Shown here: piece after piece, positions 1 to 60,017 of the stretch
Layout of the letters: every line of letters starts with the position of its first letter
Position numbering within the stretch: the stretch's first letter is position 1
Assembly: GCA_937891825.1 (NCBI GenBank)
Contig: CALAHN010000032.1
Span: 1 to 60,017, forward strand
Source of the DNA: an uncultured Alphaproteobacteria bacterium
Lineage (GTDB): Bacteria; Pseudomonadota; Alphaproteobacteria; Bin95
DNA: 60,017 nucleotides
Direction: 5' to 3'
Notes under the pieces: model-generated
What the model was told of the DNA's origin: nothing
Database searches by the model: none
The model's input: the letters and a program-made list of their open reading frames with translations, nothing else
Position numbers and translations under genes: made by a program

Positions 1-41
1 CGAAGGATCGCAACCCATTGCAAGCCTTCATGATCTTTTGA

Positions 42-230
42 TTCAGGCTCTTAGGCGATGACGGCGTCGCTGTCCGATCCGTAACCTTTGACCTGCTCGA
101 GGACCCAATTACACGCGGGCTTTCGTCCGGCCAGGAACTTTCCATCGTCCAAGGCTCGATCCGGGCCGGCGGCGAAGCCAATCAGACGTTCAAGCTGACC
201 GAGACCGGCGCGACCTTCGACAATCCTGAA
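42..230 (+). other. In-frame coding sequence upstream of the first start codon of the RTX gene
   Basis: The frame of the large RTX gene stays open back to an in-frame TGA at 39-41, yet contains no ATG or GTG before 231. The translation of this stretch looks genuinely coding, with G or C dominating third positions. Its end, roughly IVQGSIRAGGEANQTFKL, resembles the end of the second Hcp-like domain of the main protein (LVSGEVLNEAGGIERSYRL). I infer that this is the tail of another Hcp-like domain and that the gene is broken or shifted near position 39, or that sequence is missing. The other two forward frames also hit stops by position 60. Confidence 0.5.
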
Positions 231-3200
231 GTGGTCGGCAGGGATTTCAACCTCTCTGGCTTGGACATCGCCGTCGCCGATCTTGGCCAGCAGGCGTTCA
301 TGCGCGTCACGACGGCCGGCGGCGCGACCGATTGGGTCGAAATCGAAGATTTCGATTTTTCCTTCGGCCGCGACGCCAATGGCGCCGGCGCGGCCGGCCT
401 CTCGCCAATCTCCGGCAACGTCACAATCACCCGGCCAGTCGACGAAGCGTCCGCAAAGTTCGCTCAACTCATGGCGAACAACGCCGAGGCGGAAGTTCAT
501 ATCGAAATCTGGGACGAGTTCGCCGTCCGATGGGCGCCGATCGCGCACTACAAATTTGTGGACGCGACGATCGCCAGCATCCGGACCAGCGGCGAGGCCA
601 GCCAGTCTTTTGCCCAGGAAACCTTGCGCCTCGACTTTTCCGTCTACGAGGAATTCCTCGTGGACATTTCAAAACTCGAGCCAATCGGCGTCGACGCAGG
701 GCAGCCGGTTGGCGTCGGCGCCGGCATCCGGCTCGATCTTGCGGCCGATACAAAAGGCGCCTTGCCGCAGCCCGCCGGGGTTACCAGCGACGCGACCGTT
801 GATGAGCAGACCGGCGACCTCAAGCGCACGCCGATTTTCAACGACCCTCTCGTCAATTTCGGGAATGGGTCCGGCGGCTTGAAGTTGTTCTTCGAGGCGG
901 AGGGCGTGGACTCCGGAGATGGCGATGTAGCGTTCGCTTTTTCGACCTTCGATACATGGTTCGCGGTCAACAGCTTCGACTTCGACGCTGCAGGCGCCGG
1001 TCCAGCCGCATTCGCCAACGGCATCGCGATCAGCGTCGCCGACAGCCAGAACTGGGTCGGCCTCGACAAGCTGGCGATTGACGCCCTGACGCCCGGCGGC
1101 GCGAGCGGCATATTCAATGCCCGCCTGGCCGCCGCCGACCACGGACCGGAAGGCGGCAGCAGCGGCGGCGACGGTAATATCGTCTGGGAAATCACGGCGC
1201 CGAACGCACGATTGGTTTCCGGCGAAGTTCTGAATGAAGCCGGCGGCATCGAGCGCAGCTACAGGCTGGAATTCGGCGATGAATTCAGCTGGACCGTCCG
1301 CGACAATCCCACCGGGAACCGGACCGGCAGCGGCACTATAACGGCGACCTACAATTTGGCGGGCGGCACGTTCACCGGCATGGATTTCGACGACCCGCAA
1401 TTCCAGGGCTTCGACAATCCCGCCGCCTCGGGACTCATCGGCGGAGCGTGGCAGTCGAAGCTTGATACCGGGCTCGTGTTTGCGGACCCGTACCGCATGT
1501 TCATGAACGTCAACGGCGCAGCCAATCCAATCTGGAACGAGATCACCAGCTTCAACTTCGATCCGACCCAGCAGTCGAATGAACTCGTGATCAACCGGCT
1601 GCTCGACGACGAAAGCATTCAGAACCTGTTTCTCGCGGCGAGCGGCGACGCGCTGCCCCAGACATTGGAGATCGAGATTTGGGGCGGCAACGACCGGTTC
1701 CAAGGTCTGGCGGAGTATGTGTTCGAAGGCGTCCGCTACATCAACCAGGACATCGGCATCGGCACAGGCGGCGCCAATGAAAGCATCACCGCGACATTTA
1801 CCGAATTCCAGCAGGCCGTCGCCCGCTATGACGATTTTGGCGCGATCTTCCCGCTGAATACGGCCTCAAGCGGCGCCAGCTTCAATGACGAGCGCGCTTT
1901 CGCATCCGACGGCGCGCTCGATTACACGCTGTTCGGCGCGGTCGAGGACGCGAGCATCGGCGGCCAGGACCAGTTCATCAATTCCTTCAGCGCGCTCGCG
2001 AACCCAGTCCTGAATGCGGGCGCCGGCGGCGGGTCCGCGTTCCTGTTCCGGGGCGGCGACGTCGGCGATGTCTCCGCCAACCAAGCGGCGCCGCCGCCGG
2101 CCGATGAGTTCCTCTCTATCGGCGCTGCGATTAACGCGGCGTCATCTGGCGACACGATCCAGGTGCGGAACGCGGACGTCGTCGGCATCGACAACGTCTC
2201 TGTCACAAAGAACAACCTGACTTTCGATCTCGCGGCTGGGGTCGCAGGCGCCTTCAGCATGGCTGCGACGAACGGGCAGATGACGTTCACCGGCGCAGGC
2301 GACGCCTCTGTCGCCGGCCGGAGCGGCAACGACGTCATCACTGGCGGGGCGGGCGACGATGCGATCGACGGCCGCGGCGGCAATGACGCGATTAACGGCG
2401 GCGACGGCGACGATCGCCTGGTCGATGGCATTGCGGGCGACAGCCAGGGCGCGGATACGTTGAATGGCGGCGCGGGCGACGATGTGATCGTCGCCGCCTT
2501 CAGTAGCGCCGGGGACGTTTACAACGGCGGCGGCGACATCGACACCATCGATTTCAGCCTGGACGCCTCCGGCGCTACCAATGTGCTGCTCGGCGCGGCG
2601 TTCACACACTTCGGCGCTTCATTCGACAACTTTGAAAACGCCATCGGCACCCAGGGCGATGACATCATCATAGGCTCCGCCGACGCAAATATTGTCGATG
2701 GCGGCGCGGGCGCCGATCAGATTGCCGGCAATGGCGGCGCCGACGTGCTGGATGGCGGCGCAGGCGATGATAATGTCACCGGCGGCGCGGGCGACGACAT
2801 CATCTCCGACCTGGACTTTGTCGCGGGCGCAGAAGGCGCAGACTCAATCGACGCCGGCGATGACGACGACAGGGTGATCGTGGTCGGCGCGACGGCGGGC
2901 GACAGTTATGACGGCGGTCAGGGGATCGATCTCATCGACATCCGGAGCGAGCGCCAGGCCTATGACGGCGCCAACGCCATCGACCTGTCCGGCGCAAGCT
3001 TTACGGCCCACGGCGCGACGTTCGCCGGGTTCGAGAACGCCATCGGCACGATCTTCGGCGACGTGATTGTCGGCGGCGCAGCGACAAACAGCATCAATGG
3101 CGGCTCCGGCGATGACATGATCACCGGCGGCGGGGCGGCGGAGACGATCCTCGGCGGGAACGGCGACGACACGATTATCGACGGTTCCGCGAATATTGCA

Positions 3201-5771
3201 GCAGGCGTCGACACGATAGACGCAGGCGCCGGCGACGATCTTGTCCGCGTATTCTTCGCGCTCACAAATGAGGTTTTCGACGGCGGCGCGGATATCGATA
3301 CCCTCGACGTCAGCAACGAAACGGCGGCCTACACGATTGACCTCTCCGGCGTCGATGCCGAGTTCGTGCAATTCGCGACCTTCCGCAATTTCGAGAATGT
3401 CATCGGCACAGCGCTAGGCGATACGATCACGGGCTCAGCTGGCGCCAACACGATCAACGCGGGCGCCGGCGTCGACATCGTCAATGCCGGCGACGGGGAC
3501 GACATCATCATTGACGACGACGCGTCGAACAGCGGGCTGGAAACGCTGAACGGCGGCGACGGCGACGATATTTTCCGGGTGACGCCCGTCAATTCCGGCA
3601 ATTATGACGGCGGCGCGGGCAACGACACCATCGATCTATCGACCAATGTCGATGAGTATTCCGGCGCGGAAGCGATCAATCTATCGCTTGCGGCATTCGT
3701 CAACGGCTCCCGGTTCGCGGGCTTCGAGAACGCCATAGGCTCGGTCTTCGGCGACGATATCATCGGCTCCGACGGCGCCAACATCCTCGACGGGCATTTC
3801 GGCGCGGATACGATCGATGGCGGCGCGGGCGACGATATCATTACCGACCGGGACGGCGCGGCCGACGCTATCGACGGCGGCGCCGACGATGACACGATCA
3901 TCGTCCACAACGCCCAGGGCGACACATATGAGGGGGGTCAGGGCGTCGACACGCTCGACCTCTCGAACGAGAGCGCGGGCTATACGCTGGCGGACACGGT
4001 CGACCTTGCCGCCGCATTCTTCACCAAGGGCGCGGCGCAGTTCTCCGGCTTTGAGAACGTGATCGGCACCAACCAGGCCGATGTCATCGCAGGATCGGGC
4101 GTCGCCAACGCGCTGAATGGCGGCGGCGGCGCCGACATCGTCAGCGGCGGCGGCGGCGGCGATGTCCTGACCGATAGCGACGGCGCCGGCATCGACGCGC
4201 TGTTGGGCGAAGCCGGAGACGACATCATTCGCGTGTTTGCCGCGATCGCGGGCGAAACATTCGATGGCGGCGCGGGCGACACGGATACCCTCGACCTCAG
4301 CGAACATCAGACGCCGCTCGACGCCCTGACGCCGCTCGACCTGACCGGCGCCGGGTTCGCCAGCTTCACGAACTTTGAAATCGTTCTGGGCAGCGGCTTT
4401 GGCGACATCATCACGGGCGACGATAGCGGCCAGACCATTCGCGGCGCCGGCGGCAGCGACACGATCACCGGCGGCGCGGGCGACGACATCATCGAAGGCG
4501 GCGAAGGGCTCGATTTTCTGGATGGAGGCGGCGGCGGCAATACGTTGTCCTACGCGAGCCACCAATTTGACCTGACGATCGATCTCGCCACCGACATAGT
4601 TATTGCGACGGGCGATAATTTGTTCGACGTCATCCAAAACTTCCAAAGCCTGATCGGCGGCGCGGGCGACGATCAACTAGCCGGCCTCAATGGGGCAACG
4701 GTGCTGAACGGAGGGGACGGCGACGATATCCTGAACGGGCGGTTTGGCGCGGATACGATTGCCGGCGGGGACGGCGACGACACGCTGGTCTTTAACGAGG
4801 ACGCTGGCGACCGTACGAAGTTCGATGTCTGGGATGGCGGCGCCGATTCCGACACCGGCGATTTCTCCGGCTTCCATTCGGCCATTCGCATCGACCTTGG
4901 CTCGGCCAACCTGCGCGCAACCCGTGACGGGGCGGACATGAACGCAGGAACCGGGGCGCTGCGGGCCATCGTCCAGACGACCGGCGTCGAAAACTTCACC
5001 GGCACGGCGTTCGACGACGAAATGCTCGGCGATAATGCGGCGAACAGATTTTTCGGCGGCGACGGCGACGACGCGCTCTTGGGCCGAAACGGCGACGATG
5101 TGCTGATTGGCGGCGCGGGCGAAGACCGACTGACCGGCGGCAGCGGTGCGGACGTCATGACTGGCGGAGACGGCGACGACATCTATGACGTCGAGAACGT
5201 CAACGACATCGTGCAGGAAAGCGCAAATGGCGGAACGAAGGACCGCATCAATACCGTGGTCGACATCGTCAATCCGGACAATGTCGAGTTCCTGATCGCG
5301 AAGTTCGCGCCGGTCGGCCTGAACCTGACCGGGAGCAACGGCTCCGACCGGATCACGGGCGCGAACAAGATCTCCTCCGGCGATGTGATTTTGGGCCTGG
5401 GCGGCAACGATAAAATCATCGGCCTCGTCGGCAACGACGTGATCGACGGCGGCGCCGGGGCAGACCGGATCTTCGGCAATTCCGGCGATGACGTGATCAC
5501 GGGCGGCGCAGGCAACGATCTCCTCACCGGCCAGTTCGGCGTCGACCGCTTCGTGCATCGGCCGGGGGACAACAACGACCGCATCACGGACTTCAGCACC
5601 GTGCAGGACCTGTTGGACCTGACCGCCCACAACTTCGCGACCTTCGCCGCCGTTCAAGCGCTGATGACCGATGCCGCGGGCGGCGCGCTGATCGATCTCG
5701 CCGGCCCGGACTCGATCAAGCTGACGGGCGTGACGGTCGCGCAGATCGGGGCGGAAGACATTCTGATTTGA
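231..5771 (+). CDS. Giant secreted RTX calcium-binding protein with N-terminal Hcp-like domains
   Basis: Encodes about 1846 residues from the GTG at 231; an ATG at 300 is an alternative, and neither has a good ribosome binding site. Residues about 21-145 match the Hcp (type VI secretion tube) fold pattern: FMRV strand, WVEIEDFDFSF, VTITRPVDEAS, then IEIWDEF and LRLDFSVYEE. Similar blocks lie at about 216-358 and 421-535. Residues 625-690 start like a parallel beta-helix (AINAASSGDTIQV). From about 698 to 1800 there are dozens of GGxGxDxhx nonapeptides arranged in larger modules marked by FENAIG. The C-terminus (DRFVHRPGDNNDRITDF onwards, ending DILI) resembles the uncleaved type I secretion signal of RTX proteins. 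I infer export by a type I ABC transporter, which is not encoded here, and calcium-dependent folding outside the cell. No enzymatic domain is evident. It may be an adhesin or matrix protein. Confidence 0.85.
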   Translation: MVGRDFNLSGLDIAVADLGQQAFMRVTTAGGATDWVEIEDFDFSFGRDANGAGAAGLSPISGNVTITRPVDEASAKFAQLMANNAEAEVHIEIWDEFAVRWAPIAHYKFVDATIASIRTSGEASQSFAQETLRLDFSVYEEFLVDISKLEPIGVDAGQPVGVGAGIRLDLAADTKGALPQPAGVTSDATVDEQTGDLKRTPIFNDPLVNFGNGSGGLKLFFEAEGVDSGDGDVAFAFSTFDTWFAVNSFDFDAAGAGPAAFANGIAISVADSQNWVGLDKLAIDALTPGGASGIFNARLAAADHGPEGGSSGGDGNIVWEITAPNARLVSGEVLNEAGGIERSYRLEFGDEFSWTVRDNPTGNRTGSGTITATYNLAGGTFTGMDFDDPQFQGFDNPAASGLIGGAWQSKLDTGLVFADPYRMFMNVNGAANPIWNEITSFNFDPTQQSNELVINRLLDDESIQNLFLAASGDALPQTLEIEIWGGNDRFQGLAEYVFEGVRYINQDIGIGTGGANESITATFTEFQQAVARYDDFGAIFPLNTASSGASFNDERAFASDGALDYTLFGAVEDASIGGQDQFINSFSALANPVLNAGAGGGSAFLFRGGDVGDVSANQAAPPPADEFLSIGAAINAASSGDTIQVRNADVVGIDNVSVTKNNLTFDLAAGVAGAFSMAATNGQMTFTGAGDASVAGRSGNDVITGGAGDDAIDGRGGNDAINGGDGDDRLVDGIAGDSQGADTLNGGAGDDVIVAAFSSAGDVYNGGGDIDTIDFSLDASGATNVLLGAAFTHFGASFDNFENAIGTQGDDIIIGSADANIVDGGAGADQIAGNGGADVLDGGAGDDNVTGGAGDDIISDLDFVAGAEGADSIDAGDDDDRVIVVGATAGDSYDGGQGIDLIDIRSERQAYDGANAIDLSGASFTAHGATFAGFENAIGTIFGDVIVGGAATNSINGGSGDDMITGGGAAETILGGNGDDTIIDGSANIAAGVDTIDAGAGDDLVRVFFALTNEVFDGGADIDTLDVSNETAAYTIDLSGVDAEFVQFATFRNFENVIGTALGDTITGSAGANTINAGAGVDIVNAGDGDDIIIDDDASNSGLETLNGGDGDDIFRVTPVNSGNYDGGAGNDTIDLSTNVDEYSGAEAINLSLAAFVNGSRFAGFENAIGSVFGDDIIGSDGANILDGHFGADTIDGGAGDDIITDRDGAADAIDGGADDDTIIVHNAQGDTYEGGQGVDTLDLSNESAGYTLADTVDLAAAFFTKGAAQFSGFENVIGTNQADVIAGSGVANALNGGGGADIVSGGGGGDVLTDSDGAGIDALLGEAGDDIIRVFAAIAGETFDGGAGDTDTLDLSEHQTPLDALTPLDLTGAGFASFTNFEIVLGSGFGDIITGDDSGQTIRGAGGSDTITGGAGDDIIEGGEGLDFLDGGGGGNTLSYASHQFDLTIDLATDIVIATGDNLFDVIQNFQSLIGGAGDDQLAGLNGATVLNGGDGDDILNGRFGADTIAGGDGDDTLVFNEDAGDRTKFDVWDGGADSDTGDFSGFHSAIRIDLGSANLRATRDGADMNAGTGALRAIVQTTGVENFTGTAFDDEMLGDNAANRFFGGDGDDALLGRNGDDVLIGGAGEDRLTGGSGADVMTGGDGDDIYDVENVNDIVQESANGGTKDRINTVVDIVNPDNVEFLIAKFAPVGLNLTGSNGSDRITGANKISSGDVILGLGGNDKIIGLVGNDVIDGGAGADRIFGNSGDDVITGGAGNDLLTGQFGVDRFVHRPGDNNDRITDFSTVQDLLDLTAHNFATFAAVQALMTDAAGGALIDLAGPDSIKLTGVTVAQIGAEDILI

Positions 5772-5887
5772 TGGAGCGCATAATGAGCGGAATGGAGTTT
5801 GATCTGAGCGGCGACCCCGACGAACGCGGGCTTCGCGCTTCCATGTAATATGGTCGATCAACTGGTCCACTCGCTGGGAGCGCGCGC

Positions 5888-6925
5888 ATGTTTGGAACCT
5901 TGATCCCGACCGCCCTGGTCGGCAGCTATCCGCAGCCCGAATGGCTGGTCGACAAGACGATCCTGCTGGGGAGCGGGCCGCCGCGCGTGCGCATGAAGGA
6001 AGTCTGGCGGCCGCCGGCGGCCCTGCTGGATGAGGCCCAGGACGACGCCGCCCTGACCGCGCTCCACGATCAGGAGCGCGCCGGATTGACGATTGTCGGC
6101 GACGGCGAAGTCCGGCGGGAGAGCTATTTCAACCATTTCGCCAATGCGCTCGACGGCATCGACATCGACAATCCGGGCGTCGTCCCCGGCCGCACCGGCA
6201 AGCCGACGACCGTGCCGCGGGTGGTCGGCCCGATTAGGCGGAGCACGCCCGTTCAGGTCCATGAGGTCGCGTTCATGCGGGCGCACACGGACCGGCCGAT
6301 CAAGGTGACGATCCCCGGCGCGTTCACCATGGCGAAGATGGCGCTCGATGAATATTACAAGGATCAGGAAGCCCTGATCATGGCCTATGCCGACGCCCTC
6401 AAGGCGGAAATCGCCGACATGAAGGCGGCTGGCGCGGACGTGATCCAGATCGACGAGCCGCACCTGCAGGCGCATCCGGAAGAAGCCCGCCGCTTCGGCG
6501 TCAAGGCGATCGACCATGTGCTGGGCGGCGTCCAAGGGCCGACCATCGTGCATATGTGTTTCGGCTATGCCTATGTCGTCGCCGACAAGCCTTCGGGCTA
6601 TTCCTTCCTGCCCGAGCTTGACGCATCGGCCGCGACGGCGATTTCGATCGAAGCCGCGCAGCCGAAACTCGATCCGGAAGTGCTGGCGCGCTTGCCCAGC
6701 AAGCAGATCATGTATGGCGTGCTGGACCTTGGCTCAGGTTTGGTCGAGACGCCGGATATCGTGGCGGGCAGGCTGCGGCAGGCGCTGAAGCATATCCCGG
6801 CGGATCGGCTGATCGCGGCGCCCGACTGCGGCATGAAGTACCTTGGCCGGGACGTCGCCTTCGCCAAGCTCAGGGCGCTGGCCGGCGGCGCGGCGATCGT
6901 CCGCCGGGAGATTCTCGGCGCATGA
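5888..6925 (+). CDS. MetE C-terminal-like methyltransferase
   Basis: A 345-residue protein of the UROD/MetE-like superfamily, corresponding to the C-terminal catalytic half of cobalamin-independent methionine synthase, which normally exceeds 700 residues. Visible signatures are LVGSYPQP near the N-terminus, IVGDGEVRRESY, IQIDEPHL, VHMCFG and APDCGMKYL. The His/Cys pair and the late Cys are the expected zinc ligands that activate a thiol substrate. The N-terminal folate-binding half is absent, so the methyl donor may not be methyltetrahydrofolate; short homologues are seen in catabolic settings. The stop overlaps the next start by four bases (ATGA), so the two genes are probably translated together. 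Confidence 0.88.
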   Translation: MFGTLIPTALVGSYPQPEWLVDKTILLGSGPPRVRMKEVWRPPAALLDEAQDDAALTALHDQERAGLTIVGDGEVRRESYFNHFANALDGIDIDNPGVVPGRTGKPTTVPRVVGPIRRSTPVQVHEVAFMRAHTDRPIKVTIPGAFTMAKMALDEYYKDQEALIMAYADALKAEIADMKAAGADVIQIDEPHLQAHPEEARRFGVKAIDHVLGGVQGPTIVHMCFGYAYVVADKPSGYSFLPELDASAATAISIEAAQPKLDPEVLARLPSKQIMYGVLDLGSGLVETPDIVAGRLRQALKHIPADRLIAAPDCGMKYLGRDVAFAKLRALAGGAAIVRREILGA

Positions 6926-7665
6926 CGTTGATCGCAGCCCATCGCGGCGGCGCCGATATCTGGCCCGAGAACAGCCGGACGGCGTTCCTGGGCGCCGCCG
7001 CGCTGCCGGTCGATTTCGTCGAGTTCGACGTGCATGTCTCGGCGGACGGGCGCCTCGTCGTGCATCATGACGCGACGCTGGACCGGATGACCGACCGCAA
7101 GGGCGCGATCATGGATATGGCCTGGGCCGACATCGCCCAGGCCGTCATCAAGGGTACGGCCGCAGATCGGCCGCTGCTGCTGGATGAGGTGATCGAGATT
7201 TTCCGGCCGACGGCGATCGACCTCCGCCTTGAGATCAAGCTGAACGCGCGCCTCGATCCCTATCCGGGCATCGAAGCCAAGGTTGCGGCCGCCTTGCAAG
7301 CTGCCGGCATGCTGGAGCGCACCCTGATCTCGGCCTTCTCGCTGGACGCCCTCGCCCGCTTCCGGGCCGCGGCGGAGCCGGGACGCGAGACCATCTGGCT
7401 GATCAACCCGGTCACGCTTCGGCATATCGGCGGCATCGAAAGCGCGCTCAAGCTCGCGGCGGCGTTCGGCGTGCCGGAGATCGCGCCCCGGTCGCCCGAC
7501 CTTTCCGCCGCCATGGTCGCCGCCGCCAAAGCCGCCAGCGTCCGGATCGGGGCCTATGCCGTCAACGACGCGCCGACGATCGAGCGGATGCTCGATCTCG
7601 GTCTCGTCGCGTTCACCAGCGACCGGCCCGACCTAGCGCTGGCGGCCCGGCGCGCACGGGCCTAA
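6922..7665 (+). CDS. Glycerophosphodiester phosphodiesterase
   Basis: A 247-residue GDPD-family enzyme (UgpQ-like) that hydrolyses glycerophosphodiesters to glycerol 3-phosphate and an alcohol. The TIM-barrel active site is intact: HRGG with His7, PENS, EFDVH with Glu34 and Asp36 as calcium ligands, and HHD with His49. No signal peptide is visible, so it is likely cytoplasmic. The ATG overlaps the stop of the MetE-like gene. A strong hairpin follows 37 bases after the stop and probably ends this two-gene unit. The specific diester is not predictable. Confidence 0.92.
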   Translation: MTLIAAHRGGADIWPENSRTAFLGAAALPVDFVEFDVHVSADGRLVVHHDATLDRMTDRKGAIMDMAWADIAQAVIKGTAADRPLLLDEVIEIFRPTAIDLRLEIKLNARLDPYPGIEAKVAAALQAAGMLERTLISAFSLDALARFRAAAEPGRETIWLINPVTLRHIGGIESALKLAAAFGVPEIAPRSPDLSAAMVAAAKAASVRIGAYAVNDAPTIERMLDLGLVAFTSDRPDLALAARRARA

Positions 7666-7702
7666 GCTTGGCTCAACGCCATTTTCGACACTAGATCAAA
7701 CC

Positions 7703-7728
7703 AGTCTTAGGCGGAAACGCCTAAGACT
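7703..7728 (+). terminator. Perfect 11-bp hairpin with GAAA tetraloop
   Basis: The arm AGTCTTAGGCG (7703-7713) is an exact reverse complement of 7718-7728, with the tetraloop GAAA (GNRA type). An outer pair, GATCAAA (7694-7700) and TTTGATC (7735-7741), could extend the cruciform. It sits just after the glycerophosphodiesterase gene. No clean T-tract follows, so termination is inferred from position and stem strength. Confidence 0.5.
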
Positions 7729-7735
7729 AGATAAT

Positions 7736-7795
7736 TTGATCGCTATCAATAAGATAGAGCATGGACCGCGCGTCCACTTGGACGCGCCATGCTCT
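7736..7795. repeat. Dispersed palindromic repeat, copy 1
   Basis: It consists of a small hairpin TTGAT-CGCT-ATCAA (7736-7749) followed by a larger one. The large stem pairs AGAGCATGG (7756-7764) with CCATGCTCT (7787-7795) and CGCGTCC (7769-7775) with GGACGCG (7780-7786) around an ACTT loop, with a four-base bulge on the left arm. A second, diverged copy with the same order of parts lies at 30687-30743. The layout is reminiscent of the intergenic palindromes beginning with an AGAGCATG-like arm that are common in Rhizobiales genomes; that comparison is from memory. Confidence 0.6.
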
Positions 7796-7812
7796 CTAGG
7801 GAACCAGAACCT

Positions 7813-8745
7813 ATGCAAGTGGGATTTATCGGCCTCGGCACCATGGGCGCCAGCTTCGCCAGTAACCTGCAATCCAAGGGCGGCTATAAGCTGATCGTCC
7901 ATGACATCAGCCAGCAGGCGGCCAAGCGCCACCTGGACGCCGGGGCCGAATGGGTCGAGACGCCGAAGGCGCTCGCTGAGAAATGCGATGTCGTGCTGAC
8001 CTCCCTGCCCGGTCCGCCGGAAGTGCGCGCGGTCGCCTCCGATCCCGAAACCGGGCTGCTTGCCGGACTGAAGCCGGGCTCGGTCTATTTCGATCTCTCG
8101 ACCAATTCGCCGACGGTGATCCGCGAATTGCATGCCCAGTTCGCCAAGAAGGGCGTGCATCTGCTGGACGCCCCGGTTTCGGGCGGGCCGAAGGGCGCCG
8201 CGTCAGGGCGCTGCGCCATCTGGGTCGGCGGCGATGAAGCCGTGTTCAACGCCAATCGCGCGCCGCTCGACGCCATGGGCGACGCGGTGCGCTATATCGG
8301 GCCGATCGGCGCCGGCTCGATCGCGAAGCTGGTTCACAACAGCGCCGGTTATGCCATCCAGCACGCCATCGGCGAAATCTTCGCGGTCGGCGTCAAGGCC
8401 GGAGTCGAGCCGCTCGCCCTGTTCGAGGCGATCCGCATGGGCGCCCGCGGTCGCACCCGCACCTTCGACAGCCTGGCCGACCACTACATGATCAACAGCT
8501 ACGATCCTGCCGACTTCGCCCTGAAGCTTGCGCACAAGGACGTCAGCCTCGCGGCGGAAATGGCCCGCGACATCGGCGTCCCCGCCCGGATGATCGACCT
8601 GACGCGGGCCGAGATGACCGACGCCCTCAACCGCGGCTGGGGCCACCGCGACAGCCGCGCCTTCATGCTGCTGCAGCAGGAGCGCGCCGGCATCCTGGTC
8701 GATGTCGACAAGGACAAGGTCGAAGCCGCCTTGAAGGCCGACTGA
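7813..8745 (+). CDS. NAD(P)-dependent 3-hydroxyisobutyrate dehydrogenase-like oxidoreductase
   Basis: A 310-residue beta-hydroxyacid dehydrogenase. The N-terminal Rossmann motif is GFIGLGTMG, the substrate-binding signature DAPVSGGPKGA follows at about residue 118, and GSIAKLVHN carries the expected catalytic lysine. The all-alpha C-terminal domain is complete. An in-frame ATG at 7789 lies inside the palindromic repeat, so I prefer the ATG at 7813, which gives the canonical start and has AGGGA upstream. Family members reduce tartronate semialdehyde or oxidise 3-hydroxyisobutyrate and related acids. The substrate here is unknown and may relate to the downstream catabolic genes. Confidence 0.9.
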   Translation: MQVGFIGLGTMGASFASNLQSKGGYKLIVHDISQQAAKRHLDAGAEWVETPKALAEKCDVVLTSLPGPPEVRAVASDPETGLLAGLKPGSVYFDLSTNSPTVIRELHAQFAKKGVHLLDAPVSGGPKGAASGRCAIWVGGDEAVFNANRAPLDAMGDAVRYIGPIGAGSIAKLVHNSAGYAIQHAIGEIFAVGVKAGVEPLALFEAIRMGARGRTRTFDSLADHYMINSYDPADFALKLAHKDVSLAAEMARDIGVPARMIDLTRAEMTDALNRGWGHRDSRAFMLLQQERAGILVDVDKDKVEAALKAD

Positions 8746-8782
8746 CAACAAAAAGCAGAAAACACGTTCGGGAGGGACCGTC

Positions 8783-9748
8783 ATGTCTGTCATTCTGGGT
8801 TCGGGCGAGTATCGCTATCGGGTCTGCGAAGGTTGGGGCGAGCTGCCCGATGGCTGGGAGCTGATGGATGTGGCGGCTGTCGCGGTCGATCACAAAGACC
8901 GCGTCTATGTGTTCAATCGGGGCGCCCACCCGATGATCGTGTTCGACCGCGACGGCAAATTCATCAAGTCCTGGGGCGAAGGCGTGTTCAAGCGCCCGCA
9001 CGGGCTGCATGTCGGCCCGGACGAGATGCTGTATTGCACCGACGACGGCGACCACACCGTCCGGAAATGCGATCTGGACGGCAAGGTCGTGCTGGAGATC
9101 GGCATTCCGGGCAAGCCTGCCCCGTTCATGAGCGGCGAGCCGTTTCATCGCTGCACCCATACCGCCCTCTCGCCGGATGGCCACATCTTCGTCTCCGACG
9201 GCTACGGCAACGCTCACGTCCACAAGTACGATCCGAACGGCAAGCGCGTGTTGACCTGGGGCGAGCCGGGCACGGGTCCCGGCCAGTTCAACCTGGTCCA
9301 CAATATCGTCGCTGACGACGCCGGCTTCGTTTACGTGGCCGACCGGGAGAACCATCGGGTCCAGGTCTTCAATACCGAGGGCAAATACGAAGGCCAGTGG
9401 AACAACCTGCACCGGCCCTGCGGCCTGTTCATGCCGCGCGGCAAGTGCCCCCATTGCTTCATCGGCGAGCTTGGGCCGGGCATGCCGGTCAACCGCGCCT
9501 ACAAGAACCTGGGGCCGCGGCTCTCCATCGTCGACAATGAAGGCAAGCTGCTGGCGCGGCTTGGCGGCGAGGACGGGCCGGGCCTGAACGTCGGCCAGTT
9601 CATGGCGCCGCATGGCCTCGCGGTCGACAGCCGCGGCGACATCTATGTGGGCGAGGTCTCCTATACCAACTGGCCGTCGAGCTTCGGCGACGCTGAAATG
9701 CCGCGCCCGCTTCGCTCCCTGCAGAAGCTGGAGCGGCTGGCCTCATAA
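8783..9748 (+). CDS. NHL-repeat beta-propeller protein
   Basis: A 321-residue protein made of NHL-type blades, for example VDHKDRVYVFNR, FKRPHGLHVGPD, GPGQFNLVHNIV and FVYVADRENHRVQVF. It resembles the six-bladed propeller of the peptidyl-alpha-hydroxyglycine amidating lyase family. Three cysteines near residues 213-228 (PCGLF and KCPHCF) could bind a metal but are not diagnostic. No signal peptide is seen. A clear GGGAGGG ribosome binding site precedes the ATG. It sits between a dehydrogenase and a ring-cleavage-like VOC protein, so a lyase or lactonase role in the same pathway is possible but unproven. Confidence 0.82.
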   Translation: MSVILGSGEYRYRVCEGWGELPDGWELMDVAAVAVDHKDRVYVFNRGAHPMIVFDRDGKFIKSWGEGVFKRPHGLHVGPDEMLYCTDDGDHTVRKCDLDGKVVLEIGIPGKPAPFMSGEPFHRCTHTALSPDGHIFVSDGYGNAHVHKYDPNGKRVLTWGEPGTGPGQFNLVHNIVADDAGFVYVADRENHRVQVFNTEGKYEGQWNNLHRPCGLFMPRGKCPHCFIGELGPGMPVNRAYKNLGPRLSIVDNEGKLLARLGGEDGPGLNVGQFMAPHGLAVDSRGDIYVGEVSYTNWPSSFGDAEMPRPLRSLQKLERLAS

Positions 9749-9800
9749 CCCGGCCCTGGACTAAGATCGGGGCGACCTAAAGCAAACTGGGACAGGAGCG

Positions 9801-10676
9801 ATGAGCTTGGACTCGCCGATTTGGCCAGCGCAACTGGATCACTTTCGCATCGATGCGCCGGATCCGGCAGCGCTTGCGGATTTCTATTGCGACGCCATTG
9901 GCTATGAGGCGATCGACCTGCCCGGCGGCGCGCTGCTGCTCCAGGGCGCCGGCCGCCGCCTTGTCTTCGGCAAGGGCGAAGCCCATGGCCGCCCTTATGT
10001 CGCCTACCGTCTGGCGAGCCAGCAGCAATTGGCGGACGTCCGCCGCTATCTGGAAAGCCAGGGCGTCCCGATCCTGCCCAACCCCTCCCCGGTCTTCAGC
10101 GACGACGCCGTCGCTGTCCGCGATCCGGACGGTTGGGTCACCGTCTACGGCATCGGCCGCGCGGACCTGCCGAGCTTGAAGGCCGCCAACGGCCGCCCGC
10201 CGCTTTCCTTGCCGGGCCGCCTGCAGCACTTTGTCGTGGCGACGAACAATCTGCCCCGCATGATCGACTTCTATGAGAGCGCTCTTGGCTTCAGGCCATC
10301 GGACTATGTGCTGATGGATAGCGCCGACCGGTCGTCCAAGCATGTCGCTTTCTGGCGGACCGACAGCGAGCATCACAGTTTTGCCGCGTTCGGCGCGTCC
10401 TCTGTCCGCCACGATCACCACGCTTATGAGACGACGGGCTGGATGGATATCCGCGATTGGGCGGACCATTTCGCCAATCTCGAAGTCCGCATCTGGTGGG
10501 GTCCGGGCCGCCATGGCGCGGGCAACAACCTGTTTTTCATGGTCGAGGATCCGCTTGGCGACAAGATCGAGATTTCGGCCGAAATCGAAACCATGCCGCG
10601 CGATATGGCGCCGCGCTGGTGGCCCATGGACGGCCGCGCCGTCAATCTTTGGGGCGCCGGCTGGGCGCGCGATTAA
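9801..10676 (+). CDS. Two-domain VOC protein, extradiol dioxygenase-like
   Basis: A 291-residue protein with two vicinal-oxygen-chelate modules. The first begins LDHFRIDAPDPAALADFY, the second LQHFVVATNNLPRMIDFY. The second retains candidate metal ligands: the His of LQHF, a His in the SEHHSF or HDHHAY segments, and the Glu in KIEISAEIE. This is the layout of type I extradiol ring-cleaving dioxygenases such as catechol 2,3-dioxygenase. An AGGAG lies just before the ATG. The following TauD-type gene starts 13 bases after the stop. The substrate cannot be read from the sequence. Confidence 0.85.
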   Translation: MSLDSPIWPAQLDHFRIDAPDPAALADFYCDAIGYEAIDLPGGALLLQGAGRRLVFGKGEAHGRPYVAYRLASQQQLADVRRYLESQGVPILPNPSPVFSDDAVAVRDPDGWVTVYGIGRADLPSLKAANGRPPLSLPGRLQHFVVATNNLPRMIDFYESALGFRPSDYVLMDSADRSSKHVAFWRTDSEHHSFAAFGASSVRHDHHAYETTGWMDIRDWADHFANLEVRIWWGPGRHGAGNNLFFMVEDPLGDKIEISAEIETMPRDMAPRWWPMDGRAVNLWGAGWARD

Positions 10677-10689
10677 GGAGAAGAAAATC

Positions 10690-11793
10690 ATGGATGGAAC
10701 GACCCTCGCCCACGCGATCAATCCGTCAATACAGACCGTCGCCGACCTGCCGCCCAAGGTGACCGGCCCGGCCGCGTGGCTCGGCAAGGATATGGCCAAA
10801 TCGACCGAATGGATCGAACGCCTGTCGGACGCCGAGTGCGCCGAGATCGAAGCAGCCGCCCGCCAGGCCCTGAAGGCCGCCGGCGGCGATATCGCGAAAA
10901 TTCAGGCGGCGGAGTTTCCGCTGCCGACGCTCGGCCCGCGCATTGCGAAGATTTCCAAGGACCTGCTGCAGGGTCGCGGCTTCACGCTGATGCGCGGCGT
11001 GCCGGCGGAGGCCTGGGGCACGGAACTCTCAGCCGCCGCCTTTTACGGCATTGGCGCGCATCTGGGCTCGGCCCGCTCCCAGAACGCCAAGGGACATATC
11101 CTCGGCCATGTGCGCGATCTTGGCCGCGACCCGAACGACCCCTCCGCACGCATCTACCAGACGACTGCGCGGCAGACATTTCATACGGACTCGACCGATA
11201 TCGTCGGCTTGATCTGCTTGAAGACCGCGAAGAAGGGCGGCGAGTCCATGCTCGTCAGCGCCATGTCGATCTACAACGTCATGCGCGAACAGGCGCCCGA
11301 ACTCGCGCTGGAGCTGTTCCGGCCGAACGCCATCGACCGGCGCGGCGAAGTGCCTGTCGGCATGAAAGGCTACTACACGCTTTCCCCGCTGACCTGGCAT
11401 GAGGGCCACCTGACCGTTCATTACGCCCGCCGCTATATCGATAGCGCCCAGCGCTTCGAGGATGCGCCTAGGCTGACCGAGAAGCGCATCCAGGCGCTCG
11501 ACATGTTTGACAGCCTCGCGAACGATCCGGACCTGAAACTCGACATGGAGTTCAAGCCCGGCGACATCCAGTTGGCCCACAACCACGTGCTGCTGCACGA
11601 CCGCCTGGGCTACGACGATTGGCCGGAGCCGGAAAAACGCCGCCATCTCCTGCGCCTCTGGCTCGCGGCGGACGGCGCCCGGCCGCTGCCGGAGCCTTTC
11701 GCGCAGAAATTCGGGTCGGTCACGATCGGCGACCGCGGCGGCATCATCACGCCGGCGACGGTCGTGCTCAACGCGCCGCTTGAAGCCGTCTAA
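10690..11793 (+). CDS. TauD/TfdA-family Fe(II)/2-oxoglutarate dioxygenase
   Basis: A 367-residue non-haem iron oxygenase. The facial triad is visible: HTD in TFHTDSTD and the distal His in AHNHVLLHDR, followed by RRHLLRLWLA with the Arg expected to bind 2-oxoglutarate. The family hydroxylates sulfonates, aryloxyalkanoates, carnitine-type compounds and others. The ATG at 10690 has AAGGAGAAG before it and lies just after the VOC stop. The same frame extends further upstream, but that part overlaps the VOC gene. It is probably co-transcribed with its neighbours. Confidence 0.9.
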   Translation: MDGTTLAHAINPSIQTVADLPPKVTGPAAWLGKDMAKSTEWIERLSDAECAEIEAAARQALKAAGGDIAKIQAAEFPLPTLGPRIAKISKDLLQGRGFTLMRGVPAEAWGTELSAAAFYGIGAHLGSARSQNAKGHILGHVRDLGRDPNDPSARIYQTTARQTFHTDSTDIVGLICLKTAKKGGESMLVSAMSIYNVMREQAPELALELFRPNAIDRRGEVPVGMKGYYTLSPLTWHEGHLTVHYARRYIDSAQRFEDAPRLTEKRIQALDMFDSLANDPDLKLDMEFKPGDIQLAHNHVLLHDRLGYDDWPEPEKRRHLLRLWLAADGARPLPEPFAQKFGSVTIGDRGGIITPATVVLNAPLEAV

Positions 11794-11800
11794 CCGCCTG

Positions 11801-12793
11801 ATGGCCTCCAATCTCGACATCGACCGCCTCCGTGACCGGCGGCGATTGATGCTGCGCATCCGCGCCTTTGAAACCGCCGCAATCCGGGCGGCGGATGAAA
11901 AGCTGGTGCTCGGGGCGATCCATCCCTCCGTCGGTCAGGAGGCCGTGGCGGCCGGCGTCTGCGCGCCGCTCAGGCGGGACGATCTGCTCCTCTCGACCCA
12001 TCGCGGTCATGGCCACACGCTCGCCAAGGGCGCGGACGCCGCCGCGATGATGCGCGAGCTGTTCGGCCGCGACGGCGGGAACTGCGGCGGCAAGGGCGGC
12101 TCCATGCATATCGCGGATTTTTCCGTCGGCATGCTGGGGGCCAACGGCGTCGTCGGCGCCAACATCAACATCGCGGCCGGCGCGGCCCACGGCGTGAAGC
12201 TTAGGGGCGGCGATCAGGTCGTGGTTTGTATTTTCGGCGACGGAGCCATGAACCGCGGGCCTTTCCTGGAAGGTCTCAACTGGGCCGCATCCTTCAAGCT
12301 TCCGGTCTTGTTTGTCTGCGAGGATAACGGCTGGGCGGCGACCACCAGCACCCGCGCCGTCACCGGCGGCCCTGGGCCAGCCGCCCGCGCCGAAGCCCTG
12401 GGGATCGCGACCGCGGCTGTTGACGGCAACGACGTGCTGGCGGTCGAGGAAGCGGCGCAGGCGCTGGTCGAGAGCTTGCGATCCGGCGGCGGCCCCCGCT
12501 TGCTCCACGCCAGGACCTACCGACTGCTCGGCCATACCAGCGTCGATAAGGCCGCATATCGCCCGGCGGGCCAGGCCGAAGCGCGCTGGGCCGATGATCC
12601 CATCCGGCGCGCGACCGATCTGCTGCTGGGCGCCGGGGTCGCGCAAAATGTTCTCGACGCCGACGCCGCCGCCGCGACCGCGGAAATGACAGCCGCCTTC
12701 GAAGACGCAAAAGCCGCGCCCTGGCCGCCGGTCAGCGCCGCCTATGACGATGTTCAGGATATCGGCGCCGTCGCGGCGCCGGCAGGCCTTTAG
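11801..12793 (+). CDS. Thiamine-dependent 2-oxoacid/acetoin dehydrogenase E1 component, alpha subunit
   Basis: A 330-residue protein with the thiamine diphosphate motif GDGAMNRGPFLEGLNWA (GDG to N) and the typical GGKGGSMH, ANGVVGANI and EDNGWAATT segments. It decarboxylates a 2-oxoacid or cleaves acetoin together with the beta subunit encoded four bases downstream. A TTG at 11780 would extend it by seven residues, overlapping the previous gene. No E2 acyltransferase or E3 gene is nearby, so either they are encoded elsewhere or this E1 has a stand-alone function. Confidence 0.92.
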   Translation: MASNLDIDRLRDRRRLMLRIRAFETAAIRAADEKLVLGAIHPSVGQEAVAAGVCAPLRRDDLLLSTHRGHGHTLAKGADAAAMMRELFGRDGGNCGGKGGSMHIADFSVGMLGANGVVGANINIAAGAAHGVKLRGGDQVVVCIFGDGAMNRGPFLEGLNWAASFKLPVLFVCEDNGWAATTSTRAVTGGPGPAARAEALGIATAAVDGNDVLAVEEAAQALVESLRSGGGPRLLHARTYRLLGHTSVDKAAYRPAGQAEARWADDPIRRATDLLLGAGVAQNVLDADAAAATAEMTAAFEDAKAAPWPPVSAAYDDVQDIGAVAAPAGL

Positions 12794-12796
12794 GCC

Positions 12797-13762
12797 ATGG
12801 CGCGGCTGTCCTACAGGGAAGCAGGACGGCTTGCGATCGCCGAAGCGATGCGCGCCGATCCGACCGTCTGGTGCCTCGGCGAAGACCTGGGGCGCGGTGG
12901 CGTCTTCGGCCAGTACGCCGGATTGGAAGCGGAGTTCGGGCCTGACCGCATCTGCTCCACCCCGATTTCCGAAAGCGCCATCATGGGCGCCGCCGTCGGG
13001 GCGGCCATGGCGGGAACGCGGCCGATCGTCGAAATGCGGTTCGCCGATTTCGCGCTCTGCGCCGTCGATGAACTGGTCAATCAGGCGGCGAAGGCCCGCT
13101 ACATGTTCGGCGGTCAAAGCAAAGTGCCGCTGACGGTGCGCGAGCCCATGGGCATGTGGCGCTCCTCCGCCGCGCAGCATTCGCAATCGCTGGAAGCCTG
13201 GTACACGCACATTCCGGGCCTCGTCGTGATCGCGCCCGCGACGCCGGAGGACAACTATGCCCTTTTGAAAGCCGCGATCCGGAACGACGACCCGGTCGTG
13301 TTCATGGAGCACAAGAACCTTTGGGACATGGAAGGCGATGTGGCCGATGACGCGACCGCCGAAATCGGCAAGGCGCGCATCGCCTGCGCTGGCGGCGACT
13401 GCACGATCGTTTCCTGGTCGGCTCAGGTCCATGTCGCCATGCAGGCCGCCGCCGAGCTTGCGGACGACGGCATCGACGCTGAAGTGATCGACCTCCGCTC
13501 GCTTTGGCCCTGGGACGAAGCAGCGGTCGCGGCTTCGGTCGCGAAGACCGGGCGCCTGATCGTGACGCACGAGGCCGTCGGCGTCGGCGGCTTTGGCGGC
13601 GAAGTCGTCGCGACCATCGCCGAACGGCATTTCGCCAGCTTGCGGCGCCCGCCGCTCAGACTGGCGGCGCCGCGCATACCGATTTCCTACGCGCCGGAAC
13701 TTGAAAATCAGGTGCGCGTCACTGCCCGCCAGATCGTCGCCGCCGTCCGCCGCCTGAATTGA
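12797..13762 (+). CDS. Thiamine-dependent 2-oxoacid/acetoin dehydrogenase E1 component, beta subunit
   Basis: A 321-residue transketolase-like beta subunit. Signatures are LGEDLGRGGVFGQYAGL, the conserved Glu in TPISESAIMGAAVG that activates thiamine diphosphate, and MRFADFALCAVDELVNQAAK. The C-terminal transketolase domain ends with VIDLRSLWPWDEAAV and THEAVGVGGFG. It starts right after the alpha subunit, as expected for a heterotetramer. It is the last gene of the rightward run and is followed by a short hairpin before the convergent methyltransferase. Confidence 0.93.
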   Translation: MARLSYREAGRLAIAEAMRADPTVWCLGEDLGRGGVFGQYAGLEAEFGPDRICSTPISESAIMGAAVGAAMAGTRPIVEMRFADFALCAVDELVNQAAKARYMFGGQSKVPLTVREPMGMWRSSAAQHSQSLEAWYTHIPGLVVIAPATPEDNYALLKAAIRNDDPVVFMEHKNLWDMEGDVADDATAEIGKARIACAGGDCTIVSWSAQVHVAMQAAAELADDGIDAEVIDLRSLWPWDEAAVAASVAKTGRLIVTHEAVGVGGFGGEVVATIAERHFASLRRPPLRLAAPRIPISYAPELENQVRVTARQIVAAVRRLN

Positions 13763-13794
13763 TCTGCCTGCCGGAAGGGCGCCCCGGATCGATC

Positions 13795-13812
13795 CCGTAC
13801 CCACTGGTACGG
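13795..13812. terminator. Short hairpin between convergent genes
   Basis: CCGTACC (13795-13801) and GGTACGG (13806-13812) form a perfect 7-bp stem with a CACT loop. It lies between the E1 beta stop and the stop of the leftward methyltransferase. No T-tract is evident on either strand, so the terminator role is inferred from position. Confidence 0.4.
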
Positions 13813-13813
13813 T

Positions 13814-14920
13814 TCAAGGCCGCGTGAGCGGCTCCAGGACATGCTCGGCGAGAAATCGGACGGCCGGCGCCGCGACGCCGTCGCCCAGAAGGTGCAGCGC
13901 TGCATTGAGACGGGCCGGCAGTCGGTAATCGTCCGGCAGGCCCATCAGCCGCGCCGCTTCCCTCGGCGATATCAGCCGGGTGCGGACCCCGGCTGTGTCG
14001 CCGACGATCAAGGTTTGCCGGCTGGAGCCGCCGGCTGGCGTGCGGAGGCAGCCGGCAAGCCCGTCGAAACGCGCTTCCGCCCGTTGTTCGGACTGGCCGC
14101 CGGCGCCTTTCCGGGTGCGGCGGAACACGGCGCCGACCGCGCCGGTCTGGCGCGCCGCCTCGACCTTCGCCCGGTTCCTCGGCGACATCAGGCCGAGCAG
14201 CGCCGCCGTCCGCTCCGGCGGGTCCCAATCGACGGCGCCGGCATCGACGATCTCGTTCAAGCCGGCATTGCGTTTGGGCGGGGCGGGCAGCGGCAAGGGG
14301 CGCCAGACGGCCGCGACGGACCCGGGCAGGCCCTGAACGGCGCGGACGAGCGCGGGCGTCGTCCAGGCCGGGTCTGGATCGGCTGGCGGCAGCCTTCCGG
14401 CAAGGCTCCGGTCGAACGCCACGACGAAGAGGCGCGGGCGAGATTGCGGCGTGAAATGCCGGGCGTCGATCACGGCCGCGCCGAAGGCCATGCCGGCATC
14501 GGCGAATGCGCCGCCGAGCGCCGCGAAATCGGCGCCTCGGTTCGAGGTCAGCAGCCCGGCGACATTCTCCAGGACGATCAGCTTCGGCCGCCGCTCGCAA
14601 GCCGCCAAAGCCTCGATCACTGCCCAGAACCCCCAGAAGGCGCTGCTCCGGCCGCCGGCGAGGCCACGGCGGGCGCCGGCGAGCGACAGGTCCTGGCAGG
14701 GGAACGAGGCCCAGGCGAGGTCAGGCCGACCGGCGCCCGGAATATCGGCCGCAGTCAACGTCGCGACATCTGCGAGGCGGAAGTCGGCGTCGCCCCAGTT
14801 CGCCCGGTAGGCCTCGGCTTTCAGGGGATCGATATCGTTCGCGAACAGGCATCGCCATCCGGGGCCAAGCCCGGCCCGCGCCATGCCGCCGCCCGCAAAG
14901 AATTCAAGAAATGTCCGCAT
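13814..14920 (-). CDS. DNA (cytosine-5) methyltransferase
   Basis: A 368-residue C5-MTase. Motif I is LEFFAGGGMA, motif IV ASFPCQDLS with the catalytic Cys, motif VI VLENVAG, motif VIII QSRPRLFVVAF, and late motifs IX-X are in GLAGCLRTP to LGDGVAAPAVRFLAEH. The target-recognition region between VIII and IX is of moderate size. The frame is open further upstream, but the start at 14920 (MRTFLEFFAGGG) matches the family. No restriction enzyme, vsr or other modification gene is next to it, so it looks like an orphan methyltransferase, possibly of phage origin or epigenetic in role. Confidence 0.93.
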   Translation of the reverse strand: MRTFLEFFAGGGMARAGLGPGWRCLFANDIDPLKAEAYRANWGDADFRLADVATLTAADIPGAGRPDLAWASFPCQDLSLAGARRGLAGGRSSAFWGFWAVIEALAACERRPKLIVLENVAGLLTSNRGADFAALGGAFADAGMAFGAAVIDARHFTPQSRPRLFVVAFDRSLAGRLPPADPDPAWTTPALVRAVQGLPGSVAAVWRPLPLPAPPKRNAGLNEIVDAGAVDWDPPERTAALLGLMSPRNRAKVEAARQTGAVGAVFRRTRKGAGGQSEQRAEARFDGLAGCLRTPAGGSSRQTLIVGDTAGVRTRLISPREAARLMGLPDDYRLPARLNAALHLLGDGVAAPAVRFLAEHVLEPLTRP

Positions 14921-15025
14921 TGCAGGGAAGCCATAGGACGATTCACCGCTGGGCGCCATCGCTGACCGAGGCTTCCCTATCCGGGGGGAAGGCGCTATCT
15001 CGGACAGGATGATGGAGCAGAAGAG

Positions 15026-15862
15026 GTGTCGCCATTGACGGCAGACTTCAAGCCCCGCGACCGGTCCTTCGGCATATCGGCCAATCCGGTGCGGCACTGG
15101 TGGGGCGGCGACCAGCCGCTGACGGCGATCGGCGATGCGTTCTCGGTCATGCTGCCGGCGGGCGAGCGCTTTTTCATTCAGTCGCTGCTGCACTATGAAA
15201 AGCGCATCGAGGACCCGGCGCTGAAAGCGGCGCTCCGCGAATTCTGCCGCCAGGAAGCTTTTCATACGCGCGAGCACGAGGACTACAACAACGGCCTCCG
15301 CCGGCTCGGCTATGACGTCGATCGGATGGAAGTCCGGGTCAAACGCGCCTTGAAGCTGGCGCACGGCCCAATGCAGCGCCTGTATGTCACCTGCGCCCTC
15401 GAACATCTGACCACCACGTTCGCCGCGACATTCCTTGCAAACAATGAATGGTACGATACCGCCGAGGGCGCCTATGCCCGCCTCTGGCGCTGGCATGCGC
15501 TCGAAGAACTGGAGCATCGCGCCGTGGCGCTGGACGTGGCGAACACGGTGACCGGAAACTGGTCGGCATGGCGGCGATATCGCACGCGCATCGCGATCTT
15601 CAATGCCGCCGTCTTCCTGATCGCCGTCGCCTTTTTGCGGAACCTGGCGGACCTGGCCCGGCAGGACGGCGTCAAGGTCGGCCCGGTTTACTTCGCTCGC
15701 ATCTTCTGGCGGCTGTTCGGCCGGCCGGGCTTGTTCCGGAAAAGCTTCTGGCGGTTCCTGACCTATTACAAACCCGGCTTCGCCCCGGCCCGTGAGCACG
15801 ATCCCGCCTTTATCCGCGCGTGGCAGGCTCGGATCGAAGCCGAAGCCCTGCAGGCGGACTGA
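15026..15862 (+). CDS. Predicted metal-dependent hydrolase (PF10118-like, ferritin-type fold)
   Basis: A 278-residue protein of the uncharacterised metal-dependent hydrolase family. Putative di-iron ligands occur in helices: QEAFHTREHE at about residue 75, ALEHLTTT at about 115, and HALEELEHRAVALD at about 153, a pattern like ferritin-type carboxylate-bridged sites. A hydrophobic stretch near residue 190 (IFNAAVFLIAVAFL) may be membrane-associated. It starts at GTG 15026 with GGAG about nine bases upstream. It is two bases from the next gene and probably co-transcribed with it. The reaction is unknown. Confidence 0.85.
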   Translation: MSPLTADFKPRDRSFGISANPVRHWWGGDQPLTAIGDAFSVMLPAGERFFIQSLLHYEKRIEDPALKAALREFCRQEAFHTREHEDYNNGLRRLGYDVDRMEVRVKRALKLAHGPMQRLYVTCALEHLTTTFAATFLANNEWYDTAEGAYARLWRWHALEELEHRAVALDVANTVTGNWSAWRRYRTRIAIFNAAVFLIAVAFLRNLADLARQDGVKVGPVYFARIFWRLFGRPGLFRKSFWRFLTYYKPGFAPAREHDPAFIRAWQARIEAEALQAD

Positions 15863-15864
15863 CA

Positions 15865-16686
15865 ATGGCGAGCCCGCTCTTTGAGCGGATGGTGCGGGCG
15901 ATCGAGGCTGGCGCCTTTCCCCGCTCCCGCCGGTTTGCCTGGAAATTTCTCTATAATGGCCTCGGCCGTCTATGGCGCGATTCCGACTGGCGCTTCATGA
16001 ACTATGGCTGGCTGCCGCCAGAGGGCGAAGCGCCGCTGAATTTGGCGCCGGAGGACGAGGCTGAGCGGCCCTTCATCGGCCTTTACGATCACGTGGCGCG
16101 GGGCCTGCCGCTGGAGGGCGCGCGGGTATTGGAAATCGGTTCCGGCCGCGGCGGCGGCGCGCGCTATGTGGCGCGATATTTTAAGCCGGATACGGTTATC
16201 GGCGTCGATTTTTCAGGCCCGGCGACAGCGCGGGCGCGCGCGCTTAACGCCGACACGCCGAACCTGCGATTCGCCGTTGGCGACGCCGAGCGCCTGGACT
16301 TTCCCGACGCCAGCTTCGACGTGGTGCTGAACGTCGAATCCTCCCATTGCTACGGCGATATGGACCGATTTGTCGCCGAGGCCGCCCGCGTGTTGAAACC
16401 GGGCGGCTGGTTCGGTTGGGCCGACATGCGTTCCAAGGGCGCAGTCACGCAAACCGACAAGAGCCTCGCCCGGCCGGAGTTTGTCCTGGAGCGACAGCGC
16501 GATATCTCCGCCGATGTCGTGCGCGCCCTGGATGCCGCCAACGACCGCAAACAGAACCGGATCGCCAAACTGCGGCTCATGCGCCGCTTCATGGCTGAAT
16601 TCGCGGGCACAAAAGGCTCGCTGCTCTATCGCGGCCTCAAGTCCGGCGACGTGACGTATATGAGCCGGCGCTACAGAAAGCTGTAG
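15865..16686 (+). CDS. Class I SAM-dependent methyltransferase
   Basis: A 273-residue methyltransferase of the type 11 family. Motif I is VLEIGSGRGGGARYVA at about residue 86, followed by IGVDFSG and the post-motif FDVVLNVESSHCYGDMDRF. KPGGWFGWADM follows the usual late strand. Related proteins methylate lipids, quinones or phthiotriol-like compounds. The start is directly after the hydrolase stop; a longer version would overlap that gene. Its pairing with a di-iron-type protein suggests joint action on a lipid, which is inference only. Confidence 0.88.
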   Translation: MASPLFERMVRAIEAGAFPRSRRFAWKFLYNGLGRLWRDSDWRFMNYGWLPPEGEAPLNLAPEDEAERPFIGLYDHVARGLPLEGARVLEIGSGRGGGARYVARYFKPDTVIGVDFSGPATARARALNADTPNLRFAVGDAERLDFPDASFDVVLNVESSHCYGDMDRFVAEAARVLKPGGWFGWADMRSKGAVTQTDKSLARPEFVLERQRDISADVVRALDAANDRKQNRIAKLRLMRRFMAEFAGTKGSLLYRGLKSGDVTYMSRRYRKL

Positions 16687-16692
16687 GCGCGA

Positions 16693-18660
16693 TCAGGCGA
16701 CGTTGCGGCGGCGCTCGGCCTCCTCGGCCATCGCCGCGATTTCCTTCAGGATATCGGCGATCGCATAGTCTTTGGGCGTGTAGATCGCGGCTATCCCCGC
16801 CTCCTTCAGGCGCACGGCGTCCGGTCCCGGGATCACGCCGCCGACGATGACCGGGATATGCCCAAGCTCCCGCGCCCTGAGCGCCGCCAGCGTCTCCGCC
16901 GCCAGTTCCATATGCGACCCGGACAGGATCGACAGGCCGATCACATCGGGCTGAAAGTCGGCCGCCTGCTCGGCGATGGCGTCGGGGGTCTGGCGGATGC
17001 CGTCGTAGCGGGTGGCGAACCCGGCGGCGCGGGCGCGGAGCGCGATCTGCTCCGCCCCGTTGGAATGCCCGTCGAGACCGGGCTTGGCGACCAGCAGCCG
17101 CGGCGCGCGGCCCAGGCCCGGCGCGGGCGTCGGGGCCGCGACGAGCGCCTCGCCCGTCGCGACGCCTGTCGGCGCCCGATACTCGCCGTAGACCGCCCGC
17201 AGCGCCCCCGCCCACTCGCCGGTCGTGACGCCGGCGCGCGCGGCCTCGATTGAGGCTGGCATGATGTTGGCGCCGCTCGCGACCGTATCCGCCAGGCCTT
17301 TGAGCGCCGCCCGGACCGCCGCCGGGTCCCGCCGCCGCCGCCAGGCCTCGAGGCTGGCGCGGGCGCTCCGCTCCGCCTCCGCGTCCGCCGCCTGGATGGG
17401 CGCGGCGCCGCCCGCCTCCAGCGGCGAGGCCGCCGTGTCCCGGTAGCTGTTCAGCCCGACGACGACGGCTGCGCCCGTTTCCATGTCCTGGCGCCGCGCG
17501 TCGAGGGAGGCCGCGAGCGCCCGCTTCATGTAGCCCTGCTCAATTGCGGCGACGGCGCCGCCCATAGCCTCAATGGCCTGCAGTTCCGCTTCGACAGCGG
17601 CGCGGATCGCCGAAGCCTTCGCTTCGATCGCCGGCGCTCCGTCGAAGATGTCGCCGAATTCCAGAAGATCGGTTTCGTGCGCCAGGATTTGCTGCGCCCG
17701 CAAGCTCAGCTGCTGGTCCCAGGGGCGCGGCAGGCCCATCGCCTCGTTCCAGGCCGGCAATTGCACGGCCCGCGCGCGGGCGCGCTTCGAGAGCGTGACG
17801 CCCAGCATCTCGATCAGGATGCGGTGAATGTTGTTCTCGGGCTGCGCTTCCGTCAGCCCGAGGGAATTGACCTGGACGCCATAGCGAAAGCGCCGCAATT
17901 TCGGGTCCTCGACGCCGTAGCGCGTCGCTGCGATGTCGTCCCAGAGGCCGGCGAAAGCCCGGAGTTTGCAGATATCCGTCAGGAACCGCATGCCGGCGTT
18001 CACAAAAAAGCTGATGCGGCCGACGATGCGCGGCAGTTCCGACGCCGCAATCTCGCCCGAGGCGCGCAGCGCGTCGAGGACTGCGATCGCGTTGGCGAGC
18101 GCGAAGGCGACTTCCTGCACCGGGTCCGCGCCCGCTTCCTGGAGATGGTAGGAGGAAATATTGATCGGGTTCCAGCGCGGGACCTCGCGCGCCGTCCAGG
18201 CGATCAGATCGCCGGTCAGCTTCAAGCTCGGCGCCGGCGGAAAGATATAGGTTCCGCGCGCCAGATATTCTTTCAGAACATCGTTCTGGGTCGTGCCCGA
18301 AAGCGCCTTCCGGTCCGCGCCCTGGGCTTCCGCCGCCGCCACGTATAACGCCAACAGCCAGGGCGCCGTCGCGTTGATCGTCATCGACGTATTCATCTCG
18401 GCGAGCGGAATATCCCGGAACAGCGCCTGCATGTCGCCCAGATGCGCGACCGGCACGCCAACCTTGCCGACCTCGCCTTTCGCCAGCACGTGATCGGGAT
18501 CGAATCCGGTTTGCGTCGGCAGGTCGAACGCGACCGAAAGACCGGTCTGCCCGCGCGCCAGGTTCTTGCGAAACAACAGGTTGCTCGCCGTCGCGGACGA
18601 ATGCCCGGCATAGGTTCGGAACAGCCAGGGCTGGTCCTTGCTCGTTGCTGACATCGTCAT
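16693..18660 (-). CDS. ecm: Ethylmalonyl-CoA mutase
   Basis: A 655-residue coenzyme B12-dependent mutase that converts (2R)-ethylmalonyl-CoA to (2S)-methylsuccinyl-CoA. Sequence features typical of Ecm rather than methylmalonyl-CoA mutase are PWLFRTYAGHSSA at the N-terminus, FDLPTQTGFDPDH, and fusion of the B12 domain with GLDGHSNG (the His ligand, about residue 535) and VGGVIPGPD. The start at 18660 has GGAGG nine bases upstream; a longer start at 18687 lacks this. It is divergent from ccr, the preceding step of acetyl-CoA assimilation by the ethylmalonyl-CoA pathway, which strongly supports the assignment. Confidence 0.93.
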   Translation of the reverse strand: MTMSATSKDQPWLFRTYAGHSSATASNLLFRKNLARGQTGLSVAFDLPTQTGFDPDHVLAKGEVGKVGVPVAHLGDMQALFRDIPLAEMNTSMTINATAPWLLALYVAAAEAQGADRKALSGTTQNDVLKEYLARGTYIFPPAPSLKLTGDLIAWTAREVPRWNPINISSYHLQEAGADPVQEVAFALANAIAVLDALRASGEIAASELPRIVGRISFFVNAGMRFLTDICKLRAFAGLWDDIAATRYGVEDPKLRRFRYGVQVNSLGLTEAQPENNIHRILIEMLGVTLSKRARARAVQLPAWNEAMGLPRPWDQQLSLRAQQILAHETDLLEFGDIFDGAPAIEAKASAIRAAVEAELQAIEAMGGAVAAIEQGYMKRALAASLDARRQDMETGAAVVVGLNSYRDTAASPLEAGGAAPIQAADAEAERSARASLEAWRRRRDPAAVRAALKGLADTVASGANIMPASIEAARAGVTTGEWAGALRAVYGEYRAPTGVATGEALVAAPTPAPGLGRAPRLLVAKPGLDGHSNGAEQIALRARAAGFATRYDGIRQTPDAIAEQAADFQPDVIGLSILSGSHMELAAETLAALRARELGHIPVIVGGVIPGPDAVRLKEAGIAAIYTPKDYAIADILKEIAAMAEEAERRRNVA

Positions 18661-18796
18661 GGCGATCGACCTCCGAATGCTGCGCATGCGCTCTGGCCGC
18701 GGCGAACGCCACGTCCCGAAGCTTATGTCGCAGGGATATAGGAGATTTTAAATATGCACAACCGTATTAAACTTGAAAAGAAATTTCACAAATGTC

Positions 18797-18825
18797 TTGA
18801 TTGCAGCAATTTCAATCCGTATACA
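18797..18825 (+). promoter_or_regulatory. Sigma70-type promoter for ccr
   Basis: TTGATT (18797-18802) and TATACA (18820-18825) are separated by exactly 17 bases, within an AT-rich island between the divergent ecm and ccr genes. This would give a leader of about 120 bases before the ccr ATG. The 292-base intergenic region holds no other convincing gene; I could not define the ecm promoter. Confidence 0.45.
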
Positions 18826-18952
18826 TCTCTGGCCGACGCAGAATCGACCCGTTGCCGATCTGCGCTGCGGCGCAATATGCAGCCGACGATGCCGTTGGGC
18901 CGGCGACGACCGCCTTGCCCGGCGCGACCGAAACGAGACTTGGAGACGACAA

Positions 18953-20254
18953 ATGCGCGATACGCCGATCAACCAATTGCCGACGACCCAGACCCCGGAT
19001 CGCGCCGCCGCCCATGGCCTCCGCGATCTCTATGAAATGGGCGAAATGCCGCCGCTCGGTTATGTCCCGGCCCGGATGTACGCCTGGGCGATCCGCCGCG
19101 AGCGCCATGGCGAACCGGAGCAGGCGATGCAGCTTGAAGTGCTGCCGACGCCGGCCATCGGCGAGGACGAGGTGCTGGTTCACGTCATGGCCGCCGGCGT
19201 CAACTACAACGGCGTCTGGGCCGCCAGGGGCGAGCCGGTTTCCCCCTTCGACATTCACGGCGCCGACGCCCATGTCGCGGGCTCCGATGCGTCGGGCATC
19301 GTCTGGGCGGTCGGCAAGCGGGTGAAGCGCTGGTCGGTCGGCGACGAAGTCATCGTCCATTGCAATCAGGACGACGGCGACGACGAAGCCTGCAATGGCG
19401 GCGACCCGATGCTGAGCCCAAGCCAGCGCATCTGGGGCTATGAGACGCCCGACGGCGCGTTCTCCCAGTTCTGCCGGGTGCAGTCGCGCCAGTTGCTGCC
19501 GCGTCCGCGCCACCTGACCTGGGAAGAAAGCGCCTGCTACACCCTGACCCTCGCGACGGCGTACCGGATGCTGTTCGGCCATGCGCCCCATGCCCTCGGC
19601 CCCGGCCAGACCGTGCTGGTCTGGGGCGCGGCCGGCGGCTTGGGCTCCATGGCGGTGCAACTGGCGCACACGGTCGGCGCCAAGGCGATCGGCGTCGTCT
19701 CCGGCGACGACAAGATCGACTATGTCAAAAGCCTCGGCGCGTCAGGCGTCATCGACCGGCGCAACTACAATTGCTGGGGCGCATTGCCGGATATGAACGA
19801 CGCCGAAGGCTTCAAGGCTTATATGGGCCGGGCGCGCGAATTCGGGAAAGCCATCTGGGCGCACACCGGCAAGGGCAACGATGTCGACATGGTGTTCGAG
19901 CATCCGGGCGAAGCGACGTTCCCGGTCTCCTGCATGGTGACGAAGCGCGGCGGCATGGTGGTCTTCTGCGCGGGCACGACCGGCTATAATCTGACATTCG
20001 ACGCGCGCTATGTCTGGATGCGCCAGAAGCGCATTCAAGGCAGCCACTTCGCGACCCTGAAGCAGGCCGCAGCGGCCAACCAGTTGATGATCGAAGGCAA
20101 GCTCGATCCCTGCCTGTCCGAATGCTTCGCCTGGAACGACCTGCCGGCCGCCCATACGCGCATGGCGAACAATCAGCACAAGCCCGGCAACATGGCGGTG
20201 CTGGTGCAGGCTCCAGACTTCGGCCAGGGCGCGACCGCCCGCGGCACGGCCTGA
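18953..20254 (+). CDS. ccr: Crotonyl-CoA carboxylase/reductase
   Basis: A 433-residue medium-chain dehydrogenase that reductively carboxylates crotonyl-CoA to ethylmalonyl-CoA with NADPH and CO2. Ccr hallmarks are present: LYEMGEMPPLGYVPARMYAWAI at the N-terminus, VMAAGVNYNGVWA, HVAGSDASGIVW, the cofactor motif VWGAAGGLGSMAVQLA, and a C-terminus with RMANNQHKPGNMAVLV. The start at 18953 has GGAGAC upstream; the frame is open further 5' but the extension is not Ccr-like. It stands head to head with ecm, so the window encodes two successive steps of the ethylmalonyl-CoA pathway. Confidence 0.97.
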   Translation: MRDTPINQLPTTQTPDRAAAHGLRDLYEMGEMPPLGYVPARMYAWAIRRERHGEPEQAMQLEVLPTPAIGEDEVLVHVMAAGVNYNGVWAARGEPVSPFDIHGADAHVAGSDASGIVWAVGKRVKRWSVGDEVIVHCNQDDGDDEACNGGDPMLSPSQRIWGYETPDGAFSQFCRVQSRQLLPRPRHLTWEESACYTLTLATAYRMLFGHAPHALGPGQTVLVWGAAGGLGSMAVQLAHTVGAKAIGVVSGDDKIDYVKSLGASGVIDRRNYNCWGALPDMNDAEGFKAYMGRAREFGKAIWAHTGKGNDVDMVFEHPGEATFPVSCMVTKRGGMVVFCAGTTGYNLTFDARYVWMRQKRIQGSHFATLKQAAAANQLMIEGKLDPCLSECFAWNDLPAAHTRMANNQHKPGNMAVLVQAPDFGQGATARGTA

Positions 20255-20261
20255 TTGCCGA

Positions 20262-20324
20262 CTGGCCGGGACTTCCGACGGCAGCTCTTGCGAAGTCCCG
20301 GCCAGAGCATGGCCGGGACTTCCG
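20262..20324. terminator. Three-armed alternative hairpin between convergent genes
   Basis: Arm A, CTGGCCGGGACTTC (20262-20275), is an exact reverse complement of arm B (20292-20305). Arm B also pairs over 12 bp with arm C (20311-20322), with the 7-base loop AGAGCAT. A and C are direct repeats, so two mutually exclusive stems can form. It lies exactly between the ccr stop and the stop of the leftward ABC-F gene and probably ends transcription from both sides. No long T-tract is present. Confidence 0.6.
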
Positions 20325-20325
20325 C

Positions 20326-22203
20326 TCAAGCGGCTTCCTGTTCCAGCACTTCGAGGGCGGCGAGCCATCGGGCTTCAGCGCGCTCCAGGGCGACTTCGAT
20401 GTCCGCGTACTTGCGCTGATAGTCTTCAACCTCGGCGCCGGTATGGTTGGCGTAGAGCGCGGGATCGGCGAGGCGCTTCGACAGCTTTTCGCGCATCGTC
20501 GTCAGCTTCTCGACGCGCTCCTCGCACTTCCGCGCCTGGGCGCGAAGCGCCAGCACTTCGTCGCGGCTGCGTCGCTTTGCGGGCTGAGGCTTCGGCCGCT
20601 CGCTGAGCTTCGCCGGCGCCGAAGTCTCGGCCCGGCCGCCGCGGGCGCCTTGCAGCAATTCCGCCCGATAAGCTTCAAGATCGTCTTCATAGGGCCGGAC
20701 CTGGCCGCCCTTCACCAGCCATAGCCGGTCCGCCGCCATCGACAGCAGATGCATGTCATGGCTGACCAGAATGACCGCGCCCGAATAGGTCGTCAGCGCT
20801 TCGACGAGCGCTTCCCGGCTTTCGATGTCGAGATGGTTCGTCGGCTCGTCGAGGATGAGGAGATGCGGCGCCGGCAATGTGGCGAGCAGCAACGACAGCC
20901 GGGCTTTCTGGCCGCCCGAGAGCCGCCCGACCTGGGTTTCGGCCTGATCGGCGCCCAACCCGAACCCCGCCAACCGCGCCCGCAAACGCGACTGGCCTTC
21001 GTCCGGCCGCTCCCGCATCAGATGCTGCAACGGGGTTTCGTCGACGAACAGCTCATCGACCTGATGCTGGGCGAAATATCCGACCCGCAGCTTCCGGGCG
21101 GACGTCATCTGGCCCTGCATCGGCGCCAGGCGGTTCGACAGCAATTTCGCCAGGGTCGACTTGCCCTCGCCGTTCTGGCCGAGCAGCGCAATCCGGTCAT
21201 CCTGATCGATCCGCAGGTTGAGGCCGCGCAGCACGGCACGGCCGCCATAGCCGACCGAGACATTTTCCGTCGTCAGGATCGGCGGCGACAGCTCCTCCGG
21301 CTCCGGGAAGGTCAGCACCGTGCGGGCCGCGTCTTCCGGCGCGCGGATGATCTCCATCTTCTCGAGCATCTTGACGCGGGACTGGGCTTGCTTGGCCTTG
21401 CTCGCTTTCGCCTTGAAGCGATCGACGAAACTTTGCAGGTGCGCGCGCCGGAGGTCCTGCTTCTTCGCCTGGGCTGCCAGAACGGCCCGCTGCTCCGCCC
21501 GCTGCCGGGCGAACTGGTCATAGGGGCCGGTGTAATAGGTCAGGGTCTTGTTTTCGAGATGCAGGATCGCGCCGACCGCCCGGTTCAGGAGCCCGCGATC
21601 GTGACTGATAATCAGGACCGTGTGCGGGTATTTCGCCAGATAATTCTCCAGCCAGACCGATCCTTCGAGGTCGAGATAGTTGGTCGGCTCATCCAGCAGC
21701 AGGTAATCGGGCTCGGAAAACAGCACGGCCGCAAGCGCGACGCGCATGCGCCAGCCGCCGGAGAAGGCGGAGCATGGCATCAATTGCTGCTCGTGGTTGA
21801 AGCCCATGCCGCTCAGGATGGTCGCGGCGCGCGCTTCGGCCGACCAGGCGTCGATATCGACGAGGCGGGTCTGGATGTCGGCGATCCGGCCGGGATCGCT
21901 CGCGGTCTCGGACTCGGCCAGCAGCGCCGCCCGCTCCTCGTCCGCCGCCAGGACCGTATCCAGCAGCGACGTTTCGTTGCCGGGCACTTCCTGGGCGACG
22001 CCGCCGATGCGGGCTTTCGCCGGAATCGAGATTTCGCCGCCATCCAGTTGCAGCTCGCCCCGGATCAGTTTGAACAGCGTCGTCTTGCCAGTGCCGTTCC
22101 GCCCGATCAGGCCGACTTTATGGCCTTTCGGGATGAACGCGGAGGCGCCCTCGAACAAGGGACGGCCTTCGATGGCGAAGTTAATTTCTGAAATTTTCAG
22201 CAT
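20326..22203 (-). CDS. ABC-F family ATPase (ribosome-associated type)
   Basis: A 625-residue protein with two ABC ATPase domains in tandem and no membrane domain. The first Walker A is GRNGTGKT with LLLDEPTNYLD; the second is GQNGEGKS with LSGGQKARL and LILDEPTNHLD. The linker between the domains is rich in charged residues (AKKQDLRRAHLQSFVDRFKAKASKAKQAQSR). The C-terminal 80 residues form a charged coiled coil, as in Uup and YheS. ABC-F proteins act on the translating ribosome. The start at 22203 (MLKISEINF) is chosen by homology; a longer frame exists. It is not next to a transporter, consistent with a non-transport role. Confidence 0.93.
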   Translation of the reverse strand: MLKISEINFAIEGRPLFEGASAFIPKGHKVGLIGRNGTGKTTLFKLIRGELQLDGGEISIPAKARIGGVAQEVPGNETSLLDTVLAADEERAALLAESETASDPGRIADIQTRLVDIDAWSAEARAATILSGMGFNHEQQLMPCSAFSGGWRMRVALAAVLFSEPDYLLLDEPTNYLDLEGSVWLENYLAKYPHTVLIISHDRGLLNRAVGAILHLENKTLTYYTGPYDQFARQRAEQRAVLAAQAKKQDLRRAHLQSFVDRFKAKASKAKQAQSRVKMLEKMEIIRAPEDAARTVLTFPEPEELSPPILTTENVSVGYGGRAVLRGLNLRIDQDDRIALLGQNGEGKSTLAKLLSNRLAPMQGQMTSARKLRVGYFAQHQVDELFVDETPLQHLMRERPDEGQSRLRARLAGFGLGADQAETQVGRLSGGQKARLSLLLATLPAPHLLILDEPTNHLDIESREALVEALTTYSGAVILVSHDMHLLSMAADRLWLVKGGQVRPYEDDLEAYRAELLQGARGGRAETSAPAKLSERPKPQPAKRRSRDEVLALRAQARKCEERVEKLTTMREKLSKRLADPALYANHTGAEVEDYQRKYADIEVALERAEARWLAALEVLEQEAA

Positions 22204-22342
22204 ACTGCGGGATGTGGCCCAAGCGCCGCCCGCCGTCAATCGTCAAGATCGCCGCGGCTGCGGCATACAATCCGCTATTGGCGAAGCCCGACGGATACTT
22301 CTAGGTTGGAGCGCCAGTAAATCCAATCCAAGCAGGCCCCTT

Positions 22343-23698
22343 ATGACAAACGAAGCGCCCGGCGCCATCGAACGCCAATTGGCCGGATTCGCCGCAACGC
22401 TCGATTGGCAGGCGATTCCGCCGGCCGTCCGCCATGAAGCGAAACGCTCGATCCTCAACATCGTCGGCACGGCGTTCTCCGGCTGTCAGGAAGCAGCCGT
22501 CACAAAGGCGCTGCATGCCCATCTGCCCTATTCCGGCAAGCCGGCCGCCAGCTTGATCGGCCGCCAGGAACGCGCCGATCCGCCGCTTGCCGCATTCCTG
22601 AACGCCATGGCGGCGAACATCTTCGATTATGACGACAATCATGCCGCCACAATCATCCATCCAAGCGCGCCCCTGGCGCCGGCCTTGCTGGCCTGGGCCG
22701 AAGCTGCGCCGACGCAGGGCGCCGACCTGTTGCGCGCCTTCGTCATCGGCGGCGAGATCGAATGCCGGATCGGCAACGCCCTCTCGCCCTACCATTACGC
22801 CCATGGCTGGCACATCACGTCGACCGCCGGGATTTTCGGCGCGGGCTTCGGGGTCGGCGCCCTGCTCCGCCTGCCGGAAGCCGGATTTGTCGCGACGCTC
22901 GGCAACGCGGCGGTGCAGTCGGCGGGACTGGTCGAAGCGCTTGGCACGATGTCGAAGAGCATTAGCGTCGGCAACGCGGCCCGGCAGGGCATGATGTCGG
23001 CCCTCCTGGCGCGGGACGGCTTCACCGGCCCGCCTGCGCCCCTGACGGGCGCCCGCGGCTTCCTCCGCGTCTATGGCGATGCGCCCAAGCTGGCGGCCCT
23101 GACCGACGGCCTCGGCGCGGATTGGGAGATCGGCCGGAACACCTACAAGCCCTATCCGGCGGGCGTCGTGCTGAACCCCGTGATCGACGCGGCGCTGGAG
23201 CTGGCGGCGCGTCCCGGCTTCAAGCCCGACCGCGTGCAAGGCATCGCGCTCCGCGGGCATCCATTGCTCCGCGAACGCACGGACCGGCCCGACGTCATGA
23301 CCGGCCGCGAAGCTCAGGTCAGCGCCCAGCACGCCATCGCGGTCGCCCTGGCGGACGGCGCGGCCGGCCTCGACGCCTTCAGCGACGCCGCCGTCGCCCG
23401 GACAGCGGCGGCGGGGCGCCCGACGCTCACTTTCATCGATGACCCAAGCTACCCGATCGCCGCCGTCGATATGACCGTCACGTTGACGGATGGCGAGACA
23501 ATCGAGGCCGCCGTCAGAGCGGCGCGCGGCTCCGCCGAAAACCCGATGACCGATAGCGACCTGGAAGCGAAGCTCAAGGCCCTGGCTCAGCGCGCCGCGT
23601 TTACCGGCGACGTGAACCGCCTGATCGACGCGGTCTGGACCCTGGACACGGCCGAAGACGCCGGCGCCATCATGCGCCTCGCGGCGGCGCGGCCATGA
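22343..23698 (+). CDS. MmgE/PrpD family protein
   Basis: A 451-residue member of the MmgE/PrpD family (2-methylcitrate dehydratase and cis-aconitate decarboxylase-like). Typical segments are SILNIVGTAFSGC, NAMAANIFDYDDNHAATIIHPSAPLAPALLA, YHYAHGWHITSTAGIFGAG, and ARQGMMSALLARDGF followed by YKPYPAGVVLNPVIDA. The family includes several dehydratases, decarboxylases and isomerases, so the reaction is open. It overlaps the following SDR gene by ATGA, indicating an operon. No prpB or prpC is nearby, which argues against the classical methylcitrate cycle. Confidence 0.9.
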   Translation: MTNEAPGAIERQLAGFAATLDWQAIPPAVRHEAKRSILNIVGTAFSGCQEAAVTKALHAHLPYSGKPAASLIGRQERADPPLAAFLNAMAANIFDYDDNHAATIIHPSAPLAPALLAWAEAAPTQGADLLRAFVIGGEIECRIGNALSPYHYAHGWHITSTAGIFGAGFGVGALLRLPEAGFVATLGNAAVQSAGLVEALGTMSKSISVGNAARQGMMSALLARDGFTGPPAPLTGARGFLRVYGDAPKLAALTDGLGADWEIGRNTYKPYPAGVVLNPVIDAALELAARPGFKPDRVQGIALRGHPLLRERTDRPDVMTGREAQVSAQHAIAVALADGAAGLDAFSDAAVARTAAAGRPTLTFIDDPSYPIAAVDMTVTLTDGETIEAAVRAARGSAENPMTDSDLEAKLKALAQRAAFTGDVNRLIDAVWTLDTAEDAGAIMRLAAARP

Positions 23699-24504
23699 GC
23701 GGGGCAGGCGCCGGTCACGCCATGCTGGCCGGGAAATGCGCGCTCGTCACCGGCTCGATCGGCGGTCTCGGCTTCGCGATCGCCGACCGGCTGGCGGCGG
23801 CAGGGGCGAACGTCATCCTGAACGGCCTTTGCGCCCCCGGCGAGGGCGAAGCGGCCGCGGCGCAGATCGCCGAGGCTCACGGCGTCCGGACCGGCTTCGA
23901 TCCGGCGGACCTGACCGATCTCGCCGCCATCGAAGCGATGGTTCAGGGCGCCAACGACCGATTCGGCGGCGTCGATATCCTGGTCAACAACGCCGTCGTC
24001 CGGCATTTCGGGCCGCTGGAAGACCTCGCGCCCGAGAACTGGGACCGCTCGATCGCCGTCAACCTGACCGCCCCCTTTCATCTGGTCCGCCTGACGCTCG
24101 GCGGCATGAAGGCGAAAGGCTGGGGCCGGATCATCAACATGACCTCGGCCTTCAGCCAGCGCGGCTCGGTCGGGCGCATCGACTATGTGACGACCAAGAC
24201 CGCCTTGCTCGGCCTGACCCGCAATGTGGCGCTTGAGGCCGCCGGCGCCGGGGTGACGTGCAACGGCCTCAGCCCCGGCTCCGTGCCGACGCCCGCGATC
24301 CTCGGCAAGCTGGAAGGCATGGCGGCCGCCGAGAACCGGACGCTCGACGATATTGCGGCAGAGTATCTGGCCGAGCGCCATCCGACCGGCCGCTTCGTCG
24401 CCATGAACAGCGTCGCGGCGGCGGCGGTATTTCTGTGCAGCCCCGCCGGCGACGACATCACCGGCGCTGTCCTGCCCATCGACGGCGGCTGGACCGCGCG
24501 CTGA
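23695..24504 (+). CDS. Short-chain dehydrogenase/reductase
   Basis: A 269-residue classical SDR. The cofactor motif is TGSIGGLG, followed by the NNAV motif, catalytic Ser in NMTSAFS and the YVTTK pair (YxxxK). C-terminal SNPG-type sequence is replaced by LSPGSVPTP. It resembles 3-hydroxybutyrate or 3-oxoacyl reductase types but the substrate is not certain. It begins within the MmgE/PrpD stop (ATGA) and is therefore likely translated in concert with it. The GNAT gene follows after 47 bases. Confidence 0.93.
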   Translation: MSGAGAGHAMLAGKCALVTGSIGGLGFAIADRLAAAGANVILNGLCAPGEGEAAAAQIAEAHGVRTGFDPADLTDLAAIEAMVQGANDRFGGVDILVNNAVVRHFGPLEDLAPENWDRSIAVNLTAPFHLVRLTLGGMKAKGWGRIINMTSAFSQRGSVGRIDYVTTKTALLGLTRNVALEAAGAGVTCNGLSPGSVPTPAILGKLEGMAAAENRTLDDIAAEYLAERHPTGRFVAMNSVAAAAVFLCSPAGDDITGAVLPIDGGWTAR

Positions 24505-24551
24505 CGGCTGCGCCGCCGCCACTGGATCGCTAGCGAAACTGGAGGACCCCG

Positions 24552-25415
24552 ATGCCCGACTACGTCATTCGGCCCGCGACCCTGGCCGAGTTTGAAATCG
24601 CCGTCGACTGGGCGGCGGGCGAAGGCTGGAACCCCGGCCTCGACGACGCGCCCGCTTTTTATGGCGCCGACCCGGGAGGGGTCTTGATGGGCTTCCTCGA
24701 CGGCAGGCCGGTCGCCTCGCTGACCGTCGTGCGCTATGACGCGAACTATGGCTTTCTGGGCTTCTACATCGTTCGTCCCGAACTTCGCGGCACGGGGCTC
24801 GGCCTGAAAATCTGGGACGCGGGCATACGCCATCTGGGCGGCCGCATCATCGGCCTCGACGGGGTGATCGAGCAGCAGGACAATTACCGGAAAAGCGGCT
24901 TCGTCCTGAGCGAGCGCAATATCCGCTATCTCGGCCGCCCCCGCCCGACGGCGGACGCCGTCGCCGGCCTGACAGTCCGGCCGTTCGCCCCCGATGACTG
25001 GAGCGCGCTCGCCGCCCTCGACCGCCGCCATGTGCCGGCGCCGCGCCCGGCGTTTCTGGAAGCATGGATCAAGCCCGAAGCGCCCGAGACGCGGCGGACA
25101 TGCCTCGTGGCCGAGCAGGACGGCGATCTCACAGGCTACGGCGTCATCCGCCCCTGCAACAGCGGCTACAAGATCGGTCCCTTGTTCGCGCCGAACCCCG
25201 GCATTGCCGCCAGCATGTTCAGCCAACTCACGGACCTGACGCCCGCCGGATCGGAAATCGCGCTAGACACGCCCGAGGTCAACACCGCCGCCGTCGCCAT
25301 GGCCGAAGCCGCCGGCATGGAGCCAGCCTTCGAGACGGCGCGCATGTACAAAGGCGCCATGCCGAAGCTGCCGATGGGGCAGATCTTCGGCGTGACGACC
25401 TTCGAGCTCGGTTAG
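24552..25415 (+). CDS. GNAT-family N-acetyltransferase with C-terminal second domain
   Basis: A 287-residue protein. The N-terminal half is a GNAT fold with the acetyl-CoA-binding motif RPELRGTGLGLKIW. The C-terminal half (TVRPFAPDDWSALAALDRR to GMEPAFETARMYKG) looks like a second, degenerate acetyltransferase domain, as in YitH-like proteins. GGAGG precedes the ATG. Its TAG stop shares bases with the TAA stop of the opposing GST gene. The acceptor substrate is unknown. Confidence 0.87.
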   Translation: MPDYVIRPATLAEFEIAVDWAAGEGWNPGLDDAPAFYGADPGGVLMGFLDGRPVASLTVVRYDANYGFLGFYIVRPELRGTGLGLKIWDAGIRHLGGRIIGLDGVIEQQDNYRKSGFVLSERNIRYLGRPRPTADAVAGLTVRPFAPDDWSALAALDRRHVPAPRPAFLEAWIKPEAPETRRTCLVAEQDGDLTGYGVIRPCNSGYKIGPLFAPNPGIAASMFSQLTDLTPAGSEIALDTPEVNTAAVAMAEAAGMEPAFETARMYKGAMPKLPMGQIFGVTTFELG

Positions 25416-26008
25416 AAAACCGGCTTGGTTTCGGCGACCGCCGGCAGCGTGTGCATGGCGTCGAACCAGGCGGCGAGGCCGTCGCGGCCGCCGCGCCAGT
25501 TATCCTCGGCCATGCGCCAGTCGGCATAGCCGAGCGCCGTGACGGCGGCGATCGTGCCGACGTTCAGGGCAGGCTTCTGGCCGGCGAGCATGCCGTTCAG
25601 CGCGTCGTAGCACCGACCGGCGCGACCGGCTTCTTTTGCAATAAACGCCGGCGAGGGATCGCCCTCTTCACGGCGCTTTTCGTGCGAGCGGCCGAACAGG
25701 CTGTCGAGCAGCAAGGACGCGACGCTCTCCAGCGCCAGGACGGATTCCTGGGCGGCCGCGTCGCCGGGCAGCAGGGCGCCGCCGGATTTCTGGTTGATGT
25801 AGTTGGTGATCACCAGGGTCTCGCAGAGGTAGACGCCGCTGTCGGTCTCCAGGCCCGGCACCTTGCCGCCGGGGCCTTTCTGCAATAGCGGCTGGTCCGG
25901 CCGCACGAGCGGCGCGACATCGACTTCCTCGATCTTCAGTCCGCTCGCCCGCGCCGCGAGGCGCGCCCGGCGGGCATAGGGGGAATTGCCGGTGAAGAAT
26001 ACTTTCAT
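25412..26008 (-). CDS. Glutathione S-transferase
   Basis: A 198-residue GST-family protein. The N-terminal thioredoxin-like domain begins MKVFFTGNSPYARRARLAA, with Ser9 or Tyr11 as the candidate catalytic residue. GGKVPGLETDSGVYLCETLVI includes the cis-Pro and the glutamate-site ET motif. The C-terminal helical domain is complete. The start at 26008 is set by homology; the frame extends upstream over the flavin monooxygenase gene. It lies 13 bases after that gene, so the two are probably co-transcribed. Confidence 0.9.
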   Translation of the reverse strand: MKVFFTGNSPYARRARLAARASGLKIEEVDVAPLVRPDQPLLQKGPGGKVPGLETDSGVYLCETLVITNYINQKSGGALLPGDAAAQESVLALESVASLLLDSLFGRSHEKRREEGDPSPAFIAKEAGRAGRCYDALNGMLAGQKPALNVGTIAAVTALGYADWRMAEDNWRGGRDGLAAWFDAMHTLPAVAETKPVF

Positions 26009-26021
26009 GAAATCCCGATCC

Positions 26022-26867
26022 TTAAGCGAGTTCAGCAACCAAGGGCTGCTTCTGGTCAAACCATCTGAGCGCGTCATCCAGCCGCCGGGGCATGATCATC
26101 ACAACCCGATCGACGCCCATTTCACGGTAGCGGCGGATGACATCGTCATTCCTAGCATCGAACGCGAAGACGGAGATCGTCAAGCTGGCGGGATCGCGCC
26201 CGGCGGCCGTCATTTTTTCCTTCAGGCTCCGCATCATCGGCGGCAGATCGTCGACGAGCACGTCGATCGGAATCCAGCCGTCGGCATAGCGCACGACGCG
26301 GTCCAGGGTCTGGGGCAGGGCGCCGCCGATGATGATCGGCGGGCCGCCCGGACGGGCTGGCTTCGGGTAGGAGATAATCCGCTCGAAGTTGGCGAATTCC
26401 CCGGCATAGCTGGCTTCGGGCTCGGTCCAAATCGCCCGCATGGCCTCGGAGCGCTCGCGGAGCGCTTTCCAGCGCTTGGCGAACGGCACGCCATGGTTTT
26501 CGCATTCGTCCCGGTTCCAACCGGCGCCGACGCCCAGAATGAACCGACCGCGGGAGAGATAATCCAATGTCGCGACCGTCTTCGCGAGCGTGATCGGATC
26601 GTGTTGCGGCACCAGACAAATGCCCGTGCCGAGCGTCAGGGTCGTGGTGACCGAAGCCGCCGCCATCAGCGACACGAACGGATCGGCCATATGATAATAG
26701 GGCTTCGGCAAGGGCTCCCCGCCCGGATAGGGCGTGAGGCGGCTGGCGGGGATGTGAGTATGCTCGCCGACCCAGAAGCTTTCGAAGCCCCGCGCTTCGA
26801 TGGCCTCCGCCAGGTCGTCGGGCCGCGCGCCATAATCGACGTTGTAGCTGAAAAATCCGAGATCCAT
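26022..26867 (-). CDS. LLM-class flavin-dependent oxidoreductase
   Basis: A 281-residue luciferase-like protein resembling the probable F420-dependent subfamily. Visible motifs are ARGFESFWVGEHTHIP, TLTLGTGICLVPQHDPITLAKTVATLDYLSRGRFILGVGAGWNRDE, and PIIIGGALPQTLDRVVRYADGWIP. The fold is a TIM barrel that binds FMN or F420. Whether this organism makes F420 cannot be decided here. It is flanked by an acyl-CoA dehydrogenase upstream and a GST downstream on the same strand, suggesting a small catabolic or detoxification operon. Confidence 0.92.
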   Translation of the reverse strand: MDLGFFSYNVDYGARPDDLAEAIEARGFESFWVGEHTHIPASRLTPYPGGEPLPKPYYHMADPFVSLMAAASVTTTLTLGTGICLVPQHDPITLAKTVATLDYLSRGRFILGVGAGWNRDECENHGVPFAKRWKALRERSEAMRAIWTEPEASYAGEFANFERIISYPKPARPGGPPIIIGGALPQTLDRVVRYADGWIPIDVLVDDLPPMMRSLKEKMTAAGRDPASLTISVFAFDARNDDVIRRYREMGVDRVVMIMPRRLDDALRWFDQKQPLVAELA

Positions 26868-26895
26868 CGCCAGCCGCTCCCTGCCTGTTCTCGAT

Positions 26896-28062
26896 CTAGC
26901 GCCGGGCGAAGCTCCGCCCGATCAACTGGCGATGCACCTGATTGGTCCCTTCCCAGATCTGCGTGATCTTGGCGTCCCGAAACAGGCGTTCCGCCGGATA
27001 GTCCGTGACGTAACCGTAACCGCCATGCAGTTGGACCGCGAGGTCGGCGGCCCGCATGGCGAGGTCGGAGGCCCGCATCTTCAGCATGCTCGATTCGATA
27101 CCGACATCGCTTTCGCCGCCATCGATCATCGCCGCGACATGGGCGAGCCAGCGCTCGCACATCGCCAGATCGGTCGCGAGGTCCGCCAGCATGAACTGCA
27201 CGCCCTGAAAATCGACGATCCGCCGGCCGGATTGCTTGCGGTCGTTGATGTAGTCGACCCCGGCGACGAAGGCGGCCCGCGCGATGCCAAGCGCATGGGC
27301 GGCGACGCTCGGCCGGGACTTGTTCAGGGCCGCGAACAGGATGCCGAGCCCCTCGCCCGGCTGGCCCAGCAGATTGTCCCTCGGCACGACGATGCCGTCG
27401 AACCGAAGCTCCGCCGTCGAGGACGCCCGGTGGCCGAGCTTGTCCTCCAGGCGCACGACCTCAAGGCCCGGCGCGCCCTTCTCGATCACCAGCGCGGAGA
27501 TCGCGCCCTTGGGGCTGTCGATATCCGACCATTTGCCGAATACCAGATAGACGTCCGCCACATCGCCATTGGTGATGAAGCGCTTGCCGCCGTCGATCCG
27601 AATGTTGTCGCCTTCAGGCGTGAAGCGGGTGCGCATGCCGGTCGCGTCCGACCCGGCGTCTGGCTCCGTGATGCAGAGCGCCGCGAGGCCGCCCGCTGCG
27701 ATTCGCGGCAAAAAGCGGCGTTTTTGGGCGTCCGTCCCGAAGTCGATCACCGGCTTGATGGCGTGAAAAACCGTGGACCAGACGATGCCCGTCGACGCGC
27801 AGGCGGCCGCGATCAGCCGCGCGCATTCGATATAGACCGCATAGCGCATCGGCGCGCCGCCATAGGCTTCCGGCACAAACAAGCCGTTCAGGCCAAGCGC
27901 GTTGATCGCCTTCACGTTCTCCCACGGGAACGCCTTCGACGCATCCAGCGCCGCCGCCCTGGGCGCGATCGCCTCGGCGGCGAGGCGGGCGACCGTCTCG
28001 ATCACCTGCGCCTCGTCCTCCGCCCAGCCATGGCCGCTGTCGAGGCGGTCGAATATCTGCAT
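26896..28062 (-). CDS. Acyl-CoA dehydrogenase
   Basis: A 388-residue FAD-dependent acyl-CoA dehydrogenase. Signatures are ALCITEPDAGSDATGM (FAD and substrate binding), KRFITNGDVADVYLVF, QLHGGYGYVTDYPAERLFRDAKI and the catalytic Glu in IWEGTNQVHRQLIG. Length and domain order are normal for the family. It is transcribed away from the alpha/beta hydrolase-like gene and is followed 28 bases later by the luciferase-like gene. The acyl chain specificity cannot be inferred. Confidence 0.94.
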   Translation of the reverse strand: MQIFDRLDSGHGWAEDEAQVIETVARLAAEAIAPRAAALDASKAFPWENVKAINALGLNGLFVPEAYGGAPMRYAVYIECARLIAAACASTGIVWSTVFHAIKPVIDFGTDAQKRRFLPRIAAGGLAALCITEPDAGSDATGMRTRFTPEGDNIRIDGGKRFITNGDVADVYLVFGKWSDIDSPKGAISALVIEKGAPGLEVVRLEDKLGHRASSTAELRFDGIVVPRDNLLGQPGEGLGILFAALNKSRPSVAAHALGIARAAFVAGVDYINDRKQSGRRIVDFQGVQFMLADLATDLAMCERWLAHVAAMIDGGESDVGIESSMLKMRASDLAMRAADLAVQLHGGYGYVTDYPAERLFRDAKITQIWEGTNQVHRQLIGRSFARR

Positions 28063-28168
28063 CGTCGTTTCTCCCTTGGGCGCAAGCGCCTGAAAATAGG
28101 CAAGAACAAGGAGGTTGCCGAGAGTGAATTATCTGCGCGACCATGGCGGACCGCAAAGGAGCGCCGCC

Positions 28169-30190
28169 ATGACCAACCTGATCGCCCTCGATATCCTCGA
28201 CCGCCGCGCCTTTGCGGAGGGGCAGAGCTTCGGCGCCGCCGGCCCCTATGAGCGCCTGAAAGGCCGGGCGCATTTCCGCGTCGATCCGCTGGCGGCGGCG
28301 CAAGCCGGCGTCGTCGATATCCAGCATGCGCCACGGGATGACGACGGCCTCGTCCGCTTCGCCTCCGACCTTGTCATCCTGAAGCCCCTCGACCTGGCGA
28401 AGGGCAATCGGAGCTTGTTCTTCGATACCGGCAATCGCGGCAATATCCGCGCAGTCCAGTATTTCTGCGACGCGCCGCCGACGAACGATCCCATCGCCAG
28501 CGCCCATGCCGGCAATGGCTTCCTGTTCCGGCGCGGATATTCCGTCGTCGCCGCCGCGTGGCAGGGCGATCTGCTGCCGGGCCAGGGGCGCATGCTGCTC
28601 GACCTGCCCGTCGCCCGCGACGGCGACCGGCCGATCGAGGGCCTGGTGCGGACGGAGTTCATCGCCAGCGAACCGGGCATTTGCTGCTTTCCCCTGTCCG
28701 GCCGCGCCTCGACCCGGTCGCACCCGGCCGTGTCGCTGGATCAGGGCCACGCGACGCTGACCCGGCGGCGCTATCAGACGGACCCGCGCCAGGAGGCGCC
28801 GAAATCGGCATGGCGTTTCGCGCGCCTGGATGGCGGCGGCGGCTTGCACGCGACCGGCGCCGAGGAAGGCCTCGCCCCCAGTCTGGAGCATATCTACCTG
28901 GCTGAGGGCTTCGAGCCCGGCTGGATCTATGAGATCGTCTACAAGGGCCGCGACCCCTTGGTCATGGGCCTTGGCCATGTCTCCATTCGCGACCTTGCAA
29001 GCTTCCTGAAATATGGCGCGGCCGACGAGCGCGGGGCGGCCAATCCGCTCGCGGGCGGCATCGACAAGGCCTATGTCTATGGCCGGTCCCAGACCGGTCG
29101 TCTGATCCGGGACTTCATCTGGCGCGGCTTCAACGCCGATGCCGAGGGGCGCCGGGTCTTCGACGGCGCCATGCCCCATGTCTCCGGCGCTGGCGGCAAG
29201 TGGCTGAACCAGCGCTTCGCCAATGCCGTCGTCGCTGGCGGCCAGATGCATGAGGACCATTACTGCCCGGCCGATCGCTTCCCCTTCGCCTATAGCGAGA
29301 CGACCGACCATAATTCCGGCCAGACCGACGCCATCCTGAAGCGCCCGGCGACCGATCCGCTGATCATCCACACCCAGACCTCGACCGAATACTGGCAGCG
29401 GCGCGGCAGCCTTGTGCATACCGATACCCAGGGCGGCGACCTGCCCTTGCCGGAGACGGTGCGCCTCTATCACTGGACGTCGACCCAGCACACATCCGAC
29501 CCCAATCTGAAAATGCCGCAGACCAGCGCTGGGACCGCCTATCTGAACGTCGCCCAGACCTCGATGCTGTTCCGGGCGATGCTTGACGCCATGGACCGCT
29601 GGGCGAAGGACGGCGTTCCGCCGCCGCCGTCGCGCTACCCGACCCGGGCGGACGGCACGCTCGTGCCCTATGCTGTCTGGAAGACACAGTTTCCGGCGAT
29701 CCCTGGCCAGCCGATCCCGCAAGGCCTGAACGAACTGCCGTTCATGGATTTCGGCCCCAACGCCGCCGCGGGCATCCTGGAACAGGAGCCGCCGCTCGTC
29801 TTGAACGAGGCCGCCTACACGGTGCTCGCGCCCGCGGTCGACGCCGACGGCATCGACACGTCCGGCGTCGCGGCGCCGATGGTCCAGGCGCCGCTCGGGA
29901 CATATGTCGGCTGGAATGTCCGCCAGCGCGGCCATGGCGGCGGCGCGACCCATGAATTCTCCGGCGGCTACATTCCGTTTCCCGAAACGCCGGAAGTGCG
30001 CGCCGCGACGGGCGACCCGCGCCGCTCGATCCTGGAGCGCTACGGCGATCCGGCCGGGTACATTGCGGCGATCCGCAAGGCGGCGGAAGCCCTCGTCCGG
30101 GACGGCTATATGCTGGAAGAAGACATCGAGCGCAGCGTCGCCCGCGCCGCCGACTGGAGCCGCCCGCTGCACGATGTGCGTGGAATTTAG
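28169..30190 (+). CDS. Large alpha/beta hydrolase domain-containing protein
   Basis: A 673-residue protein resembling the family annotated only as alpha/beta hydrolase domain-containing (PF20091-like). The nucleophile elbow is probably AYVYGRSQTGRLIRDF (GRSQTG). No signal peptide is visible. The ATG at 28169 has AAAGGA eight bases upstream; an extension to 28115 is possible but lacks support. It is divergent from the acyl-CoA dehydrogenase with about 100 bases between them, so the two may share a regulatory region. Function is unknown beyond likely esterase or hydrolase activity. Confidence 0.85.
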   Translation: MTNLIALDILDRRAFAEGQSFGAAGPYERLKGRAHFRVDPLAAAQAGVVDIQHAPRDDDGLVRFASDLVILKPLDLAKGNRSLFFDTGNRGNIRAVQYFCDAPPTNDPIASAHAGNGFLFRRGYSVVAAAWQGDLLPGQGRMLLDLPVARDGDRPIEGLVRTEFIASEPGICCFPLSGRASTRSHPAVSLDQGHATLTRRRYQTDPRQEAPKSAWRFARLDGGGGLHATGAEEGLAPSLEHIYLAEGFEPGWIYEIVYKGRDPLVMGLGHVSIRDLASFLKYGAADERGAANPLAGGIDKAYVYGRSQTGRLIRDFIWRGFNADAEGRRVFDGAMPHVSGAGGKWLNQRFANAVVAGGQMHEDHYCPADRFPFAYSETTDHNSGQTDAILKRPATDPLIIHTQTSTEYWQRRGSLVHTDTQGGDLPLPETVRLYHWTSTQHTSDPNLKMPQTSAGTAYLNVAQTSMLFRAMLDAMDRWAKDGVPPPPSRYPTRADGTLVPYAVWKTQFPAIPGQPIPQGLNELPFMDFGPNAAAGILEQEPPLVLNEAAYTVLAPAVDADGIDTSGVAAPMVQAPLGTYVGWNVRQRGHGGGATHEFSGGYIPFPETPEVRAATGDPRRSILERYGDPAGYIAAIRKAAEALVRDGYMLEEDIERSVARAADWSRPLHDVRGI

Positions 30191-30302
30191 AAGTCTCCGC
30201 AATACCAAGAACCATCGCGGCGGCCCTTTGATGAGAAGCTTCGCGGATCCTGGTTTTTTTATTAATTCAATAGGTTGAAATTGATCTGCGCGACGCATGA
30301 CC

Positions 30303-30318
30303 TGTGACGACCGTCACA
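30303..30318. promoter_or_regulatory. Perfect CRP-type palindrome
   Basis: The sequence TGTGA-CGACCG-TCACA matches the CRP consensus TGTGA-N6-TCACA at all ten defined positions, and the palindrome extends two more bases on each side (CCTGTGAC and GTCACAGG, 30301-30320). It lies 129 bases upstream of the small lipoprotein gene and 113 bases after the hydrolase stop. Binding by a CRP/Clr-type cAMP regulator is inferred. The rest of the 256-base gap 30191-30446 holds no gene that I can support. Confidence 0.55.
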
Positions 30319-30446
30319 GGGCGTCGCTGAGCCAAGGCGCTTTTCGCTGGAAAATGAACCCCGCCAGCCCATTTTTGTGCCAGGCGCAACGCGGATTGAA
30401 CCGCGTCGACGCCGCATTGGAACAACAAAGAGTTTAGGATAGTCAG

Positions 30447-30686
30447 ATGTCGATCAAGATGCGGAACGTAACGATCGCTGGCGCGCTTGCGTTGAGCCTT
30501 GGCGCGTGCTCCGGCATGAACGACACCCAGCAACGGACTCTTTCCGGCGGCGCCATTGGCGCCGGCGTCGGCGCTGTAGGCACCGTCGTCACCGGCGGTT
30601 GCGTCGCCTGCGGCGCAGCGGTCGGCGGCGCGGTCGGCGCGGCCGGCGGCTATATCTACGATCAGGTCGAGAAGGGCAAAAAGTAG
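30447..30686 (+). CDS. Small lipoprotein with glycine-zipper domain
   Basis: A 79-residue protein. The signal peptide (MSIKMRNVTIAGALALSLGAC) ends in a lipobox LGAC, giving a mature lipoprotein of about 59 residues. The mature part is an alternating Gly/Ala zipper (GGAIGAGVGAVGTVVTGG, then AAVGGAVGAAGGY) of the kind that inserts in membranes, as in YMGG-like proteins. Two cysteines (CVAC) interrupt the zipper and could form a disulfide. It likely sits in the outer membrane, perhaps as a stress or envelope protein. It has its own upstream region containing a CRP-type site. Confidence 0.88.
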   Translation: MSIKMRNVTIAGALALSLGACSGMNDTQQRTLSGGAIGAGVGAVGTVVTGGCVACGAAVGGAVGAAGGYIYDQVEKGKK

Positions 30687-30741
30687 ATTGCTCTCAATAT
30701 GATAAAGCATCGACAACGCGCCCGATCGGACGCGCCAAGCT

Positions 30742-30743
<2 letters not shown>
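30687..30743. repeat. Dispersed palindromic repeat, copy 2
   Basis: Same order of parts as copy 1: a small hairpin ATTG-CTCT-CAAT (30687-30698), then GATAAAGCAT, a central dyad and GGACGCGCCA, closed by AAAGC (30704-30708) against GCTTT (30739-30743). The block GGACGCGCCA is identical in the two copies. It fills the gap between the convergent lipoprotein and threonine dehydratase-like genes, and its right arm supplies part of the latter's stop codon. Confidence 0.55.
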
Positions 30744-35488
<4,745 letters not shown>

Positions 35489-35503
35489 GCGCGCGCAACC
35501 GTG

Positions 35504-37138
35504 CTAAAGCGGCGACGGCGCAGGCCGATCCAACGCGGAGACCTGCCGCACGTTCAGCCAATAATTCAGCACGGTCTGCGCCTGCGCCAGGGCAGCTTCC
35601 GCTTCGGCGCGCGCTTCCGGCGTTTCGGCTGCGCCGCGGGCCGCACGCCAATAGTCGACGGACCGCTCGGCCAGGAGGCGTTCGGCTGCGGCTTCCGCTT
35701 CCGGGGTTTCCGCCGCCGCGACGGCGCCGCGAGCGCCCCAATACTCGACCGAGGCGAGCGCCAGCGCGAGTTTCGCCCTGGCGGCGCTCTGGGCCTCGTC
35801 GCCTTCCGCGAGCGCCATGGTCCGGCGCCATTCGCCCGAGGCTTCAAGCGCCGCGAGACGCTGGCTTTCGGCCTCGGCCTTGAAGGCGGTCCGCTCCGCC
35901 GCGGTCAAGGCCGACGCCCGAGCCGGCGCTTCCGTGGCGTCCGGCGGCGCGGGCGCAGGCGACAGGTCGCGGACGACCGGATCCTGCGGGACAGGCGCTG
36001 CTGGAGCTGCTGGGATGGGCGCTACGGGGGCTTCCGGCGCTTCCGGCGCGGCCAATGCCGCCGTCGCAGTCGGCTCCTCTGGCGGCGGCGCGACCGTCGT
36101 GACAGGCGCTGCAGGCCCGGCGGTCTCTGGCGCCTGGGCTGGCGGTTGCGCCGGTTCGGAGATCGACGGCGTCGGCGCCGCCGCGACGGCAGGCGTATCC
36201 CCGTCGGATGGGGCGGCCGGGGCAGCGCCTTCGGTCGAACCCGGCAAGCCGGGCGGGACGGCGGTCACGACGCTCTCGGGCGCGTTCGGCGTCAGGACCG
36301 GGATGTCGCGGCGCTCGGCCTTCGCGATGGTCGCGTCCGGGTTCACCCAGCGCCGGTAGAAGGGCGGCGGATCGGGCCGCGGAAAGTCTTCGAGCTTCAC
36401 GCCTTCGACTAGTTCATAGGCGTCCGCATACCAGGGGCTGCCGGGATAATTATGCCCAAGGATCGCCGCCATCCGGCGCGCCTCATTGCCAAGGCCGAGC
36501 GCCTTGTAGGCCTCGGTCAGGCGCAGCAGCGCTTCCGGCACATGGGTGGTGGTCTGGTAGGCCTCGACCACGCTCTTGAAGCGATTGATCGCCGCGACGA
36601 TCTCGCCGCGCTTCAGATAGAACCTACCGACCGACATTTCCTTGCCGGCCAGATGGTCCCGCGTCAGGTCGAGCTTCAGCGACGCGTCGCGCGCATATTG
36701 GGTCTCAGGGAAACGCCGGACGACATCCTGAAGCGCATCCAGCGCGCGTTCGGTCGTGCGTTGGTCCCGGCCGACGTCGACGATCTGCTCGTAGTAGGCC
36801 AGCGACTTCAAATAATAGGCATAGGGCGCATCGGCATTGGTCGGGTGCAGTTGGATGAAGCGGTCGACGGCGTTGATGGCGCTGTCGTACTGGTCCTTCC
36901 GGAAATAGGCGTAGGCTCCCATGATCTGGGCCTTCGCCGCCCAGACCGAATAGGGATGCTGCCGTTCGACTTCTTCGAACTCTCTCGCCGCGACCACGTA
37001 ATTCTGGTCGAGCAGTTCTTCCATGGCGCTGTTATAGATCGAGTCGACCGAGCGATCCTCGTATGGCTCCTCTTCAGGGCCGGAACAGGCAACAAGCAGC
37101 ATGGCGAGCGTCGCGGCGGCGATGTGTCGAGCCGACAA
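35504..37138 (-). CDS. bamD: Outer membrane assembly lipoprotein BamD with long C-terminal extension
   Basis: About 544 residues, roughly twice the usual BamD. I place the start at TTG 37138, which has GGGAGG six bases upstream and gives a clean signal peptide ending in the lipobox LVAC; an ATG at 37225 would add an implausible leader. Residues about 25-240 are the TPR-type BamD domain (YNSAMEELLDQNYVVAAREFEEVERQHP and repeats), a subunit of the beta-barrel assembly machine. A Pro/Ala-rich linker of about 150 residues follows. The last 110 residues contain an exact 30-residue repeat marked by EW, EYW, DYW and NYW. The linker and repeat are unusual additions of unknown role. Confidence 0.9.
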   Translation of the reverse strand: MSARHIAAATLAMLLVACSGPEEEPYEDRSVDSIYNSAMEELLDQNYVVAAREFEEVERQHPYSVWAAKAQIMGAYAYFRKDQYDSAINAVDRFIQLHPTNADAPYAYYLKSLAYYEQIVDVGRDQRTTERALDALQDVVRRFPETQYARDASLKLDLTRDHLAGKEMSVGRFYLKRGEIVAAINRFKSVVEAYQTTTHVPEALLRLTEAYKALGLGNEARRMAAILGHNYPGSPWYADAYELVEGVKLEDFPRPDPPPFYRRWVNPDATIAKAERRDIPVLTPNAPESVVTAVPPGLPGSTEGAAPAAPSDGDTPAVAAAPTPSISEPAQPPAQAPETAGPAAPVTTVAPPPEEPTATAALAAPEAPEAPVAPIPAAPAAPVPQDPVVRDLSPAPAPPDATEAPARASALTAAERTAFKAEAESQRLAALEASGEWRRTMALAEGDEAQSAARAKLALALASVEYWGARGAVAAAETPEAEAAAERLLAERSVDYWRAARGAAETPEARAEAEAALAQAQTVLNYWLNVRQVSALDRPAPSPL

Positions 37139-37242
37139 ATCAAGCCTCCCTAAAAATGATCCGCCCCTTATAGCAAGTCTGCCGAGGCGAAAACATGGCG
37201 CATATGCGGCCCGCGCTAGCGGCATATCGCCAGCGCCGACCG

Positions 37243-37285
37243 GGCCCGTCCGCCCCTTGAGGGAGAGGCAAGGGGCGGACGGGCC
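37243..37285 (-). terminator. Perfect 17-bp hairpin between ftsZ and bamD
   Basis: The arm GGCCCGTCCGCCCCTTG (37243-37259) is an exact reverse complement of 37269-37285, with a nine-base loop. It lies 69 bases after the ftsZ stop and 105 bases before the bamD start. Together with the smaller stem at 37320-37345 it probably separates the dcw cluster from the bamD unit. No T-tract follows on the minus strand. Confidence 0.6.
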
Positions 37286-37319
37286 GTGCTCTGCCTGGCT
37301 GAAGCAGGTCGACCGATGC

Positions 37320-37345
37320 GCCCTTTGGCGTTTCTGCCAAAGGGC
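37320..37345 (-). terminator. 10-bp hairpin just after ftsZ
   Basis: GCCCTTTGGC (37320-37329) pairs exactly with 37336-37345 around a six-base loop, starting eight bases after the ftsZ stop. It could act as a terminator or protect the ftsZ transcript end. The strand assignment follows ftsZ. Confidence 0.5.
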
Positions 37346-37353
37346 CGGTCTAT

Positions 37354-38955
37354 CTAGTTCGCCTGACGGCGCAGGAAGGTCGGGATGTCGAGATAGTCGT
37401 CAGGCTTCTGGGTCTTCGGCTCCAGGCTTGGCTCCGCCTTGGCGGCGCGTTCGGCCTGGGGCTGCGGCGCCGGTTCGTCCGCCACGACCCGCGCGCCGGT
37501 CATCCGGTCGAACAAGCTCGTGAAGGACCGACGCTGCTTCGCCGGTTCGGCGTGCGCAGCCGCCGCCTGCAGCGGCTGAGCCGCGGCCGCAGGCTGACGG
37601 ACTGACGGAGAGGGCCGGGCCGAGACGGCCGGCGCCGCCGGAATATAGACGTCCGTCGGCTTCTGGGGCTTCTTGGCGTCGATGCCGGACGGGAAGCGCC
37701 AGACCGGATCGCGAGTCGGCTCCATGCGGCGCGGCTGCTTGTCGTCCGCAGCGGCGGCCGCTTCGGAAGCTTCGCGTTCGCTCCGCAAGACAGCTTCCTT
37801 GGCTTCCGCCTCGGCTTGCGCCGCCTTGGCGGCCGTCGTCGCCTTCGCCCGCGCATCTTCGGCGTCGAGCAGTTCGGCCGCGACTTGCGGCGCCGCGGCG
37901 GTTTTGGCCGGAGCGACGCTCTGGACCTTCGGACGGCCGCCGGTAATGGTCGTGAACGGCTCCAGCGGCAGCGGCTTCTGGCCCTGGATCGAATCGATGC
38001 CCGTCGCCACGATCGAAATGCGGATCCTGCCTTCCAGTTCCGGGTCCAGGGTCGCGCCGAAGATGATGTTGGCGTCGCTATCGACTTCATCGCGAATGCG
38101 ATTGGCCGCCGTATCGACTTCCGACAGGGTGATGTCGTCGCCGCCGGTGATGTTGATCAGCACGCCGCGCGCGCCGGCCATCGAGATTTCGTCGAGCAGC
38201 GGGTTGGAGATCGCCGCTTCCGCCGCCAGCCGCGCGCGATCTTCGCCCTCGGCTTCGCCGGTGCCCATCATCGCCTTGCCCATTTCGGCCATGACGGTGC
38301 GAATGTCCGCGAAGTCCAGGTTGATCAGGCCCGGCATGACCATCAGATCGGTCACGCCGCGCACGCCGGAATACAGGACGTCATCCGCCATCTGGAACGC
38401 TTCGGCGAAGGTCGTCTTCTCGTTGGCGATGCGGAACAGATTCTGGTTCGGAATGATGATCAGCGTATCGACGTGACGGGCGAGCTCCTCAATGCCCTCC
38501 TCGGCGGCGCGCATCCGATTGGCGCCCTCGAAGTGGAAAGGCTTCGTCACGACGCCGACCGTCAGCACCCCGGCTTCGCGGGCCGCGCGCGCGATCACGG
38601 GCGCAGCGCCCGTGCCCGTGCCGCCGCCCATGCCAGCCGTGATGAAGACCATGTTGCTGGCCGACAGCCGCTCCATGATCTCTTCCAGCGCTTCCTCCGC
38701 CGCGGCGCGCCCGATATCGGGCCGCGCCCCGGCGCCGAGGCCATGCGTCAGGCTGAGGCCAAGCTGGATGCACTGTTCCGCGCTCGACATCGCCAGCGCC
38801 TGGGCGTCGGTATTCGCCACCAAGAACTCGACGCCGGTCAGGTTCGAGCGGATCATATTGTTGACGGCGTTGCCGCCGGCGCCGCCGACGCCGACAACCG
38901 TAATCCGGGGCTTCAGTTCCAACGTCGGCTCCGGCATTGAGATCTTTAGCTTCAT
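37354..38955 (-). CDS. ftsZ: Cell division protein FtsZ
   Basis: A 533-residue tubulin-like GTPase that forms the Z ring. The N-terminal core has [16 protein letters not shown], the tubulin signature [13 protein letters not shown] near residue 115, and [11 protein letters not shown] with the catalytic Asp loop. A long Ala/Glu/Pro linker of roughly 170 residues follows, ending in the conserved tail [13 protein letters not shown] that binds FtsA and other partners. Such long linkers are typical of alphaproteobacteria. It is separated from ftsA by 69 bases containing a tandem element with two GANTC sites, so it probably has its own promoter in addition to dcw read-through. GGGAGAAGGA precedes the ATG. 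Confidence 0.98.
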
Positions 38956-38986
38956 GATCTTTCCTTCTCCCTTGGCGTTTCGCCTG

Positions 38987-39019
38987 GGACGGTCCGAATC
39001 AATTCGGACAGTCCGATTC
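38987..39019 (-). promoter_or_regulatory. Tandem 14-base element with GANTC sites upstream of ftsZ
   Basis: On the plus strand, GGACGGTCCGAATC (38987-39000) is repeated as GGACAGTCCGATTC (39006-39019), 12 of 14 bases identical with a 19-base period, close to two helical turns. Each copy contains a GGACNGTCC dyad and ends in GANTC, the target of the alphaproteobacterial cell-cycle methyltransferase CcrM. It lies 32-64 bases upstream of the ftsZ ATG. A regulator-binding role is inferred. Confidence 0.5.
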
Positions 39020-39024
39020 TACAC

Positions 39025-40281
39025 TCAGAAATGTTCCTTGAACCAGCCCGCAAGACGGCCAAAAACACCATTGGCGCCACTTACTGCAGCCAAATGCGCA
39101 ATATCTGCGGCTGCGGCATCCTTCGCGGCGTATCGAAGCAGTCCGATGGCGGCCGCAAATCCAGGATCGCTCAGCCGTTCGTCGAGGCCGAGCATCCCTG
39201 TCGGCTTGCCGATCCGGGCGCGCTTGCCCATGACCCGGCCGGCAAGATCGGAGACGCCGTGCAGACTGGCGCCGCCGCCAGTGAGCACGAGCGAGCCCCC
39301 GGACGCCCGCTCCAGGCCAGCGTCCTTGATGCGCTGTTGCAGCATCTCGAAGATTTCCTCCATGCGGACATGGATGACCCGGACCAGGTCGGCGCGGGTC
39401 GCGGGCTGCTGACCGCCGGTTTCGTCGTCGCCGATCGGCGGCGCCGCGATAAAGCGCCGCTCATCGGCGGCGGCGGCGATGCAACTGCCCTCGATCGCCT
39501 TCAGCCGCTCCGCTTCCGCGACCGGCGTCTTCAGCACCAGGGCGATATCCTGGGTGACGGTCTGGCCGCCGACGGGAATGGAATCGACGAAGATCGGTTT
39601 GCCGCCCCGGAAGATTGCGACGCTCGTCGCGCCGCCGCCGATATCGATCACCGTGGCGCCCAGTTCCGCCTCATCCCGCGACAGGACGCCGAGACCGGCC
39701 GCGTATCCGGCCGCGACAAGCCCATCCACTTCGAGATGCGCCCTGGCGGCAGCCGCCTCGACGCTGCGCGCCGGGCCTTCGTCGGCGCTGACGATGTGCA
39801 AGGACACGCCCAGCTTTTCGCCGAACAGGCCGCGCGGATCGTCGATGCCGCGCGCATCGCCGACGGAGAAGCCAAGCGGCAGCACATGCAGCACCCGCCG
39901 GCCCAGAACCTGCGCCTGGGAGCGGGCGGATTGCAGCGCGCGCTGCACGTCCGCCTCCGCGATGGCGCGGCCGCCGATCGTCGTTTCGGCATGGGCCAGC
40001 GAGGACAGGGCCCCGCCGCCGGCCATCGCGACGAAGACGCTGTCGATGCGCTCGTCCGCCATGGTCTCGGCTTCCTGGACGACGGCGGAGATTGCGGCCG
40101 TCGCCGCATCCATGTCGACGATGACGCCTTTGCGGACGCCCGCCGCCGCCTGATGGCCGAACCCCAGCAATCGCGGTTTCCGGTCGCCGCCGATGCGGGC
40201 GATCACGCAGGCCATCTTCGCGCTGCCGACATCGAGCGCGGCGACAAGTCCGGACGGCGGCCTGATCAATTGTTTCGCCAT
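39025..40281 (-). CDS. ftsA: Cell division protein FtsA
   Basis: A 418-residue actin-like ATPase that tethers FtsZ to the membrane. Actin-family nucleotide motifs are present: ALDVGSAKMACVIARI (phosphate 1), VIDIGGGATSVAIF (phosphate 2) and LVLTGGGASLHGV (adenosine). The C-terminus FGRLAGWFKEHF is the expected amphipathic membrane-targeting helix. It is 15 bases downstream of ftsQ on the same strand. Confidence 0.97.
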   Translation of the reverse strand: MAKQLIRPPSGLVAALDVGSAKMACVIARIGGDRKPRLLGFGHQAAAGVRKGVIVDMDAATAAISAVVQEAETMADERIDSVFVAMAGGGALSSLAHAETTIGGRAIAEADVQRALQSARSQAQVLGRRVLHVLPLGFSVGDARGIDDPRGLFGEKLGVSLHIVSADEGPARSVEAAAARAHLEVDGLVAAGYAAGLGVLSRDEAELGATVIDIGGGATSVAIFRGGKPIFVDSIPVGGQTVTQDIALVLKTPVAEAERLKAIEGSCIAAAADERRFIAAPPIGDDETGGQQPATRADLVRVIHVRMEEIFEMLQQRIKDAGLERASGGSLVLTGGGASLHGVSDLAGRVMGKRARIGKPTGMLGLDERLSDPGFAAAIGLLRYAAKDAAAADIAHLAAVSGANGVFGRLAGWFKEHF

Positions 40282-40296
40282 GTATACGCTATCCCC

Positions 40297-41163
40297 TTAA
40301 CTAGGCCGGCCGGCGGCGGCCGTCGGCGCGTCTGCGGCGCCCGGCGCCATACGGACGATCAGACGGTCGTTCAAACGAAGATCGATGGCGACGATGTCGC
40401 GCCCGAACAGGTCCTGCTCCCGGTCGATGGCGACGAGGCGCGCGAGCGCTGCGCCGGGCGCGTCCGCCGGCAAGCGCAGATCGATGCGGTCGTCGATGCG
40501 GATCGTCCAGCGCCGCTCGGCGACGAAGACCGCCGCCGTCATCCGCCGCGCGATCTCGGGCGTCTCGCCGACCAGCGCCATCAAGGCGCGCACTTCATCG
40601 TTGGCGCCCTTGCCGACCAGGATGGGCAAGCGCCCGAACCCATCGGCCGCGATGCCGGGAACGACGTCGCCGTCGGCGTCGATGACCGTCAGGCGATGCT
40701 CCAGCTGCCAAAGCGCAACCGGTACGCGCTCCGTCAGATCGACATGGATCTGGCGCGGCAGGGTGCGCGCGACGACCGCGTCCTTGATCCACGGCAGTTC
40801 GAGCAGCCGGGCGCGCGCCGCCTTCGGATCGAATTCCAGGATCGGCTCGCCTCGAACGGCGCCGACCGCCGCCAGCACATCGCCCCTGTCCGAGCGGTGA
40901 AGGTTTTTGACCCAGACCTGATCGATTTCAAAGCCCAGGCGCAAGCTCGCGAGCAAAGCTTCGGACTTGACCCTGGCGGCGAAGCTATCCGGCCCGCCCT
41001 CGCTCCAGACGACCCAGACGATGCCGGCGGTCAGCCCGCCGATCAGCGCCCATGGCGCCAGCACCGCGAGCCAGGTCGCGGCTTTCCAAAGGCTGATGCG
41101 CCGCCGGCGCCGGGTCGGCGCCTTGGCGGCCGGTTTGGCTCTATGAGGGATCAAGGCCCGCAT
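40297..41163 (-). CDS. ftsQ: Cell division protein FtsQ
   Basis: A 288-residue bitopic membrane protein. A basic cytoplasmic tail (KAPTRRRRRISLWK) precedes one transmembrane segment at about residues 30-53, followed by a POTRA domain (FEIDQVWVKNLHRSDRGDVLAAV) and the FtsQ beta domain in the periplasm. It links early and late divisome proteins. The start overlaps the ddl stop by 13 bases, as commonly seen in dcw clusters. Confidence 0.95.
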   Translation of the reverse strand: MRALIPHRAKPAAKAPTRRRRRISLWKAATWLAVLAPWALIGGLTAGIVWVVWSEGGPDSFAARVKSEALLASLRLGFEIDQVWVKNLHRSDRGDVLAAVGAVRGEPILEFDPKAARARLLELPWIKDAVVARTLPRQIHVDLTERVPVALWQLEHRLTVIDADGDVVPGIAADGFGRLPILVGKGANDEVRALMALVGETPEIARRMTAAVFVAERRWTIRIDDRIDLRLPADAPGAALARLVAIDREQDLFGRDIVAIDLRLNDRLIVRMAPGAADAPTAAAGRPS

Positions 41164-42065
41164 CGCGCATCCTCCACCATCCAGGCGACGAGCGACGGAA
41201 AGTCGATCCCGGCATTCTCCGCGATCTCCGGCACGAGGGAGGTTTCCGTCATGCCGGGCTGGGTATTCACTTCAAGCAGATACAGGCCCTCGGCGTCGGG
41301 CCGCCGGTCGTCCCAGCGAAAATCGGACCGCGTGACGCCGCGACAGCCCAAGGCCCGATGCGCTTCGACGGCGACCGCTTCCGCCCGACGCAACAGCACG
41401 TCCGGAAGGTCGGTCGGCTGGCGATGCAACGACCCGCCCGGCGCATATTTCGCGTCATAATCGTAGAAAGCCCGGTCGGAGACGATTTCGAGCACGCCAA
41501 GCGGCTTGCCGTCCATCACGGCGACTGTCAGTTCGCGGCCCGGCACATAGCGCTCGACCAGCGCCTCGTCGCCGAACGCCCAGTCCTGGGCCAGCGGCGG
41601 CCGGTTGTCCCGGTCGCGCACGATCAGCACCCCGACGCTGGAGCCTTCCCGCGTCGGCTTAACCACATAGGGCGCTTCAAAAACGTCGTGCGCATCCTTG
41701 AGCGCCGCGACGCGGCCTTCCGGCGTCTGGATGCCGCGGCTGCGGAAGATTGCGCAGGCGGCAGGCTTGTCCATCGCCAGCGCCGAGGCGAGCACGCCGG
41801 AATGGGTATAGGGCAGGCCAAGCAGCTCCAGCAGGCCCTGGATGCAGCCATCCTCGCCGAAGCGGCCATGCAGCGCGTTGAAGACGACGTCCGGCCTGGG
41901 CGCCAGCGCCGCGAACAGCGCCGGAACGCCGCCTTTGGCGTCGAAATCGATCGCCGCGACGTCGTAGCCCTTGGCGCGCAGGGCCGCGACGCAGGCTTCG
42001 CCTGAAGCCAGCGAGACCGCGCGCTCCGCCGACAAGCCGCCCATCAGGACTGCTACCCGTTTCAT
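41151..42065 (-). CDS. ddl: D-alanine--D-alanine ligase
   Basis: A 304-residue ATP-grasp enzyme making D-Ala-D-Ala for the peptidoglycan stem peptide. Motifs are VLMGGLSAERAVSLASG, NALHGRFGEDGCIQGLLELL, PYVVKPTREGSSVGV and LLEVNTQPGMTETSLVPE with the metal-binding Glu and Asn. Length matches the DdlB form found in dcw clusters. Its ATG overlaps the murB stop (ATGA) and its end overlaps ftsQ. Confidence 0.97.
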   Translation of the reverse strand: MKRVAVLMGGLSAERAVSLASGEACVAALRAKGYDVAAIDFDAKGGVPALFAALAPRPDVVFNALHGRFGEDGCIQGLLELLGLPYTHSGVLASALAMDKPAACAIFRSRGIQTPEGRVAALKDAHDVFEAPYVVKPTREGSSVGVLIVRDRDNRPPLAQDWAFGDEALVERYVPGRELTVAVMDGKPLGVLEIVSDRAFYDYDAKYAPGGSLHRQPTDLPDVLLRRAEAVAVEAHRALGCRGVTRSDFRWDDRRPDAEGLYLLEVNTQPGMTETSLVPEIAENAGIDFPSLVAWMVEDARCGP

Positions 42066-42979
42066 TGGCCCAACGCCCGGCCGACGCGCTTGATTTCCCA
42101 GTCGAGCATGACGCCGGTCCTTTCGCGCACCTGGCGCCGCACCGCCTCGCCAAGCGCTTCGATATCGGCGGCGGTCGCGCCCTCTTCGGCGATCAGGAAG
42201 TTGCAGTGCTTCTCGGAAACATGGACGGCGCCCATCCGCATGCCGCGACAGCCGGCGGCGTCGATCGCTTCCCAGGCCTTGCCGCCCGGCGGATTGCGGA
42301 ACGTGCTGCCGCCGGTGCGGGTCCGAAGCGGCTGGCTCGCCTCGCGCGCGGCCTGCACGGCGCGGAGCCGGGCGCGGACGGCGTCCGGCGCGTCCGGCGT
42401 CCCTCGGAACGCCGCCCGCGCCACGATCGCGTCGGCGGCGAGGTCGGAATGGCGGTAGGCCAGATTCAAGCTTGCCGGCGTCATCCGGCGGACGGCGCCG
42501 TCGCGGCCGACCACGTCCGCCCAGACCAGCACGTCCTTCACTTCGCCGCCGTAAGCGCCGGCGTTCATGCGCACCGCGCCGCCGACGGAGCCCGGCACGC
42601 CGGAGAGGAATTCCAGCCCGGCAAGGCCGGCGTCCGCCGCTTTCAGGGCGACATTGGCGGACAGGCCGCCGGCGCCGGCGATGACAAGATCCCCCGCAAC
42701 CTCCGACGCGGCGAACGGGCCGCGCAGCAGCACGACGACGCCTTCGATCCCGCCGTCCCGGATAATCACGTTCGAGCCGACGCCGAGCGGCCAGACCGGC
42801 GTCTCGACCGGCAGGGCCGCGAGAAAGGCCGAGAGGTCATCGGCGTCGGCCGGGCGGAACAGCACGTCGGCCGGGCCGCCGACGCGGAACCAGGTGAACC
42901 GGGCGAGCGGCGCATCGAACGCCAGTCGTCCCCTGACCTCAGGCCATGCGCTTGTCGGGAGTTTCGCCGCCGCCATCAT
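42062..42979 (-). CDS. murB: UDP-N-acetylenolpyruvoylglucosamine reductase
   Basis: A 305-residue FAD enzyme that reduces UDP-GlcNAc-enolpyruvate to UDP-MurNAc. FAD-binding segments are [17 protein letters not shown] and [34 protein letters not shown] follows, and [11 protein letters not shown] carries the catalytic Ser. It is of the type II form without the extra loop of E. coli MurB. The ATG at 42979 gives a four-base overlap with the murC stop; a longer start at 43030 is unlikely. Confidence 0.96.
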
Positions 42980-44394
42980 GACCTGGCGTCCAATATGGCT
43001 TGTAGTTCGTCCGGCAGGGCGGCGGCCCAACGGGTGATCGTGCCCGCGCCCAGGCAGATGACGTAGTCGCCGGAACCGACATCGGACGCGACCGCCGCCG
43101 CCAGGGCGTCGGGTCCTGCAATGGTTTCGACCGATTTGTGGCCGTGGGCGATCAATCCGGCGGCGAGAGCCGCCGCATCGACGCCGGGCAGCGGGTCTTC
43201 GCCAGCGGCATAGACGGGCGCGACGATCACGCGGTCGGCGTCATTGAAGCAGGTGCAGAAGCCCTCCATCAGCTCCTTCAACCGGCTATAGCGATGCGGC
43301 TGCATGACGGCGATGACCCGCCCGGTCGCGACGCTTCGGGCGGCGGCCAACACCGCCGCGATCTCGACCGGGTGGTGGCCGTAATCGTCGATCACCGTGA
43401 CGCCATGGACTTCGCCGGTCTTGGTGAACCGGCGCTTCACGCCGCCGAAGGCCGCCAGTCCGCGCCGGATCTGCGCATCGACCAGGCCAAGCTCCAGCCC
43501 GATCGCGACCGCGACCAGCGCGTTCTGGACGTTGTGCCGCCCGAACATCGGCAGGGACAGGCCCTCCAGCCGCGTATCCTGCCGGGCGCCGGGCAGCCGC
43601 GCGACCACATCGAAGCGGGCGCCGTCGGCGCCGAGGGTGACATCTTCCGCCCGGACGTCGGCTTGCGGGTTGAAGCCATAGGTGATGATGCGGCGGTCGC
43701 GCACCGCGGCCGTCAGGGCCTGCGCCTCCGGATGGTCGGCGCAGACGACCGCGAAGCCATAGAACGGGATGTTCTCGATGAAGGCCCGGTAGGCCTTGCG
43801 CACGGCGTCGAACGATCCCCAGTGATCCAGGTGCTCCGGATCGACATTGGTCACGACCGCGACGGTCGATGGCAGTTTCAGGAAGGCGCCGTCGCTTTCG
43901 TCGGCCTCGACGACCATCCAGTCGCCGCCGCCGAGATAGGCGTTGTTGCCAAGCGCGTTGATGATGCCGCCATTGATGACCGTCGGGTCCATGCCGGCTT
44001 CCGCCAGCACGCCGGCGACCAGCGACGTTGTCGTCGTCTTGCCGTGGGTGCCGCCGATGGCGATGGAGGACTTGAGGCGCATCAGCTCCGCCAGCATTTC
44101 CGCCCGCCGGACCACCGGCACGCGGCGGGCGCGGGCGGCGTCCACTTCCGGGTTGCCCGAGCGGATCGCCGACGACACGACGACGACCGCCGCTTCGCCG
44201 ATATTGGCGGCGGCATGGCCGATATGCACCGGCACGCCAAGGTCGCGCAGCCGTTCGACATTCGGGCCGTCGGCGACGTCCGAGCCCTGCACCTTGTAGC
44301 CGAGATTGCGCAGCACTTCGGCGATGCCGCTCATGCCGATGCCGCCGATGCCGACAAAATGGATGGGTCCGATATCCAGCGGAATCCGGTTCAT
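42976..44394 (-). CDS. murC: UDP-N-acetylmuramate--L-alanine ligase
   Basis: A 472-residue Mur ligase adding L-Ala to UDP-MurNAc. It has [16 protein letters not shown] (UDP-sugar domain), the ATP loop [15 protein letters not shown] at about residue 114, [12 protein letters not shown], and [13 protein letters not shown] typical of MurC. It overlaps murG and murB by four bases on either side, consistent with tight translational coupling. Confidence 0.98.
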
Positions 44395-45515
44395 GCCGCA
44401 ATCCCCCGAATGGCGGTCGAACGGCCGCCGCGACCGTCCGAGGGCTTGGCGGCCGTCTGGATCAGATCGGCGAGGGCTTCGGCCGCGTCGGGCCTGCCGG
44501 CGGTCAGCGCCGCGGCGGCTGCGGCGGCGAGCCCATCGGGCGCCGACAGGATGCGCTCGATTTCAGCGGCGAGCCGCTCCGGCGTCGCATCGGCTTCGGC
44601 GATCCGCCAGGCGCCGCCAGCTTCGACCAGGGCCGACGCATTCGCGGTCTGGTGATCGTCGAGCGCTGCGGCGAACGGGATCAGGATGGCGGGCCGGCCG
44701 GCGGCGGCAAGCTCCGCGACCGTCGACGCCCCGGCGCGGGCGATGACCAGGTGCGCCGCCGCAAGGCGCTGGGGCATATCGCCGAAGAACGCGGCGAGCT
44801 CCGCCTGAAGTCCGGCGTCCCGATAAGCAGCTTCGACGGCCGGAAGGTCCTCCGGCCGGCACTGCTGGACGATGCTGAGGCGGGCCTTGATCGGCGCAGG
44901 AAGTGCGGCCAGCGCCGCCGGCAGGACAGCGCTCAATACCCGTGCGCCCTGGCTGCCGCCGAAGATCAGCACAGCGATCGGGCCTTCGGCCTGCGGCGCC
45001 GCATAGGGCCGTGCGCCAATCGCCGCGATCTGGCGCCGCACGGGATTGCCGACATAAGTCGCCTGCTCCGCTTGAACGCCGCGCACCGCCGGGAAGGCTG
45101 TCGCGATACACGTGACCCGGCTGGCGAGCTTGCGGTTGACCCGGCCAAGCACCGCGTTCTGATCGTGGATGACGGTCGCCCGACCGCGCAGGATCGCCGC
45201 GATCATCGTCGGCAAGCTCGGGAACCCGCCGAAGCCGACCACGACATCGGCGCGGCCACGGCCGATCAGGCGCCAGGCTTGCAGCACTCCGCGAGCGATG
45301 GTCAGCGCGCCCAGCAGCTTCTCGCCCGGATTGCCGCTCAGCCCGCTCGCCACGACGGTGGCGGTTTCGATGTCGCTCTCGAACTGACGCCCGCGCACAT
45401 CGGTCGCGATGACGACCCGATGCCCGCGCCCATGGAGCGCCGACGCCGCCGCCAGAGCCGGGAAGACATGGCCGCCGGTGCCGCCGGCTGCGAGGATGAT
45501 GCGCAGGGGCCGCAT
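44391..45515 (-). CDS. murG: UDP-GlcNAc:lipid I N-acetylglucosaminyltransferase
   Basis: A 374-residue GT-B glycosyltransferase that converts lipid I to lipid II at the inner face of the membrane. The N-terminal glycine loop is [14 protein letters not shown], and the donor-binding half has [11 protein letters not shown] and [22 protein letters not shown]. Its start shares a base with the ftsW stop (TAATG). The C-terminus is a little longer than in E. coli and rich in Ala. Confidence 0.97.
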
Positions 45516-46639
45516 TATGCGTCGTCCTCCGGCCCGAGGCGCTTGCGGGTCAGCGCAAGCGCGAAGCCCATGCCGATCGCCAGCGCGAACAAGGAGGAGC
45601 CGCCATAGCTGATGAACGGCAGCGTCATGCCCTTCGTCGGTATGAGCGCCAGGGTCGATCCCAGATTGACCAGCGCCTGGGAGCCGAACACCGCGGCCAA
45701 CCCCGATACGGACAGCATGATGAACAAGCCGCCGTCCGACAGCGCGCGATAGAACGTCCGCAGCACGACGAAGGCGAAGATCGCCACGATGACGACGCAG
45801 GCGATCAGGCCGAATTCTTCGCCCGCGACCGCAAAGATGAAGTCAGAATGGGCGTCCGGCAGCGCGCCCTTGATAATCCCGTCGCCAGGTCCCTTGCCGA
45901 TCAGGCCGCCGGCCCGGAAGGCGTTCAACGACATGTCGATCTGATAGGTATCGCCGGAGGCGGGGTCGAGGAAGCGGTCGACGCGGCTCGTCACGTGCGG
46001 CACATAGAGATAGGCCAGCCCGAACCCGCTAAGCGCCGCCATGCCCATCAGGCCCGCGAACCAGAGCGAGATGCCGGCGATGAAGACCTGCGCCCCGAAC
46101 ACGGCCGTCATCACGACCGAGGAGCCGACATCCGGCTGCACTGCGGTCAGTCCGAACGGAATTATAAAGACCAGGAAGGCGGCGATCAGGTAGCCGCTGT
46201 CGCCGCGCTGCCGGAACTGGGTCAGCATCCAGGCGGCCAGAACCGCCATGGCGGGCTTGGCGAACTCCGACGCCTGCAGCGAAAAGCCGCCGATCGGGAT
46301 CCAGCGGCGGGCGCCCTTGATCTCGACGCCGATCACCTGCGTCGCGACCAACGCAATAGCCGAGCCGACGAGCAGCGCCAGCGCCGCCATGCGCGTCTGG
46401 CGCGGCGTCATCAGGGAGCAGACAAACATCGCCGCCGCCGCGAACGGCAGCAGCAGCAGATGTCGCTTGACGAAATGGAAGGTCGGCGCATCGATGCGCT
46501 CGGCGACGCTGGGACTGGCGATAATGACCATGATGAGGCCGATCGCCATCAGCCCCAACAGCGCCGCCAACAAGGACCGGTCGACCGTCCACCACCAGCG
46601 GCCGACGACGGTGTTGTCGCCTCTTTGAATGCCGATCAT
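45515..46639 (-). CDS. ftsW: Peptidoglycan glycosyltransferase FtsW
   Basis: A 374-residue SEDS-family membrane protein that polymerises lipid II at the septum with FtsI. About ten hydrophobic segments are present, and the SEDS signature is IPTKGMTLPFISYGGSSLF near the C-terminus. The conserved GDGIIKGALPDAHSDFIFAVAGEEFG block is intact. The start at 46639 gives an ATGA overlap with the murD stop; an extension to 46741 would run into murD and is Arg-rich and implausible. Confidence 0.96.
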   Translation of the reverse strand: MIGIQRGDNTVVGRWWWTVDRSLLAALLGLMAIGLIMVIIASPSVAERIDAPTFHFVKRHLLLLPFAAAAMFVCSLMTPRQTRMAALALLVGSAIALVATQVIGVEIKGARRWIPIGGFSLQASEFAKPAMAVLAAWMLTQFRQRGDSGYLIAAFLVFIIPFGLTAVQPDVGSSVVMTAVFGAQVFIAGISLWFAGLMGMAALSGFGLAYLYVPHVTSRVDRFLDPASGDTYQIDMSLNAFRAGGLIGKGPGDGIIKGALPDAHSDFIFAVAGEEFGLIACVVIVAIFAFVVLRTFYRALSDGGLFIMLSVSGLAAVFGSQALVNLGSTLALIPTKGMTLPFISYGGSSLFALAIGMGFALALTRKRLGPEDDA

Positions 46640-47961
46640 GCGACCGCTCCTTGATGGCGGGCGGACGGCAGTTGGCCGACGGCGTCGCGGAAGGCGGCGC
46701 CGCGGGCTTCGTAGCTCTCGAACTGATCGAAGGACGCGCATGCGGGCGACAGCAGCACGACCGACGGCAGGGGATCGGACTGCGCGGCCTTGTGCGCCGC
46801 CTGGATGGCGGGTTCGAGCGCGCCCGAGCGGACGACCGGCAGGCCCGGCGCCATCGCCGCCAACTGGCGGGCGAATTCCGCTTCCGCCTTGCCGATCAGA
46901 AACACGCCGGCGATCCGGTCGAGCCAGGGCTCGACGCCCTTCAGGCCGCCATCCTTGGGCAGTCCGCCGGCGATCCAGTAAATCCGGTCGAAGCTGGCGA
47001 GCGCCCGCGCCGTCGCCGCGGCGTTGGTCGCTTTCGAATCGTTGATATAGCGCACCCGATCGATCCGCCGCGTCAGTTCCTGACGGTGCGGCAGGCCTGG
47101 GAAATCGCCGAGGCCGGCCGCGATCACGCCGTGGCTGAGGCCGAGCGCTTCGGCCGTCCGATAGGCCGCGGCCGCATTCTGGCGATTGTGCCGGCCGAGC
47201 AAGGCGGGGCCGGGCAGCGCGCCGTTCAAGCTGTCGCTGGCGGAAATCGGCAGCACGCGCATGCGGTCGGCCAGACGTTTCTGCAGCCAGACGCCGTGCG
47301 GATCGTCCACGCCGACGATCGCGACGCCGGCCCCATCGAAAATGCGGCGCTTGACGGCGGCATAGCGGTGCATCCCGGCATGCCGGTCCAGATGGTCCGG
47401 CTCCAGGTTCAGCAGGATCGCGATATCGAAGCGCGGCCGGGGGGTCAGTTCCAATTGGTAGGACGACATCTCCAGGACGTAGATTCCGTCCGCGTTCAAG
47501 CTTGGCAGACCGAGCGTCGGCGGCCCGAGGTTGCCGCCGACCCCGACCTTCAGGCCGGCCCGTTCAAGGATATGCGCGATCAGGGCGGTCGTGGTCGATT
47601 TGCCATTCGACCCGGTGACGCCGACGAACCGCGCCCCGCCCGGCGCATCGAACAGCAGTTGGATATCGCTGATCAGCGGCACCCCGGCGATCCGCGCGGC
47701 GCGGGCGGCAGGCAGCGGGGCGGGCGCCAGGAACGGCGCGCCGGGGCTCCAGACAATCGCTTTCATGCCGTCCAGCGATGCGGTCGCCAGATCGCCGATC
47801 TTTGCGCCTGCGGCCGCGGCGGCGGCGCGCAGCGGCTCCGCGTCGTCCCATGCCAGCACGCGGGCGCCGCCGGCGACCAGCGCCTTGACCGCCGCCATGC
47901 CAGTTCGGCCAAGCCCGAAGACGCCGTAGCGTTCGCCTTTGAGGTGGGAGAGATCGATCAT
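46636..47961 (-). CDS. murD: UDP-N-acetylmuramoylalanine--D-glutamate ligase
   Basis: A 441-residue Mur ligase adding D-Glu. Features are YGVFGLGRTGMAAVKALVAGG at the N-terminus, the ATP loop GVTGSNGKSTTTALIAHIL, LNLEPDHLDRH and INDSKATNAAATARALASF. It lies four bases after mraY and overlaps ftsW by four bases. Confidence 0.97.
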   Translation of the reverse strand: MIDLSHLKGERYGVFGLGRTGMAAVKALVAGGARVLAWDDAEPLRAAAAAAGAKIGDLATASLDGMKAIVWSPGAPFLAPAPLPAARAARIAGVPLISDIQLLFDAPGGARFVGVTGSNGKSTTTALIAHILERAGLKVGVGGNLGPPTLGLPSLNADGIYVLEMSSYQLELTPRPRFDIAILLNLEPDHLDRHAGMHRYAAVKRRIFDGAGVAIVGVDDPHGVWLQKRLADRMRVLPISASDSLNGALPGPALLGRHNRQNAAAAYRTAEALGLSHGVIAAGLGDFPGLPHRQELTRRIDRVRYINDSKATNAAATARALASFDRIYWIAGGLPKDGGLKGVEPWLDRIAGVFLIGKAEAEFARQLAAMAPGLPVVRSGALEPAIQAAHKAAQSDPLPSVVLLSPACASFDQFESYEARGAAFRDAVGQLPSARHQGAVA

Positions 47962-47965
47962 CGCC

Positions 47966-49054
47966 TCACCTGAGTTTCAATGTGGCGAGGCCGGCAAGCG
48001 CCAGCACCGATGCGATGATCCAGAAGCGGATGACGATGGTCGGTTCCGCCCAGCCCTTCTTCTCGAAATGATGGTGCAGCGGCGCCATCCGGAAGACGCG
48101 CTTGCCGGTCAGTTTGAAGGACGCGACCTGGACGATCACCGAAACCGTTTCCAGCACGAACAGGCCGCCGACGATCGCCAGCACCAGTTCGTGTTTCGCG
48201 ACGACCGCAATCGCGCCGAGCGCGCCGCCGCAGGCGAGGCTGCCCGTATCGCCCATGAAGACCATGGCCGGCGGCGCGTTGAACCAGAGGAAGCCAAGGC
48301 TCGCGCCGCAAAGCGCCGCGCACAGGATCGCGAGTTCGCCGGCGCCCGGCACATAAAGAATTTGCAGGTATTCCGAAAACACGATGTTGCCCGCGAGATA
48401 GGCGATCAGCGCGAAGACCGCGGCCGCGATCATCACCGGCACGATCGCAAGGCCGTCCAGCCCGTCGGTCAGGTTCACGGCATTGGACGCGCCCGTCATC
48501 ACCAGCATGGCGAAGGGAATGAAAAAGAGGCCGAGATTGAGCAGCAGGTCCTTGAAGAACGGCACGGCCAGACCGTCGGCGAGGTTCGCCGGCGTCGTCG
48601 TCATGATGGCGACCGCCGCCACGAAGCTGATCGCCAGTTGGCCTGCGAATTTCCATCGGCTTGGCAGGCCCCTGGCGTTCCGCTTGGTCAACTTCAGATA
48701 GTCGTCGCCGAAGCCGATGAGGCCGAAGCCGCCGGTGACCAGCAGCACGGTCCAGACATAGGGATTGGAGAGATCGGCCCAGAGCAGGGTCGAAACCGTC
48801 AACGCGAACAGGATCAGGACGCCGCCCATGGTCGGCGTGCCGCGCTTGGTCAGAATGTGGGATTCGGGACCGTCCGCGCGGATCGGCTGGCCCTCGCCCT
48901 GCTTCGACTTCAGCCAGCGGATGACCCAGGGACCGAACACAAAGCTGAGGAACAATGCCGTGACGACGGCGCCGGCCGCCCGGAACGTCAGATACCGGAA
49001 CAGATTGAAGGCCTGAAAATCGTCCGCGAACGCGGGGAGCAGATTATAGAGCAC
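47966..49054 (-). CDS. mraY: Phospho-N-acetylmuramoyl-pentapeptide transferase
   Basis: A 362-residue polytopic enzyme that makes lipid I. Signatures are [38 protein letters not shown] and [13 protein letters not shown] choose the GTG at 49054 because GGAGGG stands eight bases upstream and the resulting protein starts at the usual point (VLYNLL) with the normal length; an ATG at 49081 would place the ribosome binding site inside the coding region. It overlaps the murF end by 11 bases. Confidence 0.96.
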
Positions 49055-50432
49055 GACCTGCCCCCTCCAAAGCTTGGACAACCTGAGCCATGCCCATCCC
49101 GAGCGAGCCCTTCACCAGCACGACATCGCCTGCCGCGACCATTTCCCCGGCCCGCGCCGCCAGCGCCGCCGCGTCGGGTTCCCAGATGCCGCATGCCGCG
49201 TCCGGCAGGGCTTGCATGAAATGCCGCGTCGCCCGACCGGCGCCGTGGGCGCGATCGAGCTTGGCCTGGATAAACGCTTCGCCGAGGCCGGCATGATCGG
49301 CGTCCGTCCGCTCGCCAAGCTCCAGCATGTCGCCCAGGACGACGACGCGGCGGCCGCCGGGGGCCGGACGCGCCAAAGCCAGAGCCGCGAACGCGGCGCG
49401 GACAGCCGCCGGGCTCGCGTTATAACTTTCGTCGATCAGGTCGATCCGCCCGGCCGTGCGGCGCTCGCCCCGTCCGGCTGGCGCTTTCGTCGCCGCGAGC
49501 GCCGCGGCAGCGGCATCGAGGTCGCCGCCAAGCGCCGCGACCGCGCCCATGACCGCAAGGCTGTTCATCGCCCAATGGCGGCCGGCCGCGCCAAGCCGCC
49601 AGCGCACGGGCTGTCCAAGCACGTCAGCCGCGACCGTCGAGCCGGCTTCGGCCAACTCCAGCCCGGTCAGGCGGATATCCGCGCCAGCCGCTTCGCCGAA
49701 CCGCAAGATGCGGCGCGGCGCCGCTTTGGCCGCAAGCCGCTCGGTCAAGGAATCGTCCGCGTTCAGGACCGCGACGCCGTCGTCGGAGAGGCCCTCGAAG
49801 ATTTCCGCCTTCGCATCCGCGACAGCTTCGATGCTGTCGAAGAATGCCGTGTGCGCCGGCGCAATGCGCGTGACGACGGCGACATCCGGGCGGACCATGC
49901 GCGTCAGCGGCCGAAGCTCGCCCGCATGGTTCATGCCGAGTTCGATCGCGGCGAAGCCAACGTCCTGGGGCATGCGCGCGAGCGAGAGCGGCGCGCCCCA
50001 GTGATTGTTCAGGTTGCCCATGCTGGCATGACAGGCCCCAAGCCCGCCGAGCGCCAGCCGCAGCATTTCCTTCGTGCCGGTCTTGCCGACGCTGCCTGTC
50101 ACCGCGACGACCTGCGCGGCCGTGCGCTTGCGGGCGGCGATGGCCAGGGCTTCGAGGCCGCGCAAGCTATCCGCGACCGTGAGCAGGCGCGGATCGTCGG
50201 CCGCGACGTCCTTCGGCGTTCGATGGACGACGGCGGCGACGGCGCCGGCGGCGAACGCCGCCGCCACATAGTCATGACCGTCAAGCCGGTCGCCGACGAT
50301 GGCGACGAAGAGGGCGCCGGCCCGAACCTGCCGGCTATCGATCTCAACGCTCTCCGCCGCCCATGACCCGACGGGCTGGAGGCCGAGGGCGCGGGCGGCG
50401 GCTTGTGACGTCCAAAGGGGGGCCTGGCTCAT
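49044..50432 (-). CDS. murF: UDP-N-acetylmuramoyl-tripeptide--D-alanyl-D-alanine ligase
   Basis: A 462-residue Mur ligase adding D-Ala-D-Ala, completing the pentapeptide. The ATP loop is [18 protein letters not shown], and [19 protein letters not shown] is characteristic of MurF. Its ATG overlaps the murE stop by four bases. Upstream ddl product is supplied by the same cluster. Confidence 0.97.
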
Positions 50433-51901
50433 GCGGCGGCTCCCGTTTTTGCGGCCTGCGGCGCCGGTCCGTCGGTCGCCGCGACGGCGGCCTTGGCGGC
50501 TTCGACGTCATCGAACGGGAGCACGCGGTCGCCGACAATCTGGCCGCGCTCGTGGCCTTTGCCGGCGATCAGGAGCACGTCCGTCGGCCCAAGGCCGGCG
50601 ACGGCTTCGCGGATCGCCGCCGCGCGATCCGCGATTTCCAACGCCCGCGGCGCGGCCGCCAAGATGGCCTTCCGGATGCTCGCCGGGTCTTCGGTGCGGG
50701 GATTGTCGTCCGTGACGATGACGCGGTCGGCATAGCGCGCGGCGATTTCGCCCATCATCGGACGCTTGCCGGCGTCCCGGTCGCCGCCGCAGCCGAAGAC
50801 CACGGTGATCTTGCCTGCCACAACCGGTTTCAAGGCCAGGATCGCCGCCTCGAGCGCGCCGGGCTTATGGGAATAGTCCACATAGATCGGGGCGCCGGCG
50901 GCCGTGACCGCGGCGCGCTGCATCCGGCCGGGCGGTTGCTGCAAGCCTTCGATCGCTCGCAGGGCGTCCTTCGGGTCGGCGCCGGAGACGATGGCGATCG
51001 CCGCGGCCGCAAGCGCGTTCTCCGCCTGGAAGCTGGCGAAATGATCCAGCCGAACTTTCGCCTTGCCGCCCGGATAGACGATATCGAGAATCAGGCCGAA
51101 ACCGTCCCGCGCAACGCCTTGCAGGTTCAAAAGGTCCCCGCCCTGACCATAGGTCAAGGCCGCCTTGCCGGCCGCGCGGGCGACCGCCTTGGCTTTGCCT
51201 GCATGGTCGGCCGTCGCGCAGATCAGCGCGAAGCCGCTCGGCGCCATCACCGCGCTGAACAGGCGGAGTTTCGCCGCCAGATAGGCAGCTTCGTCGCCAT
51301 GGTAATCCAGATGGTCGCGGCTGAAGGATGTGAAGACGCCGATTTCGGCCTTCACGCCGTCCAAGCGACGTTGATCGAGGCCGTGGCTCGATGCTTCGAC
51401 GGCGGCCGCGTTGACGCCCGCGCCCGCCAGGCCCGCCAGCGTCGCCATCAGCGCCACGGGATCGGGCGAGGTCAGCCCGCCATAATGCCGGGCGCCCGGC
51501 GCGATCACGCCAAGTGTCCCGACGCTCGCCGCGGGGCGGCCGACCGCGGTCCAGATCTGCCGGGCGAATTCAACGGTCGAGGTCTTGCCGCTGGAGCCTG
51601 TGACGAGCGCCACGGTCGCCGGACGCAGCACATAGAATTCCGCCGCCAGTTCCGCCAGCCGCGCGCGCGGGTCGGGGTCCTGGATGATCTGGATGCGATC
51701 CTGAAATGCTTCGAGGCCAGGGCGCATATCCGTCAGGACGGCAGCCGCGCCCTTGACGATGGCCTGCTCGATAAAGTCCCGGCCATCCGCGGCGGCGCCG
51801 GCGACCGCGACGAACAGGCCGCCGCGCGCCACCCTGCGGCTGTCCGCCGTAAGGCCCGTGAAGCGCTCGACATTGAGGTCGGGGTTGCGGCCAGGGGTCA
51901 T
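50429..51901 (-). CDS. murE: UDP-N-acetylmuramoyl-L-alanyl-D-glutamate--2,6-diaminopimelate ligase
   Basis: A 490-residue Mur ligase. The ATP loop is VTGSSGKTSTVEFARQIW and the DDNPRTEDPASIRKAI segment carries the DNPR motif that selects meso-diaminopimelate rather than lysine. FTSFSRDHLDYHGDEAAYLAAK includes the carbamylated-lysine region. It overlaps ftsI and murF by four bases each. Confidence 0.97.
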   Translation of the reverse strand: MTPGRNPDLNVERFTGLTADSRRVARGGLFVAVAGAAADGRDFIEQAIVKGAAAVLTDMRPGLEAFQDRIQIIQDPDPRARLAELAAEFYVLRPATVALVTGSSGKTSTVEFARQIWTAVGRPAASVGTLGVIAPGARHYGGLTSPDPVALMATLAGLAGAGVNAAAVEASSHGLDQRRLDGVKAEIGVFTSFSRDHLDYHGDEAAYLAAKLRLFSAVMAPSGFALICATADHAGKAKAVARAAGKAALTYGQGGDLLNLQGVARDGFGLILDIVYPGGKAKVRLDHFASFQAENALAAAAIAIVSGADPKDALRAIEGLQQPPGRMQRAAVTAAGAPIYVDYSHKPGALEAAILALKPVVAGKITVVFGCGGDRDAGKRPMMGEIAARYADRVIVTDDNPRTEDPASIRKAILAAAPRALEIADRAAAIREAVAGLGPTDVLLIAGKGHERGQIVGDRVLPFDDVEAAKAAVAATDGPAPQAAKTGAAA

Positions 51902-53703
51902 GTCCGGGTCTCCGGCCGCTTTTCGATCTGGAGGATCGGCATTTGCCGGGCCGGATGGTCGGGGCCGATGGGCGGCATGCCGATGATCGGCGCGGCGCGC
52001 TCAATGATCGCTTTAACCGCCGGCGCGGCGACCCAGCCGCCCGTCGCATAGCCGAAGGTGTCGGCGCGCGGCTTCGGCTCATCGATCATCACGAGCAGCA
52101 CATATTTCGGATCGTTGATCGGAAAGACCGAGATGAAGGAGGCCAGCTTCGCATTCTTGTCATAGCCGCGCCGACCCATCGCTTTTTCGGCCGTGCCCGT
52201 CTTGCCGCCGACCGGATAGAGCGCCGTATCGGCGTTGCGGCCAGTGCCGTTGATGACGATCTGGCGCATCAGCCAGCGGATGCTGGCGCTGACCTTGGCC
52301 GAGACCACCCGCTCGCCGCCGGCCAGGTCGCCGCCCGGCTGCTTCAACAAGGTCGCCTGCCGGTAAACGCCGCCATTGGTCAAGCTCGCGATGGCGTTCG
52401 ACAGATGCATCGGCGTCACCGCCAGGCCGTGGCCGAAGGCGATGGTCAGCATATGGACTTCCGACCAGCGGCGCGGCGCCAGGGGCGACCCCAGTTCGGC
52501 GACCTCGATCGACATTTTCTTCAGCATGCCCAACCGGCCGAAGAAGTCCCGCTGCGCGGCCGGGCCGCTCAGTTCCGCTATCTTCGCGGCCCCGACGTTG
52601 GAGGAATGGATCAGCACCTCCTCAAGAGTGAGCCAGCGGTTCAAGGCATGAAAATCGCTGATCGTATGACGACCGATCCTGATCGGCGTCGTCGCGTCGA
52701 ACTTCGTCGACAGCGTCGCCTTGCCTGCCTCCAGGGCCTGCGCGGCGGTCAAGAGCTTGAAGGTCGAGCCCATTTCATAGACGCCAAGCGTCGCGCGATT
52801 GAAGCGCGCATCGGCGCTCGCCGTGCCCGGATCGTTCGGATCGAAATCCGGCAGCGACACCATGGCGACGGTTTCGGAGTTCGCGATATCCATCAGCACG
52901 CCGACGCCGCCGGTCGCCTGGAAGCGATCCATCGCATATTGGACCTCGTCGCGGACGATGCGCTGCACCCGGAGGTCCAGCGACAGGCGCAGCGGATCCC
53001 GGCGTTCGTTCAAGACATCGTTATAGGCAAGTTCGATGCCGGCGATGCCGACGCCGTCGACATCGGTGAAGCCGGACACATGCGCCGCCAGGCCCGATTG
53101 GGGATAGACCCGGCGCTGCTCGCGCTCGAAGCACAGGCCCGGCTCGCCAAGCGCCAGCAGGGCCTGATGCTGCTTGGGCGTGATGTGCCGCTGCAGCCAG
53201 ACGAATTCCGCCTTACGCTCCAATTGCGCCTGCACCGCCGCGGCATTCAACTCCGGCAGCACGCCCGCGACCAGAAACGCCGTCGCGACGGGATTGCGCA
53301 CCAGAGGCGGGCGGGCGCAGACGGACGTCACCGGCAAGCTGGTCGCGATCAGCAGGCCATTGCGGTCCAGGATATCGGCCCGCAATTGTTCCGGCTCGGG
53401 CAGGGCTTCCGGCGCGCGGCTGTCGTCAAGGCGCACGGTGCGCGCCGGATCGTACAGCGAGGCGTCGACGAGCTTCATGGTCACGACGGCGAACGCGACC
53501 GCGAAAATGGCGCAGGTCACGAAGAGGCGGCTCCGGCCGACCTCCTGCGCGTCATGGCGGCCTGGAAACAAGCGAACGCGGACCGGCAGGTTGAACCGGG
53601 TCCGCGGCCGCGCGCGGCCGCCCGTATCGGCCCGAAGGCCTGGATCGGCGGCGTTCGAAGGCGGTTCGGCTGCGGCGAACAGGGTTTCGTTGGTTTCGCT
53701 CAT
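51898..53703 (-). CDS. ftsI: Peptidoglycan D,D-transpeptidase FtsI (PBP3)
   Basis: A 601-residue class B penicillin-binding protein that cross-links septal peptidoglycan. One transmembrane helix lies near residues 58-80 (LFVTCAIFAVAFAVVTMKLV). The PBP dimer domain starts at RADILDRNGLLIATSLP. Transpeptidase motifs are GSTFK (SxxK, about residue 313), SSN (about 366) and KTGTAEKA (about 497). The N-terminal cytoplasmic tail is longer than in E. coli. It overlaps ftsL by four bases. Confidence 0.97.
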   Translation of the reverse strand: MSETNETLFAAAEPPSNAADPGLRADTGGRARPRTRFNLPVRVRLFPGRHDAQEVGRSRLFVTCAIFAVAFAVVTMKLVDASLYDPARTVRLDDSRAPEALPEPEQLRADILDRNGLLIATSLPVTSVCARPPLVRNPVATAFLVAGVLPELNAAAVQAQLERKAEFVWLQRHITPKQHQALLALGEPGLCFEREQRRVYPQSGLAAHVSGFTDVDGVGIAGIELAYNDVLNERRDPLRLSLDLRVQRIVRDEVQYAMDRFQATGGVGVLMDIANSETVAMVSLPDFDPNDPGTASADARFNRATLGVYEMGSTFKLLTAAQALEAGKATLSTKFDATTPIRIGRHTISDFHALNRWLTLEEVLIHSSNVGAAKIAELSGPAAQRDFFGRLGMLKKMSIEVAELGSPLAPRRWSEVHMLTIAFGHGLAVTPMHLSNAIASLTNGGVYRQATLLKQPGGDLAGGERVVSAKVSASIRWLMRQIVINGTGRNADTALYPVGGKTGTAEKAMGRRGYDKNAKLASFISVFPINDPKYVLLVMIDEPKPRADTFGYATGGWVAAPAVKAIIERAAPIIGMPPIGPDHPARQMPILQIEKRPETRT

Positions 53704-54167
53704 TCGGTCGCCGTCCCAGCGCTATAGGCCATGGCGGACATCTGCGCCGCCAAACCGGCGATATCGAGCCCTGTCAGCGGCGAGAATACGGCGGCGTCAA
53801 TCAGGTCGCCGCCCGGCGCCCCTTCCCCGTCGAACGAGGACAGCAGCAGCGGCCGGGTCTCGGCGGGCGCAATCTCCAGATCCGGGCTCGGGATCCAGCG
53901 CGGCAAGCTCGCGATGTCGCGGAACCGGTCGCCCTTGAGCTCGACCAGATGCAGCTCCTGCTTCGCCCGCTCGGCGATGCGATCGGGGCTGGAGAGATAG
54001 GCCCGCTCTGCCCTCAGGACGTGGATGGTCTCCCGCTCCCGTTCGATCGCGTCATGGAGTTCGGCCAATGCATGGTCGCGGCTGCGAACTTCGCTGCCGA
54101 CGATGGTCAGGCCGCTCAGGAACAAACCGGCGACGGCGACCCAGAAAATGGCGGCGTGGCGAATCAT
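53700..54167 (-). CDS. ftsL: Cell division protein FtsL-like
   Basis: A 155-residue bitopic protein between rsmH and ftsI, the normal ftsL position. The N-terminal transmembrane segment (HAAIFWVAVAGLFLSGLTIVGSEV) is followed by a heptad-like stretch (LAELHDAIERERETIHVLRAERAYLSSPDRI), the leucine-zipper-like coiled coil of FtsL. FtsL sequences diverge strongly, so the call rests on position and topology. It overlaps both neighbours by four bases. Confidence 0.85.
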   Translation of the reverse strand: MIRHAAIFWVAVAGLFLSGLTIVGSEVRSRDHALAELHDAIERERETIHVLRAERAYLSSPDRIAERAKQELHLVELKGDRFRDIASLPRWIPSPDLEIAPAETRPLLLSSFDGEGAPGGDLIDAAVFSPLTGLDIAGLAAQMSAMAYSAGTATE

Positions 54168-55147
54168 GCGGCAATGCTCCCGAAATCGTCTGCTGGGTCG
54201 AAAGCGGCGGCGTCGGTTCGTTCGGCCGCGCGCAGCTTGGCCGAACGCGCCCGGGGATTGGCCGCGACCTCGGCGTCCGACGGCGCGGTCGGGCGGCGGT
54301 TCAGGAGCCGGAAGCTCGGCGGCGTCCTGTCGTCGAAAAGCGCGGCCGGATCATGGCGCGACGCATTGGCTTCCCGGCCGGCCCGGCGGTTCAGGAACCG
54401 CTTCACGATGCGGTCCTCCAGGCTGTGGAACGAGACGACCGCAAGCCGCCCGCCGGGACGCAAGGCCAGTTCGGCCGCGGCGAGGCCCCGGACGATCTCG
54501 CCAAGCTCATCGTTGACGTGCATGCGGATCGCCTGGAACGTGCGGGTCGCGGGATGGGTCTTGGCGTCTGGCCGGCGGCCGATGGCGCCGAGCACGATAT
54601 CCGCGAGCCGCGCCGTCCGCTCGATCGGCTGTTCGGCGCGCGCGGCGACGATCGCTTCCGCGATCCGGCGCGCCCGCGGCTCCTCGCCCAGGCGGCGCAG
54701 CACCAGGACGATCTCGCGCATCTCGGCGGTATTGACGAAGTCGGCGGCGCTTGGGCCGGCGTTCTCCATGCGCATGTCGAGCGGGCCGTCGTTCTGAAAG
54801 GAAAAGCCGCGCTCCGCCCGGTCGATCTGCATCGAGGAGACGCCGAAATCGAACGCGATCCCATCCGCCGGCAAACCGTCGTTGGCGGCGGCGAGCGCCG
54901 CCATGTCGCTGAACCGGCCTTGCGCGACCTTGAGCCTGCCGCCGGACGCCGCCACGGCAGGCGCCGCTTCGCGGATCGCGTCGGGGTCGCGGTCGATGCC
55001 CAGCACAAAGCTCGCCCCGGCCGCGAGCAGCGCCGCCGCATAGCCGCCCGCGCCATATGTGGCGTCAATAAAACGGCCGCCGCCGGCCGGGGCCAGCGCC
55101 TCGACGGCCTCGACCGCGAGCACGGAGATGTGGCGGCGCTCAGTCAT
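54164..55147 (-). CDS. rsmH: 16S rRNA (cytosine(1402)-N4)-methyltransferase
   Basis: A 327-residue SAM-dependent RNA methyltransferase. It starts MTERRHISVLAVEAVEAL and has the SAM-binding DATYGAGGYAAALLAAG, then FDFGVSSMQIDRAERGFSF and SFHSLEDRIVKRFL, all characteristic of RsmH (MraW). I choose the ATG at 55147, which overlaps the mraZ stop by eight bases; a longer frame would lie within mraZ. Confidence 0.97.
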   Translation of the reverse strand: MTERRHISVLAVEAVEALAPAGGGRFIDATYGAGGYAAALLAAGASFVLGIDRDPDAIREAAPAVAASGGRLKVAQGRFSDMAALAAANDGLPADGIAFDFGVSSMQIDRAERGFSFQNDGPLDMRMENAGPSAADFVNTAEMREIVLVLRRLGEEPRARRIAEAIVAARAEQPIERTARLADIVLGAIGRRPDAKTHPATRTFQAIRMHVNDELGEIVRGLAAAELALRPGGRLAVVSFHSLEDRIVKRFLNRRAGREANASRHDPAALFDDRTPPSFRLLNRRPTAPSDAEVAANPRARSAKLRAAERTDAAAFDPADDFGSIAA

Positions 55148-55628
55148 GCGCGCCTCCCGAGGTCCGGCCGCCGCGGTTGAACATGATCGAAAGCGCGTTC
55201 GCGCCGAAATCCTTGCCCGTCGGCGCTGGGCGCGCGGCATAGGCTTCGGGGCTCCAGACCTCGAAGGTCTGAAGGCCCTTGCCGATGAACAGCGCTTCCG
55301 TTTCGATGCCGACATAGCCGCGCAGTTCTTTCGAGAGCACGACGCGGCCGCCATCGTCGAACGGCAGCATCTCGGCATCGGAGAAGATCGCCCGCGCCAT
55401 GGCGTCGGCTTCGTCGGGATCGAAATCCCCTTCCCGAATGCGCCGATCCAGGATAGTCAAGTAGGAAGCATCGCAACCGATATATGCAGGATCACTTTTC
55501 TTGAGCGACGGGAATACAGCGACGCCCTTGAAATCGGGCGCAGCGGCCAGGATGTGGCTGCGGAAAGACGCCGGGACAGACGCCCGGTTCTTGCCGTCTA
55601 CCTTGCTTGTGTGCGTGCCGAGAAACAT
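55140..55628 (-). CDS. mraZ: Transcriptional regulator MraZ
   Basis: A 162-residue protein with two SpoVT/AbrB-type swapped-hairpin domains (FLGTHTSKVDGKNRASVPASFR and MLPFDDGGRVVLSKELRGYVGI). In E. coli, MraZ binds upstream of its own gene and regulates the dcw cluster. It is the first gene of the cluster here. I looked for the TGGGA repeats bound by E. coli MraZ in the upstream region and saw no properly spaced set. Confidence 0.96.
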   Translation of the reverse strand: MFLGTHTSKVDGKNRASVPASFRSHILAAAPDFKGVAVFPSLKKSDPAYIGCDASYLTILDRRIREGDFDPDEADAMARAIFSDAEMLPFDDGGRVVLSKELRGYVGIETEALFIGKGLQTFEVWSPEAYAARPAPTGKDFGANALSIMFNRGGRTSGGAHD

Positions 55629-56066
55629 CGGCGGCGCCCATCCCTTCTTCGCTGGACCCTGCTCTGCCTACCGGCGCGTCCGCCGGCCTCCGGTCCCCTG
55701 GCCCCGCCCGCCCGATTGGCGCGGCCCTGGGGCGGCGCGACGCGGTCGAGAATAGCCATCGCTGGGACAGCATGTCCTTTCATGGCACTTTATGGGAATT
55801 CAGGGTCCGATTGAAAGGAAAAAATCTGCGCGCCTATTAATCGGGTGTTAGTAATTCCGTCACGCATACTTTGCTCGCCGAATGTTCCCATCTCGCCGAT
55901 CAGTCATTCTTTGAATTCGCTATTTGTTCTGGAGAATGCCGCATGTCCGCGTGTGCGAACGCGCCGACATTATGGGTTGGCTTGGAAAATGCGCCTCAAA
56001 CCAGCCGAAAGCAGCAGCGAAATGCCGAAATCGACCCTCGAACCGGAAAAACCGGCAGCCTCGGCC
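55629..56066. other. 438-base intergenic region upstream of mraZ
   Basis: The half nearest mraZ is GC-rich and without clear signals. The part from about 55800 to 56040 is noticeably more AT-rich than anything around it. It contains several short open frames on the plus strand (for example 55990-56081, or one starting at 55936 after GGAGA), none recognisable. It must hold the dcw promoter on the minus strand, which I could not pin down. A small RNA or leader is possible. Confidence 0.4.
55811..55840 (+). promoter_or_regulatory. Possible rightward sigma70-type promoter
   Basis: TTGAAA (55811-55816) and TATTAA (55835-55840) are separated by 18 bases in the AT-rich part of the mraZ upstream region. 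It points away from mraZ toward the convergent gluconolactonase-like gene, where no convincing coding gene follows. Either it drives a short non-coding RNA or it is fortuitous. Confidence 0.25.
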
Positions 56067-56960
56067 TTATGGCCGGTATAGATCGACCCCAGCGATCTTG
56101 GTCCGGATCCGGTAGAGCGAGGTCGAAGCCGTCAGGTAAAGCGTCCGCAAATCGGCGTCGCCCCAGGTAAAATTGGCGGTCCCTTCCGGCGTCAGGATCA
56201 CGCCGAGCGGCGTCGCGTCCGGCGCGAACACATGGACGCCGCCGGGACCGGTGCAGAACAGGTTCCCGGCCTGGTCGATCTTCATGCCGTCCGGCGCGCC
56301 TGGAAGGTCGCCCTCCGGCGCGGCCCATACGGCGCCGCCGGTCAGGCGCCCGTCCTCGCCGACCGCGAAGCGGCGGATATGGCCCTTGTCCGTATCGTTG
56401 ATGAAGAGATCGCGCTTATCCAGCGAGAAGCAGAGGCCGTTCGGCTGGCCGAAATCGTCGGCGACCAGCGCAAGTCCGCCATCGGGCGCGATCCGATAGA
56501 CGCCCCGGAAATCCAGTTCGGCCTCACGGGCGACGCCGTAATAATCCATCCGGCCATAGGTCGGGTCGGTGAACCAGATCGCTCCGTCGGGGCCGACGAC
56601 GACATCGTTCGGGCTGTTCAGCTCCTTGCCGTCCCAGTGGGTCGCGAGCACGGCGATCGCGCCCGACGCTTCGGTCCGGGTGACGCGGCTGGTCGCATGC
56701 TCGCAGGTGACGATGCGCCCCTGGCCGTCATAGGCGTTGCCATTCGCCTTGTTCGAGGGCTGCCGGAAGGTCTCGATCCCCTTGGCCGCCGTCCAGCGGC
56801 GCATATGGTCGCCGGGCATGTCGCTGAAAATCAGATCGCCCGCGACCGGATTCCAGATCGGGCCTTCGGTGAAGGCGAACCCCGTCGCGACCTGTTCCAG
56901 GACCGCATCGGGATCGATCACAGCCGTCATGCCCGCGTCGCGAATATCGATTGCGCCCAT
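56067..56960 (-). CDS. SMP-30/gluconolactonase/LRE family protein
   Basis: A 297-residue six-bladed propeller. Family segments are FTEGPIWNPVAGDLIFSDMPGD with the metal-binding Glu, LNSPNDVVVGPDGAIWFTDPTYGR with the Asn ligand, and GLPGAPDGMKID-type sequence DLPGAPDGMKIDQAGNL with the catalytic Asp. It should hydrolyse a lactone, using a divalent metal. The start at 56960 has GGGGAG nine bases upstream. The region before it contains a 12-base direct repeat that may be an operator. Confidence 0.92.
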   Translation of the reverse strand: MGAIDIRDAGMTAVIDPDAVLEQVATGFAFTEGPIWNPVAGDLIFSDMPGDHMRRWTAAKGIETFRQPSNKANGNAYDGQGRIVTCEHATSRVTRTEASGAIAVLATHWDGKELNSPNDVVVGPDGAIWFTDPTYGRMDYYGVAREAELDFRGVYRIAPDGGLALVADDFGQPNGLCFSLDKRDLFINDTDKGHIRRFAVGEDGRLTGGAVWAAPEGDLPGAPDGMKIDQAGNLFCTGPGGVHVFAPDATPLGVILTPEGTANFTWGDADLRTLYLTASTSLYRIRTKIAGVDLYRP

Positions 56961-57013
56961 TGCCAGTCGCTCCCCTGTCCTGCTTGTTCGGGGAAGCATA
57001 AACGCCGGACCGG

Positions 57014-57047
57014 TCGGCCGTCCATTGGGCGTTCATCGGCCGTCCAT
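57014..57047 (-). promoter_or_regulatory. 12-base direct repeat upstream of the gluconolactonase-like gene
   Basis: TCGGCCGTCCAT occurs at 57014-57025 and again, identically, at 57036-57047, a 22-base period. It lies 54-87 bases before the gluconolactonase-like start and just beyond the 3' end of rnpB. A regulator-binding site is a reasonable guess. Confidence 0.35.
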
Positions 57048-57067
57048 ATGGCGAAAACAGCGGAAAT

Positions 57068-57493
<426 letters not shown>

Positions 57494-57569
57494 GAGCGGA
57501 CGCTAGCAGACCCGGCCCGCCGGCTCAATCGGCAAACGCGGAGCCTAAAGTCCGCCTGGCCCAAACGCA

Positions 57570-57605
57570 GACGGCGCTCCAGGGCCTTGGCCTTGGAGCG
57601 CCGTC
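57570..57605 (-). terminator. 12-bp hairpin downstream of ctrA
   Basis: GACGGCGCTCCA (57570-57581) is an exact reverse complement of 57594-57605, with a 12-base loop. It lies 44 bases after the ctrA stop and before the rnpB 5' end, so it probably terminates ctrA transcription and separates it from rnpB. Only a weak T-rich stretch (TGCGTTTGG) follows on the minus strand. Confidence 0.55.
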
Positions 57606-57649
57606 GGTATTCGTCAGGTCGCCGCAGCAACCCTCAGGTCGAAATGCGA

Positions 57650-58369
57650 TCAGGCCGCGGCGCGGTCGCCGGAATCGCCGACGCCGGAATCTTCAGGCGG
57701 GTCGCGCAGGACGTAGCCGCGTCCCCAGACCGTCTCGATATAATTGTCGCCTTCGGTCGCCGTGTTCAGCTTCTTGCGGAGCTTGCAGATGAAGACGTCG
57801 ATGATCTTCACTTCCGGCTCGTCGATGCCGCCATAAAGGTGATTGAGGAACATGTCCTTGGTCAGCGTCGTGCCCTTGCGCAGCGACAGCAGCTCCAGGA
57901 TCGAATATTCCTTGGCGGTCAGGTTCAGCGGCCGGTTGTCGACTTCCGCCGTGCGGCTGTCGAGGTTGACCGTCAGGCGGCCCGTCCGGATCGCCGACTG
58001 GGAATGACCGCGGGCGCGTCGCACGATGGCATGCACCCGGGCGACCAGTTCGCGTCGGTCGAACGGCTTTACCAGGTAATCGTCGGCGCCGGTGCCGAAG
58101 CCCTTGATCTTGTCGTCGGCGTCCGTCAGGCCGGAAAGGATCAGGATCGGCGTATCGATCTTGGCCGACCGCAGGCGACGCAGCACCTCATAGCCATCAA
58201 TGTCCGGCAACATCAAATCAAGTATGATGATGTCATAATCGTAAAGTTTGCCGATTTCGAGACCGTCCTCCCCGAGGTCGGTCGTATCGCAAACAAAGCC
58301 TTCTTTCTTAAGAACGACCTCCATCTGGCGCGCGGTCGCGCTGTCGTCCTCTACGATTAAAACCCGCAT
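57650..58369 (-). CDS. ctrA: Cell-cycle response regulator CtrA
   Basis: A 239-residue OmpR-family response regulator, the master cell-cycle regulator of alphaproteobacteria. The receiver domain begins [20 protein letters not shown] with the phosphorylated Asp51 in IILDLMLPD and the conserved Lys in VKPFDRREL. The winged-helix DNA-binding domain contains [20 protein letters not shown] and the near-invariant [13 protein letters not shown]. It ends in Ala-Ala-Ala, compatible with the C-terminal ClpXP degron known in Caulobacter. It shares a promoter region with fliI, which contains a perfect CtrA box. Confidence 0.98.
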
Positions 58370-58427
58370 TTCCGCTACACCCCTTCGCCCAATTCGAATT
58401 CGTTAACGTTACCATGCAGCCTAATAG

Positions 58428-58442
58428 TTAACGGCGAATTAA
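58428..58442. promoter_or_regulatory. CtrA-binding box TTAA-N7-TTAA
   Basis: TTAA (58428-58431), seven bases CGGCGAA, TTAA (58439-58442): an exact match to the consensus for phosphorylated CtrA. It is 59 bases upstream of the ctrA start and about 100 upstream of fliI, in their divergent promoter region, with an additional TTAA half-site at 58403. Autoregulation of ctrA and control of the flagellar genes are the expected outcome by analogy. No GANTC site occurs in this intergenic stretch. Confidence 0.75.
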
Positions 58443-58541
58443 TCCACCTGTCACTGATTTTTTACGTCCTCTTCACCACGCCTCTGCAAGATTTGTTGTT
58501 GAAGCCTAACAGAACCCTTCCCGATGCCAACGGCGGACCGA

Positions 58542-59960
58542 ATGAGCGCTTACGACCTGGAAACTTTCTCCGAACGCCTGACCGCCGCCCTTCAACCTAT
58601 TCCGAACGCCATCGCCTACGGCCGCGTTTCCGGCGTGTCGGGCCTGATGGCGACGATCGGCGGCTTGAAGGACGCCGCGCCCGTCGGCGCGCGCCTTCGC
58701 CTGATCGGCCGCAAGGGCGCCGGCGCCGCCGCGGAGGTCGTCGGCTTCAAGGACGGTCATGCCCAGGTGCTGGCATTCGACGGCCTGGAAGGCGTCGGCC
58801 TCGGCGCGGTCGCGGAACTGGAGACGACGGCTGCGACAATCCGTCCGAACCGCGGCTGGCTTGGCCGGGTCGTCGGCCCAATGGGCCAACCGCTCGACGG
58901 CAAGGGCCCGCTGCCGATCGGCGACATCGCCTATCCCGTCCGGAACAAGCCGCCCGGCGCCCATAGCCGCAACCGGGTCGGCGGAAAGCTGGACCTGGGC
59001 GTCCGCGCGATCAACGCCTTTCTGACCTGCTGCAAGGGCCAGCGCATGGGCATCTTCGCCGGGTCCGGCGTCGGCAAGTCCATGCTGCTTTCGATGCTCG
59101 CGCGCTATGCCGCCGCCGACGTGAACGTCATCGGGCTGATCGGCGAACGCGGCCGCGAAGTCCAGGAATTCATTCAGGAAAACCTTGGCGAGGATGGGCT
59201 CGCGAAAAGCGTCGTCGTCGTCGCGACCTCCGACGAAGCGCCGCTGGCGCGCCGGCAGGCCGGCTACCTGACGCTGACGGTGGCGGAGTATTTCCGCGAC
59301 CAGGGGCTGGACGTGCTGTGCATGATGGATAGCGTCACGCGCTTCGCCATGGCGCAACGGGAAATCGGCCTCGCCGCGGGCGAGCCGCCCGCGACCAAGG
59401 GCTATACGCCGAGCGTCTTCGCCGAACTGCCGCGTCTTTTGGAGCGCGCCGGCCCTGGGGCCGGACCGAACGCGGGCGCCATCACCGGCCTGTTCACGGT
59501 TCTCGTCGACGGCGACGATCATAACGAGCCGATCGCCGACGCCGTGCGCGGCATTCTCGACGGCCATATCGTGCTGGACCGCAGCATCGCCGAGCGCGGC
59601 CGGTATCCGGCGATCGACATCCTGCGCAGCGTCTCCCGCACCATGCCTGCCTGCAACAGCCCCGACGAGACCGAGCTGGTCAAGATCGCGCGCCGTTTCA
59701 TCGCGGACTATGAGCAGATGGCTGAAATGATCCGGCTCGGCGCCTACCGGGCCGGCGCGGACGCCGCCGTCGACGCCGCCATCGAAATGCAGCCGGCGCT
59801 TGACGCCTTCCTCTCCCAGCGCCCGGATGAGCGCGAAGGCCTAGAAGCAAGCTATCTGTCGCTCGCGGCCGCCATGGGCATCGAGGTTGTCGAGGATGCG
59901 CCCGCCGCCGCGCCGCCCGCCGCCGCCGCGCCGCCGCGAATGGCGGCGAAACGCCGATGA
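58542..59960 (+). CDS. fliI: Flagellum-specific ATPase FliI
   Basis: About 472 residues from ATG 58542 (GGCGGA just upstream); an ATG at 58524 would add six residues. It is the rotary-type ATPase that energises export of flagellar subunits. Walker A is AGSGVGKS at about residue 174, and [32 protein letters not shown] is the Walker B and type III ATPase signature. The C-terminal end is Ala/Pro-rich. It overlaps the following fliJ by four bases and is divergent from ctrA, which regulates flagellar genes in many relatives. Confidence 0.96.
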
Positions 59961-60017
59961 CGCCGCGCCGCGCGCTCAAGTCGCTGCTGACCCTCGCCCG
60001 CGCCCGCGACCTTGAAC
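59957..60017 (+). CDS. fliJ: Flagellar export protein FliJ, 5' fragment
   Basis: Only the first 20 codons lie in the window. The ATG overlaps the fliI stop (ATGA), the normal position of fliJ. The visible sequence begins [20 protein letters not shown], compatible with the basic helical start of FliJ. The assignment rests mainly on position. Confidence 0.6.

What the first reader, a model, noticed from the sequence alone, without database searches (positions are those of the whole stretch)
42..2330. Several Hcp-like tube-protein domains fused to an RTX exoprotein
Seen: three blocks (about residues 21-145, 216-358, 421-535 from the GTG at 231) share the order of strands and key positions of the type VI secretion tube protein Hcp, with a probable fourth in the upstream in-frame remnant. 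They precede over 1000 residues of calcium-binding RTX repeats and a type I secretion-like C-terminus. No type VI genes are present. Inference: an Hcp-like ring-forming fold has been recruited as a building block of a calcium-dependent extracellular protein, possibly stacking outside the cell. Whether such fusions are already catalogued I cannot tell.
Basis: partly seen in the sequence, partly recalled or inferred. Interest (0 to 1): 0.7.

Follow-up and report, generated by a model that had tools for sequence, protein, structure and literature searches.

The report
Type VI-tube-like domains on RTX exoprotein
A large calcium-binding protein that the cell probably exports by a type I pump carries domains related to the tube protein of a different machine, the type VI secretion system, in a genome where no type VI sheath gene was found; the gene has been cut by a jumping element, so this is an unusual domain shuffle rather than a new machine.

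Summary
Partly confirmed. The frame from window 42 to 5771 ends in an RTX region of over 1,000 residues. Block A matches Pfam Hcp over its cut-off (29.1 vs 23.5 bits). Block C is weaker by sequence, but its model matches Hcp and tail-tube structures (Z up to 12.3). Block B is only hinted at. The upstream remnant is what an IS5-type element left: bases 1-50 are its end and hold the stop at 39-41. Contig C12 holds a matching 5' part, with one Hcp-like domain and a second cut by the same element; target triplets and phase differ, so this is not one clean insertion. No VipB sheath gene was found in the genome, but a PrtD-type exporter with HlyD was. No other Hcp fusion was seen in the genomes sampled; two of those scans missed this very case. 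Best reading: Hcp domains recruited as modules of a type I-secreted exoprotein, in a gene now interrupted. Rings or tubes outside the cell are untested.

The parts
1..50 (+). right end of an IS5-type insertion sequence that cuts the gene; the in-frame stop at 39-41 lies in it
   Evidence: bases 1-50 recur at 22 other places, 21 of them at contig ends (40 of 159 candidates scored, so the list may be incomplete); 20 opposite ends by exact pattern; TNA triplet next to every end read; a diverged internal relative on C43 encodes a DDE transposase fragment
51..230 (+). tail of an upstream, probably Hcp-like domain (remnant R)
   Evidence: SIRAGGEANQTF versus block A SIRTSGEASQSF, 4 of 1,000 shuffles; no match to Hcp profiles
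231..5771 (+). longest ORF with a start codon (GTG), 1846 aa; the true start was probably on the other side of the IS
240..674 (+). block A, Hcp domain
   Evidence: PF05638 29.1 bits, cut-off 23.5; hhalign to Hcp profile 95.8%
852..1355 (+). block B, possible very divergent Hcp-like domain
   Evidence: only weak profile matches; model unusable
1461..1835 (+). block C, Hcp-fold domain
   Evidence: model from a 3-sequence alignment of 1446-1865, pLDDT 64, Z 12.3 to Hcp; D2-C 4 of 1,000 shuffles
1836..2327 (+). linker of no known family
   Evidence: no Pfam match
2328..5768 (+). RTX calcium-binding repeats and a C-terminus that looks type I-like (by eye, recalled; no model matched it)
   Evidence: PF00353 4.7e-51; 28 motifs

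Best explanation
The gene encodes an acidic RTX exoprotein without cysteine in the window part. Shown: Hcp-family domains A (window) and D2 (contig C12) over the Pfam cut-off, D1 (C12) by an Hcp profile, C by predicted fold, an RTX region of over 1,000 residues, a PrtD/HlyD type I exporter elsewhere in the genome, no VipB, and interruption by an IS5-type element. Inferred: the protein leaves the cell unfolded through the type I exporter, led by its C-terminus, and folds in external calcium; the Hcp barrels then serve as modules of a surface-bound or matrix protein (adhesion or self-association), without any type VI machine. Inferred: C12 and the window are the two ends of one ancestral gene, or of two like genes, separated by IS insertion and later rearrangement, so this copy is probably decaying.
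For: Pfam matches over cut-off for A and D2 (31.1 bits; 25.6 bits). A profile of A, D2 and C finds single-domain Hcp genes as its best outside hits: 4 of the 8 other genomes with a match, at the same places as PF05638. A scan of genome contigs with it gave 61 pattern matches and 1 confirmed relative, an Hcp behind VipA and VipB. D1 fits an Hcp profile (41.9%; 0 of 439 scored shuffles; 0 of 1,000 against the L094 Hcp). C. RTX part. Exporter: TIGR01842 706.9 bits, cut-off 510.15, a cut-off that none of the 14 control genomes reached; HlyD next to it. No VipB, control positive in E. coli. IS. pI 4.05, no cysteine in the 1846 residues.
Against: The exporter is not linked to the gene. TolC was not searched. 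No relative with the same layout was found, so no conservation test was possible. What the Hcp modules do rests on inference alone. D1 has no Pfam match of its own and is not alike to A, D2 or C in pairwise tests (187, 341 and 199 of 1,000 shuffles). The profile of A, D2 and C recovers only 4 of the 46 other genomes in which PF05638 finds a match. The C12 and window ends carry different target triplets (TCA, TTA) and do not agree in reading phase, so that they are one gene is not proven. Block B may be something else.
Confidence: 0.6

Rival explanations
1. The Hcp domains still assemble: up to five tandem barrels (D1, D2/R, A, B, C) close into a covalent ring like the Hcp hexamer, or rings stack, on the outside of the cell, with RTX as calcium-folded anchor.
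For: Tandem copies in one chain; C fits the Hcp and tail-tube fold over model residues 13-131; tube proteins of this fold form rings (recalled; hexameric rings also in the abstract of PMC4650826).
Against: Number of domains uncertain; B unproven; C lacks 17 residues in the loop region (PMC4650826 abstract); no interface test possible with so few sequences.
Confidence: 0.12
2. The Hcp domains load the protein into a type VI tube as cargo (an 'evolved' Hcp with a C-terminal payload).
For: Toxins fused to N-terminal HCP1 domains are described (PMC3482391, passage seen); Hcp with a C-terminal payload is otherwise recalled.
Against: No VipB in the genome; TIGR03344 13.2 bits against a cut-off of 58.9; several Hcp domains in one chain; the rest is RTX repeats.
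Confidence: 0.03
3. The gene is a dead remnant: the insertion ended expression and the window ORF is only a leftover of a once-working exoprotein.
For: IS end inside the gene with a stop in frame; no clean partner side: of the 4 left ends with TTA none shows an Hcp-like ORF.
Against: 1,909 codons stay open, and third-position G+C is 0.70-0.84 in all parts of the gene against 0.846 in the next gene, so decay would be recent or expression from an inner start goes on.
Confidence: 0.25

Closest known systems
Hcp / TssD, T6SS tube protein (PF05638)
   Same: Domains A, D2 (over Pfam cut-off), D1 (profile) and C (fold) are related to it
   Different: Several copies in a long chain with RTX repeats; below the NCBIfam tube-protein cut-off; no VipB in the genome
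PF05638 proteins with a PEP-CTERM sorting signal (their existence follows from PMC8262886, section 26 read, where such genes were removed from a survey)
   Same: Hcp domain in a protein with a sorting signal, probably not a tube part (inference)
   Different: Here RTX repeats and a type I-like end instead of PEP-CTERM; several domains
RTX exoproteins secreted by PrtD/HlyD-type exporters
   Same: Nonapeptide repeats, acidic, no cysteine, exporter in the genome
   Different: N-terminal part with Hcp-family domains
T6SS effectors with an N-terminal Hcp domain (PMC3482391, passage seen; otherwise recalled)
   Same: Hcp domain at the N-terminal side of a longer protein
   Different: Multiple Hcp domains, the rest is RTX, no VipB

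Membership tests
Hcp domain family PF05638 | match over the curated cut-off | tested here: met
   A 29.1 bits, D2 31.1 bits, cut-off 23.5; no own match for B, C or D1 in those calls
Hcp domain family PF05638 | Hcp/tail-tube barrel fold | tested here: met
   block C model, best Z 12.3; the alignment held one true Hcp, so not fully independent; A, D1, D2 not modelled, B model unusable
T6SS tube protein TssD | TIGR03344 over cut-off | tested here: not met
   13.2 bits, cut-off 58.9
T6SS tube protein TssD | T6SS sheath gene VipB in the genome | tested here: not met
   0 matches, control positive in E. coli; other T6SS core genes not searched
T6SS tube protein TssD | hexameric rings that stack | not testable with these tools
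   no experiment possible; loop region 17 residues shorter in C
Type I-secreted RTX protein | GGxGxDxux repeats | tested here: met
   PF00353 170.7 bits; 28 motifs
Type I-secreted RTX protein | ABC exporter and HlyD adaptor in the genome | tested here: met
   TIGR01842 706.9 bits, HlyD beside it; TolC not searched; no linkage to the gene
Type I-secreted RTX protein | C-terminal secretion signal works | not testable with these tools
   C-terminus looks typical (by eye, recalled)
RTX haemolysin (NF033943) | curated cut-off | tested here: not met
   183.6 bits, cut-off 1000
IS5-type insertion sequence | DDE transposase, 3-base TNA target | tested here: met
   DDE_Tnp_1 78.3 bits in a diverged internal relative on C43, not in the copy at the window, whose inside is not assembled there; DUF4096 of IS4/5 18 bits, below its cut-off of 34.3; TNA at ends; TNA as an IS5-group trait is recalled

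The most novel reading that the evidence does not exclude
Tandem Hcp barrels in one exported chain close into a ring, or stack into a tube, on the cell surface in a calcium-dependent way: a type VI tube part reused as an extracellular scaffold exported by a type I system.
Probability: 0.1. Interest if true: 0.75.

Novelty: new variant of a known kind. Interest (0 to 1): 0.4.

Why it matters
Hcp is usually read as a mark of a type VI system. Hcp domains on an RTX protein in a genome without the sheath gene suggest that the domain has been moved to another secretion route, which warns against calling T6SS from Hcp alone and offers a test of whether the Hcp barrel self-assembles outside its machine.

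Tried and rejected
Block B as an equal Hcp block: rejected as unproven. Long-frame hits elsewhere: G348 (862 aa), G139 (317 aa) and G334 (275 aa) are other proteins, read by eye from their ORFs; G596 (626 aa) reads by eye as a sensor kinase. G069 was not looked at. C12 as the clean other side of the same insertion: rejected for differing triplets and phase. Other left ends with TTA (4 of 20: C54, C84, C110, C116): no Hcp-like open frame of over 60 residues runs into the element (by eye; it looked at the last 600 bases only). Right ends: in the two C43 places and the 20 fetched stretches no frame of over 60 residues that leaves the element reads like Hcp or RTX (by eye; shorter frames were not printed). 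tblastn in plasmids: no match; viral contigs: 3 pattern matches, no relative; 60 relatives: only the own genome. PDB by sequence with residues 1-256: none up to E 10. PADLOC: none up to E 0.1, so an anti-phage role was not pursued. Literature: seven word searches listed no paper that by title or start of abstract is about an Hcp-RTX fusion; listings were capped (20 of 36, 20 of 22 and 15 of 380 papers) and the library is open-access only. A first count of G+C at third codon positions in the RTX part was made out of frame and is void; one search replaces it and shows no difference worth noting.

Full report
What is in the window. The window is the whole contig C32 of a genome of 4,297,217 bases in 163 contigs, 99.97% complete. 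One frame is open from base 42 to the stop at 5769-5771 (1,909 codons; the longest ORF with a start begins at a GTG at 231). It matches two Pfam families: RTX repeats (PF00353, 170.7 bits) and Hcp (PF05638, 29.1 bits, cut-off 23.5, residues 92-200 of the frame). Between residues 705 and 1758 of the GTG numbering it holds 28 RTX motifs; self-match is strongest at lags 9 and 18; pI 4.05, no cysteine.

The start is an insertion-sequence end. Bases 1-50 recur elsewhere in the genome: 22 other places, 21 of them at contig ends (40 of 159 candidates were scored, so there may be more). The opposite end of the element was found at 20 places by exact pattern and, by similarity, at 21 places including the query itself. 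Between element and flank lies a TNA triplet in every end read. A diverged internal copy on C43 encodes a DDE transposase fragment. The stop at 39-41 belongs to the element. So the 'in-frame remnant' at 51-230 is the part of the gene left after an insertion.

The other part. On contig C12 a gene starting at an ATG runs into the opposite end of the same element. Its 283 residues match PF05638 with the second domain, D2 (31.1 bits, profile positions 8-88 of 129). Its first 115 residues, D1, have no Pfam match of their own but fit an Hcp profile along positions 1-114 (41.9%; 0 of 439 scored shuffles; 0 of 1,000 against a true Hcp); D1 is not alike to A, D2 or C pairwise. D2 ends where an Hcp domain would still lack its last third; the window's remnant R has a motif like the last third of block A (4 of 1,000 shuffles), though it matches no Hcp profile by itself. 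That is what halves of one gene would look like. Against it, the triplets differ (TCA on C12, TTA in the window) and the phases do not agree. Among the four left ends with TTA none shows an Hcp-like ORF.

How good is the Hcp homology? With a profile of 34 Hcp sequences, hhalign gives 95.8% for A, 94.8% for D2, 41.9% for D1, 3.7% for C and 0.4% for B (4.3% for a longer B piece); with 30 shuffles each, A, D2, D1 and C score above all their shuffles, the longer B slightly above, B and R not. By hmmsearch the Hcp profile alone leaves A, D1 and D2 above all scored shuffles, C at 6 of 369, B at 25 of 284 and the longer B at 6 of 205; adding A, D2, C and D1 to the profile brings B to 2 of 352 and the longer B to 0 of 252; this is a hint only. 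Pairwise, A, D1 and D2 each beat all 1,000 shuffles against the Hcp of L094; C (47) and B (33) do not. A phmmer search of the first 256 residues found no PDB chain up to E 10. AlphaFold2 of C from a three-row alignment (C, A, the L094 Hcp) gave pLDDT 64, pTM 0.65; the best solved matches are Hcp (Foldseek E 5.7e-05; VIA-align Z 12.3, rmsd 2.3, 100 aligned), with tail tubes of injection systems and phages further down. The L094 Hcp in the alignment helps this result. AlphaFold2 of B alone failed (pLDDT 39).

Check by search. A profile of A, D2 and C (A1) was run over 385 genomes of the class: 9 had a match at E <= 0.05 including the own; of the other 8, four are single-domain Hcp genes that PF05638 finds at the same places (G285 at 3.3e-6, G242, G046, G271), three are chance by reading their ORFs and one was not looked at. 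PF05638 itself matches in 47 of these 385, so A1 reaches few of them. A scan of genome contigs with A1 gave 61 pattern matches and one confirmed relative: a 164-aa Hcp (162.5 bits) behind VipA and VipB in a Hydrogenophilales genome.

Surroundings. VipB: 0 matches in the own genome, control positive in E. coli; besides Hcp only this T6SS gene was searched. Type I exporter: TIGR01842 706.9 bits over a cut-off of 510.15 on C55 with HlyD behind it; the family rings in all 14 control genomes, over the cut-off in none. A second exporter (347.8 bits, below that cut-off, with a C39 domain and HlyD) is on C118. Neither lies beside the Hcp-RTX gene; TolC was not searched. The next four genes in the window are metabolic or NHL-repeat genes, and a TauD-family gene lies upstream of the C12 part.

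Distribution. No other fusion was seen: tblastn in 60 relatives, own genome only; A1 in the 14 genomes of the order, own only; PF05638 in 385 class genomes, 47 with a match, no frame of another genome above 282 aa; PF05638 in 398 phylum genomes, 94 with a match, the listed ones up to 312 aa, weaker ones not listed; A2 in 398 phylum genomes, 65 with a match, no frame of another genome above 284 aa except one of 626 aa at E 0.003 that reads as a sensor kinase. Caution: the quick first look missed the window's own block A, so these two scans could miss a similar fusion. The class, order and phylum samples overlap in genomes. The largest protein databases could not be searched.

What it most likely does. 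RTX repeats, acidity, absence of cysteine and the exporter in the genome point to type I secretion and folding in external calcium (established for RTX proteins, recalled). The Hcp modules would then sit outside the cell. Precedent: PF05638 genes with a PEP-CTERM sorting signal were removed from a survey of T6SS Hcps (PMC8262886, section 26 read), so exported Hcp-domain proteins outside T6SS were at least suspected. Whether the modules form rings is open: C lacks 17 residues between strands 2 and 3 compared with the L094 Hcp, and in one Hcp1 an extended loop was proposed as the contact with the next ring (PMC4650826, abstract seen; the correspondence is my inference). I favour simple building modules for surface attachment or self-association, in a gene that is now interrupted.

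Verdict. Seven word searches (listings seen, three of them capped) showed no paper on an Hcp-RTX fusion. New variant of a known kind; interest 0.4, because it is a single, broken gene without relatives to test function.

Noticed in passing
window 1-50; C12:1-54; about 40 contig ends: One IS5-type element breaks the assembly at 20 left and 22 right contig ends found here; counts of left and right ends by target triplet do not balance (for example TCA 2 left, 4 right), which suggests IS-mediated rearrangements or lost pieces.
   Followed up: partly
L099:3213-3917 (C55): The PrtD-like exporter (795 aa) has a tail of roughly 230 residues rich in proline and alanine after its ATPase domain.
   Followed up: no
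window 1836-2327: The stretch before the RTX repeats reads by eye like the first coil of a beta-helix (SIGAAINAASSGDTIQV); no Pfam match.
   Followed up: no
window 5888-9745: Downstream lie a cobalamin-independent methionine-synthase-like gene, a GDPD gene, a 3-hydroxyisobutyrate-dehydrogenase-like gene and an NHL-repeat propeller gene; they look like ordinary catabolism, unrelated to the exoprotein.
   Followed up: no
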